Positions 1 to 64,000 of a stretch of DNA of 64,000 bases are shown in pieces; position 1 is the first letter of the stretch, and the number at the start of each line of letters is the position of its first letter. Location: NCBI RefSeq assembly GCF_040954645.1, contig NC_092806.1:75022141-75086140 (forward strand), written 5' to 3'. The notes below the pieces were generated by a model. It was not told the DNA's origin. It did no database searches and saw nothing but the letters and a program-made list of their open reading frames with translations. This DNA is from Diabrotica undecimpunctata. Taxonomy: Eukaryota; Arthropoda; Insecta; Coleoptera; Chrysomelidae. The translations under genes and the position numbers were made by a program.

Positions 1-489
1 CAATAAACAAATGAACTAATTTGATAAAAACGAAGACATAGTAAAATGTATTAATCCATAAAGACTGAGATAGTAATTTTTAACTATCAACAAAAATGTA
101 ATATAATATGATGTACCAATTTAATGGTAATATGATATTCACAGATATAGCAGCAATAATTTCTTTGTCGATAAAATTGTTTAGATAATTATTATATTCC
201 GAGTGACACAGCAGAGCAGTAAAGTATTATACATAAAGATGGTGTTAAAGATATCTCTGCTTACTTGGTCTACTAATATTATAAGTTATAGTGTAGGTAT
301 TTGATATTTACTGTTTACACAACTTGGCAACTCAGCCAATTGATATAATGATAGAAAACTGCAATTTATGTTCGGGTTTGGAAATATCACAGAGTCATCA
401 AGTAGAAATCTACGATTAAGTTAAAAAAATTACCACAGTAGTATGCCGCAGTAGAGCCATCTCTAGGATCAGAAACAAATTAATCTAGG
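1..489. other. AT-rich stretch without recognised gene
   Basis: No open frame or repeat family could be recognised here. It lies directly upstream of the LINE endonuclease fragment and may include its lost 5' part. Confidence 0.5.
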
Positions 490-1547
490 GTGAAGATCAA
501 CCTTAATGCCAAGGTGGGTCAAGGTAAGGTAGGAGAACAAGTAGGAAAATATGGGCTTGGAAACAGAAATGACAGAGGAGATCGATTGATTCAATTTTGC
601 CAAAGTGAAGACTTTGTAATAACAAATACCTTTTTCAAATTACCTCCTCGACGGTTATATACATGGACATCTCCACAACATAAAAAAGAAAAAATAGTGA
701 GAAATCAAATAGACTATATTATGATAGCAAGGAGGTATCATAATGCTGTTAAATGTACTAAGACGTACCCAGGAGCTGATATAGGCTCAGATCATAACCC
801 GGTAATTACTGTGATAGAGGCGAGACCAAAAAAGATTAGAAGACCACACAGAAAGGCACTAGATTTAAATAAACTTAGAAACAAAAATATACGACAAGAA
901 ATAGGAGAAGAAATAAATGAAAACCTCCGTTCAGTGTAGCAACAAATTAACGATACAAACAACGTTAACCAAAAATTAAAGTACATAAATACAGCTATAC
1001 AAACAGCAGAAAAGAAACATCTTACAAAAACAACAACAAAGAATAAGGGGTGGATGACACAAGATATACTAGACTTGATGGAACAAAAAAGAAAGATGAA
1101 GAATTACCCAGACAAATACAAAGAAATAAAAAAACACATAAAAAAATAAAAGAAGCCAAAGAGGAGTGGATTAAAGAACAATGTGAAGAAAGGGAAACCT
1201 ATGAGAAAAAGTATATTCAATATCCACAAAACAGTAAAAGAGATAACAGGAAGCATAAAGAAATGCCAAATAGGTAAACTTAAAGACAAAGATGGAAATC
1301 TTATTGTAGATCTAGAGAATAAAATAAAAAGATGGACAGAATACCTGAATGAATTATTTGAAGACGATAGAAACAACTTTCAGATAATCAATGCAACTGG
1401 GCCAGACATATTGAAAGAAGAAGTAGAATACGCAATAAAAAACGCTAAAAATGGAAAAGCAAATGGACCTGATAAAATTCCTACAGAACTGTTGAAGCTT
1501 TTGAACGATAAATCCGTAACCATAATATTAAATTTTGCAGCGAGGAG
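490..1547 (+). pseudogene. RTE-like LINE fragment: endonuclease C-half and reverse transcriptase N-part
   Basis: The frame at 490-939 reads as the C-terminal half of an AP-type endonuclease of a non-LTR retrotransposon. It has the landmarks RNDRG, YTWTSP, RNQIDYI and the closing GSDHNPV, which carries the catalytic SDH motif. Shifted frames from about 1050 to 1547 continue into the linker and the fingers of the reverse transcriptase (RWTEYLNELFEDD, GKANGPDKIPTELLK). The endonuclease N-terminus, the RT palm with YADD and everything after it are missing. The frame stops at about 1547, where a repeat begins that also follows a LINE 3' end at 48.59 kb. Frameshifts near 940 and 1180 make it a dead copy. 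RTE-clade assignment is from motif style only. Confidence 0.8.
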
Positions 1548-2521
1548 CTAAAACAGTTTCCCCTCCACTTTCCTATGTCGATCTTTCGAAAGTAACTTCG
1601 TTTCGAAAGGTTTTAAGTTTCGAAAAATTGGATGAATTTTATAGCTATAAAATTCAATATAAAGTTTAGAATTTTATTCAAAATTTGTGCAAGTTTTACT
1701 TCTTAATGTTTATAAACAATGGAGATATAATTAACAAAAAAATTGTCGCTAACTTCGTTCCTATTGTTCATAGAAGGTTTATTTTTTTTTGTTGAATGTG
1801 AGTTTTTTTACTTGCTATCTAATGGTAGTACGTACAAGTCTGTAGCTTGAAAAATATAGAAGTTATTACAATTGTTTATAAGTAAAAAACATACCCCTTT
1901 TTCAAACGTTTATTTTGTAAATAATTTCGATGAAAACTCAATATTCATTTAACTTCTAAGATAGTATAAGTATTAAAGAATCCTATGAAATTTGTTAAAT
2001 GTGTCTAGCATCATTCATAGGGCAAGTTCAATGGTTTAAATAATTAGTCCCAGGGATAAACAAATTGAATAACTTTTAAATTATTTGACCGATCGGGGGG
2101 AAATTTCGCACAAATTTAAAGGACGGTAATTCCTCAATGTTGAAATGTATTAATAACATTTTATTTTGTTAATTAAAAAATAAATTGAATTTATAAATTA
2201 GTGCAAAAAAACTGCTTTTTTGCAAATATCTCCGTAAATTATTTATCAATTTTAATTGAAAAAACGGGAAAATGAAGATATTCTTGATATAAAAAAATGG
2301 TATAAATATTGTTTATTTAAATTATAAGGGAAAAAACTTATAGATAAAAAATCAAATTCTGACCATATATTATTGTTTAAAAAAAACGCAAGGTAAAAAT
2401 AGGAGTATCTTTTTATCTATTCGTCATCTAGTAACCCCCACCTATGTCTTAAAAGCTTCAGATATCTGCGAAACATTTTGCCGTGAAATCGATGATTTTT
2501 GTATAACCAGACTGGGCTATA
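1548..2521 (+). repeat. Interspersed ~1 kb repeat, copy 1; probable LINE 3' UTR
   Basis: It begins near ACAGTTTCCCCTCCACTTTC and ends near ATAACCAGACTGGGCTA. The same sequence recurs at 48590-49541 (+), again directly 3' of a LINE fragment. A 5'-truncated copy lies at 30600-30848 (-). A shared 3' end with variable 5' truncation is the LINE pattern, so I infer that this is the 3' UTR of the RTE-like family. Confidence 0.6.
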
Positions 2522-4100
2522 TCTAATACAATAATATTAAACCAGAACAATAACAGAACGTACCACTAATATAATTTTAAACAGGCACATAGCTACAAAA
2601 ACTCTTCAAAATTACCTACCTGAAACGTGACACAAGTTGCAATGCAACTCTCTTAGTTAAATTGTATACACACAATTTTCGAGAGTAGTAAAATGGGGAT
2701 ACTGGGGAGTGAGGGAGTTATAGCACACTTTGAAGGAACGTTGCTGTTTTAAATGTCTTGTCATTTCGAGATAACTTTTATCTGTATTTTTTGCTTCACG
2801 GCAGCCATTCTTACTTATTATGTGCATTGAATATTCTAGTTTTAAATCTTGTTTTTTTGTTGAATCTGCCATGTTACATTTACTGCGTAATATACATTGA
2901 TACTTTTTAGAAACGAAAAAAGAGTAATGATATCTAGTCATTGCCAAAAATTTGCCTGTATTTTCAATGGCTGACTGGCTTTTGATTTTTAGCTAGACTT
3001 TCGAGATAAGAGATTGTACATTGTTTTAATGTATAATTTAGTGTCTTAATACAGTATTTGACTGGTGGCCCTTGTATAATGCGACTACGGCAGAGAATGA
3101 CTCAATATGTTTTTTACCAACTGGATAGACTCTTCCTTAGTAGCGTTTGCAGGGATTTTCTTTTCTTGTCAGGCCGTGTTTATGAGACCATTAGAAATTC
3201 AAAGAGTTGTCTCAAAAAACACATACTCTGTACAAAGATGTATTTCTTCAAATAAACTTCTATTTTGATAATCAATTTTGTTTCTTTTTCAAAAAAATTA
3301 GAATCAGTCAAACTGAGCTCGATAAAAAATGTTCATACTTGGCTGTCGCGCTTTTATCAGGCAGCTTTTTGTTTAATTTATATGTAACTATGCTTCCATA
3401 CAAAATTAAAAAAAAGATTATCTTATAAAAAAACTATTGTTTTATTATAACTGAGAAATTTCAAAAAAAGTAGATATATATGCTTACTGATTTCTGTACT
3501 TCTGGTGACTTTAGTTTACGTAGTAAGTCATGAACAGTTCTTTTCATAATATTTGCCTACAAAAAAATAAAACATTAGCTTTTCTGTTGGTGTGTTACTT
3601 CCATTAGTATTAAAATACAAGAGTAGAATTTTTGCACGATTAACACGATTTATATTTCAATTTTTAGGTGTTATTATAGTTGAAGTGCCCATCGGTAAAA
3701 AAGGGTATGACACATACTCTCTCCAAACTTTTTGTAACACTTCATTAGGCCTAGTCTAACACAATTTCCTTCTACTTTTTTTTGGTTCTGGAGCGTTTTT
3801 CCCAATCATTTGTACATCTCAGACAGGAAAATCGAAGAAGTTTCTAACTATTAAGCCTTATAGCATTATTGTGTTTCTTTGATTTATTGATTGTAATTTT
3901 CTTTTACCATTTTTGTGTATATTTTTTGCTATATTATTTTGGTTTTGCAATTTTTTGGACGTAATGAAATGTTACATTCCTTTAAATTTTACACACCACT
4001 GTCCAACATTATTTAATATTTCTTTATTAAAATATAATAGGCAAATATAATTATCTAAATGAAATATTTTCCAACTATCTAACTCTCTGTAGTCTGATTT
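2522..4100. other. Region without recognised gene
   Basis: AT-rich sequence. A 96-codon minus frame at 2657-2947 resembles nothing I know and has no splice or transposon context. Confidence 0.4.
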
Positions 4101-4104
4101 TCTG

Positions 4105-4360
4105 CGTTATTTAGGTTTCTTATAGATCTTCATTAGCTCCTGGTTTGTTCTTCTGCGCCATTCTTCATTAGACTCCTTTATCCCACCAAAAACTTCTCTC
4201 AGAATTTTCCTCTCCCAAATCTCTAACTTTTTTTCTTCTTTTTGATTCACTGTCCAAGTTTCACATGTATACAATACTGTTGGTCTCACTATTATTTCAT
4301 AAGTTCGAATCTTATGATTCGAGTCCAGACCTAACTGGACAATATTGAACAAATTTTATT
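4105..4360 (-). pseudogene. LINE reverse-transcriptase C-terminal fragment
   Basis: The minus frame 4107-4352 contains VLYTCETWTVNQKEEKKL and WERKILREVFGG, the block found after the RT thumb in RTE-like LINEs of insects. Only about 80 residues remain. The palm is absent and no poly-A or short-repeat tail is obvious, so this is a truncated dead copy. Confidence 0.75.
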
Positions 4361-4423
4361 TTTAATAAATTTCCCATTTAATTTTTAAAACTTAGAATAC
4401 AATCATCAGATATTAAATTGTTT

Positions 4424-4516
4424 ATGTCATATCTGCGGTTTGTCAAAAAATATGAATTTTTTAAAAGAGTTAACAACATCCACAATTATATTTTTGACAA
4501 ACCGTGTGTATGACAT
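4424..4516. repeat. Inverted repeat (29-30 bp arms, ~34 bp loop)
   Basis: Arms at 4424-4453 and 4488-4516 both contain the core CGGTTTGTCAAAAA when read from the outside inwards. They agree over most of their length with a few mismatches. The repeat sits just upstream of the Penelope-type terminal motif and may be the hairpin of a Penelope pseudo-LTR. Confidence 0.6.
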
Positions 4517-4526
4517 AAAAAATGTC

Positions 4527-4595
4527 CTGAAGAAGACATCAGAGAGGATGTCGAAAACTCGGCGCAATGAAAATCAACGCGGTTTAACCCGGAAG
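4527..4595 (+). other. Penelope-type terminal motif with hammerhead-like core
   Basis: It reads CTGAAGA (4527-4533), one spacer base, a perfect 6-bp stem GACATC/GATGTC (4535-4540 and 4547-4552), then GAAA (4553-4556). That order of conserved pieces is the catalytic core of a hammerhead ribozyme, known from pseudo-LTRs of Penelope-like elements. A one-base insertion before stem II, and the failure to find a convincing stem III, make activity doubtful. A related ~50-bp motif occurs inverted at 4735-4783. Confidence 0.4.
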
Positions 4596-4663
4596 ACTGG
4601 TGAGTTTAATATTAATTTTTATAATAGTATTAATTTTAGCTCTAGTTGTAATTAGTAAATAGA

Positions 4664-4718
<55 letters not shown>
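4664..4718. repeat. (CA)n(TA)n microsatellite
   Basis: Simple dinucleotide tract: about 9 CA units followed by about 17 TA units. It separates the two oppositely oriented Penelope-type motifs. Confidence 0.95.
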
Positions 4719-4720
<2 letters not shown>

Positions 4721-4889
4721 AAAATTACTTAGCTCTCGGGAAGAACCGCGTTGAGGATTTATGACTCGACGTTTCGGCACCGTCGAAACCGATATCTTAA
4801 TGCCCAGTCACATCATCACCCCGCCCAACTCAATTCAGTTGTCAACACTCTCATTTCTCGTTCCATAAGACTTAGCGATAAACAATCAT

Positions 4890-5530
4890 AGGTCATCCGA
4901 AATTAATTCAATAAGGTAAACTCTTACAAAACGGCTACCACAAAACCCAAATCAATAAGAGCATTCAAAAACATCTAAACCCCATTCCATCCAAAAAAGA
5001 AACCTTGCCGCCGGATCAACCCAAAATCTTTCTACCTTTTATTAAAGGTGTCACTGACAAGATCAGTAGAAACCATCTTCACTACTCACTCCAAGTTGTC
5101 CAATCTCGTCAGATCCGTAAAAGACTAAATCCCTAATGAAGACCATGGTGTCTACGAGATACCCTGTTCCAATTGCCCACGTACATACATCGGACAGACA
5201 AACCGACGAATCCATAACCGTATTTACGAACATTCTATATCTGTCAAACATTCCGATACTACTTCAGCCCTAGCCCAACATTATATTTAAACAGGCCACA
5301 AAAGAGATTTCGAAAAAGCAAAAAACATCGCCCCCATCCGCTCCTTAGAATCGAGAATCATTCGTGAAGCTATCGAAATCGAAAAACGGCCTAACAGCTT
5401 GAACACGCGCGATGACGCGAAACGATTGCCGGCAACATGGCGACCCCTGCTTCAGCGACCTCCCGCCCACACCGCTCAGGCCACGTCAGTTCAGACCACG
5501 TCAGCGCATACCGTTCCCGCGCATACAACG
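4890..5530 (+). pseudogene. Penelope-like element, C-terminal part with GIY-YIG endonuclease
   Basis: Translation gives FLPFIKGVTDKISR (the linker after the RT thumb of Penelope-like elements). After a frameshift it gives GVYEIPCSNC, TYIGQTNRRIHNRIYEH and, further on, LESRIIREAIEIEK. The spaced GVY...YIG block with the following Arg is the GIY-YIG endonuclease fold, which makes the priming nick in Penelope elements. The RT itself is not present, so this is a 5'-truncated copy. Two or more frame breaks and an in-frame stop near 5288 show it is dead. The reading continues to about 5530 with proline/threonine-rich sequence. Confidence 0.85.
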
Positions 5531-5720
5531 AGTATAAAAGCAGCCACGCAGGGTAAGACCGGTTGTCATTCGACACTGAGGAGTAGGCAGATTGAGACCT
5601 CAGTGCCGAGAGACAGTTCTTGCAATACAGAACACGATACTGGTACGTCTCGAGTGAGGGGAGTAGGCAGATTGAGACCCCGAACTGGAACCGAACCGTA
5701 TCACTCTTGATAATGGCTCC
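5531..5720 (+). promoter_or_regulatory. Possible Penelope pseudo-LTR start: TATA box and a 17-bp direct repeat
   Basis: A TATAAAAG box lies at 5533-5540, soon after the end of the Penelope reading frame. The 17-mer GTAGGCAGATTGAGACC occurs at 5583-5599 and again at 5663-5679, 80 bp apart. A downstream pseudo-LTR of a head-to-tail Penelope pair would look like this, but no second element follows. Confidence 0.35.
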
Positions 5721-5814
5721 AAAATGGGTGCCTGTGTTACTTCTTCGTATGTCGGGTATTGATCTACTATTTCAGCTGCATGCACTTTTATGTTTGATGT
5801 ATTTATGATAAATT

Positions 5815-6672
5815 TTTCGTTTTACAGTTGGTAGAAGTATTCCTTCCAGGTTTTTAGGATTTCCTTGTCAGTGATATGCTGCTTGCTGTTCTTTTGAAGG
5901 TAGTTTCCTATTCGTTCTTGCTTGGTATCCGGCCTAGATCTCTGGAACTTCTTTAAATAATTGTCTTACTTGGTTGTTTTTCCGATTTACTTCTATATCT
6001 CCGATTATTTGTTTCTGTTACTTCTTTTCATTAGTTTTCTTGTTTGTCTTGGTTCTTGTCTGTTTTAGCTATGTTCTATTTAGCCATGTTTGCTTTCTTT
6101 TATGAATTTCAGGCAATCGTCATCGAACCATTTTTTGCTGTTCTCTTTTTTTGCCCTTGTATTTTATCTGATACGCTTTTCAAAGGTAATTTTATATTTT
6201 TACAAGCAGAGTCTAGGTTGCCATAATCCTCTGTCTGTGTTAGCGCTATCTGTTTACCTTTTTGAAATAACAGGCGGTCTCCATCCGCCCTCTTAATCTT
6301 CTTAGTCTAAGCAGTTACTACCCCTCCTGCTCTAATTTCTTGTGCTGCCGTCGTTGGATACCCGCGTTTCTTTGTGTATTTTATTGTGTTCGAGCATTGT
6401 TGATTTTATTAGTAGGTTATGAGATGCTGCAAAGTCTATTAACGTCATTCCATTATCGTTGCCAAAATATGGAGACTATGGTTACCTATTGTTGGTCTGT
6501 ATATTGACCCCACATGACTTTCCTTGACTATCAAGTCAGTGCCGAATTGGTGTTCCTGGTCACTTCCGCTGAAAAATATTATAGATTTATTAGTTTTTAG
6601 TATGCCTTTTCCAGTCCATTTAATTTCTTGTAAGGCAGTTATGGCCATGTTTCTGGATTCAAGTTCATTGAC
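5815..6672 (-). pseudogene. RTE-like LINE fragment, endonuclease to RT N-terminus
   Basis: Read on the minus strand, 6648-6445 gives ITALQEIKWTGKG and IFFSG...FGTDLIV, the N-terminal block of the AP endonuclease. After several stops, 6390-6340 gives NKIHKETRVS-DG, the YTW-equivalent strand. About 5990-5820 gives a poorly preserved RT-linker block. The 5' boundary (around 6672) and the RT palm are missing. It is in the opposite orientation to the neighbouring Penelope element. Confidence 0.65.
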
Positions 6673-6959
6673 TACCTGAGGTATTGTTTCCGGTCGATAT
6701 AGTCTTAGTAGGTACGTGTCAGGTTCTTATATTTTGTTTAAAAGATCCGTATTATTACTTTTTCTGTGGATTCAGGGATTAAGTGAACCAAACGAGGCTC
6801 AAATAACTTTATTTTAACTCGCTGAACTACAAAATTCACCAAGTAACAAGTATTTAATATATATTGTAAATCGCTTTACAAAATAAACACTTCGCTATTA
6901 GCATAAAAACTAAACTTCAAACGACGACTGAGCGCCTTAAATAAGTAGGTGATAATTTC

Positions 6960-8380
6960 TGGATTTTACGGGTCTATTATACTGAAAGCCGAGAACTTCT
7001 CCGCGTAGATAAAACTCTGACTGGAATTTTCGCGAACGAAAAGAGCTTTGCTTCGTGAAGTACAGGACCGTAATAAGCACATAATATTGCCCCCCTGTTC
7101 GCCCGAAATCACTTAAATAAACCAGATCGCTGGGTTCTGTAGTTCATAAGGACCCGGTCTCTCCAGGTGGACGACCTTTGGATTACTTCGTGGCACCCCA
7201 TATACAAGGTCGTTTATGTTTTTGGTGACTAGGTACGGTCCCTCTTAGGGCTGCTGCAACTTAAACCTTTCCTTCCCGTTTGTTGGTAGAGCCAGACTGC
7301 ATCACCTTCCTTAAAGCTAACATGAGTGAATTTCTGATCGAACCTAACCTTATCAATTAATGCTTGAGTATGGTGAAGGTACGCTGGCAGTCTGGTGCGC
7401 AGTGAAATGACAGCTTCCTCTCAGTCAGGTTATGGAGAGGTTTGGCAATCTTTCCAAAATATTTAAAGAAGACGATAACGTCTTGGTGCCTGCATTATGG
7501 AGTTGGTGTTGTCAGTGTTTATCCGATGTTGGACCAAGCCAGTGCGGCCAGTTATTTTTCCTATAAAGAAGATGTCACTTTCGTTTTTGATAAACTCTTC
7601 TCTTTTTGGTATTCTTCGGATAGATGGCTCCATGACTTCTTTAGATTTTCCAACAATTCAGTGGAGAGTTGGTGTGTACTGCTAGCTGTTGGCACGTTTC
7701 CTTCTATTCTAGTCACTCTTATAACTGGCTCGCATATTCCAAGTAATTGGCCCTTCTTGGAGGTGGTCTTGTTGTTATTTGAGTTGGCCACTCTTACTGG
7801 AACGGTCTTTTTCTCCCCGTCTGCCAAACATCATAACTATGATCTTCGTCACAATGGCGCTCTTATGAATCTGTCCTTCTGATTCTAATAACATGGCTCC
7901 CAAGCCAGCAGATCCATCAATTTGTGAAATCAAGATCTTTTCCCTATTAGGAGGCATCTTTGTGTCTTCTGCGACTAACATCTTCAGTTTATTTTGCTGA
8001 TTTATGGAGACGAAGAGTAGAATTTTTTCATTGCTGACCACTAATGACCTATTTCTGACATCTACAATAAACCAATCCTCGGACACGATGTCGACACTAT
8101 CGACAGTAGAATCTGTCGTATAATCTGTCGTAGAATAAACTAATCTACGATTTGGATTTAAGGGACAGTGCTTCTATCTAGACATGTCCCAGTTCTATTT
8201 TTACACATCTTTTCCCATTAACAGTTCTGTTTTTGTCTGTCGATGTCTCCAGTATGGGAGGTGTCGATACTGTCCTTATAAATAACTCACCCAGGAAACG
8301 TCTACATATCGCTGCCCTTGTTTCTCTTGTATCAATGCTAAAATTGGATGTGTAACCATTGAGAAGTCCATCGGCCACTA
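6960..8380 (-). pseudogene. Ty3/gypsy relic: protease, linker and integrase C-terminus only
   Basis: On the minus strand, 8370-8040 reads as a retroviral-type aspartic protease. The active site is decayed (FSIDTRET where DTGAT is usual), followed by TSTDKNRTVNGK and VDVRNRSLVV. Next, 7827-7561 reads as the protease-RT linker (VPVRVANSNN, KKGQLLGICEPV). RT, RNase H and the integrase core are deleted near 7440-7480. The remainder at 7440-7130 is the integrase tail (LHHTQALIDKVRFDQKF, FKEGDAVWLYQ). The stretch down to about 6730, including GCCCCCCTGTTCGCCC near 7089, may be 3' UTR or LTR; no second LTR was found. It does not carry the macrodomain tail of elements A and B. Confidence 0.75.
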
Positions 8381-8640
8381 AACTGTCGCCTTATTCATAA
8401 TATAACTCATCAAAAAATTTTTAGCTATCACTGATGATGTTATAAAGCATACCGAAATATATTTGATTATTGAAAAAAAGAGAACCTACTCTTGGCTTGG
8501 TTGAATAAATGGATGATGAATGAATATTCGGATGAATATTTGTTAAAAGTTAAAAAATTTTACTTAAGGTAGGTATTGAATATTTAAGTGCCATCCAAAG
8601 CTAATCGTGAATTTATTTAAACATAAAAACTAAGATTTAC

Positions 8641-8921
8641 CTGTTCGAGAACGGATCTGTATAGATATGCTACTATAATCAAACCAACTCCTCTACCAAA
8701 GGTAAACTGCACGTTTACATAGATGTAGAAAACCTTCATCAAGTTCAAATCTTCCTTAAGTAAATAACTGTAATAAATTTCAACAACGCCTGCTAAGACA
8801 AAGTGAAGATAAAACGCTAAAGTCTGAACGTGAAAGAGGTCGTTTATATCCAGGCAAATGTCACAAATTTGACTGTAGAGATAATGAACTTCATCGATTT
8901 TGTTCTTTAACAATTTGAAAT
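8641..8921 (-). CDS. Insect gustatory-receptor family exon (TM5-TM6 region)
   Basis: This is a 281-bp exon with clean splice signals: acceptor TTTGTTTTTCAG before 8921 and donor CAG|GTAAAT after 8641. It encodes 93 full codons beginning FKLLKNKIDEVHYLYSQICD and ending YLYRSVLEQ, with two hydrophobic spans (HVQTLAFYLHFVLAGVVEIYY and a weaker one ending GLIIVAYLY). The block LYSQICDICLDINDLFHVQ is characteristic of the region before TM5 in insect gustatory receptors, seven-pass ligand-gated channels of taste neurons. It enters with 2 bases of a split codon and leaves in phase 0, like the conserved C-terminal introns of this family. It fits the 50179-50773 exon, which donates 1 base. No final TYxxxxxQF exon was found below it. 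Confidence 0.75.
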
Positions 8922-9815
8922 CTGAAAAACAAATAACAGATGTGCCAAAGAAAACTGTGAAAGTGTGTGTGTGAAGAGTGCATTGTGTGTTTTGATGTCA
9001 AAATAATACATTCAAATAAAAATCAAATGAAAAAGTATTTCAAAATTAAAATCAGCATAGTTTATCAACACAACATGATGATAATTGGTACTATGACGAT
9101 AATATTCTACTTTTAATTATATAATTAATATATAATATAATAATATATATAATAATAATATATTTCAGAATGTTAATGGTCAAATTCACTATTTTTGATA
9201 TCAAAATACTTTTATTGATAAACATTTTATTATTGCAATATTACATCAATAAGTTTAGGAAGTGTGTATGTTAGGGAGCAAGGAAGCAAGGGTGAGAGAG
9301 AGATAAAGAGAAAGAGAGGACCATTGGTCAATCGCTGATTTAGACATACCTAATTTTGTTACGGTTAATACGGGTCTTTTATTGATATAATAAACATATT
9401 TTATATTAAAAAAAGTACATTAAAACGCTTAAATTGCGAATATCGAATAGTACTAGAATTGCCCGGATAACGTTAGAATTATCCAAGTATGGTGGATAAA
9501 GCTACATAAGTATTTGTGAATATTTCGTTGTATTCTGGATTTATCCGATTAATACTATATTATTATTTTCAAATAAATAACCGCTTTTAATTTGAAATAA
9601 AAATGAATATGATTTTTATTACTGTTTTAGTTATATGAAGTACTCAATGCAAGTTATATCTTTTGGACAATAATTCTGTTAAAGATTCTTAATAAAAAAA
9701 AGAAAGCAAATAAAATTTAAACGTAAGTAGTATTTTATACCCATGTTTAAAATGTACTGCTTTATCCATTTCGCATTGGATATATCTAGAATGACCCCGA
9801 TAAATCAAGAAGTTA
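8922..9815. other. Non-coding, AT-rich; probable intron
   Basis: Nothing gene-like was seen. It contains a short AT-only tract near 9115-9165 and a purine GA-rich run near 9290-9320. If the two receptor exons belong together, this lies in their intron. Confidence 0.4.
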
Positions 9816-9867
9816 TCAATCTACTTTGCCAATACACAATGCTATAAAATGCTCAGAATATCGATGA

Positions 9868-10014
9868 ATTAGCCTAATGAGCCACACTTTTAAGATTTTC
9901 CTAAGAATACTCCGCAACAGAATTAGACTCAAATGCGAAGAAGATCTCGAAGATAACCATTTTGGTTTTAGAAATGCTATGGGAATTAGGCAGGCACTTT
10001 TTGCGCTAAGTATG
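9868..10014 (+). pseudogene. LINE reverse-transcriptase palm fragment
   Basis: The frame reads ISLMSHTFKIFLRILRNRI, then KCEEDLEDNHFGFRNAMG and RQALFAL. This is the RT motif 1-2 block (LLS...KI, QFGFR) of RTE-like LINEs. It is cut at both sides, abutting a minus-strand LINE tail at about 10016. Confidence 0.75.
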
Positions 10015-10015
10015 C

Positions 10016-10065
10016 GTCCACTACTGGACATAGGTCTCCCTCAGCCCTTTCCATCACGGATCACC
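10016..10065 (-). repeat. LINE 3'-terminal fragment
   Basis: The block GTCCACTACTGGACATAGG followed by TCTCCCTCAG is the inverse of the sequence coding the C-terminal GEAYVQ-W of the LINE tail inserted at 17483-17658. It is therefore a small piece of the same LINE end in the opposite orientation. Confidence 0.5.
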
Positions 10066-10419
10066 ATAATCCTATGCTACGTGGGAGCTCACATATCTGG
10101 TTATCTTTGCCCAACCGAATTTCATGTCCTAGGCACAGAATAATACACAATCAGAATGCCAACTCTGTTTGTAAAGATAAGTACGAGCATCTCGTTAGCG
10201 CAGACAGAATCAGCCATGTTTTAAACGGAACCAGTGCTGTTCAATGAAATTTTATCTGATGTGGATAGAAAAATTAACCCGCTTAATTTATTTACGGCAA
10301 CCATAGACATAATATGCACTATTTTATTCGTACTTTTAGTTGAAGAATAGATTATATTATTTTAAATTTAATAAATTATTAATATCTAAAAATTTTAATT
10401 ACAGCTTTGTCGTAGCTTA
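10066..10419. other. No recognised content
   Basis: AT-rich spacer between two LINE fragments of opposite orientation. No frame, repeat or splice structure was recognised. Confidence 0.4.
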
Positions 10420-11892
10420 TCACAAATTTCTCAATTCGAGCCTATGTTTCCGTTTAAAATATGGCGATCGCCTGCTGACACACTTCAAAGGCGGCATCTG
10501 AGAGTGGACATCCTGATTGTTATTTATTCTGTGTCCTAGGTACTTATACGATGTAGTCTGCATAATATCCCTTGCATCAACAGCAATATTTCGATTTAGC
10601 ACCAGATTAATCATAATTTGCGTCTTGTTCATATTAATCTTTAGTACGACCTCCAAGGAAGCGTGATGTAATTTTTCAAACATTATTATTGCATCATCCA
10701 TACGATCGGCTATAAGGACGTCATCTGCAAATCTCAAATGACTTAGCTTCTCTTCATTTACGTTGATACCATGCTCGTTCAGATGTGCTTTCTTACAAGT
10801 ATGATCTAAAAGCGCCGTGAATAGCTTTGGAGACACTGTGTCTCCTTGCCGTACCTACTCCTCGCTGTATACAGAATTTATTTGTTTCTTGTTCAGATAG
10901 TCTTACTCTAGCTGTGACATTTTGGTAGATAGATGTGATTATGTTAGTGTAGCGATGGTTTATTCGGCATTCTGTCAATGCTTTTAACAGTTTCTGATGG
11001 CTTATGGTATCGAATGCTTTCTCGTAGTCGACAAATATCAGTGCCAATGGTTTGTTGTATTCTGCAGACTTCTCTATCAGGTTTTTTATCACTAGTAAGA
11101 GATTGTTCGTGCTGCATCACGATCTAAATCCAGTTTGTTCTCTAGGTTGATAGAAGTCTAATTTAGCGTCCAGTCTTTTTTGATAATTTTTGTGAAAAGG
11201 TTATATATGTGTGAAAGCAAACTGATAGGACGGTAGTTTTTTAAATCTGTTATGTCTCCTTGCTTGTGCAATAAAGTAATGACTGCATTATTCCATTGAG
11301 AAGGAATTTTTGCTTGGTAGATGCATTCGGTGAAAAGCTTGGGCAAAGCCTGGATAATTTTATTTCCACCTAGTTCATCATAATCATCGCCAGGGGATTT
11401 ATTATTTTTCATTTCTCAAAGTGCCGTTTTGATTTCGTATGGAGTTATTTCTGGCATTAATTCTGATCCCTGGTTTGTGATTTTGAGCAGGGGCTGATCT
11501 TGCCTTTCGTCAGTGCTCTTATACATTTCGTGATAAATGGTGGACCGGTGGATATCTTTATTTAATTTCTTCAGTGTTGTATAGTCGGAGCCGTATTTTT
11601 CCGTCAGCTGTCTTCTTTTATCTATTAGCTCTTTGGTATTTTGGCTTAGTTTTTCTTTATGGGTCAGAACTGTCGGGCAGCACTCCCTTTCCGTGTCTTT
11701 TAGAGCCTTCGTTATGCCATCATTTGCTTGATCTACATCTTCTGTTTCGTCTTGCGAGTCTTGTATATGTCTGGTTAGTGTATCTTCATACAGGTCGTTG
11801 TTTTCTAGGGGAATCTGCATCATCTTATTTGAACCCCATTTTCGCATTAAAGTCTCCCCCCTCCCCGAGGAAATACTAAGGAGGTTCAACAA
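10420..11892 (-). pseudogene. RTE-like LINE, RT domain in four broken frames
   Basis: Read downward from 11892, a Lys/Glu-rich linker with LNKDIHRSTIYHEMYK (11892-11416) is followed by KSPGDDYDELGG, IPSQWNNAVITLLHKQGD and LKNYRPISLLSHIYNLFTKII (11412-11158). Next come LALIFVDYEKAFDTI with the first catalytic Asp (11092-10793), and LRFADDVLIA with the catalytic FADD plus YKYLGHRINN (10836-10420). All RT motifs are present in order but separated by three frame breaks, and the endonuclease is absent. It is therefore a long 5'-truncated dead copy. Confidence 0.88.
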
Positions 11893-12182
11893 AGATTGAG
11901 AATTGCTAAAGACTGTTAAACATCAGAAAATGTTTTATCTAGGACATATAGTGAGAGGAAATCGATACAGGATATTACAACTGATCCTTAGAGGCAAAAT
12001 AGAAGGCCGTAGATGTGTACGAAGAAAACCGGTTTCTTGGTTAAAAAACATTCGTGAATTGACTCAGATCAAATGTTCTGATCAAATGCAGGACAATTAT
12101 TCCATGTGGCAGAAGATCGAAAAGCCTTCGCAATGGTGATCGCCAACGTCGGATAACTCTGATATGGCACGTGAAGAAGAAG
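11893..12182 (+). pseudogene. LINE 3' end with (GAA)n tail
   Basis: The frame 11903-12139 reads LKTVKHQKMFYLGHIVRG, LILRGKIEGRR and SWLKNIREL, the final segment of RTE-like LINE proteins. A stop is followed by about 30 bp and a GAAGAAGAAGAA tail near 12167-12182, the short-repeat 3' end typical of this group. It directly abuts the minus-strand LINE at 11892. Confidence 0.8.
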
Positions 12183-12770
12183 AACCTAATAGTAAAGGCG
12201 GGTCGAGGCAGCTTGGGCTACTATTGTTACAAGATTTATATTTATTAAAAATATTTATATATTTATTATTATTTTAGATACCTGTTATTTTTGGATACCT
12301 GTTTTTATTATTGTTGTAATTTGGAAAATATTTTAGGTATATAATATTTTAATATTATTTAAATTGGATGGAAATTAAAGAATGGTCGAAACATAGTGTT
12401 TAGATTATTTGTGTAGCATAAAGAATTTATATTATTTGGTAAACATTTTAGGATATAAATATTTTAAGAATATTAAAATAAGACTAAAATTACAGACTGG
12501 TCACAACAGCTGGTTTGGATTATTTCCGTAGTAAAATTAATTTACATATAAAAAATTAATTTACTGTATATTAACAGAATTTCAAAAATTTAAGGATATT
12601 TATATAAGTTTTTATTTTAATTTTATGTCAATATTAAATTATTATCAGTTAGATATAGGTAAAATTTAAAGGGTATTACAGAAAAATATCCTATTTATTT
12701 TGTTTATGCAAATATTTGAAAGTAACCTAAGTATCACCTAAGTAGAGACCTGGTTCTTGGAACAATCTAC
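12183..12770. other. AT-rich region, no recognised gene
   Basis: Very AT-rich, with short low-complexity tracts only. Confidence 0.4.
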
Positions 12771-13720
12771 ACACTCATAAATTGTATGTTTTCTTATTTT
12801 TTGGAAAGAATATACTGTTTATCTTTTCCTTTTCGTTTCGCCTTTGTCCGATTTATTAGGTGATTAGTGATTTTAGGTAAATGTTTGTGTGCGGTGTATT
12901 TTTGCTTTTTTTTAAATTACCTCTTTTCTAACCAGAAATCTTTTCGAGACATTTTGGTTCCAGCATATTTATTGTACGGAAAAAGGCAATGAGCAGCATT
13001 AATTAAAGAAAGTGGAGCCCCAGTTTCGTATACCACCTCAAAGTTTTTCTGGAACATGGGTAATATGACAATATTTTATCCTACCGATCTATACCGGCCA
13101 TACTTACCGGTACATACTTATTATATTTTAATATTGGTAATGGCTTGACAACATCCCATCCTCTTTTCATTTTATATTCCGTCATAGTATGTGGAAACTC
13201 AGTGATATATAAAATACATCTGTTTTTTCATGCCATTTACAAACCATTACTACATCCAAATATTTGGCTTTCGTTTCTCCTTTGGCTAATCGAGCACTGG
13301 TAACCTCTATTGGATTTCCTGTTCGACCTGCACATAGCGTAGCGGTGCAATAAGATTTAAGCGCTAGGAGATGGCTAACATAAAACTATTTTAAAAGTTA
13401 TCCATATAGATAGCATGTCGCCAATTAAGAAATCGTTTCGCAATTTACAGAACAACCTTAGCGGAATATCCTTTCCCTCCTACGATCGAGTCCACAGTCC
13501 AAGGCTCCTGTATATAGGCAGTATTTTTTGAATAATACCAGTAAGTTCAGTTATCATATAGATCTTGATACCGAATTTATGTCTTTTATGTTTAAAACTA
13601 AGTATACCTTTCTACGGTACCATCGATAGATCTAGTGAGAATTATTTTCCTGGATAATATAGAGCAGCCATTTTATTGTTAAAAACGTCTATGGCAGAGC
13701 ACTTTATTACTTCAGTTATA
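12770..13720 (-). pseudogene. piggyBac-like transposase relic
   Basis: Minus-strand translation from about 13700 downward gives KGILSFKHKRHKFGIKIYM with flanking hydrophobics, the strand around the second catalytic Asp of piggyBac transposases. It continues with CTATLCAGRTGNP, RLAKGETK, WHEKTDVFYISLSFH and YNKYVPVSMAGIDRS (usually YNxxMGGVDxxD), then AHCLFPYNKY in the C-terminal region. Frames are broken by many stops, and a third-Asp motif remains only as GIDRS. No terminal inverted repeats or TTAA duplications were identified. Confidence 0.75.
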
Positions 13721-14400
13721 AATAGATTACAGTGAAATTATAAAAAAGATTTTCTTCGCATTAAATTTTAACCTATCAGAATTATTGACTTCCTACAAGG
13801 GTTAGTTGAGGGGTGAAAAATTACTAGGGTGGTAATACATTCGTAAATAACCTAGCAGAATACTGTTGTATCTCAAAAATAATTTTTTTAGTTTCTCTAT
13901 CTATTTCTAAGCTAGCGGAAACGTTTCCAAATAAGATTGTTTACGGGTGACAAGTTATCAGGGTAGTCAAACTTTAGTAAAATCTTACCACAAAACTTTT
14001 TTATTTCAGTTATAAGAAGAGTACATTGATATTGTTAAAAAAATATTTTTTCAGTTTAAATTTTAACCTAAGAGAATTATTGACTTCTCGAAAAGGGTAG
14101 TTGAGGTTTGAAAACACTAGGGTGGTAATAAATTCGTAAATCATAATTCATTTCATAATTTTTTTTTAATTCTGCTAGCTTTAATATTAAGCTAGAGGAA
14201 TCGCTTCCATTAGGGGTAGGTTTGAGGTTGAAAAATTGTTGGGTTGATAATAAATTACAATAGCGAAAAAATTTTGTTTTTGAATTTTTCTTTAATTCTG
14301 CTAGCTTGAACTTTAAGTCAGCAAAATCGCTCCCCTGAAGCGTGCTTTAGGGGTGAAAAATTGAAAAATGGGTGAAAAAAATATGGTGAAGGTTTAATTG
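13708..14400. repeat. Irregular tandem repeats
   Basis: The phrase TTATTTCAGTTATAA with following context occurs at about 13708 and 14003, roughly 295 bp apart. The phrase AGGGTAGTTGAGG-TGAAAA-ACTAGGGTGGTAATA recurs in decayed form near 13798, 13940, 14095, 14212 and 14337. GCTAGC-centred segments alternate with it. This looks like an old, diverged satellite-like array of two alternating sub-units. Confidence 0.6.
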
Positions 14401-15211
14401 GATTCAGCTCATGTGTCTCCCCCCACCCCCCACTAGATTAAGGCTCCTCTGCTCGTCCATAGGTCGATGATGCACCAGCGTATACTAGGCTAAATAGCAG
14501 ATCCATTAATTAATTAATAGCTAAACCATCGACCACTAGATCATTCAAAGTGAATTCGATTTATCCACTTGGCTCGCTTGTCTATCTAACCAACATGTAT
14601 TTCATACTAAAATTAAAACCATTTGAAAATACTACGAAAAATGCCTTGTAGTCTGAGATTAAGTTTAACTTTTTCCCAAATAAACATTGTTAAAAAAATT
14701 TGATTCCCCATACTACAGAAGTTGTTGTTGTAACTCTGTCGAATATGACTTTTCGGTATAATTAAGCGTTCTTCAAGTAAAATAGGCTTGTTTTTTTACT
14801 ACCATTTTTGAAAACGCGAGAAATAATGGCCCCGGTCCCATAATAGTCCGGCAGCTGAGTACCTTTCTGTATGCATAGAAGAGTGGATAGTTAAAAACTA
14901 TTCTATCTTATGTAAGTTCGCTGAATACGAATATGTAGTTCCCCCATTTCAAAAAGTGGTACCAATTTTTATAAACAATTTTTTTATAAATAAATTTACA
15001 AATTGTATATTTTAATTTACAACTAGTCCCATCGTAAGGTATGGCTAAAAGTACATTAAAAAAGTATATAAAATATATAAAAAGTTATAAGAATAGCAAT
15101 TTGTGTAAACATAAACACATAACTGGGGTTTTGAAATTCTTTTCCCAGAAGAAAGACAACTTTATATATGTATGGAAGACAACAGTCTTAAACATATATC
15201 TGCAGGCGAAC
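14401..15211. other. No recognised gene
   Basis: Non-coding. Its right edge is the insertion site of Gypsy element A. Confidence 0.4.
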
Positions 15212-15215
15212 GTAC

Positions 15216-15502
15216 TGTAACGAAATAGCCCATCTCCGATTCGTGGTACGTGTCACAATTCTTAGAAGGATAAATCTAGAATATTCAAGTGTTGGCACTT
15301 TAATAGCGCCCGTCTTCGATGCGCTTTCGAACGAGAAAAATAGAGGTGGACTATTCCAGAATATTCTAGCACATAATAACTTGTATATATAAGTACCTCC
15401 GATATTAGCTAAGTTAGTTGATAAGATATAATCGTGCTGTAAACTTATAAATAAATATATTTATATAAATTAGAACCGCTCGTTTTATTTAAAAACGGTA
15501 CA
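15216..15502 (+). repeat. 5' LTR of Gypsy element A
   Basis: 287 bp, TG...CA. A TATATATAAG promoter box lies at 15384-15393 and AATAAATATATTT near the 3' side could serve as polyadenylation signal. The primer-binding site follows after one base: TGGTGTCA at 15504-15511, an 8-base match to tRNA-Leu 3' ends, after which it diverges. Confidence 0.93.
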
Positions 15503-15675
15503 GTGGTGTCACGGTGTGAGGATAATTGATTTATTTCAAAATAAATTCAGCAGTGACTTTTGAAAAAGACTTTTGAACTTTTGAAAAGTATTGTTCGTCG
15601 GGAACATCCGCGTAGTTCGGTAGTGATCTTTGTACGAAAGAACATTTAAAAAAGTACGTGTGTGCCTGACCAAAG

Positions 15676-16761
15676 ATGCTGATAGTAGAACTTTCAGTAA
15701 AACAGTTGCGTGAGCAACTAGAAGAACGCGATGAAGACTGCAGCAGGTCTAAGAAGATCCTTCAAGAACGACTGAAGGATATTCTCAACAAGAATGGAGA
15801 TGACCTAGAGACATTCCAGTTCCAGTCAGCAGAAGAAACAGTTTTACCGAAAATAAAAAATGTGTCTCAAATGATCGAAGTAACTTCTAGAAAAAATGAT
15901 AATAAATTCGAAAATGCTTCTAGAAGATTCGACGAGAAATTTGAAGAAATTTCTAGAACATTCGATAAAATAAAGAAAAATGTAAACGACGTAGAAGAGA
16001 AGATCAAACAGCTAGAGAGCATGATAACTAAAACTAAAGTGCTACCACCAATTAATGCAGTCGTTTTAGATTCTATAGTGAAAGAAGAATCACCTAGAGA
16101 TGAAACGACACATCATATGAGATTCAAATTGCCATCATTTGATGAAAAATCTTCTTGGTCCATAAACCTTAGACAATTTGAAGCTATTGCGACAGAAAAT
16201 AATTGGACAGAACAAGAAAAGGCTGTTTCCTTGACTGCTACTTTACGAGGTGATGCTGCAGATATCCTAAGATCGATTCCTAAGGGTCAGGAAAAATGTT
16301 ACCAGACCTTGGTCAGTCGACTAGACAAACGTTATGGAGATGCCCATCTACAACAAGTCTACAAATCACAACTAAGAAGTAGAATTCAACGGGCAAGTGA
16401 AAATGTGCAAGAGTTTGAAGCAGATGTTGCTCGTATAGTGCGGTTAGCTTATCCAGAAGCACCAGACAGCATTTTGGAAGAAATTGCTGTAGATATCATC
16501 GTCAATTGGTTAAAAGACAATGAATTACAGAAAGCTTTACGACTAGCAAGATCGAAAGTTCTAGATGAAGCGCTCGCTATTATCTTGGAACATGAAACAG
16601 CTAGTCAAACTTCACGGACCCATCTAGTAAGAACCATTGATGAAGACGACGAACCAAACGATGAACGTCTGAAAGAAATGGTACGAAAAATAGTTCGTAA
16701 CACGATACCGAAGAGTCACGAAACCAAATGTTATAATGGTGGCGACGTAGGTGTTATATAA
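15676..16761 (+). pseudogene. Gag of Gypsy element A: SAP domain, coiled coil, capsid, broken zinc knuckle
   Basis: 361 codons from ATG. Residues about 3-38 (VELSVKQLREQLEERDEDCS, then LQERLKDIL) fit a SAP helix-extended-helix DNA-binding domain. Residues about 60-115 are a charged coiled coil with an 11-residue rhythm (NKFENASRRF, DEKFEEISRTF). Residues about 150-310 are a Ty3-type capsid (SSWSINLRQFEAIATENNW, LTATLRGDAADILRSI, RYGDAHLQQVYKSQL, RLAYPEAPDS). The end, CYNGGDVGVI, is a ruined CCHC knuckle with Cys and His both lost just before the stop. The rest of the nucleocapsid and the protease are deleted. Confidence 0.85.
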
Positions 16762-17482
16762 TATTATAATTTAAATTCGCCGTAAATTGTAAGAAAATAA
16801 TACAACAGTCAGAAAGCTAGAACAGATCAAACACCAGGCTGGAAAAAGTCATTCAAATGATGATGCCCAGTCAAGACGGCCATACAGTGCAAATTGTAAT
16901 CACTGTCTTAAATTAAGAGAACGACTTTGCCCCGTGAGAACTACTATCATTAATGATCAACGGCAGCCCCAACAGCTACAAGACGCTCAAGCAGATGATA
17001 CATGTATAAAAAGAGTATTAGATTGGATACATCGAAGTAAGAGACCTACTTGGCAAGACATTAGTGCATGTAGTCCAGCAGTCAAGTCTTACTGGAGCCA
17101 ATGGAATTCCCTAGTGCTAAAAGATGATCTTCTGTACAGAACCTTTGAGAACGATGATGGTACAGAATCTAAGCTTCAGTTGATTGTACCTAAAAGTAAA
17201 GTGTCATAATTATTACATCAGTTGCATGCCGGTGCATCAGGTGGACACTTTGGTATTACGAAGGCTCTGCAAAAGGTTCTATTGGTTGAACTGTAAAGAT
17301 GATGTAAGAAGATGGTGGCGGAAATGTGAACTGCGCAACCAGCAATGGTGCAGTTGGTAAAAAGAGGGCACCCATGAAATAGTACAATATTGGTAGCCCT
17401 ATGGAAAGAGTAGCAATTGACATCGCAAGTCCACTTCCAGAGACAAATGATGGAAATAAATATATCCTGGTAGCCATAGATT

Positions 17483-17658
17483 GGAGACCTTACGAAAGTA
17501 AACGACCAAGAGGAAGACCACAGATGAGATGGGTTGATGATATTAAAAGAATAGACGGAACAAATTGGAAATATGTTGCTCAGGATAGAGACCGATGGAA
17601 GGAGTTGGGAGAGGCCTATGTCCAAATATGGACGACAGAAGGCTAAGAAGAAGAAGAA
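17483..17658 (+). mobile_element. 5'-truncated LINE insertion inside the integrase of element A
   Basis: A 176-bp insert encodes RPRGRPQMRWVDDIKR, the common C-terminus of RTE-like insect LINEs, then DRDRWKELGEAYVQIW, a stop and a (GAA)n tail. The target duplication is GCCATAGATT (17473-17482) against GCCATGGATT (17659-17668), 9 of 10 identical. This is a secure example of target-primed insertion into the retrotransposon after it had settled. Confidence 0.9.
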
Positions 17659-17944
17659 GCCATGGATTATTTTACGAAATGGACTGAGGCCTATGCGACA
17701 CCAAATCAAGAAGCTGCTACCGTTGCAGAGGTACTGGTTAAAGAATTCTTTAGCCGATTTGGTGTTCCCTTGGCGATCCACTCCTATCAAGGGCGAAACT
17801 TCGAGTCAACCTTTTTCCAAAACGTTCGTAAATTGATTGGTGTCAATAAGACTAGAACGACACCCCTGCATCCTCAATCAGATGGAATGGTCGAGAGAAT
17901 GAACCGAACGATGGGTAAACATCTGTCCAAAGTTGTATCAGAAC

Positions 17945-17974
17945 ATGCTGGTCCCAAGAGATTGGGACCAGCAT
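17945..17974. repeat. Perfect 13-bp palindrome with 4-base loop
   Basis: Arms ATGCTGGTCCCAA and TTGGGACCAGCAT with loop GAGA. The right arm is the normal integrase sequence (compare element B near 46090). The left arm replaces normal sequence, as after a short template switch. Confidence 0.95.
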
Positions 17975-18292
17975 ATTTATTTATTCCGAATGGCCCACCG
18001 CTCGGCCGTGAATGAAACTACAGGCTAGACTCCAACCTGCCTGATGTTAGGTCGTGAAGTTTGTTTGCCTTGCGACCTAGAGTTTGGCTGCAGACTTTCT
18101 GAAGAACATGTTGCAAGCGAAGAATATGTCGACCGCCTGAAGTTAAAAATGAACAACATTCATGAACTTGTCCGACAACACATCCAGTTAGCCAATGACA
18201 GAATGAAAGATCAATATGATTCTCGATGCAAGAATGAAAACTATGAAGTAAGTAATCTTGTTTAGCTTTATAATCCACAACGCCATCGAGGC

Positions 18293-19078
18293 TTGTCTTC
18301 TAAACTGCAAAGACAATGGGAAGGTCCGTATGAAATTAAAAAGAGAATAAATGACGTAATATACCGAATTAAGAAGTTGCCGAAAGGTAAATCAAAAGTA
18401 GTTCACATAAATCGTCTTGCATTTTATGCTGGCTTAAATGAAACAGAAGAAGCACGAATCCTTCAACATGAGATCAAAGATGGCCGGCGACCAAGCTTTA
18501 ACGAATTTATGTCAAATTATGCAGAGAGAAAGAGTGCTAGATTCGGCGTGACCACAGAAGTTCAGCAGGATCTTTTTAGTGTTCCGCATAACGTCTCTCT
18601 AGCCTACTGTGTTGCCCAAGATCTTGAGATGACTAAAGGAATCTCATCCGTATTTTATAAGAAGTTCGGTCGTTTGGATGAGTTAAAAAATCAGCAGCCT
18701 AAAGTTGGAAGAGTACAGAGATTAGAAGATGGTTCTCGATCTTTGCTGTATATGGTGACCAGGAAGTCGTATACAGACAGGAAAAGCTACGAGGATATAT
18801 GAAGTGCTCTAGCTAATTTGAAGAAAATCGTGTGCAATTATGACATCAAGAATTTGACCTTACCCAAGATAGGCCATGCACTTGTCAGAAGCATGCTTGA
18901 AGTGATCTTCCGAAAAACCGGCGTACGAATTACTGTGTGTTGCATTAACCTGAAGAGATCGTGTCCTTCAAAGTCAGTAGACTGTTATTTCTTCTTGAAG
19001 GGTTTATGCAGAGCTGGAGAGTTCTGCAAATTCCGCCATCCTGGGCCTACATCTAGAGTTACTAATCGGGACGCTTAG
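18293..19078 (+). pseudogene. C-terminal extension of Gypsy A: GPY/F module, TARG1-like macrodomain, CCCH finger
   Basis: The frame 18293-18802 starts with the integrase GPY/F module (QWEGPYEIKKRINDVIYRI). From about 18542 it becomes a macrodomain of the TARG1/OARD1 type: QQDLFSVPHNVSLAYCV, MTKGISSVFYKKFGRLDEL, NQQPKVGRV, LLYMVTRKSYTDRKSYED. After a nonsense codon (TGA at 18800-18802) it resumes at 18818 with LTLPKIGHALV and EVIFRKTGVRITV, the last helix and strand. A finger CYFFLKGLCRAGEFCKFRH (C-x7-C-x5-C-x3-H, 18983-19039) ends the protein. The TARG1 catalytic Lys is Arg here (VTR), and the loop carrying the catalytic Asp is deleted. The fold is likely real but the copy is not enzymatic. 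Assignment is by eye. Confidence 0.8.
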
Positions 19079-19095
19079 ATCTAAGAGGGCAGCAG

Positions 19096-19381
19096 TGTAA
19101 CAAAATAGCATATCTCCGATGCGTGGTACGTGTCACAAATCTTAGAAGGATAAATGTAGAATATTCAAGTGTTGGCACTTCAATAGCGCTCATCTTCGAT
19201 GCCTTTTCGAACGCGAAGAATAAAGGTGGACTATTCCAGAATATTCTAGACATAATAACTTGTATATATAAGTAGCTCCGATATTAGCTAAGTTAGTTGA
19301 TAAGATATAATCGTGCTGTAAACTTATAAATAAATATATTTATATAAATTAGAACCGCTCGTTTTATTTAAAAACTGTACA
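19096..19381 (+). repeat. 3' LTR of Gypsy element A
   Basis: 286 bp, matching 15216-15502. It is preceded by the polypurine-type tract AAGAGGGCAGCAG (19083-19095) and followed by GTAC, the target duplication. Confidence 0.93.
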
Positions 19382-19385
19382 GTAC

Positions 19386-19971
19386 CTACTAGCGTACCGA
19401 CAGAAATAAAATACCAGACTTAGTAGATTTTGATATCACCATGTACCTACTATTTTTTTTTCCTAAGTTAATGGCACTGGCAAAGCCAAAAGGCTAGTCA
19501 TGTTTTCTCATAGTTTTATCTACCTACTAATGGGCTCATTACAACCAATTGTGGGCTCGTCAATGTACTATGACCTAAGATCAGACCAATCCATTGTTTT
19601 TATCGAAGTAAGTTCATAAATTGTTCATAGGGCATAATGTCCTATATTAACGAACAAATCCATAAACAATTTAGAGAATTACTTTTTAATAAGCCACAAT
19701 TAGATGTCTCACTTAAAATAAACCAGAAAATATACATAAAAAAATTCTTGAGAAAGATCCTAAAATTAATAAAAATAAATTTTCACGGATATCTAAAGTA
19801 TATAATTAATTCCTACAAACACTCATTGTGTTCATTTTATATTTTTATAATATGTTAACAGAAACGCAGCATTTATAACAATTTTTTTTTACAAGTTATC
19901 CATAGCAAGTTTTACTTATAACCAATTTTATGAATTTATTTACAGGAGAGAAAAAAATACAGAACTTTTAA
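19386..19971. other. No recognised gene
   Basis: AT-rich sequence between Gypsy element A and the deleted Harbinger element. Nothing coding was seen. Confidence 0.4.
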
Positions 19972-20901
19972 GGTCGGTTTTCACGCTACGTCTTATTATA
20001 CGTTTTGTTGGATAGGACAAATCCTATACAATAAAACGTGGCATGTAAACAGCAAAACGTCGAATCGAAATGAAATCCAAGATCAGATCGTAGAAATGAT
20101 ATGAGAAGCATAGTTTTGCGAGAACTGATAGGATAAAACGTTACGTGAAAATACATGTTCAGACAAGTCGTCCGATCTTGACTTATTTGACGACTAGTTC
20201 CACTGCAGTTCGTTTCATTTTTCCCAAAAAAAGCCTAATAATGTCAGATTTGCAGCAATGCACCCACGATTTTCTCGGGGAATTTATTGAATTGTATAAA
20301 AGTTTTTAAGTAGTTATGTTTTAAAACCAAGTAGATTGCATTACAGGTTTCAGGAATTATTTGGCTTAACGCTGGTTTGGATATTATGATTGTGAACTCC
20401 AAGTCCTTGACGCTGCGTCCTGTTGTAAGATATCTGAGAGTTGCTGTGAGTCTTTCATGGGGTGTCATGGCTTTTCTCATGAGGTGTCTTATTTCAATAT
20501 GTATGGTGTTACCAATCTAGCAATTGACAATAGGCTGAGGTGTCCATTCGCAAATAATTGCGCCAGTCATCTGGTTCGCCTCTTTTAGTAACGAGACGTG
20601 GGAATACTGGCTTCTTTTTAGAAGCCCACTCTCTTGACCATCTTGTCTTTTCCCTCTTCATCCCCTTTTTCCCCAGTCGTAGTATCTTTATAGTTGAAAA
20701 AATAAAAGAAAGCAGCCGTGTTTCCTCCATAATAAAAAAAAACACTAAACAAACTTCACACAACTCAAGACTCTGAATTAGAAATGAGGTAGAAAACGGA
20801 AGGAAAAACGTAGTGTGTATACACTGGACAAAACGTACATTTTGTCGTACGTTTTATATGACCCACAAAACGTACAATAAGACGTAGTGTGAAAACGGGC
20901 C
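19972..20901 (-). mobile_element. PIF/Harbinger element with terminal inverted repeats, internally deleted
   Basis: Left end GGTCGGTTTTCACGCTACG and right end (inverted) GGCCCGTTTTCACACTACG continue matching through CTTATTRTACGTTTTG, about 37 bp with few mismatches. The minus strand encodes the transposase N-terminus. 20763-20509 has WASKKKPVFPRL and DDWRNYLRMD; 20480-20244 has TPHERLTATLRYLTTGRS, LSQIIPETCNAIY and FPEKIVGAL, just short of the first catalytic Asp. All catalytic residues are deleted, so it could move only with help from an intact relative. A clear 3-bp target duplication was not visible. Confidence 0.85.
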
Positions 20902-21024
20902 TTTTTTATATTAGTAAATATTGGATAATTTAGATTTCATTGACGTTAGAGAGTTATTGTTTGTTAGGTGAGTTAAATGAAGTGTGTGTGTGTGTAAAAT
21001 AACATCATTTAAATGAATAGGGCT

Positions 21025-21143
21025 GTAGGCCTTCTTTAATCTGCCTTTCGTTGTAACTCGATTATGGTTTCATTTTTTTACCTATAGATACTATTTATAG
21101 ATAGTTATTTTTTAAAACATAAACCAATTTTATTTTATTGATC

Positions 21144-21206
<63 letters not shown>

Positions 21207-21465
21207 AAATACTGTAAATGTGTTAATAATTATCTAAGGTAGTTCCAGAAAAAAAAAATCTTCTTCTTCTTTTTATGTAGACATGACTCTGTTTTTCAAT
21301 GTGCCTCCAGTAAGTTGTTGTTACATCGTTTACGTAGTGCTACATCGTAGGCCTTCTTTAATATGCCTTTCGTTGTAACTCGATTATGGTTTCATTTTTT
21401 TACCTATAGATACTATTTATAGATAGTTATTTTTTAAAACATAAACCAATTTTATTTTATTGATC

Positions 21466-21536
<71 letters not shown>

Positions 21537-21668
21537 AAATACTGTAAATGTGTTAATAATTATCTAAGGTAGTTCCAGAAAAAAAAATCTTCTTCTTCTT
21601 TTTATGTAGACATGACTCTGTTTTTCAATGTGCCTCCAGTAAGTTGTTGTTACATCGTTTACGTGGTC
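21025..21668. repeat. Tandem duplication of a 322-bp unit, each copy with an (AT)n tract
   Basis: Copies start at 21025 and 21347 with the same GTAGGCCTTCTTTAAT and stay nearly identical through TACATCGTTTACGT. Each contains an AT microsatellite (21145-21204 and 21467-21534) and the end of a minus-strand LINE with its AAG-type tail. The duplication therefore happened after the LINE inserted. Confidence 0.92.
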
Positions 21669-22900
21669 TTCCTAGTGATCGCCTTCCTTTTGGGGAATCG
21701 TATCTTGCCGTTTTACTACACTATTTGTTGTCCATTCTACTCTTCTATTTCTTACCCAGTTGTTAATGTTCTTCACCTTGCATCTACGTCGTATATCTGT
21801 ACTTCTAGCTCTGTCCCATAGTTTTTTACTATCAATTTTTTAAGTGTTTTTATGTCTGTGTTTCTAACATCCTTTTTGTCCCCTCTGTGTCAGGTCGTGT
21901 TTCTGCCGCGTATGCCATTATTGGTCCGATAACTGTTTTGTAAATTCTTCCTTTCACTTCGTTCCCGATATTTTCTCCCATATCGTTTCTTGTTCTATTA
22001 TCTGACCTTCCAGCTTCAATTAACATCTTAGTAAATTTGCTGTTATAACCATGCATTTTGTCTTTTTTTGAAAAATTGACATGGTAAATTTTTTGGCGGT
22101 TATATTAAATTGGTGCAGCATACGTTGTAAATCATCTTCACCCTAAGAGAGTAGTATTGTGTCGTCTGCATAGCAGATTATTTTAAGCTGTTTTTCTCCT
22201 ATTTGTTATCCTTTTTTAGTTTTTACTTTTTTTATTATTTCTTCCGTAATCAGTTTAAACAGTAGAGGAATCTTCCTGTCTTATCTCATTGCCAGCTTTA
22301 ATAGGGCCAGTTAGTTCTACTTTTACTTTCATTGTGTTTTTTTGTTAGATATTTTCGATCGTTTAGATTATGCCTAAAGATATCGCTCCTGCGTACAATA
22401 AGTGGATAACGTCCTTTAATTTGACTCGATCAAATGCCTTCGTCAGGTCCACGAAACATGGATATGCAGGTTTATTGTATTCTAATTATCTCTCTTGCAC
22501 TTGCCCATTATAAATATAGCGTCGGTGCATAATCTTTCTGACCTAAAACCTTGTTGTTCTTCTGCTAGTGTTATAATTTCATTCAATTTATTTGTTATTA
22601 CTTTGGTTGTTAATTTTAGTGTTGTGTTTAATAAATTATTTCCTCTGTAATTTTCTGGGTCCGATTTGTCTCCCCTTTTAAAGAAGGGGAAGAGGAAGTC
22701 TGTTTTGTTCTATTATTTTTTTGGATTAGTTTTAATAGTTGTTTGGTCAGATTTGGTCCTCCGTACTTTAGGATTTCGTTCGGTATTCTGTCCTCTCCTG
22801 GTGATTTTGTATATTTGCTTCTCTTTCAGCACTTGGGTTATTTCTTGGTCTCTTGAGTAGAACGATCTGATATTCCATGTAGAAAAAAAATCTATATATA
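21590..22900 (-). pseudogene. RTE-like LINE, RT domain to 3' end
   Basis: Reading downward from about 22900: ITRRGQNTERNPKV, FKRGDKSDPENYRG, EEQQGFRSERLCTDAIF (RT motif 2 region), then VKGRIYKTVIGPIMAYAAET (22056-21850). The tail follows: RARSTDIRRRCKVKNINNWV and HVYIK before an AAGAAGAAGA end near 21590. The catalytic YADD region is garbled by frameshifts around 22150-22250. The last ~90 bp of this LINE exist twice because of the tandem duplication. Confidence 0.8.
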
Positions 22901-22929
22901 TAAAAATATCTTTAGACTTTTTGAGTGTG

Positions 22930-23290
22930 TGTAGGTAATCCAATAGAATACCTCAACTAATCCATACAGGAAGCTGTATGGAAATCAATCACAGTCACGG
23001 AAACAAATCGCCCTACTCAAGAAATTCAAAATATAAGTAAATAAAATATAATAGAAACGAAAACTTAGGTTGCAGTTATGCAAATGGCACACATATCCTA
23101 TCTCAAATATCTTACAGCGTCAAAAGCGACCAAGCATTCCTTCTGGAAAGCAATTAAGCAAATAGACCGCCCTCAACTCTCTAACCCCGTATCCGAACTA
23201 AAGATTGAGTATGGAGAGGAAGTAATAAAGGTAAATCCAAAACTTTTGCCAAACATCTTAAAAAAATTTCCAACCCTATTCTGTAGATGA
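22930..23290 (+). pseudogene. Jockey-like LINE fragment (endonuclease-RT linker)
   Basis: The frame 23078-23290 reads HISYLKYLTASKATKHSFWK, IKQIDRPQLSNPVSEL and a short helix KVNPKLLPNILKKF. This matches the segment between endonuclease and RT in Jockey-type LINEs, where the YLxxLxxxxxxxxSLWKA..IKRP signature is usual. It is short, truncated on both sides and lacks catalytic motifs. Confidence 0.65.
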
Positions 23291-23960
23291 ACATCTTAAC
23301 ATATATAACTAAATCCAGGTTTAGCTGTTATCTCTATACGATTTTACTAGTTTAAATCCCAAAAATCTCGTAAGACGTTAAAGGAAAGCGCTGACTAAAT
23401 CGGCTCAGACAGGTCGACTGCTAAGAACAATCGGCAGATTTTGCTATACTTGAAAATAAATGAGCCGCCGCGCACCGCTTAGGAACATCTAAGGCCGGTT
23501 GAATAGGCTCGGCATCGGCGGAGAATGATAGAAAAGGCAATAACTGCCGAATAGTGTGTTGTCATTGTCTATTTTTAGTAGTATTCTATGCATAGAAAAG
23601 TAGACGTCTGAATTTTAATAAACGCACTAGGATCGACGAACTTCTAGTAGAAAATGTGCGAGAATATGTAATACTATATATGATCCCCAAAAGAGGATCA
23701 TAACAGTAATCGAAAAGAAATCACTTGTAGTGAGTTAGCGAAAAAAACAGGAAGCTCCGGTAAGTAATAATTATTTATTTCCCCACTTATTTATCATATC
23801 ATTTTAATTTAAAATATATTTTTAATTTTAATATTATGCTTAGTACTAGATTTATTAAAACTCAAAGTTTGACTCATTAATTTAAAATATGCCAATTTTA
23901 GTGTACTTATATAATAGTTTTATTATACGATACGTTATCTTTCAGCATATATCTTCTCAC
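23291..23960. other. No recognised gene
   Basis: It probably includes the left end of the Harbinger relic that follows, but terminal inverted repeats could not be matched. Confidence 0.35.
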
Positions 23961-25220
23961 GTTGCTATGCTACACTTCGTTGATTGGATCCAAAATATTG
24001 TTTAAATTTTTCCCTGATATTGAAAGCTTCTTGTTGAAAATTACCACCAATATAAACCATATTATCAAGACCTTTAGGCACCTCCTCATCCTCAAGTTCT
24101 TCAGGTTGCCACGTACAAGAATAGTTCCAATGTTGTGAAATGCAGTACAAGCTAAAGTAAGTATATCTAGGTCAGGCGAAATATTAAACTTTAAAAAAAA
24201 TTCGGAATTTTTTCGTAATAATTCCAAATGCCTTTTCAGTTACTGCTTACTGCTTTCAGTTACAGTTACAGTTTAGACTTTCATGACTAGCTCTGCAGTG
24301 GTGATAATTATAAATTCTGTTTCCTTCATTATTGCTTACTTGGCTTCCTGGATACGGTCTTACTACATTAGACAATAAGGGGAATGCTTCGTCCCCGACA
24401 ATTACATGGGGTAAAACAATTCGTACCAATATGAGTACGAATAGAAATGGCAAGGGCAGCGTTCATAAAATTCAAGCAATTGTTCTGTGATAAAAATCTG
24501 AATACACCGCTGAGACTGAGGTTTTGTTGAATGATACTTCTGGTCCCAACTATTATACGGGGTAGAAACATGGACGTTAAAAGTGCAAATAGTTAAGAAG
24601 CTTGAAGCCTTTGAACTTTGGATATACCGGAGAATGTTGAGAATTTCATGGACTGCCAGGGTCACCAATGAGAAAGTGCTTAGAAGGATGGTTCGAGACA
24701 AAAAATTGTTGAGAACAATAAAAGTATGCAAGACTGCATACCTTTTACACATACTGAGGAATGATAAATATAGTCTTCTGCAGGTCATCATGAGTCGATG
24801 GCAAAAAGTGAATAGGTAGAAAAAGGAAGTCATGACTGCGAAATATTCGAGACTGGACAAACATGACTGTAGACGAATTATTCTACGTTGCAAAAGACAG
24901 AGAATCTTTTAGAAATATGGTCGCCAACCTTCCTTAATCTGGACGCCATAGAAAGAAGAACAAAACAATATCTATTTGAGGCAACGCTTTATCTGCAGGT
25001 AAATTTTATGTTATTTATAAGTTTTATCCTAAGCTGTAATGAACGGAGTACCCTCCCGTCACTATTTCATCCAAATGACTAAGGAATTTGGAGGTTTTTC
25101 AAATACCACATGTTTGCCGTCTATTGTCTTAACACAGTTAGGATAGTTCCATTTTGTACGGAATCCTTCTTCTATTTTTCGTTACTGTTCTAAAGTCGAA
25201 GTAGGCATTACTAACGATGT
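23961..25220 (-). pseudogene. PIF/Harbinger transposase, split by a LINE insertion
   Basis: Minus strand, from the N-terminal side: near 25190-25080 one frame gives KWNYPNCVKTIDGKHVVFEK, the block holding the first catalytic Asp (IDGKH). A LINE fragment of opposite orientation (24543-24958) interrupts. The frame resumes at 24453-24256 with LPHVIVGDEAFPLLSNVVRP (second Asp in VGDEAF) and NRIYNYHHCRA. It ends with ISPDLDILTLACTAFHNIGT (24227-23970), the family's C-terminal helix. Several frameshifts and probable small introns are present. It forms a pair with the MADF gene at 25470 in the opposite direction, the usual two-gene layout of PIF/Harbinger elements. Confidence 0.85.
24543..24958 (+). 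pseudogene. LINE 3' fragment inserted in the Harbinger transposase
   Basis: It reads LLYG-VETWTLK, KLEAFELWIYRRMLRISWTA, VTNEKVLRRMVRDKK and TAYLLHILRND, the C-terminal part of RTE-like LINEs. It ends at an AGAAAGAAGAACAAA tail. It is 5'-truncated, and a target duplication could not be settled because both flanks are decayed. Confidence 0.8.
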
Positions 25221-25469
25221 TGTAGTCCATATTTTTTGACATGTGTGATTATTTCTCTTAATTTTTATTTCTCCTAATCTGTAACTAAAACTAAATGTAG
25301 AAATTGAATCGCCATAACCCAGAAACCTACAAATAAGAAATATATTAATTGATAATTAAAAATAAGTACAGAGTCCGCCAATGATTTGGAAATACCCCTA
25401 TAAATATCACAATAAGAATGTAGGTATATATTATATATTTAAAATTAATTAGTGTCAACTTTTTATAGT

Positions 25470-26430
25470 TCCAGATTACAAAAAAAGTGGACAGCGCTTA
25501 GAGATGCTTTCCGTGAAGCAATTAAAAACAAAAAACAGTCAATGGCCAAAGGAATACCACAATAAAAAAGTGAAAATATGAAGACATCATGTCTTTCGTA
25601 GTCCCCTTCTACTCAGAAAGAGAACAGAAGTCAAATCTTTCAGACAGCCTGCAGAAAAACATTGTTTAAATAATTCGGATGATGGAACAGTCATCATCGA
25701 CATCATGCTACTGAGAATTCTACGAGTTCCTCGGAACATCCTCCTCATGACAATAATATGTAATCAGCAGCAACTACAGAATTTAGGGCTTCTACATCTA
25801 AGCATATGAGACAACCACCGAATCAAATAGCGCAAGTGTTGAAAAATTATTTTGAAGGAAAAGCTGCATCAAAAGTCACTAGAAAAGCAAATCATTTACA
25901 AAAAAAATTTTGAAGCTGGAAACTGTAAGGACTTTTTTCACTCCATCTTTCAATTGAACTTAAATCAAAAATATCAATTTTAGTCAGCGAGTATGAACTG
26001 AAACATTTAATAATGAACAAAATTGCGAATAATTATCCAGTACATTTTTAAGTACCTTTAGTAGTCTCTAATAGCATATCATCTTCTGTTTCCTGTTCAC
26101 CTCTTTTAAGCACAATCAATCGAGACAATGATACGAGCCAGTGGCAAGCTCAATCCAATATACCTTCACCCCAAACACGAACACCTACTCAACAGTTAGT
26201 TTTTAGCCTATATACAGTATATGTATATGTATTACCTATTTATTTTAATTGAAAATTAGGATACTTACTTTAGAATAACCGCTAGCCTTTCTTCAGGAGA
26301 TACTGATTATCGAAAGTTTGTGTCCTGCTCATATATAGCTCAACGAGTTCATAATATTTTTACACTAGACATTCGAAAATATTTGAAGAACTTTTCATCA
26401 TCTTCGAATAGGTCATGAAAGAAATGATAA
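25470..26430 (+). pseudogene. MADF-domain accessory gene of the Harbinger element
   Basis: After a splice-acceptor-like TTTTATAGTTCCAG, the sequence encodes LQKKWTALRDAFREAIKNKK, the C-terminal half of a MADF DNA-binding domain, then MSFVVPFYSEREQKSNLSD in a shifted frame. Low-complexity, frame-broken sequence follows to about 26430 and may include a BESS-like end. The MADF N-terminal half was not found upstream, but a matching first exon from another copy lies at 59487-59608. In PIF/Harbinger elements this protein partners the nuclease. Confidence 0.65.
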
Positions 26431-26783
26431 ACTTCCCATAAGTTTCCTGTTTTAAATTAATGTTATAAATCCAATACGTTGGTTTTTGTTAAGGCAATCA
26501 TAATATCTTTAAACTTTGAAGAACTAGAACTCATTTTTAAAATAATTTAAGTGTGTGTCAAACGGTTGCTGATACGAAACTGCCGAGGAGAGCGAGAAGC
26601 AAGTCAGTGTGCGGCATAGTACAATAAACACAACGTATTATATTGCGCATGACATTTGACAGCGGAACCAGGCATGTGACGTAGCGAAGATCCCTCGGAC
26701 ATCATTTTGTACACTAAAGAAGACCTAGAGCTCATAATAAGATATCAGTTTAAAGCTTTACAACATGTTACTGTAAAATTTCT

Positions 26784-27071
26784 GTTCATATCGATTTGTT
26801 AAGTAAGAAACTATCCTCAGCCTGCTATGCAATAAAATCTGTTTCGAAGAAAATCAATTTAGCATCTTCTAAAATAACATATTTTTCTCAATGAGGACTC
26901 ATCTTCGATATGATCTTCCTTCTTTGGGGTTCTAGTACAACTGCCCAATCCGATGTTATTTTGAATTTACAAAAAAAGACAATACGGTATCTGTTTGGCG
27001 TGAAAAGAACAACACATTGCAGAAACTATTTCAAAAATCGCGAGATTTTAGCGCTTTCCTCTTTATATGGT
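26784..27071 (+). pseudogene. LINE RT C-terminal fragment (Jockey/CR1-like)
   Basis: It reads VHIDLLSKKLSSACYAIKSV, a hydrophobic stretch DMIFLLWGSS, LQKKTIRYLFGV and THCRNYFKNREILALSSLY. This is the thumb and post-thumb region of Jockey/CR1-like LINEs. One in-frame stop near 26892 interrupts it. The palm is missing. Confidence 0.75.
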
Positions 27072-27166
27072 TAATTCCAAGATAACCTGGAATGTTACAC
27101 CAGAAAAAATAGAAAGAAATTGTTTTTTCTTTCTTATTAAATTTGGCGATAGACAAAAGTAATTTA

Positions 27167-27300
27167 ATCATCATCATCATCATAAGTGGCTCGACAATCC
27201 GTTGTGGATATTGGCCTGCTCACAAAGAAGTCGCCACTCCTGTCGATTCCTGGCAATTTCCCTCCATCTTCTAACCCCTAGAATCTGTACTAAATTATCT
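27167..27300 (-). repeat. Short interspersed repeat with (ATC)n
   Basis: An ATC run at 27167-27183 is followed by TGGCTCGACAATCC...TGGATATTGGCCTGCTC and GTCGCCACTCCTGTCGATTC. This pattern recurs widely in insect genomes at LINE ends. The orientation is inferred. Confidence 0.4.
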
Positions 27301-27525
27301 AAAGTAATTTAATAGGAGACCACAAATATAGTATTAGCAGTGAGGTTTTATAATAATTGTTATTTGTTTTTTTTTATTATTACGATCGTTACATAAATGA
27401 CAGTCATATATGTTACTGATTAAATAAAGAAGTATAAACGCACATTAAATAAACGTAAAACTACTAAAAATTTATGTTTTATTTATCTCTTGAAACAAAT
27501 AATACGTTCCCAATTAAAAATGGAA

Positions 27526-30068
27526 TTATAAATATATGAAAAATACTGATTTTGAAAAGTGGTAACATAAGTGAGCCAAAGTTACATAAATGACAAATTT
27601 CGTGAAAACATTAAAAAAACTGTAAGTTTTCCGGAAGTGTTTCCCCAAAACTGTAATGTCCCCGCCTAATATGAGCTTGTGGTGAAACACAAATAATATT
27701 TTCAAATGTAACAACATTCTTGTTTTCAATATTAGGAAAAACAAATTCATTTCCTTTTTTCCTTAAACAGCTTATAAAATATGAAGTGTCATCATCAAAT
27801 GTTTTTTGGTTTCATGTTTTGTTCCTTTATCATAAGTGAATCTTCAAACAACAAATTTGCCCACGGTCAGGTACTTGGTTAGGTCTCTTATTGATGATAG
27901 TGGAATATCATCTTCCCAGTCAAAAAGCTCAGCTTTATTTTTTTCATGTAGCGGAATATGATTTACTTCTCCAACAGTTGCTTGCTCTTCATTTTCTATT
28001 GGTAGCGTATTCGACTCAAAAACTTTAACTTATTTGCAGTTAAAACACATTAAATCCAAAACCGGCAATTTTTTGCAAAAACATGAGTATTCTGGAATGT
28101 AGAGATTTTGTTTATGGCCAACTGACAAAACTTGATGAACGTTCATTATTACTGGAATTTTCATTATTTGATTGAGAGATTTTTTTTGTTCTGTAGATGT
28201 TATGTCATCCTCAGTAATGTCTTTGGTTTGGGCTTGTACCAGTTGAAAGAAAGCCTTAGCATACTCCACATCGTATCCCCTAGCAACAAGATTATCTGTA
28301 GTCCTTTTTACAACAGCACCGATTCCATCTGGCGCTTCTTTTCCATGGGCAGCTTCTGAAAAATATCAAGTACCACACCTGTACCTGTTTATGAAACAGA
28401 GTATTAAAGAAAAAAATTGTCTTTGTTTTTATATTGCGAGGTTGGTCCATCACTAAAGAAATGAACAACGTCAATATTTTCTGTTCTGAGTTCTAATAAA
28501 ACTGGCATCAGATGGGCCCACACTACTGACGGATCATGTCTTCTCCAATCAGATACTATGCAGTAAGACTGGTGTTCTCCATTTTCCCGATAGAGGACTG
28601 CTGTGTGCAAGGTAGCTTGATTATGAGAGGCGCCAAAATGCAAAGCTTGAATTTCTTTACCCATTTTACATAAGTAATTTTCTAAAAAATCAATGTGAAC
28701 ATCAACTTCATCGTAGGATAATTCTGATTTGCATTTTTTGGACTAGTTAAATTGATGACTGATTCTAAATACGTGTGGACAGAATTGTTCATTAAATTCT
28801 TTGTTAAAACCTTTAATTAAATCGAATAAGCTTCCCTCTTCTTTAACTTTTACTGTTTTTTTTTTTTAATTGTAATGTTTTTCCATTTTTTTCTATTATA
28901 TTTCTTTCGGTTTTCCAAGCAAACCATGTAACTTGCTTGGATGAATATAAATCCTGGCTAACCACTTTTTTATCCTTACAAATTGGACATTTATTAATCA
29001 TACATAACGCATTCACATGGCATTTAACAGTTTCGCAGAGCCGTTCTAATTCCACGGCACCAACAACTTTTTCTCTAATTAAAGTATTCAGTTTATTTTG
29101 TAGATTGTCATGTTTTTTACATAAACATGAGTCACGTTCTGATAATTTTGGTTGCACCACCCAAAAAGAACGCCATTTGAAAAAGTTGCTTTTTGCATAG
29201 TTTTGCTATTAATTGACTGCAACAAAATCTTTTTTGTTTTTTAACTCCTCGAAAAGTGATTGTTTATTTTTTTCCAGGCGTTTGTTGGCTATTATCACCT
29301 TGGCAAAAAACCTTCTTTACCTTTAAGCATAATTTACTAAGCCGCTTTCTCTGAGCATCTTTTTTTGTGGCATCGGATCTGAATCCCAATTTCTTAAAAG
29401 CCAAAGTCACAAATGTATTTTTTTTAATTTGATCCTTTACAAACTTGTGAGAGTGTTTGCTTTAATTTTTCATTGGGACTTCTTTTGTAAGTCCCTTTTA
29501 ATTCTCCAAGAAGAACGTCTTGAAATAATAATTTTTGTTTCACCGATTTTGAAATTTCTTGGTCTTTAAGTTCTCAATTGAGATAAATAGAGGAGACTGA
29601 GATGTACTAGGTGTTTCCAATTATTTTTTCTTTAAACGCCGAACTTTAGTCTTGTATCGGTTAGTTCGTTTCTTTGCATCTTCTAATTCCTTTTTTAGCC
29701 TTGCTATTTTTCTATAAACTGCTGCTCGATCTCTTCGTACTTTCTTTCTGTCTCTTGTAGATGCATTGACTTGTAAAACTGGTAATTCGCAGGATGGGCT
29801 ACTCGGTGGTGTATTGTTTACAATAGCTTCCAATTTTCTTCCACGGACTTTCTTATTTTCACAATATTTTCGTTAAGTTTCTTTCCAGTATTTTCTTTTG
29901 CGTTTCTATTCTCGCTCCAAAAGTCATTTATGGGTTTATCAATCTTAATTCCTTTCCGTCGTTTTTGCGTGCTCCCGCAATTTCCTTAGAAGTTCACTTC
30001 GTCGCTCTGGGTCTGCATTCACTCTTTCTCTGTAGTGCCTTTGCTTCTCCGCTGCTGTCAAAGCCATC
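27526..30068 (-). pseudogene. Degenerate transposase-like gene of unassigned family
   Basis: The start MALTAAEKQRHYRERVNADP lies at 30068. It continues in several frames through a basic coiled segment (29833-29621, RRDRAAVYRKIARLKKELED), a Cys-rich block (29160-28843, CLCKKHDN, CHVNALCMINKCPICKDKKV) and an acidic/aromatic core (28664-28404, IVSDWRRHDPSVVWAHLMP, VVHFFSDGPTSQYKNK). Then comes SEAAHGKEAPDGIGAVVKRT near 28350-28290, and a C-terminal part ends at 27526. The spaced DWRRHD, FSDGP and E-x2-HGK motifs could be an RNase-H-like DDE core, but I cannot name the superfamily. At least six frame breaks are present. A shared 14-16 bp motif lies outside both ends. Confidence 0.6.
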
Positions 30069-30599
30069 TGTAAAAAAAAACTTAAGAATACTTCATAATA
30101 TTTTTTCTTGGTCAATATTTAACCCTGTCATTTATGTTACCTAGTGTCAAATATGTTATCATGGATGTGGTTACATAATTGACGGTAACATATTGACATT
30201 TTACAATATATATTTTAAAAATGTCGCCAAATTCATTGCGGTAAAATGACAAAAGCAACGAATCACTAGGAAATTACAGAACCTTTATGTACAAGTAAAT
30301 AAAATATTTTTATAATATATACACATGTTACACATATACACATAAAACATATTATGTTTGGGTATCATATGCAGCAAGTTCAACGTATTAGTTCGTAAGG
30401 TTTTATTATGTAATTAGCAATTTATTTAAATTTTGCAATGGATTGTTTACTTTATTATCTGTTATTTTGTGATATTGACGATTTATGTAATTTCAGTAAA
30501 TTTTAATTGTTATAGGTATATTTGACTTTTTGTAAGCTTTGTCCATAAAATTGTACAATTTTCATTGACAATAAAGCATATTTTTATTATATTCTATTA

Positions 30600-30848
30600 G
30601 CCCAGTCAGGTTAAAAAAAAGGTCGAAAAATTTTTCGCAGATATTTGAAGCTTTCAGACATAGGTAGGGGTTACTAGATGCCGAATAGATGAAAAAGTAC
30701 TTGTATTTTTACCTTGCGTTTTCTTTTAACAATAATTTATGGTCACAATTTGATTTTTTGTCTATAAGTTTTTTCCCTTATATTTTATATAAAATATCAT
30801 TTTTTATATCAAGAATATCTTTATTTTCCCGTTTTTTAAATTAATTTT
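30600..30848 (-). repeat. Interspersed ~1 kb repeat, copy 2 (5'-truncated)
   Basis: Reverse-oriented match to the last ~250 bp of the repeat at 1548-2521, ending at the same GACTGGGCTA. Truncation from the 5' side with a conserved 3' end is what a LINE 3' UTR would show. Confidence 0.85.
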
Positions 30849-31440
30849 TCTTTATTGGCATAGATTAGGTGTCAATCAGCCAGTTACAACATGACTAATA
30901 CCTTAAACATAAAAAATTTATGACCGTAACGTCCATAAAATATCAATAACGAAGAGCTGAATAATATGCTAATATGCTGTAAGAACTAAATTTAACATAA
31001 GGTACAAGTTAAATAGAGCATCTTTTCAACATCATCAGTGTGTTCAAAAAACGGTACACATAATATAATTCAAAACACTTTTTTGTAGCATCTCCTTTTT
31101 ATCTATATTTACATACAAACAAGATGATGAGGTTCTCAGAGTTCCACAGCAATCTCTTGAGCAGCTATCTACTCAATCCGACAGCTGCTTTGCTATGGAC
31201 CGTCCAAGCTGCTCACTACAATTTTGCATATACATGTATTTTTTTTGAAAATTCACACTACAAGACTATTTTGGTACTTGACAGAAATTTTACTAATGCA
31301 TTATAAATTCTCTCATTTCCATTAGCTAAGAGACTAAGGATATTAAACGAAGCCTGTACATTAAGATCATGTAATTGTTGAATAAATTGATCTGTTTCAT
31401 CCTTATATTTTTGGCGTGGCCAAATCTAAGACGTGATATA
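30849..31440 (-). pseudogene. I-like LINE, end of the RNase H region and 3' UTR
   Basis: From 31440 downward: ISRLRFGHA followed by DQFIQQLHDLNVQASFNILS and NERIYNALVKFLSSTK, then a stop at about 31258. This is the C-terminal segment after RNase H in I-clade LINEs. It is the direct continuation of the frame at 38393-38620, from which the BEL element separates it. The ATATA duplication on both sides of the BEL element confirms the joint. 30849-31257 is presumably 3' UTR. Confidence 0.7.
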
Positions 31441-31884
31441 TGTAGAACACCGGGGGATTTTATCTTCTCCTCCTGACGTGTTGCTCACTGCCTGTTGGGG
31501 CAGTACCTTCGATCTGGTTCTAATTATATCTATTAATTAATTAAAATGTGTTACCTTACATTTGGCGATCACACTTCCCGTATTACACTTTAAAAAAACA
31601 TCTTACTACTTGAGAAACTTTATTTTGCGTTAATTGAACATTGTATGTTGAAAAATGAGCGAATTAATTTTTATTAATCAAATGTGACAGTGACACAATG
31701 ACTGATGTTTTTTTCTAATAAAATTGAGAAGAGAATACGTGATAATCTCGCAATTATGTGCAAAGAGTATATGCAACATCTATCGTGCATTCTCGGGTAC
31801 AACTCGACTTAAAACTAAAAGTATTATTTTTTAAAAAAGGGTTTTCGTCATTTGGATCATAATTTTAGGTTGCGCTACGCAACA
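31441..31884 (-). repeat. 3' LTR of the BEL element
   Basis: 444 bp. The polypurine tract is adjacent on its interior side at 31885-31897. Confidence 0.95.
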
Positions 31885-31967
31885 TAGTCCCCCTCTTGAT
31901 GTGAACGCATCAAAAAAAAATATTTGTGTACAATTTGAAGAAAGGTATAACTAATCTAAAAAAACTA

Positions 31968-33200
31968 TTAAAATTCTTGAAGGTGAGTCATAGGAAGAGG
32001 ACACAGTTTAGCAATAGAGCGAACGTATAACCCTTCAGGAGTTCTGACCTTAACAACTCTTACCTTGTTGTCCTTTCCCGGATATGTCTCAACTACCCGT
32101 GCTATAGGCCATTTGAGAGGAGGCGAGTTTTCGTCCTTAAGCAAGACGAGATCATCAGGCTTTATGCCTACCTGAGGAGTGAACCATTTAGGTCTATTTT
32201 GAAGCCTATTAAGATAATCGCGAGTCCAAACCTTCCACATATGCTGCTGAATTCTTGTGCATTTATTCCACAAAGACAATTTATTTTCTTGAATATCAGA
32301 GAGATCGAATTCAGGATAAGACATTAAGTTAGATCCAATAAGGAAGTGTCCGGGAGTAAGAAAGGAAAAATCGGACGGGTCGTCTGAGAGCGCACAGATA
32401 GGGCGTGAATTGAGCACTGCTTCAATCTGCGAAAGTACAGTGGATAGTTCTTCGAAAGTAAAATTGGAGTTACCCATTATTCTTACGAGATGATATTTGA
32501 AGCTCTTTATGGCAGCTTCCCAAATACCACCGTGGTGTGGTGAGCGTGGAGGGATAAACTTCCATTGAATTTGACATGAAGTAGCGAAAGAGCGAATAGA
32601 TTCAGAGGTATCACCTTTGAGAAGCAACTCATAAAGTTCTTTCAATTGATTTTTCGTACCTAGAAAGTTGGTGCCATTATCGCTGAAAATGATACTCGGA
32701 TTACCCCTTCGGGCGATAAATCTTTTCAGAGTCAATAAGAACGCTTCAGTAGAAAGACTGGAAATTAATTCCACATGCACGGCGCGAGTAGCTAAACATA
32801 CAAACACTGCCATATAGGCCTTAGTAAGGGGAGCTCTCTTGAGTTTAGAGGTCTTGATTGGAAATGGACCACCAAAATCAACTCCAACGTTTATAAATGG
32901 ACGTGCAATTTGAACTCTTTCCCTCGGGAGAGTAGCCATGATTTGGGAAGCGACTTGTGCGTTAAAACGGTAACAAGTGAGACAATTTTGTATTATACGT
33001 TTGATTTGTCGAAGACCATCAAGAGGCCAGAATTTCAATCTAACATTGGACAGTGTATTTTGAGGGCCAGAATGTAGAAGTCTTCGATGTTCTCGGGTAA
33101 GTAATAAATTGACAATATGTGATTTTGAGGGCAACAGTAGAGGGAATTTCTGATCATAAGAAACATCTGAAAAGAGAAGACGACCGCCTACTCGTATCAT
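31968..33200 (-). pseudogene. BEL integrase
   Basis: 410 codons, in frame with the upstream polyprotein but separated from it by the TAG at 33207-33209. It starts IRVGGRLLFSDVS. The HHCC zinc region reads HRRLLHSG...CLTC. The catalytic core has VGVDFGGPF (Asp 1), IIFSDNGTNFLG (Asp 2) and GGIWEAAIKS (Glu), all intact. It ends with the BEL-type C-terminus PDDLVLLKDENSPPLKWPIA, and KVRTPEGLYVRSIAKLCPLP. Integrase inserts the cDNA into the genome. With one substitution in the stop codon the polyprotein would be continuous, so the lesion looks recent. Confidence 0.93.
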
Positions 33201-33206
33201 TTGAGA

Positions 33207-36200
33207 CTAATCTAGAAAGGGATTCAATTTACGAATAGACTTATCGTTAAGCAGACGATTATCCATTAAAAATTGGATTTCCGAATTGAAGAAATGAGAC
33301 TGGGTCAATTTGATAATCATTAACTCAGAACTAGAGAGTTCATTTGGAGTGAGAGGACCTGTACGTCTATGAGACTTAGCTCTTACATTGTGAATAAAAC
33401 GAATGCAGTATGCAAAAGCTCTCTGAAGTCGAGTGAAACATGAAAATTTGCAGAGGGCATCATACACTTGTGAATCTGGTTTTCTGATCAGATGAGTAAC
33501 CCTTTTGAGTTCAGGCAGTTCATCAACATTAATACTCGAAGGACCATTATATACAAAGAGGTTGAAATCAAAGTGTGGATCTGACAAAAATTGAGGACCA
33601 TTAAACCAAAGATCACAATCAAGCAACTGCAAGGGTGTAGCACCACGAGATAATATATCCGCAGGTTTGTCTTTCGATCGTACATGTCTCCATGTATGGT
33701 TGGAGGTGAGTTCTTGAATTTGAGTTACTCTATTGGCTACAAAGGTAGACCAACGAGAAGGGTGTGAATTAATCCATGCGAGGACGACTTCGGAATCTGT
33801 CCATAAATTGACAGAATTTATCTGAGATTGGGATGGAATCAAGACAGAAAGAATCTTCGTAACAAGATTAGAGAGTAATAATACTCCTAGAAGTTCTAAT
33901 CGAGGAAGAGTCACAACTTTTACAGGACTAACACGACTCTTTGAGGAGATTAGATTGCAAGAGATAAAGCCATTTTCATGTGATGTTCTTAAATAAACGC
34001 AAGCACCATACGCGCTAAGACTTGCATCCGAAAACCTATGTATTTGAGTACTTGTTACATTGCTAGAATTTTGCAGCAACCTAGGAATCTTGAGATTGGA
34101 GAGGTGAGGAAGTGTTTGTAAAAATAGATTCCATTGTGTAAGCAAATTTGGACTGAGGTGGTCATCCCAATTCGACCCTTCTAACCAAATCTTTCTCATA
34201 ATTAATTTAGCAGATACCACTACAGGGTTAATCAATCCGATAGGGTCATAAATGGAAGCAATTAAAGAAAGAACTTCTCTTTTTGTATAGGTATCCTTAA
34301 CGGTAACCTTTGGCACAAGAACTGAAAAATGATCGGAGTGAGAATTCCAACATAGGCCGAGAATTTTGTTCGTGTTATTTTCAGGATTGATTACATAACT
34401 AGCTTCATTAGAGATATGAGAAATACCTGCGAGAAATTCAGGTGAGTTTGCACACCATTTATGAAGCGAGAAACAAGCGAGGTTCAAACATTCGGTTAAT
34501 TGACGATGAATTTCGAAGAGTGTTTCAAAATCGTTACAGCCATACAGCACATCATCGATATAACAGCAATTTAAAAGAGCATCACTAGCCAAGGGAAATT
34601 TGTCGGAATGTTTTTGAGCTAATTCCTTAAGACATCTAGTGCTGAGAAAACCGGAGTTATTTAATCCATAAGTGACAATTTCAAGTTGAAGACATTTCAA
34701 ATCCTCTTGAGGTGAATCACGCCATAAGATGTTCAACAGAAATACCTGTTCGGGATTTACTCGAATTTGTCTGTACATATGACATAGATCTGCTACAATA
34801 CAGTATTTAAATAATCTAAAATTTATCAAAATATCGAATAATTCGCGTTGTACCGTATAACCAGGAAGCATTATGTCATTAAGACTTAGATTTGAGGTAG
34901 TTTTCATACTGCCATCAAAGACAACACGCAACTTATTTGTTACGCTATCCTTTAAAACGCAATGGTGAGGAATAAAGTATTTTAAATCAGAGTGAATATT
35001 TCGAGTGGAGAGAGGCACATATCTGCAATGTCCAAGTGCAATATATTCATGAATAAATTGTTTATACTGTGCGTATAATTGATCTGACTTGATCAGTTTC
35101 TGTTCGAGGTTTAGGAATCGCTTCTTTGCGAGGAAAAACGATTCGCCCAATTTTTTATATTCGTTGGGAGATTTGAAAGGAAGATCTACTTGGAATCTAC
35201 CAGATAATAATATTTTAAGTGACGATTTAAAAATATCTTCGGCTTGTTGCTCCGAAGAAGTTAGGATTTTTGGAGTACAAGTAGAAGACGAGATTTCTTC
35301 TATTTCCCAAAACGACCGTACGAGTGAATCGGTATTTTGAGTTTGAACGAACAAGGATACTTCATTTCGAGGTTGAGTATTTTCTTGAATGTTAAGTATA
35401 GAATATGAGTCAATTGACCCAGATGATTGAGGTACATTTCCACCTACAAGATAACCGAGATGAGTATTTGTTAAGGTAGGAAGATTAGGGCCTAATTTTA
35501 TTAACCCGTAAGTAAGTAAGTCGAAATAAACATCTGCTCCAAGCAGCATTTGAACTTCGGCAGGAGTACAAAATTCTGGATCAGCTAGGTGAATGTTTGG
35601 TGGAATTTTGAGAGCATTAAAATCCAATGTAATTTGAGGGTGCTTACAAGTGATGGTTGGGAGAATCGCACAAGAAAGTGTAAAATGTTTTGTGGGATTA
35701 ACATTTGAGAAAATATTTAAATCCACCATTTTATTCGACGTCGAACAGATTTCGGATATTCCAGAAATTTGAAGACTTTTTGTGTAAGGAATACATTTCA
35801 AGCGACTTGCTAATTCCTCAGTGATAAACGAAAGCTGACTAGCTGAGTCTGTAAGGCAGCGAACCTTAACGGGATTATTATGAGAATCATAAATTGTAAC
35901 ACATGCTGTTTGGAGTAGAACCTCCTTTTTGCCTGAGAGTGTAGAGAGAGATGATGCTCGGTAGACATCATTAGACTGAGATTGATTTGCTATTCGTGGG
36001 ATTGCAGGTGAACTTGAAGTTTCGCTTTGAGTATTGGGATCACGAGATACATTAGAGTGAGTACGAGAATTTGGAGTATCATGCATATTGTGAGACTGGC
36101 GAGTATTTTGAGAATTATGATTTTCTTGTGAGTCTTGAGAGTGACGAGTGTTTTGGAAATGAGTGTTTCTAGTGGGTAGACTACGAGAATCTTGATTTGT

Positions 36201-37034
36201 TCTGAAACGAGAACTATTTGAGTTATGAGTAGAAGCGTTAGAGAAGTGGAGCAATGTGTGATGTCTCCTGTTACATTTAGCGCAATTTGACGCAGAGGTA
36301 CATGAGCTTGCTGAATGACCACTAGCCAAGCAGTTGAGACACGCTTTCTTTGCCTTGACAGTTTGAAAACGCTCATCTTCAGACATATTTAAGAATTCCC
36401 GGCAAGTGTATATTTTATGGGAGTTATTTTGACATAAGAAACATTTAAAATACTGATTATTACTACTATACTGCAAATTATTGCTAACTGTGTTAAGAGA
36501 AGTAAAACGAGAAGATTGTTTTTGTTTCGGAGAATGAGAGTATTCAGGAACAAGATTTTCGAGAATTTTGCATTTTCTTTCAATAAATTCAAGGAACTCC
36601 ATTAAACTTGGGAGTTTGTTTATATTACGCTCGGTTTCAAATGATCTTTTAGTATTATAGTCTAATTTTTGAGTAAAGAGATTGATGAGAATTAAATCAG
36701 TGAGTTGATTCGAGATGTTGAGGTTTTCTAAGGCAGCGAGATGGCTTTTAATTTGAGTTAAGAAATCCCTTAGAGCATGTGCATTGGGTTTTGTAATGAG
36801 TGGAGCATTTAATAAACTGTTCAAATGACTGTTTACTATTAAATATTTATTTTCAAATCTATTGCATAAATTTTGTATTGCAATTTCAAAATTGGAATCA
36901 ATTATTTCTAGATTGTCAATTAACTTTAACGGTTCATTCCTTAACACTGATTTGAGATAAATAAGTTTTTGAGCATTAGATAACTGTTTATCATTTGTTA
37001 TTAATTTGGTGAAAACATCAAAAAAGCTGGCCAT
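33207..37034 (-). pseudogene. BEL Gag-protease-RT-RNase H polyprotein
   Basis: 1275 codons. Residues about 1-170 are the Gag DUF1759-type helical region. Cys/His knuckles lie at about 198-265 (CFLCQNNSHKIYTC, CLNCLASGHSASSC, CAKCNRRHHTLLH). A Ser/Asn/His-rich spacer follows. The protease at about 390-420 has TDSASQLSFITEEL, with DSA where DSG or DTG is usual. RT at about 690-900 has RVVFDGS, VADLCHMYRQI and CYIDDVLYG, all three Asp intact. RNase H at about 1045-1170 has FSDASLSAYGACVYL and WTDSEVVLAW. It ends NPFLD then TAG. The N-terminal 156 residues of Gag are in another frame (37471-37001), with the shift at an A-run near 37018-37025. Confidence 0.95.
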
Positions 37035-37471
37035 TCTGAGACTTCGCCCGAGAAAAAAGGTATTTTTAATTCTGGCAACTTTACATTTTGAATTGTGCTA
37101 ACAGATGGTATTACATTTGTTACAATAGGTTGAGTTTGAACTGGTTTTGCAGATAATTGCGTGATTTTCTCGTACAAATATGAATCTAAATTATAATACT
37201 GTTCTTCAACTATGTCTCTATCTGAACAATATTTATCAAAATCTTCTAATTCAAGTTCCTTTTGTAGGTTGAGATACTCGCGATAAGTTTCATTTAATAC
37301 ATTTTTGCGTGCAATATATTGACCGCAATCTAAAACTACATTTTGGTTTTTTGAGACAAATGTTTGAATTCTAGTAATACAAGCTTTAGTATGCCCTCTC
37401 AATTTTATAATTTTTGCAACATCAGTCATTTTGAACGTGAGAAAAAATAATACAAATTTTAAATACAACAA
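37001..37471 (-). pseudogene. BEL Gag N-terminus (frame-shifted from the polyprotein)
   Basis: The real start is probably the ATG at about 37429 (MTDVAKIIKLRGHTKAC). It is a helical, charged region ending KLPELKIPFFSGEVSEWPAF, the usual BEL Gag entry. A 1-base indel in the homopolymer at 37018-37025 moves the frame into the downstream polyprotein at the Asp-Val-Phe segment. Confidence 0.88.
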
Positions 37472-37948
37472 GAGATACTTAGTATCATGAACTAAATAAT
37501 ATTACCATAAAAATCTACTTATAATCACTGCGAATCTAAAATCTAAAAATAAAATGACATGCGACGATGCAAAAAACAATTCGTAAAAGTTACAATAAAT
37601 GATCAAACCGCACATTAAATCCAACCGCGACCTCACATAAACTCCTTATCCCTTGCAAGTGTCGATGTCGATATACCAGCCTCCCGGCGCTAATAGAACA
37701 ACCTTGGATCCTGGAACCGCCAAAACTCCAATGTGTGTATATGAGAGAATAAAAACTATGTCTTTTCTTTGCGAAGAAATGAGGAAGCGAGTGATGTTTT
37801 TTACGAATAGTGTGAGAAAATCTTGAGTACTGCGTGAAAACGCCTTTGCAGAAACGAGAGATGATCGCCCTCGTGCTATAATTAATGAAAATTCAGCTTC
37901 CAGCTTTACATAAACGGGAACAGTTGCTGTATCCGGCTCGAAGGACCA
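37472..37948 (-). promoter_or_regulatory. BEL 5' leader and tRNA-Tyr primer-binding site
   Basis: Non-coding leader between the 5' LTR and Gag. The first 17 bases next to the LTR (37948-37932) read TGGTCCTTCGAGCCGGA on the minus strand, the complement of the tRNA-Tyr 3' end including CCA. Confidence 0.8.
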
Positions 37949-38392
37949 TGTAGAACACCGGGGGATTTTATCTTCTCCTCCTGACGTGTTGCTCACTGCC
38001 TGTTGGGGCAGTACCTTCGATCTGGTTCTAATTATATCTATTAATTAATTAAAATGTGTTACCTTACATTTGGCGATCACACTTCCCGTATTACACTTTA
38101 AAAAACATCTTACTACTTGAGAAACTTTATTTTGCGTTAATTGAACATTGTGTGTTGAAAAATGAGCGAATTAATTTTTATTAATCAAATGTGACGGTGA
38201 CACAATGACTGATGTTTTTTTTCTAATAAAATTGAGAAGAGAATACGTGATAATCTCGCAATTATGTGCAAAGAGTATATGCAACATCTATCGTGCATTC
38301 TCGGGTACAACTCGACTTAAAACTAAAAGTATTATTTTTTAAAAAAGGGTGTTCGTCACTTGGATCATAATTTTAGGTTGCGCTACGCAACA
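37949..38392 (-). repeat. 5' LTR of the BEL element
   Basis: 444 bp, about six differences from the other LTR by eye. It is followed on the outside by ATATA. Confidence 0.95.
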
Positions 38393-41300
38393 ATATAGTT
38401 GTGGTATATTTTCTTGAATAATTATATGGAACTACGTTTTATTCGGTATTTGATTTTGTATACAGCAGTATCTAGAAGGGTTATTATAAATATGTTGTGA
38501 CCAAGATTCGATCCAAATATTGAGATATTTCATTCTAATATAAACTACTGCATCACAAAAACATAAAAGTAGTTTATTGGTCAAACCATTTTTTACACTC
38601 TTTTTTGCCAGCATATCCACTTACTCGTTATGTTCGAGTGCGATATGTGCTTTAACCCATACAAAATTAATGTTTTTGTTAACCTTTTGCAGTTCTAAAA
38701 TCCGTTTTTTTATTGCATATATGATATAATTGGAGGAGTAACTTGGGTATTTAGTCAAAACCAAGGAATTTAAAACAGACAGGGAGTCCGATATAATTAT
38801 TGCAGAATCAATTGTAGACTGTGATAAAAATGTCAACCCTTCGTAGATTGCAATAGCTTCAGCAGTAAATATAGAAACTATGTTTCCAGTGTATAGGAAT
38901 AATTAATATTTTTGAAGGGGATTTAAAAAGCACATCCCACACCATCCTTGGACTTCGAAGCATCAGTATATTGCCACAGATTCGTCGAAGCTTGCAAGTA
39001 TTGAATATAATAAGTTAATGTTAATGTGAAAATTATCGCTATATGAAGGTTTTACAATCTTTATATTTAGAAACAATGAATGCTTATCATAAAGATCTAA
39101 CAAAGTTGAACTGGGATCATATAAATCACTAAGGATATCTTGATTAGATTGAAGTGCGATACACAGTAGTGGAGAATTTTTCTTCGACCAATATTTATTT
39201 GTCAGATATTGTTCATTTAATGCTACTATATTTGAATATGGATTACTGTTGGTTCTGGATATTTTAAGAAGAAATTTATCTGCAAGGAACTGCCTTCTGT
39301 GATTTAAATGAGGCTCAATAGATCCTACATGAAGAGGTTCGACTGGAGTTATTTTCATGGTACCAAGACATACACGTAGAACTAAGTTCTGCAAGATATC
39401 TATTTTGTTTAAAATCTGTGAACTAGCAGAGCCGTACAAGATACATCCATAATCCAATATGGACCTTATATAGGCACGATAGAATAGTAAGGCGGTTTCA
39501 ACGCCAGCTCCCCACCAAGTCATAGTAACCATTTTTTTTAAATTTAAACCCTTTATACATTGGTCTAACATGTAATTAATATGCATTTTCCATGTCAATT
39601 TCCTATCAAGTACCATGCCAAGATAGTTGACGGAGTTTTTAATGGAAAAATTATAAGAACCTAGGACAATGTAACTTAATTTAGGTATGTTGTATCTACT
39701 GAAAACACAAACTTCAGACTTGGAGTAGGAAATCTGAAAACCATTTAATGTTAACCATTCATGAACAACACCAAAGGTGTCTTTGAGAGAAGTCATAGTG
39801 GTATTAAATTTCCTATTTTCAGTATATATGCAGAGGTCATCTGCATACTGTACTATTTTAAACGGAATGTGATTAAAATTTAATTGATGTAAATCAGCCG
39901 TATACAAATTAAAGAGAAAAGGGCTTAAAACTGAACCTTGTGGAAGTCCGTTGTTGATATTTCTTGGACCTACAATTGTGTTATCAAAATTTCTGAAACA
40001 TATTTTTCTATTAGTATAGAATTTAATAATCATGTTGACTACCTGATTTCTAATATGAAATAATTTCAACATCTTATCTCTTAAAATGGGGAGGCATATA
40101 TCACGCACTTTCTACGTCTATAAAAAGCGCAAAAAGGTAATTGTTTCTGCGCTTGTAATAAAATTATTGTTTATGTCTACCACAAGAGTACTAAGACCAT
40201 CTAGAGAACAACCCCTTTTTTTAAAGAGAATTGATTTTGACAAGCTAATTTATTATAAGTTATCCAGCATTCTAGTCTTACTTTGATAATTCTTTCCAAA
40301 GTCTTCAAAACACATATCAAAGAGATTGGCCTATATGATTGTACCAAGTTGAGATCTTTATTTGGTTTAAGAATTGGTATGACAAAAACAGTTTTTAATA
40401 TATCAGTTTCTGCACCTTTAAAAAGAATATCATTAAAAGTATCAGGTAATACGTTTTTTGCTATATTTGGAAGTTTTTTAAGCATAAGATATTTAATATC
40501 ATCGTAGCCCGGAGCGGTGTTAGACCTGTTAGTTAGCGCAAAGTCAAGTTCTTCCCGTGTAAATGGATTTAGAAGAAAGTGACTTAAAGTTATAGGATTA
40601 TTTTGAATTTCTATAGCAGTATTGAGGTTCTTATTTGCCAAAAAATTCTTCAATAAATTCATCATTAAAATGATTAATACTTGGAGTATACTTCCTTTGC
40701 ATTTTCCTTGTTAGGGACATTTTATCTTGTGTAATATTAGGAAAATTTTTATCGTAGTTGGATAAAATTGAAAACTTATTTTGGCCTTGAGCCTCTGAAT
40801 ACGAGTTTTCATTAATTTCCTTGGCCTCTATAAAAGAAATTTTATTTTTAATCATAATATTTTTAATTTTTTGTTGTTTTTGGTAAGAAGGACAATTTTT
40901 TGAAACCGAAACATGTTCAGTACTCTTACAATGAATGCAAATAATGTCTGAATTTTCGCAAGAGTGATTTTCATCTTTATTCTCTCTACATCGAATATAT
41001 AGATTTTGAGAACTTCTACACTGTTTTGAAATGTGACCGTATCTCAAACACCTATAACACTGAGTAACCCTACCTACAAATTGTTCGACTGGACAAAAAA
41101 ACTCGATTTATAATAACATACTGAGGCAGTATATTATCTTCAAAAGCTACAATAACAGTTCGTTTTGCAACATAGTCAATTGTAACATTTTTTTTTCAAC
41201 TTTTCTGTGCATTCGTTTAATATTTAAGATACGTGAAGGAGATTCAATATTTTCCTGTAAATATACAGTATCAAATTGAGTATCAATATCCCGAATTAAA

Positions 41301-41578
41301 CCCTTGCTTTCTAATAAGTGACACGGAATAAAGGCTTTTAAATTTTCTTCCTTTAGTTTACTATTATTTATAAAACTATTTGCATCATGTATAGAAGCTA
41401 CTACTGCCTTAATTATGTTCCTACCAATTCCCCTTACTTGAAGGATATTAGAAATTCCTAGTGTTTTGTACAAAATATGACCTATTGTAATTGGATGTAA
41501 GCGACCAAGATCAGTGTTATCTATCCTTTCAATATACACAAAAATATTTTCAAGATTATACTTTGTTAGAGAAGTTAT
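38393..41578 (-). pseudogene. I-like LINE: ORF1 knuckles, RT and RNase H, interrupted at both ends
   Basis: Minus strand, reading downward. 41578-41147 is the ORF1 body (YNLENIFVYIERIDNTDLGR, GHILYKTLGISNILQV). 41060-40860 holds gag-like knuckles (CLRYGHISKQC, CRENKDENHSC, CIHCKSTEHVSVSKNC). RT follows: LNPFTREELDFALTN, APGYDDIKYLMLKKLP, QSYRPISLICVLKTLERII (40665-40201). 40108-38963 gives NGLPQGSVLSPFLFNLYTAD, IVQYADDLCIYT with the catalytic Asp pair, and LDYGCILYGSAS. RNase H is at 38836-38430 (IISDSLSVLNSL, FVWVKAHIALEHNE, then VDMLAKKSVKNGL). The AP endonuclease expected between ORF1 and RT is absent. Frameshifts occur near 41050, 40640 and 40150. Confidence 0.88.
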
Positions 41579-42014
41579 TGTTACGATAAATTCTGACCCA
41601 AAACCGTAAATAATTTTTATTACTAATATTCTCATTCATTCACGTATTTTCTAGGTAATACCTACCTGACACACGATGGGTCCCCCTCCGCTATAAAAAC
41701 AACAATCGAACTTTCTGGAGACGAGCCGATATAAAAATACCAGTTTGCCGTTACCATTCGCCGCTCTGTATAGTCGAGACGGCCATCGACTTTTCTAGTC
41801 TAACAGTATTGGGTATATAACAGGACCGTTTTGAAGAAAACAGGCGGTCAAAAAGAAGCTCGCGCTCGCGTTTAAATTGTAACGTCCGATAGATAAATTA
41901 TGTAATTATTAGTCAGATAAATTATTGTACAGTGGTTTAATAAATTGATATAAATTATCGTGTTTTAGTAAATTAAAATAAGAACAATAAATTAGAATTA
42001 ATAAAGACATAACA
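41579..42014 (+). repeat. 5' LTR of Gypsy element B with tRNA-Leu primer-binding site next to it
   Basis: 436 bp. A TATAAAAA box lies at 41730 and AATAAAGACATAACA closes the LTR, giving a polyadenylation signal. After a one-base spacer, TGGTGTCAGAAGT at 42016-42028 matches 13 bases of tRNA-Leu 3' ends. Confidence 0.93.
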
Positions 42015-42040
42015 GTGGTGTCAGAAGTAAAATTGTGAAA

Positions 42041-43364
42041 ATGACGACGATTTATGAGCTCACAGTGACGAATTTAAGAAGACATCTCGAGGACAGAGAA
42101 TTAGCTTCTACCGGAAAAAAGGCTGAGTTAGTCCAACGACTAAAGAACGCTTTGGAGGAAGATGGGTTTAATCCAGAAACGTATATATTTGAAGATAAAT
42201 ATGATGCTGTCATCTCGTCGATTTCGAAATTAGAGAACAAAGTTTCTGACGATATTTCGAAAGTTTCTTCTGATGTGGCCAAAGTTTCTGGTGACATCGC
42301 ATCATTGGAAAACAAAGTTTCTGGTGACATCGCATCATTAGAGAACAAAGTTTCTGGTGACATCGCATCATTAGAAGACAAAGTTTCTAACGAGATTTCT
42401 TCTCTGGAAAGCAAAGTTTCTGCTAACATCTCTTTGGAAATCTCTAAAGTCACTTCTGGGATGTCTGCTCTTGACGATAGAGTGTCTTCGTTAAAAAACC
42501 AAGTTGTTGCCGATATGTTGGCCTTCAAAGAAAAGATAAGGAAAAGAAGCTGGAGGAAACAGGGACAGCAGAGAGAAAAACAATCCAATTACAGCAGAGA
42601 CAAAAGAAGACAATACGAAATGTAAGTTGGAAACACGGCCGAAATTTGAAGGAAGTGGAGGTTCTGTTCATGTCAAAGTCACAACTTTCGACGGAAAATC
42701 GTCATGGAACAACTATATGAAACAGTTCGAATCAGCTGCAAAAGCGAATGGATGGTCTGAAAAAGAAAAGGCTGTAAACCTGACTATCGCTCTTCGAGGA
42801 GATGCCTTAGATGTGCTTCAGACCATAGCCGTAGAGGAGACGGATGATTTTGAACAACTCAAGAAGAGGTTAAATATGCGATATGGTCACGGACATTTGG
42901 AGCATGTATATCAGTCACAGCTTAAAAATCGAAGACAAAAGAAAGATGAGGCTCTTCAAGAATATGAGGTAGATATTGCCAGATTAGTACGATAGGCTTA
43001 TCCAACAGCTCCCGAAGACATGATGGACAAGTTGGCCGTTCAAACGTTTATTGATGGTCTTCGTGATCATGAAATGCAGATAACACTACGATTAGCTCGT
43101 CACAAGACGCTGGTTGATGTCTTATCCGCCGCCCTCGAATACGAGTCAGCTACGCAGGCCTCTGGCGGATACAGTAAAGTTAGGACTGTAAAAGAGGAAG
43201 GAGATGAAGATAAACTTGACCAGCTCGTTAATATGATGAAAAGCATGACATACAAGAAAACGAAGACCATAAGATGCTGGAATTGTGGGGAAGCAGGACA
43301 CGTACGAAGTTCCTGTAAGCACCCTAGGTACGACGCAAATCAAGAAACTCACTCAACTATGTAG
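42041..43364 (+). pseudogene. Gag of Gypsy element B: SAP domain, 11-residue repeat coiled coil, capsid, CCHC knuckle
   Basis: The ATG at 42041 is the likely start. Residues about 3-38 (TIYELTVTNLRRHLEDRE, TGKKAELVQRLKNAL) fit a SAP DNA-binding motif. Residues about 60-160 form a coiled coil built on the unit KVSGDIASLEN. After a frameshift near 42600-42627 comes the capsid (FDGKSSWNNYMKQFESAAKA, NLTIALRGDALDVLQTI, MRYGHGHLEHVYQSQL). It is cut by TAG at 42993-42995 and resumes with FIDGLRDHEMQITLRLARHK. The end is one intact knuckle CWNCGEAGHVRSSC. SAP plus capsid plus CCHC in the same order as element A shows a family trait. Confidence 0.9.
42281..42412 (+). repeat. 33-bp minisatellite inside Gag
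   Basis: Four consecutive 33-bp units; the first three are nearly identical (AAAGTTTCTGGTGACATCGC...) and the fourth is diverged. Each encodes 11 residues, so copy-number changes lengthen the coiled coil without breaking the frame. Confidence 0.95.
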
Positions 43365-43393
43365 ATGGAGAAATAAATGGTAAAAAGCATACG

Positions 43394-43729
43394 TTGTTGG
43401 TGGATACCGGAGCGACCAGAACCATTATACGCCCGACAGTTATAAACAGCCGTAAGAAACTGTTACCAACGAGGTTGCGACTTTGCACCGCTACGGGTGA
43501 AAATGCCAACATTCATGGAGAAATCCAGATACAATTAGGAATTGGAGCAGAAAAGTTCGTCCATACTGTTATAGTTGCTGACATCGAAGAGGATGTTATA
43601 TTAGGAATGGACGTAATGAATACGCATGGATTCCAATTGGATTTTAAGAATAAGGTAATCAAAGTTGGTAACGAGGAGGTATTTCTTCATCCACATGATG
43701 ACAACACTATGCAAGCAGCCGTTAAATAA
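43394..43729 (+). pseudogene. Aspartic protease of Gypsy element B
   Basis: The active site is intact (LVDTGATRTIIRP), followed by LRLCTATGENANIHGEIQI and ADIEEDVILGMDVMNTHGF, where ILG is the conserved second landmark. It would cleave the polyprotein. A stop at 43727-43729 separates it from the downstream Pol frame, which restarts in another frame at about 43740. Confidence 0.9.
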
Positions 43730-43739
43730 GATACAGTCC

Positions 43740-46410
43740 TGCCTGCGAGAAGTGAAACAATCATAGTAGCGCGGCTACAGGGAATTGTGGACGAAGGGAC
43801 ACCCGTTATGATGAAGCCTTGGAACCATGACGACGAGGTTGGCCGAGGAATCATAATTGGAAAGGAATTGGTGACTGCGGCTAAAGAAATTCCTGTGAGA
43901 CTTATCAATGTCAATGACTACCCAGTAAATATCAAGAATGAGACAAAAGTAGGAACTTGTGTACCTATGACATCCATAATCCGTCAGACGACAACATCTG
44001 ATAATTCCAACGACAAATTCGACGAAATGGTTGCAGTTGCTGGACAGTCTCTGAATCAGATTGAAAAAAGGAAATTAAGGGAATTTCTTCGGCAGTATCG
44101 TGATATTTTCGTACCGAAAGGAGGAAAGACGGGAAGAACTACCGTTATTAAGCATAAAATTGATACTGGTAATGCTAAGCCAATTCGTCAAACAGCTCGA
44201 CGATTACCACAGGCGAAAAGAGAGGAAGCTGAAACGATTGTTCAGAAAATGAAGAAAGACGGGGTGATAGAACCTTCTACGAGCCCATGGGTCTCTCCGG
44301 TGGTCCTGGTTAAGAAGAAACACGGAACGACGAGGTTCTGTGTGAAACTTATGGAAAATGTGTTGAGAGGGTTATCTTGGAAAAGCTGCCTGGTTTATCT
44401 AGATGACATAATCGTCTTGGTTGAGACATTTGAAAACCATCTGAAGAATTTAGAAAACGTTTTTATTCGACTTAAAGCTGCGCAATTGATGTTAAACTCC
44501 AAGAAGTGCCAGCTATTTCAAGGTAAAGTCAATTATCTGGGTCATATATTCAGTAAAGAAGGAGTGGCCGTGGATAAGGGAAAAATCGATTCCATTAATA
44601 AATGGCCAGAACCAACTGACAAACATCAAGTGAGAAGTTTTCTTGGACTATGTACTTATTACCGCAGGTTTATTAAGAAGTTTGCAGATATCGCTTACCC
44701 ACCAACGCGACTTACAGAGGAAGCAAGAGAATACCGCTGGGATACAGACTGCCAAAATGCCTTTGAGACCTTAAAAAAGCATTTAATAACAGCACCAATT
44801 TTAGGGTATCCACTGCCAGAAGGAGAGTTCATGTTAGATACAGATGCAAGTAATGTGGGAATTGGAGGAGTGCTGTCTCAGATTCAAGGAGGACAGGAAC
44901 GAGTTCTTGGATATTTTAGTAAAGTTCTTTCGAAACCTGAGCGGAATTATTGCGTCACGAGAAGAGAACTTCTAGCAGTAGTGAAATCAGTAAAGCACTT
45001 CTACCAATACCTCTATGGAAGAAAGTTTTTAATCCGAACCGACCATGCTGCCCTTAAGTGGTTGATGCAGTTTAAGAATCCAGAAGGTCAGATAGCCAGG
45101 TGGATCGAACGACTCCAAGAATACGATTTCAAGATTGAGCCCCGGGCCGGAGTTAGCCACAGAAACGCTGATTCTCTTTCCAGAAGGCCATGCCCAACAG
45201 AGTGTTCCCACTGCAACAAAACGGAATCCAAGGAAGCAGCAGTGCTAAGAACGACGATGGTCAACGACGACTGGACGCCTACTAAGATAAGGGAAGAACA
45301 AGAGAGAGATCCAGTTATACAGAAAATCCGAAAATGGAAAGAGGAAAACCGTCGACCACCTTGGCAAGAAATATCAAACCTATGCTCAGTAGTTAAGACG
45401 TATTGGGCCCAGTGGGACTCATTTATCATCGAAGATGGCTTGCTCAAACGAGTCCTGGAAAATGATGACGGTTCAGAGAAGAGAAGACAGTTGGTGATCC
45501 CAAAGAGCAGAATAGCCGAAGTACTTCGTCAGTTACATGACAGTCCATCAGGAGGGCATTTTGGTGTAAAGAAGACCCTTCAGCGAATTCGGGAACGGTT
45601 TTATTGGATGAACAGTTCCGACGATGTAAAAGACTGGTGTAAGAAATGTACTATTTGTGCTACGAGTAACGGGCCTTATCGAAAAAGGAGAGCCCCTATG
45701 AGACAATATAATGTTGGAAGCCCGTTAGAAAGAATAGCTTTGGACATTGCTGGGCCATTTCCAGAAAGTGAAAATGGAGGCAAGTACATGTTGGTAGTAA
45801 TGGATTACTTTACTAAGTGGGTCGAGATTTACGCACTTCCAGACCAGAAGGCCGCCACCGTTGCAGATAAGTTGATCCAAGAATATATCAGCCGATTTGG
45901 AGTGCCTTTGGAGATCCATAGTGACCAAGGCAGGAACTTCGAAAGCGATCTATTCCAAGGAATACTTGATAGACTAGGCATGAAGAAAACAAGAACTACA
46001 GCATATCATCCGTAATCTGATGGTATGGTAGAACGGATGAATAGGACATTTGGCAAGTATTTGACAAAGATGGTGTCCAATCATCAGCGAGACTGGGACC
46101 AATATCTTCCGTTCTTTACAATGGCCTACAGATCTGCTGTTAACGAATCGACAGGCCAGACACCAGCCAGAGTCCTATTCGGACGCGAGATGCGACTACC
46201 TTGTGATCTAGAGTTTGAGTGTCGACCTGGAGAAGATGTAGCAGGTGAAGATTATGTGATCGAATTACGAAGAAGAATGGACAATGTACACGAGTTGGTC
46301 TGTTCCCACCTCCAGATCGCTAGTGACCGAATGAAGAAACGGTACTATACGCAAGCCGAAAAGGGATGTTTTAAGAAGAACGACAAAAGCGAAAAGGTTG
46401 TTCTCCCAAG
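43740..46410 (+). pseudogene. Pol of Gypsy element B: RT with in-frame deletion, RNase H, integrase
   Basis: The long frame 43787-46015 begins with the linker (PVRLINVNDYPVNIKNETKV, FLRQYRDIFVPKGGKTGRT) and RT fingers (SPWVSPVVLVKKKHGTTRFC). It then jumps in frame at about 44342 to LMENVLRGLSWKSCLVYLDD, losing roughly 80 residues with the first catalytic Asp. YLDD remains. RNase H has LDTDASNVGIGGVLSQ, RRELLAVVKSVKHF and FLIRTDHAALKWL. Integrase has HDSPSGGHFGVKKTL, CKKCTICA, LDIAGPFPE, IHSDQGRNFESDLFQ and, after a TAA at 46013-46015, MVERMNRTFGKYL with the Glu. A frameshift near 46370 leads into the GPY/F module. Confidence 0.93.
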
Positions 46411-47226
46411 TTGCAGCAGTTTTGGGAAGGTCCATACCTCATTATGGAGAAGATCAACGATGTCATCTACCGAATAAGCAAGATTCCGAGAGGAAAGCCG
46501 ATGATAGTACACCATAACCGGCTGGCGTATTTCGAAGGTGACCACGACGTAGATGAAGAAGTGGAAGTAAACCAAGTCCAAGATATGTTTGGGATCACGT
46601 TTGAGGAATTCATGGGTGCCTATGGAGGTACCGGTAAAGCAAGACATGGTGTTACCACTGAAGAAAAGCAAGATCTACTCGCGCTCCCCGATGACTACTC
46701 GCTGGCCCTTACCATCCCGGCCAGTATCAAAGACGCACCAGGGTTGGCATCCGTCTTTCGAATGAAGTTTGGTCGAGTTGCAGAACTTCAATGCCCAGTG
46801 CCAGCTTCCGGTAAAACCTTGAAACTCCAAGATGTATCGCGTTACCTTTTCTACCTGGTAACAAAAGACACTGCCCGTGACCAACCTACCTACCGAGATG
46901 TATGGGAAACCTTACTTCAGTTGAGAGAGCACGTACTAGAGTCCGACGTGCAAAAGTTAGCCATGCCAAAGTTGGAGTGCCGCCAATTAGATTGGAGGGT
47001 TATCCGAAATATGGTGGAGATCTTTAAAGACACCGAAGTCCAGGTGTTAGTCTGTTGCAATCCGCATAGTTACTGGTACGGAGAGAAAACCGTCCCTTGT
47101 CATTTTTATACAACTGGAAGTTGTAAAAGAGGGTCCAGTTGTCGATACCAGCATACCGTTCCAGTTCCTGTCCCGACAAGGTTCCAGGAGGAACCATCTT
47201 TTAAGAGGGGGGCAATGTTACAATAA
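46411..47226 (+). pseudogene. C-terminal extension of Gypsy B: GPY/F module, TARG1-like macrodomain, CCCH finger
   Basis: An uninterrupted frame of 271 residues. Residues 4-40 are the integrase GPY/F module (FWEGPYLIMEKINDVIYRI). Residues about 80-217 (46648-47061) read as a macrodomain of the TARG1/OARD1 group: VTTEEKQDLLALPDDYSLAL, DAPGLASVFRMKFGRVAEL, LFYLVTKDTARDQPTYRDV, LAMPKLECRQLDW, EVQVLV. The Lys equivalent to TARG1 Lys84 is present (LVTK, residue 152). The Asp125 loop is two residues shorter and the Asp is not clearly retained. Residues 230-248 (47098-47154) form a CCCH finger, CHFYTTGSCKRGSSCRYQH. The frame ends inside the start of the 3' LTR. It would be made as the tail of the Pol polyprotein. 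Confidence 0.85.
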
Positions 47227-47653
47227 ATTCTGACCCAAAACCGTAAACATTTTTTATTACTAATATTCTCATTCATTCACGTATTTTCTAGGTAATACCT
47301 ACCTGACACACAATGTTTCCCCCTCCACTATAAAAACAACAATCGAACTTACTGGAGACGAGCCGATATAAAAATACCAGTTTGCCGTTACTATTCGCAG
47401 TTCTGTCTAGTCGAGACGGCCATCGACTTTTCTAGTCTAACGGTATTGGGTATATATAACAGGACCGTTTTGAAGAAAACAGGCAGTCAAAGAGAAGCTC
47501 GCGCTCGCGTTTAAATTGTAACGTACGATAGATAAATTATATAATTATTAGTCAAATAAATTGTTGTACAGTGGTTTAATAAATTGATATAAATTATCGT
47601 GTTTTAGTAAATTAAAATAAGAACAATAAATTAGAATTAATAAAGACATAACA
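47216..47653 (+). repeat. 3' LTR of Gypsy element B
   Basis: 438 bp. It is preceded by the polypurine tract AAGAGGGGGGCAA (47203-47215). It is followed by TTAT, the target duplication. Confidence 0.95.
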
Positions 47654-47830
47654 TTATGTTAAATCCTCTATTTTTTAACGGTATCACGTTTTCTTCAGGC
47701 TCCATTACTTCACATGACCTAACAATATTGTTAGAGGCACTTAAAAGTGTCCTCGAGTCAATGCCAGTCCCCATAGGGGAAAGTAACAAATTTTTAAGCA
47801 CTATGCGAATATGTTTTTATTAAATACTAC
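47654..47830 (-). pseudogene. I-like LINE ORF1, continuation beyond Gypsy element B
   Basis: The minus frame IRIVLKNLLLSPMGTGIDSR, TLLSASNNIVRSCEVM and PEENVIPLKNRGFNI runs straight into the frame at 41578 once Gypsy B and one TTAT copy are disregarded. It therefore marks the same LINE, near the ORF1 N-terminus. The 5' end of the LINE is not found. Confidence 0.75.
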
Positions 47831-47852
47831 AATTTAAAAAAACTAGCCGAAT

Positions 47853-48535
47853 CAAGCGTTGGAAGACGTTATGAGGAAATTACAATGGGAAAAACGGGGT
47901 ATTAACATAAATGGCCAATACTTGAATCACTTGAGATATGCAGACGACATTGTATTAATAACAGATAAAAGGGAAGAATTACAATATGATGGATGAATTA
48001 AATAGTGAATTAACAAAAATAGGTCTACAAATGAATTATAATAAAACGAAAATTATGACCAACCAACCAGAAGAATTAATAATTACAATTGCACAAACAA
48101 CTATAGAACAAGTAAAAGAATATGTATATTTGGGACAACTAGTTAAATTAAATAAAGAAAATCAGACCGGAGAAATAAAGAGAAGGATACGGTTGACTTG
48201 GGTATCCTTCGGAAAACTTTCCTATATACTAAAAAATAGAAAATACCCCCAATATTTAAAAACAAGAGTCTTCAACCAATGTATATTTCCTGTTCTCACC
48301 TACGGTTCTCAAACTTAGACGTTTACAAAGGAAAACATGGAAAAAATAGCAAAGACCCAAAGAGCCATGGAAAGGCAAATGCTGAACATCAGGCTATCAG
48401 ACAAGAAAAGAAATACTTGGATCCGCAACAAAACAAAAGTGACCGATGTATTAACGCAGATAGAAAACTTGCTAAGTGGAAAGTGGACCCCAGATTAAAA
48501 AAAGTGGCTTCTAGCTGCAATGGAAGCTGAGATAA
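47853..48535 (+). pseudogene. RTE-like LINE, RT palm to C-terminus
   Basis: It starts EDVMRKLQWEKRGININGQY and HLRYADDIVLITDKREELQ, with the catalytic YADD, then shifts frame into MMDELNSELTKIGLQMNYNK, VKEYVYLGQLVKLN and FNQCIFPVLTYGSQT. After a stop it continues with EKIAKTQRAMERQMLNI and TDVLTQIENLLSGKW. It is the 3' portion of the same LINE type whose 5' portion is at 490-1547. It is 5'-truncated. Confidence 0.85.
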
Positions 48536-48589
48536 TGTAACATTTTTATACGTGTTTCAATTTGAAGTTCCGATCCCGAAAAAAACGAA

Positions 48590-49541
48590 GCTGAAACAGT
48601 TATCCCCTCCACTTTCCTATGTCGATCTTTCGAAAGTACCTTAGTTTTGAAGGGCTGTAAGTTGCGAACAATTGGATAAATTTTATAGGTATAAATTTTA
48701 ATATAAAGCTAAGATTTTCATTCAAAATTTGTGCAAATTTTACTTCTTAATGTTTATAAACAATGGAGATATGATTTTTTAAAAATAGTCCCTAACTTCG
48801 TTCCTATTGGTCATAGAAGGTTTTTTTTTTAATGTGAGTTTTTTACCAGCTATCCAATGGTTGTACGTACAAGTCTGTAGCTTGAAAAATATAGAAGTTA
48901 TTACAATTGTTTATAAGTAAAAAATATACCCCTTTTTTAAATGTTTATTTTGTAACTAATGTCGATGAAAACGCAATATGCATTTAACTTTTGAAATAGT
49001 TTAAGTCTTAAAAGAATCCTATGAAATTTGCTAAATGTGTCTACCATCATTAATAGATGCTAGACACATTTAGCAAGTTCAATAGTTTAAATATTTAGCC
49101 TCAGAGGTAAATAAATTAAATAACTTTTAAACTATTTGACCGATCGGGGGGAAATTTCGCACAAATTTAAAAGACGGTAATTCCTCGATGTTCAAATGTA
49201 TTAATTTATTAAACATATTATTTTGTTAATAAAAAAATTAATAAAATTTATAAATTAGTGCAAAAAAACTACTTTTTTGCAAATAACTCCGTAAATTATT
49301 ATTTGATATAAAAAAATGATAAATATTGTTTATGTAAAATATAAGGGAAAAAACTTATAGACAAAAAATAAAATTGTGACCATAAATTATTGTTTAAAAA
49401 AACTCAAGGTAAAAATACGAGTACTTTTTCATCTATTCGTCATCTAGTAACCCCCACCTATGTCTTAAAAGCTTCAGATATCTGCGAAAAATTTTGCCGT
49501 GAAATCGATGATTTTTGCATAACCAGATTGGGCTATATACC
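48590..49541 (+). repeat. Interspersed ~1 kb repeat, copy 3; probable LINE 3' UTR
   Basis: Aligns along its length with 1548-2521 and ends at the same GATTGGGCTA point. It directly follows a LINE C-terminus. It contains a perfect 16-bp inverted repeat (49028-49043 and 49061-49076) that copy 1 lacks. Confidence 0.85.
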
Positions 49542-50178
49542 CATACGATATAAACAATTATCTTTAAAGTCTTTTAAACGTAGTGTTAAATACTTCTTGA
49601 ATCATTACAGTTTCTATTCTATTATCTGTCTCATGTAACCGTCTATACATGCGAAGAATTATAATTATTATATTTAAATTAGCCAAATTATATTAAAAAC
49701 TTAAAATTAAAAGTCTATCCTATACAACTTCATTCAAATTATCGATGATTCAAATGTTGCGTGAAGAAGGGATCTTTACTACGTTATGCGCGAAGCGAAC
49801 CGATTTTGGAACATTATGTATCATACCTTGTGTTCATTGTACTATGAGTATGCGGTACACTTTGCCTATCTAATCGTACCGTTCCGAGCCGAGCGATCTG
49901 AGCCGATTCAATGCACCATCCTTAAGAAGAAAATAATTGCTGCTTAACACTTACATCTTACACACTAGCCAAGAACATATATATTGAGCTTTTATTTACG
50001 AATTATTTTTTCACGGGCCATGTTGTTTTCATAATTTGTTGTTAATTTTATTATTGATGATTGAATCTAATGAATATTTTTTTAAATTAAAGATCTGCTT
50101 TTTAAACAGCAGACTATAGGTAATGAATAATATTTAAAAAAATGTGTAACGATAAAAATAATAAAAAAAAATATATAC
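49542..50178. other. Non-coding; probable intron start of the receptor gene
   Basis: No transposon or gene was recognised. It begins (minus strand) with the splice donor GTATAT at 50178-50173. Confidence 0.4.
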
Positions 50179-50773
50179 CTTTATGTTGAATATGAATATA
50201 CTTCAAATATAAGTTCAATTTTTTCAGTATATATAATGGCGTATTCAGTAATATACATAACACATATATTACAGTTTCTGAATGAAAAGTGTTCCAATAA
50301 TATTTAAGAGTACTATTGCCTTCGAAAAAAATAAGTCGTTCTAAGGCACACCTGAAAGATAAATTTCCTATAAAGATAATTACTCCAATCCACGATTTTC
50401 GGTTGAGTATTTTATAATCTATGGCTCCGACTAACGCCAGAAAGCGATCCTCAACTTTTAACAGCCTTGTAAAAGTTTTTGTGTATTTATGAATTTTCAA
50501 ACAAGGCATTAACAAATTTAGGCAAGAAGAAACCAAGTCCAAATTAGTGAGGAATGTTAGAGAGTATGTATACGCGTATCGACCTTCAACGTTGTCATTA
50601 ATTCGATACTGATATTTGCTGGCATAAAAACAAAGTAATGCTATCAGAAAAGAATAAACCATAGCATATTTATCTATTTTATAAATTTTAGTATTCTCAT
50701 CGTACTTGTATGGTGCAATACCGAATAATTTTGTAAAAATATGAAAAGGCTTCAAACATGTATGTAAGTTCAT
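50179..50773 (-). CDS. Insect gustatory-receptor family gene, first coding exon (TM1-TM4)
   Basis: 595 bp from ATG at 50773 to the donor AAAG|GTATAT at 50179/50178; 198 codons plus one base. The start MNLHTCLKPFHIFTKLFGIA with PYKY matches the N-terminus of insect gustatory receptors (cytoplasmic, followed by TM1). Hydrophobic spans lie at about residues 37-55 (AMVYSFLIALLCFYA), 68-90, 127-147 and 165-185 (ETVIYVLCILLNTPLYIL). The frame is intact, unlike the transposons around it, so this is likely a real host gene. The one-base overhang joins the two-base overhang of the 8641-8921 exon to form a codon, giving a predicted 292 residues before the missing last exon. Gustatory receptors are usually 350-420 residues. 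Confidence 0.82.
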
Positions 50774-50945
50774 TATTTTAAAATAGTTTAGAGCTCAACT
50801 TATTAATTTATTTTATTGATCATTAAGTATCTGGCAGAACTAGTAATAATAAAATATAGTTCAAAATGTTAGGTACTAATTCTCTTTATATTGTTTTGTG
50901 TATAAGCTTATTTTATATTTTTGTATTAAATGTCAGATCAAGTAG

Positions 50946-53701
50946 GGGAAACGTGGGTAAACTGAGACGAAAAAATTTAGGTCTGCATATTTTTTTTTCA
51001 AAATGTTTTTATTTACTAAAGTATGGCAAAAAGACATGACTAGGTCAATTGGTAATACATATGAACACTTAAAGTACCAAAAATATCGTATAGAAAAAAG
51101 TTTCGCTCAAACAAAATAATAGGTGCAATTGTCTCACTGTACCCTTCCTTGGGGGAACAGTGATACAACAGTATCTTTGTGATTTATTATTGTTCAAACT
51201 AATAGACAGTCTTCTTAAATCGAAATTTATTGCTGTTTTTAAGCCTTGTTACAAAAAGAGAAGAAAAACACATTTTGGATCACTCATACATAATTTAAGA
51301 AATAGTATCAGTTACTAAATTAACAAAAAAATGACGCCCTCTGGTAACATGCGGTTCTTTTAATATTTTAACAATTTGACCTGCAGAAATAGTACAAATT
51401 TCCGTGACATTAGGAAATAAAAACATTTACTGTTTTTTTGAACTTTTTTTCATAAATTTAACTTCGACAGCCATAATATTGTGTTTTACAACTTGCCCCA
51501 CAAAATACTTTATCACTGTTTTATTTTTGGCATCATAATCAAGTCCAACCAATATGAAATCTTTGACTTGAATCTTTGAAACTATGACTGGGTCAACTGT
51601 TAAATTGGTAAAATCTTCTTCGTCATCATCTGAATTTTCAAGGCCCATTAAACTATCTGAGTCGTGAACTGAAAATTTTGAAGAAGAAGAGTCATCAGAT
51701 TCTATCATTTTTTCCTCTTTGGAATTATTAACCTTAACAGTTTCAATCGCCGTCTTTTTTATTCTAATTTTTTGTAGCTCGTCTTTCTCTGGTGTATCTG
51801 TAGCAATTATTGTCTTTTCTTTCTTCTTGTTTGCGTATTGCTAGTACGTTGGCTTTCTTTGGATATCCTCGTATTCCCACAGGGCTTACAAATTGTAGTT
51901 TCATATCTTTTTTTGGTGTCTTTTTCCTTTGTTCGTCAAGTTAATGAAGCTGAACGTCAATAGTAGAAGTAGAAGGTAATTCTTCCAACTATTCTGGGGG
52001 TCTATTTGTCACATGACTCGCCAGAAAATTTCCTTCGTTAAAGACATTCCGATCAAATGGAAAAATGCCTGTCTTCTTGAAAGCTGCAGCTATATTTACA
52101 GGGGTGATTGCTCGGGGGTAGGCCACTCCTACAAATGATGCCACATGATATATAGTTACTGGTATTGCTGGATTAGCTTTATCACGAACGTATCATTGTA
52201 AACGATATGAAAAAGTTTTAGAAGACCTACATCAAGCGGCTGTAATTTATGTGTACAATAAGGAGGAACTATCAGGATTGTTACACCATTCTCTTTGCAC
52301 AAATTAATTCCTTCTAGTGAGATGTGACTCTCATGATTGTCCATTATTAAGAACGAAGGGTTTTCTTTTGAACTTAAGGTGTGTTTGATAAAATGCTTCA
52401 ATACTTCTATAAAGCACTGCGTGATTATCCAGCCGGCTTTCTTAGCCAGTCCTAAGCTACCCGGAGGAGCTCCTACCAACATATAACTTTTAAAATGTAC
52501 TCGTGGAAATACCATCACAGGTGGCACTGCACTACCACAGGCGTTTACGATGCAGCATGTTGTAACTAATGTTCCTTGTTGGCCACTTTGAATTGTCGAA
52601 ACTTGCTTGACGCCCTTTTGGGCTAGAATGTTTGCGACTGTCGAAAAACCCCGTTTCATCCAAGTTATAAATTCTCAGATCATTTGAGAAATTTTCGTGC
52701 CTTCTTAAAACATTTTATAGTTTTTCAAAAAATAATTGTACATTAGCAGGAATAAATTCTGCTGCCATAGCTAAACTACAACCTTCGAGGGTCGGTAGGC
52801 TCAAATTTGGATGCCGTTTTCGAAATCCTTTGCACCAATCTATTGATGCCTGACTGTTCCTAATTGTCCGGTGGGTTAATATTATTAGCTTTGACCAAAT
52901 CATAGGTTAACTTGCGACAGTCGGCAACAGTTAGTCCATAAAACATCTTTGAGCAAGTCACAATATATTGAACAAGAACTTCTTCTAACTGTGACGAAAA
53001 CAATTGTTTAACTTTGTAGTTAGGACTCTTCCTACAAGTAGGGTCTTCTTTATATTTTTTACATATCTGCTTAGAGTTTGGAAGCTTAAGTTTGTTTCCC
53101 TGACAACACAACGTATTTTCATACCATTTGTAACTAAAAGTACCGCCTCCCTCATTTGTGTCCGTGAACCGACCAGCGGTTTTTGCAGTTTTCTTGGAAC
53201 GTACCATACTGCAAATAAAGAATGACTAGTTTAGTTAGTTTAATTTTTTACCAAAAGGAAAATAACATAATTTTACAAGGGAACAGTGAGACAACTTGTA
53301 AAATGTCCCACTGTACCCAAATATGAAATATCTCACTGTACCCACATCACAATTTTTTCAGTTAAACGACTTAAAAATGTTTCTGAAACTAGTGCGTAAG
53401 AAAATAACATGCTTTAGAATTACTTTAAATCAGTTACTATCAACACCACAATTTTATTGTTAATAGTTTTTTTCATACACACTTTAAAATTGGGAGCAAA
53501 ACAATTACTTTGGCAATGACTGAACACTTGACATCGACTAAGAACAAAATGCTTCCAACTGTCACTGCTTCTAAAAGATCAATATCATAGTGATACCGCC
53601 AACTTAGTTTCTTTTTAGGGTACCAACAATCGACATTTAATTTACCAAATATTGGCAAATGTCTCACTGTTCCCTCTGTCTTACTGTACCCTCTTTTCCC
53701 C
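50946..53701 (-). mobile_element. pogo-like (Tc1/mariner superfamily) DNA transposon, complete ends
   Basis: Terminal inverted repeats of 24 bp: GGGGAAACGTGGGTAAACTG... at 50946 and, inverted from 53701, GGGGAAAAGAGGGTACAGTA... They differ at about five positions. A TA duplication sits on both sides (50944-50945 and 53702-53703). A sub-terminal motif TCTCACTGTACCC is repeated several times near both ends. The transposase gene lies on the minus strand. Confidence 0.92.
51427..53207 (-). pseudogene. pogo-like transposase (DDE_1, CENP-B type)
   Basis: It starts at 53207 (MVRSKKTAKTAGRF). The first segment (53207-52860) holds the helix-turn-helix region with TVADCRKLTYDLVKAN. A second frame (52903-52715) gives WCKGFRKRHPNLSLPTLEG, the CENP-B-type DNA-binding end. 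Around 52665 one frame gives LRIYNLDETGFFDSR (catalytic Asp 1). 52659-52156 gives GQQGTLVTTCCIVNACGSAV, PPVMVFPRVHFK, SFLIMDNHESHIS (Asp 2) and THKLQPLDVGLLKLF (Asp 3), so the DDD triad is intact. An acidic tail is at 51708-51427. Three or more frameshifts make this copy inactive. Confidence 0.9.
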
Positions 53702-53703
53702 TA

Positions 53704-55819
53704 AATAAGTGTAATGTTTTTTTTAATTACGGAAATTGTTTATATTGATTTTCATTATTAAATTGGAAGTAAATTATAAATAAGCTAAATTCAAAGCATA
53801 GTAATTATTATTAGTGTTTAAAACAGTACATAACCAATTATACCATAAAAATACTGTGTAAAACAGTAACCTTTTATACTTGAATATACAAATTTGCTGC
53901 AAATTAAAAAGTACACACAGTGTACATAGTAGAAAAGGAAAAAACTCAAAATTACATAATAAAGAACTGGAACAATGATTTTCAAGATATTTTGAACAAG
54001 ATTATAAAAAATTAACAGCATTATTTAAATCCTTTGAACTGATCTGTAAGGCTTTACTAACAATGTTTATGTGGGACAACAGATTATACTGTAACGAATA
54101 TTTTGCCTACCACATATGATATTACTATAGAGGGTTGAAAATTGGGGACAGAAATTATGGGGCTAGAAATAGGGCAAGCAAAACAAAATCGAAACTTTAA
54201 CGAAAGGCCACTCAAGGTTTATTTGGAGAACTGGGTCGTGGATAAGTGAATGACAAGGGGGTTGGATTGTGGCAACTAAAAAAATAAAACAAAGGGGTAC
54301 TTACATGAATCTCCTGGAACAATCAAAACACAAGAAGGTCCTCTAACTATTTAAAATGGGACGCCGATTTAAGGAGCTTCCTGCTGGATGAAAGAAAAAG
54401 GCTCTTCCTTCGTAAAAAACACAAAAAAAGGGTTAGAATCGTTTTTAAAATAAATAGACAAAATGGTTTAGGGTAAAAAATTAAACATTTATTACTGTCT
54501 CACCACAAACAGTTACAAATATAAATGGTAATACAAGAAAAATACTATATAAATAGTTACAATAGTTACAAAAACTTACAATTGTTAATGGGCGCCGATT
54601 TGTAGCAGAAATAATTTATTACAAATGAAAAATTATCTTTATGTGAAACTATGCATAGAGGTTAACCTTCTTTAAAAAACCAAAACAAAATCTCAAATAC
54701 GATTTAAATATTACAATTTCTTTACAAACTCATATGAAAGCAATTATTATTAGAAAAGAATGTCTATTTTTACTTTAAAAGTTCAAACAAAAAAAGTTAC
54801 CTGGATTTCACTTAAATGCACTTTAAGAATTTTAAGGTTGAAACTAAGGGACTTACATTGGACTTTAGAATTTCTGCCACACAAAAAACTGCATCCCACA
54901 CTGCGAATTATGTTCTGAAACGGCTTCTTAGTTAGGACAAAGCAGATTTGAGGTTGAAATTGGCACTGGAAGCAAACCTTGAACTCGGCTTCTTAAAAAA
55001 ACAGGAATAGGTGCAACTGGACACAATGGCAACATGTGGTTATTCATCAAAGTTGTTATAGACGCCGTTTTACAAATATCTCAGATGAGAGACGGGGACG
55101 ACTTAATGGGGAAAGGGCGTGTCAGGGACGCAGTACGTTCAAACTCACCTGGTTCTGTGGAATGAGAGTAGAGTGGTCCCACGAGAGACTCGTCTCGGAT
55201 ACTAGGAGTGTAGACCGGTGACCGTAACGCCGAAGCGCCCTGCGTGGGTTTCTACAAACCCGACACCTCCAATAGTCGCCTCTTACGACAGGCAGGGAAA
55301 ATCGCCTCAGCCGTATTCTTATCTCAGCGAGCCGAACGGAACACGTCTGCTTACAATGGCCAACATTTCAAACCTCACTTCTCTTCGACCTTCCTAATAC
55401 CGGCCGACTTCCAGTCTTGCGTCCCACCTCTCCTTCCCCTCGTACCAGTCTTCGCAACCGAATTCTTGACAAACATGCTTCAAATTATATCGTAAAATGA
55501 CCTTAAATCATTCCCAGCTAAAATCTCAAAACTAAAGCATACAAATAAATCTAACCATATTTAACGTCGTAGTTATAACTGGAATTTAGGATTTTTTCTT
55601 TACATCACTAAATAAAGAATCGGCGAGATATTTTATACTTGGTCCAGGGGCGTACTAAAAAATTTTTTATTCTTGAATATTAGATAGTTTTTAAGGAATT
55701 TTCTACATGCTGCAATAGCAGATAACTATTAATACTACAAATTAATTTTCAAATGTTTGTTCTGATAACGTAAATGCTTCATGTCGTGCACCACCATCTT
55801 TAGAATTTTCGTGTACTTT
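53704..55819. other. No recognised gene; possible LTR-derived or repeat sequence
   Basis: The phrases GGGACGCCGATTTAAGG (54354) and GGGCGCCGATTTGTAGC (54588) are near-repeats about 234 bp apart. Read on the minus strand they resemble a CGGCGCCC-type primer-binding site next to a CTACAAAT end. The stretch 55258-55300 contains GTCGCCTCTTACGACAGGCA, a phrase common in arthropod interspersed repeats. No coding region was seen. Confidence 0.3.
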
Positions 55820-57035
<1,216 letters not shown>

Positions 57036-57036
<1 letters not shown>

Positions 57037-58807
57037 AACATAAATCTTACCTTATCTTGGGCTTGACATCCATATTGGCATTTGTCGTTTTGGACCTGAG
57101 GGTCTTTGACTATATATTTCAGGTAATTTTTGATTGGTATAACCTGATCCTGAATGGCAAGTAATGAACCTTCTGTTTCATTGAACATCTTTCCTGATGT
57201 CAACCAATAGTTCGACTCTATATTGTCGACATAGTCTTGACTGACTTCATTCGGATGTCACCCGTGCAGAGGTTTACCCATCCAGATGCGCATTTTTTCG
57301 TTCTTAGTAAGATAGTTTATGCGCATTTCTTGTTCCCTCAGTTTGATCGGTGTTGTGTCATCTACTGCAAAAATCGCGCGATGAAGAGTAAATGCCTCCG
57401 CCTGCACCTGAAAATAAGTTCTTAAATTAGTAATCTGTTTTTCTAATTGGTCGCTTATATCCATAAGCCCTCATCCTCCTAAATACCGCGGTAATGTCGT
57501 TCTTTCTACTGCACTTCGAGGATGGTGTTTTTGGGCTCTGTGACGTGTGTTCGTATTTTTCGCTGAAGAGTTTCTATATACGTTTTAGTCCACTTAATAA
57601 TCCCAAATGAGTAGCTAAGCGCGGAAAATGCGTAGGTGTTTAATGCCAAACAAATTTTTACTATTAAGATGTGAGCGGAGTAGCTGTTTTACCCTTCATA
57701 TGAACTCTGATGTTCACTCGATTTTCATTTGGTTATGGTCAATTTTCCGCGCTTGCTTTACTCCTAGATATTTATACATGTCATTTTCGCCCTTATCCTC
57801 GATGTTTTGGCCATTTTGCATATCGAATCCTCCGAGCTGAACCTTTCCCTTGACTATATTTAGTACATGACACTTGTCTAACCCAAAGTGTATACTGATA
57901 TCATTTGAAAAAGTTTCTACAGTTTTTATCATTTGATCTAAGTGATTTCGAGTGGAAGCCATTAGTTTCAAATCATCCATATACAACAGATGATTAAGTT
58001 TCGCCACTACAGTATTGTTGTTTTTAATGCTAAAACCTGGGTCAGTGGAGTTCAATAGCTGGGATAGTGGGTTCATCGCTAGACAGAACCACAATGGACT
58101 CAGCGAGTCTCCTTTGAATAGGCCTGCGGTTAATTGTGATATTTTCCGTTTCGATATTGTTTTCACCAGGTATTTGGAGGTGAATTTTAGTCTTCCAATC
58201 TGTCATTATATATCTTAAGAAGGTCACTATATTATCATCGACTGTATATATTCTTAATATATCTACCAGCCATTCATGCGGCACTGAGTCAAATGCTTTC
58301 TTATAGTCAATAAAGGCAGTAAAAAGGTTCCCTTTTTTGGTATACGCCTAGTTAGAAATGACTGAGTCGATAATAAGTTGTTAATAATAATGTTGTACTA
58401 ATGTTAATAAGTTGTTCTTTGCAACCCATAGAACCCTTAGCGCATCCTTTCTGTTGAGGTTCTATGATATTGTTTAGAGCGCAGTGTTGGTAGATACGCT
58501 GGGCTATACAGAATGTGACCAATTTATACAGAGTTGGAAGACAAGTAATTGGGTGGTACTTGACTGGATCTTGGGTATTATTTTGATCCTTCGGTATTAA
58601 ATAAGTTGTTTTCTGAGTTAGGAATGATGGTATTTCCTGCGGATTAGAAATAACACGATTAATTAGTGTTGACAAGCACTCATGAGTACTCCAGAACTTC
58701 TTAAGCCAGAAGTTTTGAACTCCGTCTGGTCCAGGAGATTTCCAGTAATGAAGCTCTTTGATGCTATTAGAGACTTCTTCTATGGTGAAGGGTTCATAGA
58801 CTATCAT
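57036..58807 (-). pseudogene. LINE, probably with restriction-like endonuclease (R2-like group), RT and C-terminal knuckle
   Basis: Downward from 58807: FTIEEVSNSIKELHYWKSPG, PDGVQNFWLKKFW, KTTYLIPKDQNNTQDPVKYH, PITCLPTLYKLVTFCIAQRI, QQKGCAKGSMGCKEQLI. Then, in another frame, AGLFKGDSLSPLWFCLAMNP and LNHLLYMDDLKLMAST with YMDD intact (58166-57714), and MYKYLGVKQARKI. A further segment at 57464-57036 reads RIWMGKPLHG, ESNYWLTSGKMFNETEGSLL, AIQDQVIPIKNYLKYIVKDP, QVQNDKCQYGC. This order and style are those of R2-like LINEs; the endonuclease after the knuckle is lost. Frameshifts occur near 58300, 58170 and 57600. Confidence 0.75.
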
Positions 58808-58857
58808 ATACTATCCAGATTTAGCTATACGGATCACACTCCATCTAAGGGGAAAAT

Positions 58858-59350
58858 TCACTCATCCCAGATACCTAAGGTATCAAAAGGATTGAGCTCT
58901 GGTGGGACTCTTTCCGTGTTGTCGAGCACATCTGGACGTCGCGAGGTGTCTTTCTGCATGGCCTTATAGAGATGTTGATTTAGACCCAGCTGTTTTATGT
59001 TCTCTAGGAGGTTTTTGGGAATTACTTCAGTAGTAGTTAGAATAATAGGTACTGTCTGGGTACTTTCCATTATCCATTGTCGCCTGATTTGTATTTCTAG
59101 ATGTCTGTACGTGACGATATTTTCGTTGTATTTGACTAAATTATTGGTGTTGGATATTAATTATAATTTAATTAACTAGTATGAGATCCGGTCGAATATG
59201 TGCCACTGGTTGGTCTGTAAGCACAGTGCGGTCCCAGTATAGCTTGTAGTTGTCATTTTCAAGCATTCTGTCTTCTGTCAGGGACGTATTGATAATAAGG
59301 AAGATGATCGGTTTGGAGAAGTCCCAGTTTGTGAGCTACTTCTTCGTGGA
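58858..59350 (-). pseudogene. LINE C-terminal-type fragment lying upstream of the RT
   Basis: Downward from about 59350, over several frames: a histidine-rich start VGTIIHEEVAHKLGL, a middle WDRTVLTDQPVAHIRPDLIL in mixed frames, and VTYRHLEIQIRRQWIMESTQ. Then TVPIILTTTEVIPKNLLENI, KQLGLNQHLYKAMQKD and a new tail. In related insect LINEs I expect this block at the protein C-terminus, yet here it precedes the RT. This suggests two copies head to tail or a rearrangement. Confidence 0.55.
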
Positions 59351-59486
59351 TAATCGTTCCTACTGAGTCATATACTATTACTATTAGTATTATACATTTT
59401 TCTTTATTAAATTCCCAAATATTATTTATTATTACACCTACTTAAAGAAATTACTAATTCTTAATAATAATTAAACTGGTACTTAC

Positions 59487-59795
59487 GTTTTGTGTTCAAA
59501 TTTATAGCTACTTCGTCCCATAATTTGACAAATCTGTTATGATGATTTTTTTTGTCCCACAAGGGGGATCTAATAAATATTTCACTAATTAAGCTGTCGA
59601 TATCCATGCCGGCCACCTCTGATAAACGCAAAGAAAATAGACGGAACAACTATCGCCGCTCTTATCGTTGCTCGGCTGCATGGCTCAACGCGTCGCTCCA
59701 ATATAAACACCTGCATAAATAATGACATCATTTTCTTTGCTTCGCTAGTATCGCCGTTCTTATCGTTTATCGCAGCTCCAACATAAACGTACCCT
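59487..59795 (-). pseudogene. Harbinger element end: terminal sequence and MADF first exon
   Basis: The inverted right end reads GGGTACGTTTATGTTGGAGC preceded by TAA. An internal relative of it (GTGTTTATATTGGAGCGACG) lies about 90 bp in. A MADF exon follows: ATG at about 59608, MDIDSLISEIFIRSPLWDKK, RFVKLWDEVAINLN, then the donor GTAAGT (59486-59481). The rest of the element is gone. MADF proteins are the second gene of PIF/Harbinger elements. Confidence 0.65.
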
Positions 59796-62609
59796 TACTC
59801 TTAAAAGTACGTCAACAATATTTACCTTGGCCTTAATAAACACAACTATTAGATCAAAACTACGAAAAATCTACTAACCTCATTTTCTCGGGTAATAAAA
59901 CTCTTGGCTACACGAGATTTTACACTGAACTGTATAATTACCGATCATCCACGTAGCGGCCGGCTCTAATACATTACCCGGGAAATTCAAAAAGCTAATG
60001 CGTGGTTTTAGCCCATCGAGCAAAAAGACAAAAGAATCTAATCGTTATGAAAAGGAGACCAAAAAAATGGCCTCTGATGGCGGACATATCCGGAAATGCG
60101 AATGCGCCAAATTTAAATTTCATGACACTTCACAATAATCATACAGTGGTGTAGGGGTTCTAATTTATCTATTTATTTGTTATATTACATAATATTAATA
60201 TTACATAATATTAATACATAATACACTTACAATACTTTTTTTTAACACTAGAACACAATAAAGTTTTAATTAAATAATAACAATAATAGTCTAAAATGTG
60301 AAACAATTGTTAAAAAAACTTTAATAGAAAATACAAATAATATCTTTCATGTGACAGTTGGGACAAACAATAACATCAGCAATAACATAACCCAACTAAA
60401 TTTGATTTCTTAAACAAGGAAAGAGTCTCTCTTTCCGTGTTTAATGTGGCCTCTCAAGATGGCACTTCCTGTCTAACAATATTTTTGCGCCCACTACCTT
60501 TACATTCCCTCTTTTGTCTTTTTTCTCGATGTTTTAGCCAGTGCGGATCTTTACCCCCACCCATACTATTGAGATTATATTTAAAGATAGATTTAGAAAT
60601 ATATCTTTTATAAACAATGGAAATAGTTAAGACTTTGCAAAATATAAGAAATAGTTCATACTCATAATATTTTGGGAGATTAATATTCGCGATAATCGTC
60701 ATGATAAGAATAGAGTAACTTAATAATGATGTATGCTCTAATGTATTTTACAGACTCTTTCACATTATCGTGTATTTATATTTTTTTATTGCTATAATAG
60801 CATATATCTTTACCTATATTTTTATCAAAAAATCCCTCGTAAATACTTCTGTCATGTAAGAAAAGTGACTACGTGCAAAATCTTAAAATAGTGAGACATT
60901 ACCTCTAACAATAATAAATTAGGTGCTTAGAAATTGAATAAGGTAAATATTTATCGACCACGTGATATATTTAACGACGGACGATTTCCAAATTGCAATA
61001 AAACTGAAGATTGTTAGACTACAGGACCGTACTTAGTTTGCTTGTTGCTTTAAATTAATAATGATTAATTTAAAGCTTTATTTAATTATTAATGATATGC
61101 CAATATCAATGGGATACAGAGCGGCAACTTAATGGAATATTTCTATTAAATAGAGACACTCGCGTTCCGGAGAATCCAGGTTGCCATGTAGTCCAGTAAC
61201 TCGGGCAGAAAATTGGGCCTTACCTCTCAATTCTGTCGGACTGTATGGATTTCGCTGAAAATTTTTATTTAAGCTTGTCTTACCCTCCTTTGCAAAAGTT
61301 ATATATGAGCGAAGTGTACTTTTTGTTTTGAATGTGTTAAAACTACCTCTAAGTGGAAAAAATAGGAAAACACGTATTTAAGCGTTTTATTCATTAAAAT
61401 CTGATTAAATTAAGTAAACTAAACATATTCAATGATAATTTGTACTTCAACACAAATTTTCAACCTTGCTTATGACGTAAATATAACTTTAAAAAATATT
61501 TTTTTACGTTGTAAAATGCGTTACTTATAAGTATATAATAATTATTGTAATTTATTATTATAATAATACAATCAATAACAATTTATTCATCGCTTGTAAA
61601 ATTATGTTTCATTGTTTTAAAGTTTTTAACCCCTAGAAAGCATCTCTTTATGAAAAAGAAAATACTTAAAAAGCCTATTTATAGTTTAAAATGTTTTAAT
61701 TTTTCATTTAGATAACTAAAAATTCATTTCTCGCTTAAGTTTAAATTCTTAAATTCCTAAAGATCACCCCTAAAGACGACTAAAATGTTTAAAATAGTTT
61801 TGTATACATTAAAATTCTAAACTTATGTATTTAAATCAATAAAAAATTGTTCCATGTTTATGAACCATTATTTCTTTGGTTGCAAGTTTTTAACCCTTAA
61901 AAACTACCCCATGCTACCCCTATGCTAATAATGGTACAAAGCACTTATTATTATTTATTGGTGCCGAGATATTCTTCTACAAGACTATTATGCATACTTT
62001 AAATACCATGTGAGAGCTCCAAAATTCGTATATTTTTCAGCTCCAAAATTATCTAACAAAAATATCATTGGTTTTTCTTCGATAAATCAATTAATTTTCA
62101 AGCTTTGATATATGTATACATACCCATTTGAAAGTTAATTTCAAGGGCTACAAGGATAGGTTTATTAGAAAGCCAAAACACCTTTCAATTTTAAGAAATT
62201 AAGGTTTGGAGCACTCAAAACAGGGGGTGTTCACACCAAGACATACATTTTAATCAGTGATATTTCCATTGTTTTTTACGGTACAGAAGTTTATAAAAAA
62301 AAAACGAGAATATTTATTGAAAAAATACATTTTTGTACTATATTATTTTTTACGTATATATTATAGATTTTAAGTTATTTTGGAAAAAAGAACAATTTTT
62401 TACATAACTTCTTTTAAAAATAATGCATTTTAAACTCCTGCATCTAATGAAGAACACAAAAATAAAATGTATTGTAGAAGAAAAACGATTCATTTAAATT
62501 CTGGTTGATATTAAGCTAATTATACTGCCCTTTTTTACTTAAAATATTCGAGGAGTTCATCTTTAACGAGCTTTAACTTTTTCCGTTTACATGCTAATGA
62601 CTTTTTGGA
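59796..62609. other. Long AT-rich region without recognised gene
   Basis: No frame longer than about 80 codons shows any family resemblance, and no terminal repeats were matched. Short palindromic AT tracts such as ATTACATAATATTAATATTA (around 60185) are present. It could be host intergenic sequence. Confidence 0.4.
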
Positions 62610-64000
62610 TGGACTAAAAAAATTTTAATATTGTTACCCACGAAAAATCGACCCTTTTCTTACAGTTTAACGTTGAATACATTGATTCAAATATTCGCAA
62701 AAAAATCCCTTTCAACGACCATATTGTAGCGTCAGCATTCACTGAGGCTGCGAATGTATTATTTGAGGACTTCAAAAATAAAACAGATATTATGTTTCCC
62801 ATCAAAGAAGTACAGTTATCACGTCCAACGGTTACTCGACGTATCGAAATCATGGGTAAAGATTTAGAAAGCCAAGTTAAAAGTGATATTATGAAGTGTA
62901 TGTACTTTTCTTTGCAATTTGACGAGTCAACCGATATGACTGATACCGCCAGTTGTGTATTTTCATTCGGATGGTATTTTCTGACATGTTGGCTAAAGAA
63001 GAATTGTTAACATTGCTGCCTCTGAAAGAAAAAACTCGCGGAGAAGATATATACGTTTTTATAAATTTTGTGAAACAATACGAGCTACCGATTTACAAAC
63101 TCGTGTGTATTACAACAGATGGTGCACCATCCATGACTGATGTTAACAATGTATTTGTTGCATTATGTCGAGCTAACGATGACTTTTCATCGTTTTTTTC
63201 ATTTCATTGCATCATTCACCAGCAAGTTTTGTGTTCCAAAATTTTAAATATGGACGACATCATGAAGATGACAACAAATATTGTGAATTCAATCAGAGCG
63301 CGAAGCTTGCAACGACGTCTTTTTAAAGCGCAATTGGAAGCTAGCGACTCTTCGGAACACACTGATTTACTTTTGCATACAGATGTGAGGTGGTTGAGCC
63401 GTGAGAAATTTTTAGATAGGTTCCAGGAGCTACTTCCCGAAATAATTTCTTTTTTAGAAGAACGAGGGGACGACACTCATCTACTTCAAAACAAAAAATG
63501 GCTCAGTGATCTAGCTTTGCTAACAGATTTAACAAATCACTTAAAACTCCTTAATTTTGAATTACAAGGTAAAAATAAAACAATTATCGATATGATGAGC
63601 GCAATACATTCTTTTGTCAACAAATTGAAATTATTGATTAACCAAATTAGCAGAAAGGATTTAAACAACTTTCCATCGTTGAACAAAAGGGTAGCCGCTT
63701 ATTTGAATTATGTTTATTACGAGACGGAGAAAAACTGACAGATATTGTAACATTCATGTCTAACCTCTTTTCTTGTCAAGACGTGGAATAAATAGCCACT
63801 GAAATATCCGTTACGTTCAATATGGAGATAATTTCCGTCCAAACTGGGGTACTGAAAATAATTTCGGATATACACCTTAAATCCAGAGCGACCGATACGA
63901 AATTTTGGTCTTTCATATCGTCTGAGAAATATCCGTCTTTGAGACAAGTAGCTCTGTAGCTCACAGTATTCTTTGGATCAACATACTTGTGTAAGTCTGC
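62610..64000 (+). pseudogene. hAT-superfamily transposase (ZBED5/SCAND3-like), cut by the window end
   Basis: The frame reads STLFLQFNVEYIDSNIRKKI and LSRPTVTRRIEIMGKDLESQ (62640-62880). It continues MYFSLQFDESTDMTDTASCV, the block with the first catalytic Asp (FDEST), shifts frame near 62960, and runs LVCITTDGAPSMTDVNNVFV (second Asp) and FHCIIHQQVLCSKIL. Next come LLLHTDVRWLSREKFLDRFQ, the signature RW block, and LALLTDLTNHLKLLNFELQG, to a stop at 63738. The C-terminal dimerisation region continues in another frame (SVTFNMEIISVQ, TVFFGSTYLCKSA) to the window edge. A related domesticated host gene cannot be excluded, but frameshifts argue for a transposon relic. Confidence 0.85.

Follow-up and report, generated by a model that had tools for sequence, protein, structure and literature searches.

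In chromoviruses, the chromodomain sits right after the GPY/F module of the integrase. Capture of domains by LTR retrotransposons is known from other settings as well: excerpts of two reports describe orchid Ty3/gypsy elements that carry an AlkB m6A demethylase active in vitro (PMC9289625) and epsilon-like endogenous retroviruses of fish with macro domain ORFs (PMC4977317, citing Basta et al. 2009). Human TARG1, also named OARD1 or C6orf130 (4j5r, 4j5s), is a cellular mono-ADP-ribosyl hydrolase of protein and DNA. According to excerpts of the respective papers, its Lys84 attacks the ribose and its Asp125 resolves the intermediate (PMC9967889), the K84A mutant is inactive (PMC8501950, PMC10933786), and DarG, which has the Lys and lacks the Asp, nevertheless removes ADP-ribose from DNA (PMC9411070).

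The 64,000-nucleotide stretch of Diabrotica undecimpunctata DNA that we analysed (the window) holds element B, which belongs to a recently active beetle Ty3/gypsy lineage with a cellular TARG1/OARD1-type macrodomain and a CCCH zinc finger after the integrase (Table 1). Although its frames are broken at several points, Pfam matches assembled by pieces give the Ty3/gypsy domain order gag–protease–RT–RNase H–integrase with GPY/F, and its TG...CA LTRs and short target-site duplication (TSD) are those of a Ty3/gypsy element. The pol stretch 43730-46012 matches RT_RNaseH (E 1.3e-34), RVT_1 (E 5.1e-11), Integrase_H2C2 (E 3.1e-21) and rve (E 3e-13), and tblastn with the Diabrotica virgifera protein P0027 aligned 45698-46384 and then 46384-47163. 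A 33-bp in-frame tandem repeat occupies 42280-42430 of the gag frame, after the SAP domain; a SAP domain is likewise present in the Aromia relative P0062. The last open frame, 46375-47226, runs from the GPY/F module (residues 19-50 of 46375-47223) through a linker into the macrodomain and the CCCH finger.

Table 1. Features of the two Ty3/gypsy elements in the window (position 1 is the first letter of the window)
Feature	Position	Strand	Basis
5' TSD TTAT	41575..41578	.	sequence reading; same as 47654-47657
5' LTR, TG...CA	41579..42014	+	direct repeat, 95% and 97% identity in two ungapped blocks; ends from sequence
Primer-binding-site-like stretch, adjoining inner end of 5' LTR	42015..42032	+	position only
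gag N-terminal frame, SAP and coiled-coil-like 33-bp repeat	42005..42622	+	Pfam SAP E 1.8e-7
Retrotrans_gag, broken frame	42540-42992	+	Pfam E 4.4e-6
CCHC knuckle, broken frame	42996-43361	+	Pfam E 1.1e-4
Aspartic protease piece	43328..43726	+	Pfam gag-asp_proteas E 4.5e-12
RT, RNase H, integrase (H2C2, core) to in-frame stop	43730..46012	+	Pfam
Integrase core remainder, pol frame, up to frame loss	46016..46474	+	tblastn of P0027
Integrase GPY/F (p58 C-terminal) module, tail frame	46429..46524	+	Pfam PF22938 E 3e-13
TARG1/OARD1-type macrodomain; Lys84 equivalent present, Asp125 equivalent missing	46669..47052	+	
CCCH zinc finger	47086..47154	+	Pfam PF00642
Polypurine-tract-like stretch ahead of 3' LTR	47204..47215	+	sequence reading
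3' LTR	47216..47653	+	direct repeat; tail stop codon 47224-47226 inside LTR
3' TSD TTAT	47654..47657	.	sequence reading
Second Ty3/gypsy element, internally shortened	15216..19383	+	LTRs 15216-15504, 19096-19383
Decayed family B macrodomain-CCCH tail	18527..19114	+	tblastn 75% to P0027 tail, 203 residues

The preliminary description had read the end of a Ty3/gypsy polyprotein as a TARG1-like macrodomain joined to a CCCH finger, and this assignment is backed by sequence, by fold, by further copies and by further species. The macrodomain of element B has sequence homology to TARG1 and adopts the macro fold in structure prediction, with TARG1 as its best match; a second predicted structure, that of P0021, has a mean pLDDT of 67. 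Of the two profile families expected for the tail, zf-CCCH (PF00642) matched above the cut-off (E 1.2e-6 in the 283-aa frame of element B and 7.3e-7 in P0001), whereas Pfam Macro (PF01661) had no match in the element B tail at E ≤ 1 and stayed below the cut-off in close relatives too. Of the 41 related proteins long enough to reach the finger region, 33 show the CCCH pattern after the macrodomain, and the solved structures nearest to the finger are those of CPSF4 and RBM22, which are RNA-processing proteins. The Pfam scan (E ≤ 1) found no chromodomain in the tail frame; the macrodomain occupies the place where chromoviruses have theirs.

The fusion is also present in further copies. When the same genome (1.74 Gb) was searched with the tail protein, all 150 scored places matched at 97% identity or above; the 5,792 places from this search, which were only partly scored, and the 17,116 from an integrase search are first-look candidates and not copies. 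By hand count, about 115 of the 150 listed places have open frames of between 1,400 and 1,843 aa, which join the tail to pol in one reading frame, and 25 of the 29 tails cut out besides that of element B comprise the same 191 residues. Two ends were fetched for each of ten copies: the LTR pairs are 99.3-100% identical in nine, the tenth giving no alignment, and a 4-bp TSD is readable in eight of these nine (CTAT, ATAC, ATAT, GTAT, ATAT, ATAC, TTAT and ATAT). These near-identical LTRs and readable TSDs indicate that the family of element B moved very recently. Across the eight copies (L043-L062) and the window copy (41575-41578), nearly all TSDs are NTAT or ATAC, which amounts to a site preference.

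A cellular OARD1 protein used as query against the same genome uncovered a second family, family B, which is a sister to that of element B and accounts for 11 of the 12 loci cut. Its tail in the window contains stop codons and lacks a stretch after GHAL, and the LTRs of the shortened element there are direct repeats of 91% and 99% identity in two blocks. The two sister families thus lie 23 kb apart within the window, which also holds a Bel/Pao element on the minus strand (31971-37097), whose frames of 1,296 and 412 aa match Peptidase_A17, DUF1759, integrase and DUF5641.

The named proteins nearest to element B come from the western corn rootworm, Diabrotica virgifera virgifera. Extending the search to other insects, as had been suggested, revealed the integrase–macrodomain–CCCH fusion in more beetles: among the matches listed (120 of 141), it occurs in Diabrotica virgifera, Gonioctena and Callosobruchus, which are leaf and seed beetles, in the longhorn beetles Aromia, Molorchus and Exocentrus, in the ladybird Harmonia, and in unnamed metagenome contigs. 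Matches without the macrodomain include elements carrying spider and fly names, and in the eight tail-less relatives that we inspected individually the protein stops shortly past GPY/F. A marine protist transcript, P0106, combines a NADAR domain with two TARG1-type macrodomains, one complete and the other partial, in a single protein and unites two kinds of ADP-ribose eraser.

In an unrooted tree built from integrase C-terminal domains (55 of 62 rows, the seven without the anchor motif having been dropped), a branch with SH-aLRT 92 has all 16 macrodomain-bearing rows on the same side. The comparison with host OARD1 genes proposed in the preliminary description likewise separates the element macrodomains from their cellular counterparts: 26 element rows and 28 cellular rows are split by a branch with support 91/92 in an unrooted tree, where the host-like locus L031 is the sole insect OARD1 gene in the set. 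Since both trees place the macrodomain-bearing rows on one side of a branch, the simplest reading, a single acquisition of the macrodomain, would fit them. L031 (C3:100933735-100936014, minus strand), the only non-element row among the 12 loci cut, is a 760-aa frame in which a disordered N-terminus is followed by a TARG1-type macrodomain that keeps both catalytic residues and then by a weak second macro-like stretch; the frame has no Pfam match at E ≤ 0.01, and in the macrodomain tree it stands on the host side, adjoining the element branch. Because insect OARD1 was absent among the matches listed (120 of 2,087) in a further search, L031 is left unplaced as a donor. Searches of viral contigs were empty in one case and in the other gave one locus, L066, with 26% identity to the macrodomain.

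The equivalent of TARG1 Lys84 is retained in the macrodomain of element B, as originally noted; the shortened Asp125 loop was also correctly seen, but is a trait of the whole family rather than of a single copy. In this family and in its D. virgifera and metagenome kin the Lys is present without the Asp, the Asp125 position having been lost with a loop shorter by two residues. All 29 other best-matching tails lack the Asp, which rules out decay of element B alone. Within the same genome, the sister family has Arg at position 84 in 31/31 copies and keeps the Asp in 31/31; its D. virgifera relative P0027 has Glu at the Asp125 position, P0032 has Arg and Asp, and P0004 and P0011 have Arg and Gly and hence neither catalytic residue. 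Both Lys84 and Asp125 are found in 34 of the 43 element macrodomains long enough to read, in 14 of 21 representatives after collapse at 85% identity, and in 17 of the 26 element rows of the macrodomain tree, the remaining nine forming one clade (support 94/93). Among ADP-ribose-side residues, the adenine-side Asp20 is present in 21/21 representatives and Gly43 in 20/21.

As the whole family is without Asp125, the macrodomain of element B, a relative of TARG1, is probably not a TARG1-type Lys/Asp hydrolase. The activity of DarG means that the Lys-only state is no proof of an inactive domain. Given that K84A inactivates TARG1, we infer that Arg at position 84 probably leaves a domain inactive. 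The full dyad of other lineages suggests that the ancestral tail was probably a TARG1-type Lys/Asp hydrolase, and in lineages keeping both residues the tail probably removes ADP-ribose as well.

We examined selection in 20 copies chosen by hand down a list of 149 other places ranked by integrase similarity. Read by eye, 15 of the 20 tails are free of premature stops or frame changes; five (c2, c5, c10, c14 and c15) were left out of the comparison for indels or loss of register, c10 and c15 among them looking intact. In the 15 copies compared, the macrodomain has a pN/pS of 0.22 (9 N, 12 S; p 8e-4), and variants common to at least two copies give 0.07 (1 N, 4 S; p 0.01), with the reservations that these binomial p values assume independent variants whereas copies share ancestry, and that stop codons within the compared tails (in the macrodomain of c1 and the finger part of c13) did not enter the variant count, a slight bias toward constraint. 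The finger and end of the same copies gave 16 N and 5 S (ratio 0.88, not significant); purifying selection on the CCCH finger is thus not seen within this genome, though its ligands are common among the related proteins (33/41). The integrase piece has a ratio of 0.16 (22 N, 36 S) in 25 of the 29 copies ranked by tail; a macrodomain count from tail-ranked copies (2 N, 12 S) was set aside, as that ranking biases toward a low value.

In the sister family, the macrodomain ratio is 0.37 (67 N, 50 S) in 31 copies and 0.16 (7 N, 12 S) for variants common to at least three, these copies having been taken from matches ordered by their similarity to a distant OARD1 protein, which leaves a milder bias. 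An integrase ratio of 0.83 for this family was discarded because non-homologous flanks were mixed in. Between species, the macrodomain and the integrase C-terminal domain change about equally (118/132 versus 117/127; 116/134 versus 115/128). The constraint on the macrodomain is therefore like that on a functional integrase part, and this holds for both Diabrotica families that are without the dyad.

We favour, with a probability of about 40%, the view that in the family of element B the tail now acts mainly as a binding tether. The tail would stay on the integrase within the pre-integration complex and bind ADP-ribose on host chromatin, on repair proteins or on ADP-ribosylated cDNA; as a module of the integrase it would steer the complex to ADP-ribosylated chromatin or hold it there, the finger gripping nucleic acid. 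Because the macrodomain directly follows GPY/F, in the place of the chromodomain, a reader module is the closest working analogy. Constraint despite a broken dyad suggests that the Diabrotica families have retained binding or Lys-only, DarG-like chemistry. The same constraint after dyad loss favours reading in these families, and the intact dyad elsewhere favours erasing there; the tail may serve as a chromatin reader, a protein eraser or an eraser on single-stranded cDNA. The shortened loop of element B's family could weaken ADP-ribose binding.

Erasing is central to a counter-defence role, in which the tail would strip ADP-ribose placed by host transferases on element proteins, silencing factors or single-stranded cDNA and thereby shield replication, in the manner of TARG1 and DarG. 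The dyad intact in most element macrodomains argues for it, as does DarG, which works in the residue state of element B's family. Moreover, SIRT6 silences L1 through mono-ADP-ribosylation of KAP1 (excerpt of PMC4695847), so that ADP-ribose removal could pay for an element. Set against this are the constraint on a sister family with Arg in place of the catalytic Lys in every copy and the loss of both residues in P0004 and P0011, and we regard such a role as somewhat less likely than the tether. The prevalence of the CCCH pattern and the kinship of the finger with CPSF4 and RBM22 would also suit assembly or RNA handling, with the finger on element RNA and the macrodomain as a scaffold or a binder of nucleotide or RNA for which ADP-ribose is irrelevant. 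This is unlikely, since the ADP-ribose-side residues are kept, most lineages retain a dyad that a scaffold does not need, and the Diabrotica sample shows weaker constraint on the finger than on the macrodomain.

It is highly improbable that the tail is a captured host segment carried along without function: one clade is indeed without catalytic residues, but beetle species belonging to three families have kept the tail in frame, and purifying selection acts on it in two element families. As for an artefact, through chance resemblance, misassembly or insertion of the element into a host gene, the unmatched Pfam Macro profile and the broken copy in the window are what can be said for it; the sequence and fold matches and the in-frame copies rule out chance resemblance or artefact, and we give it practically no weight.

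Returning to the tether, the retention of a captured tail even without catalytic residues hints at a jumping gene that reads or erases host ADP-ribose marks. Tentatively, we extend this to an animal Ty3/gypsy clade in which an ADP-ribose module has replaced the chromodomain, integration or cDNA protection would be tied to host ADP-ribosylation, and an eraser may have become a reader in one beetle lineage. The passage from eraser to reader rests on two independent-looking losses, of Asp in one family and of Lys (to Arg) in the other. If true, LTR retrotransposons would have to read or erase ADP-ribosylation as one of the layers of their host, and beetles would provide a ready-made comparison, as lineages of one element have the full pair, Lys only, Asp only or neither. 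Small isolated domains would then suffice to ask whether TARG1-type macrodomains act on nucleic acid during reverse transcription and whether ADP-ribose can steer an integrase. Annotators should also be aware that fragments of this element make up many beetle gene models labelled OARD1-like, C3H1-type or uncharacterized. In one gene model, P0006 (D. virgifera LOC114337827), the start of the macrodomain tail is spliced to a mariner-type transposase-like stretch, which reflects either a chimeric annotation or a nested insertion.

Domain capture by LTR retrotransposons being known, a macrodomain at this place was not found described: among the matches listed from open-licence PMC papers, none describes one in a Ty3/gypsy element or integrase. 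Relative to TARG1, the domain here is C-terminal in a retrotransposon polyprotein and followed by a CCCH finger, and in element B's family it is without Asp125 and two loop residues. DarG, the antitoxin of DarTG with DNA-specific de-ADP-ribosylation activity, shares the Lys-without-Asp state but only about 20% sequence identity; by alignment the element macrodomains adjoin animal OARD1, DarG being outside the tree set. The best viral structural match among RNA-virus macrodomains, some of them from arthropod viruses (BFVD: Kadipiro virus VP8, thrips virga-like viruses), is 31% identical, and these viruses have no integrase. Of the viral folds, the TARG1-like macrodomains of Kadipiro virus VP8 and several thrips-associated RNA viruses come closest, nearer than those of alphaviruses. 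The fish viruses, as far as the excerpt describes them, are similar in joining reverse transcription with a macro domain, but they are Retroviridae and carry it in an additional ORF. The orchid elements are likewise a Ty3/gypsy capture of a host-type eraser domain; theirs is an RNA demethylase in a separate ORF in plants, whereas the present one lies in the pol frame, would act on ADP-ribose and occurs in animals. In place of the chromodomain of chromoviruses, these beetle elements carry a macrodomain and a CCCH finger, with ADP-ribose as the putative ligand.
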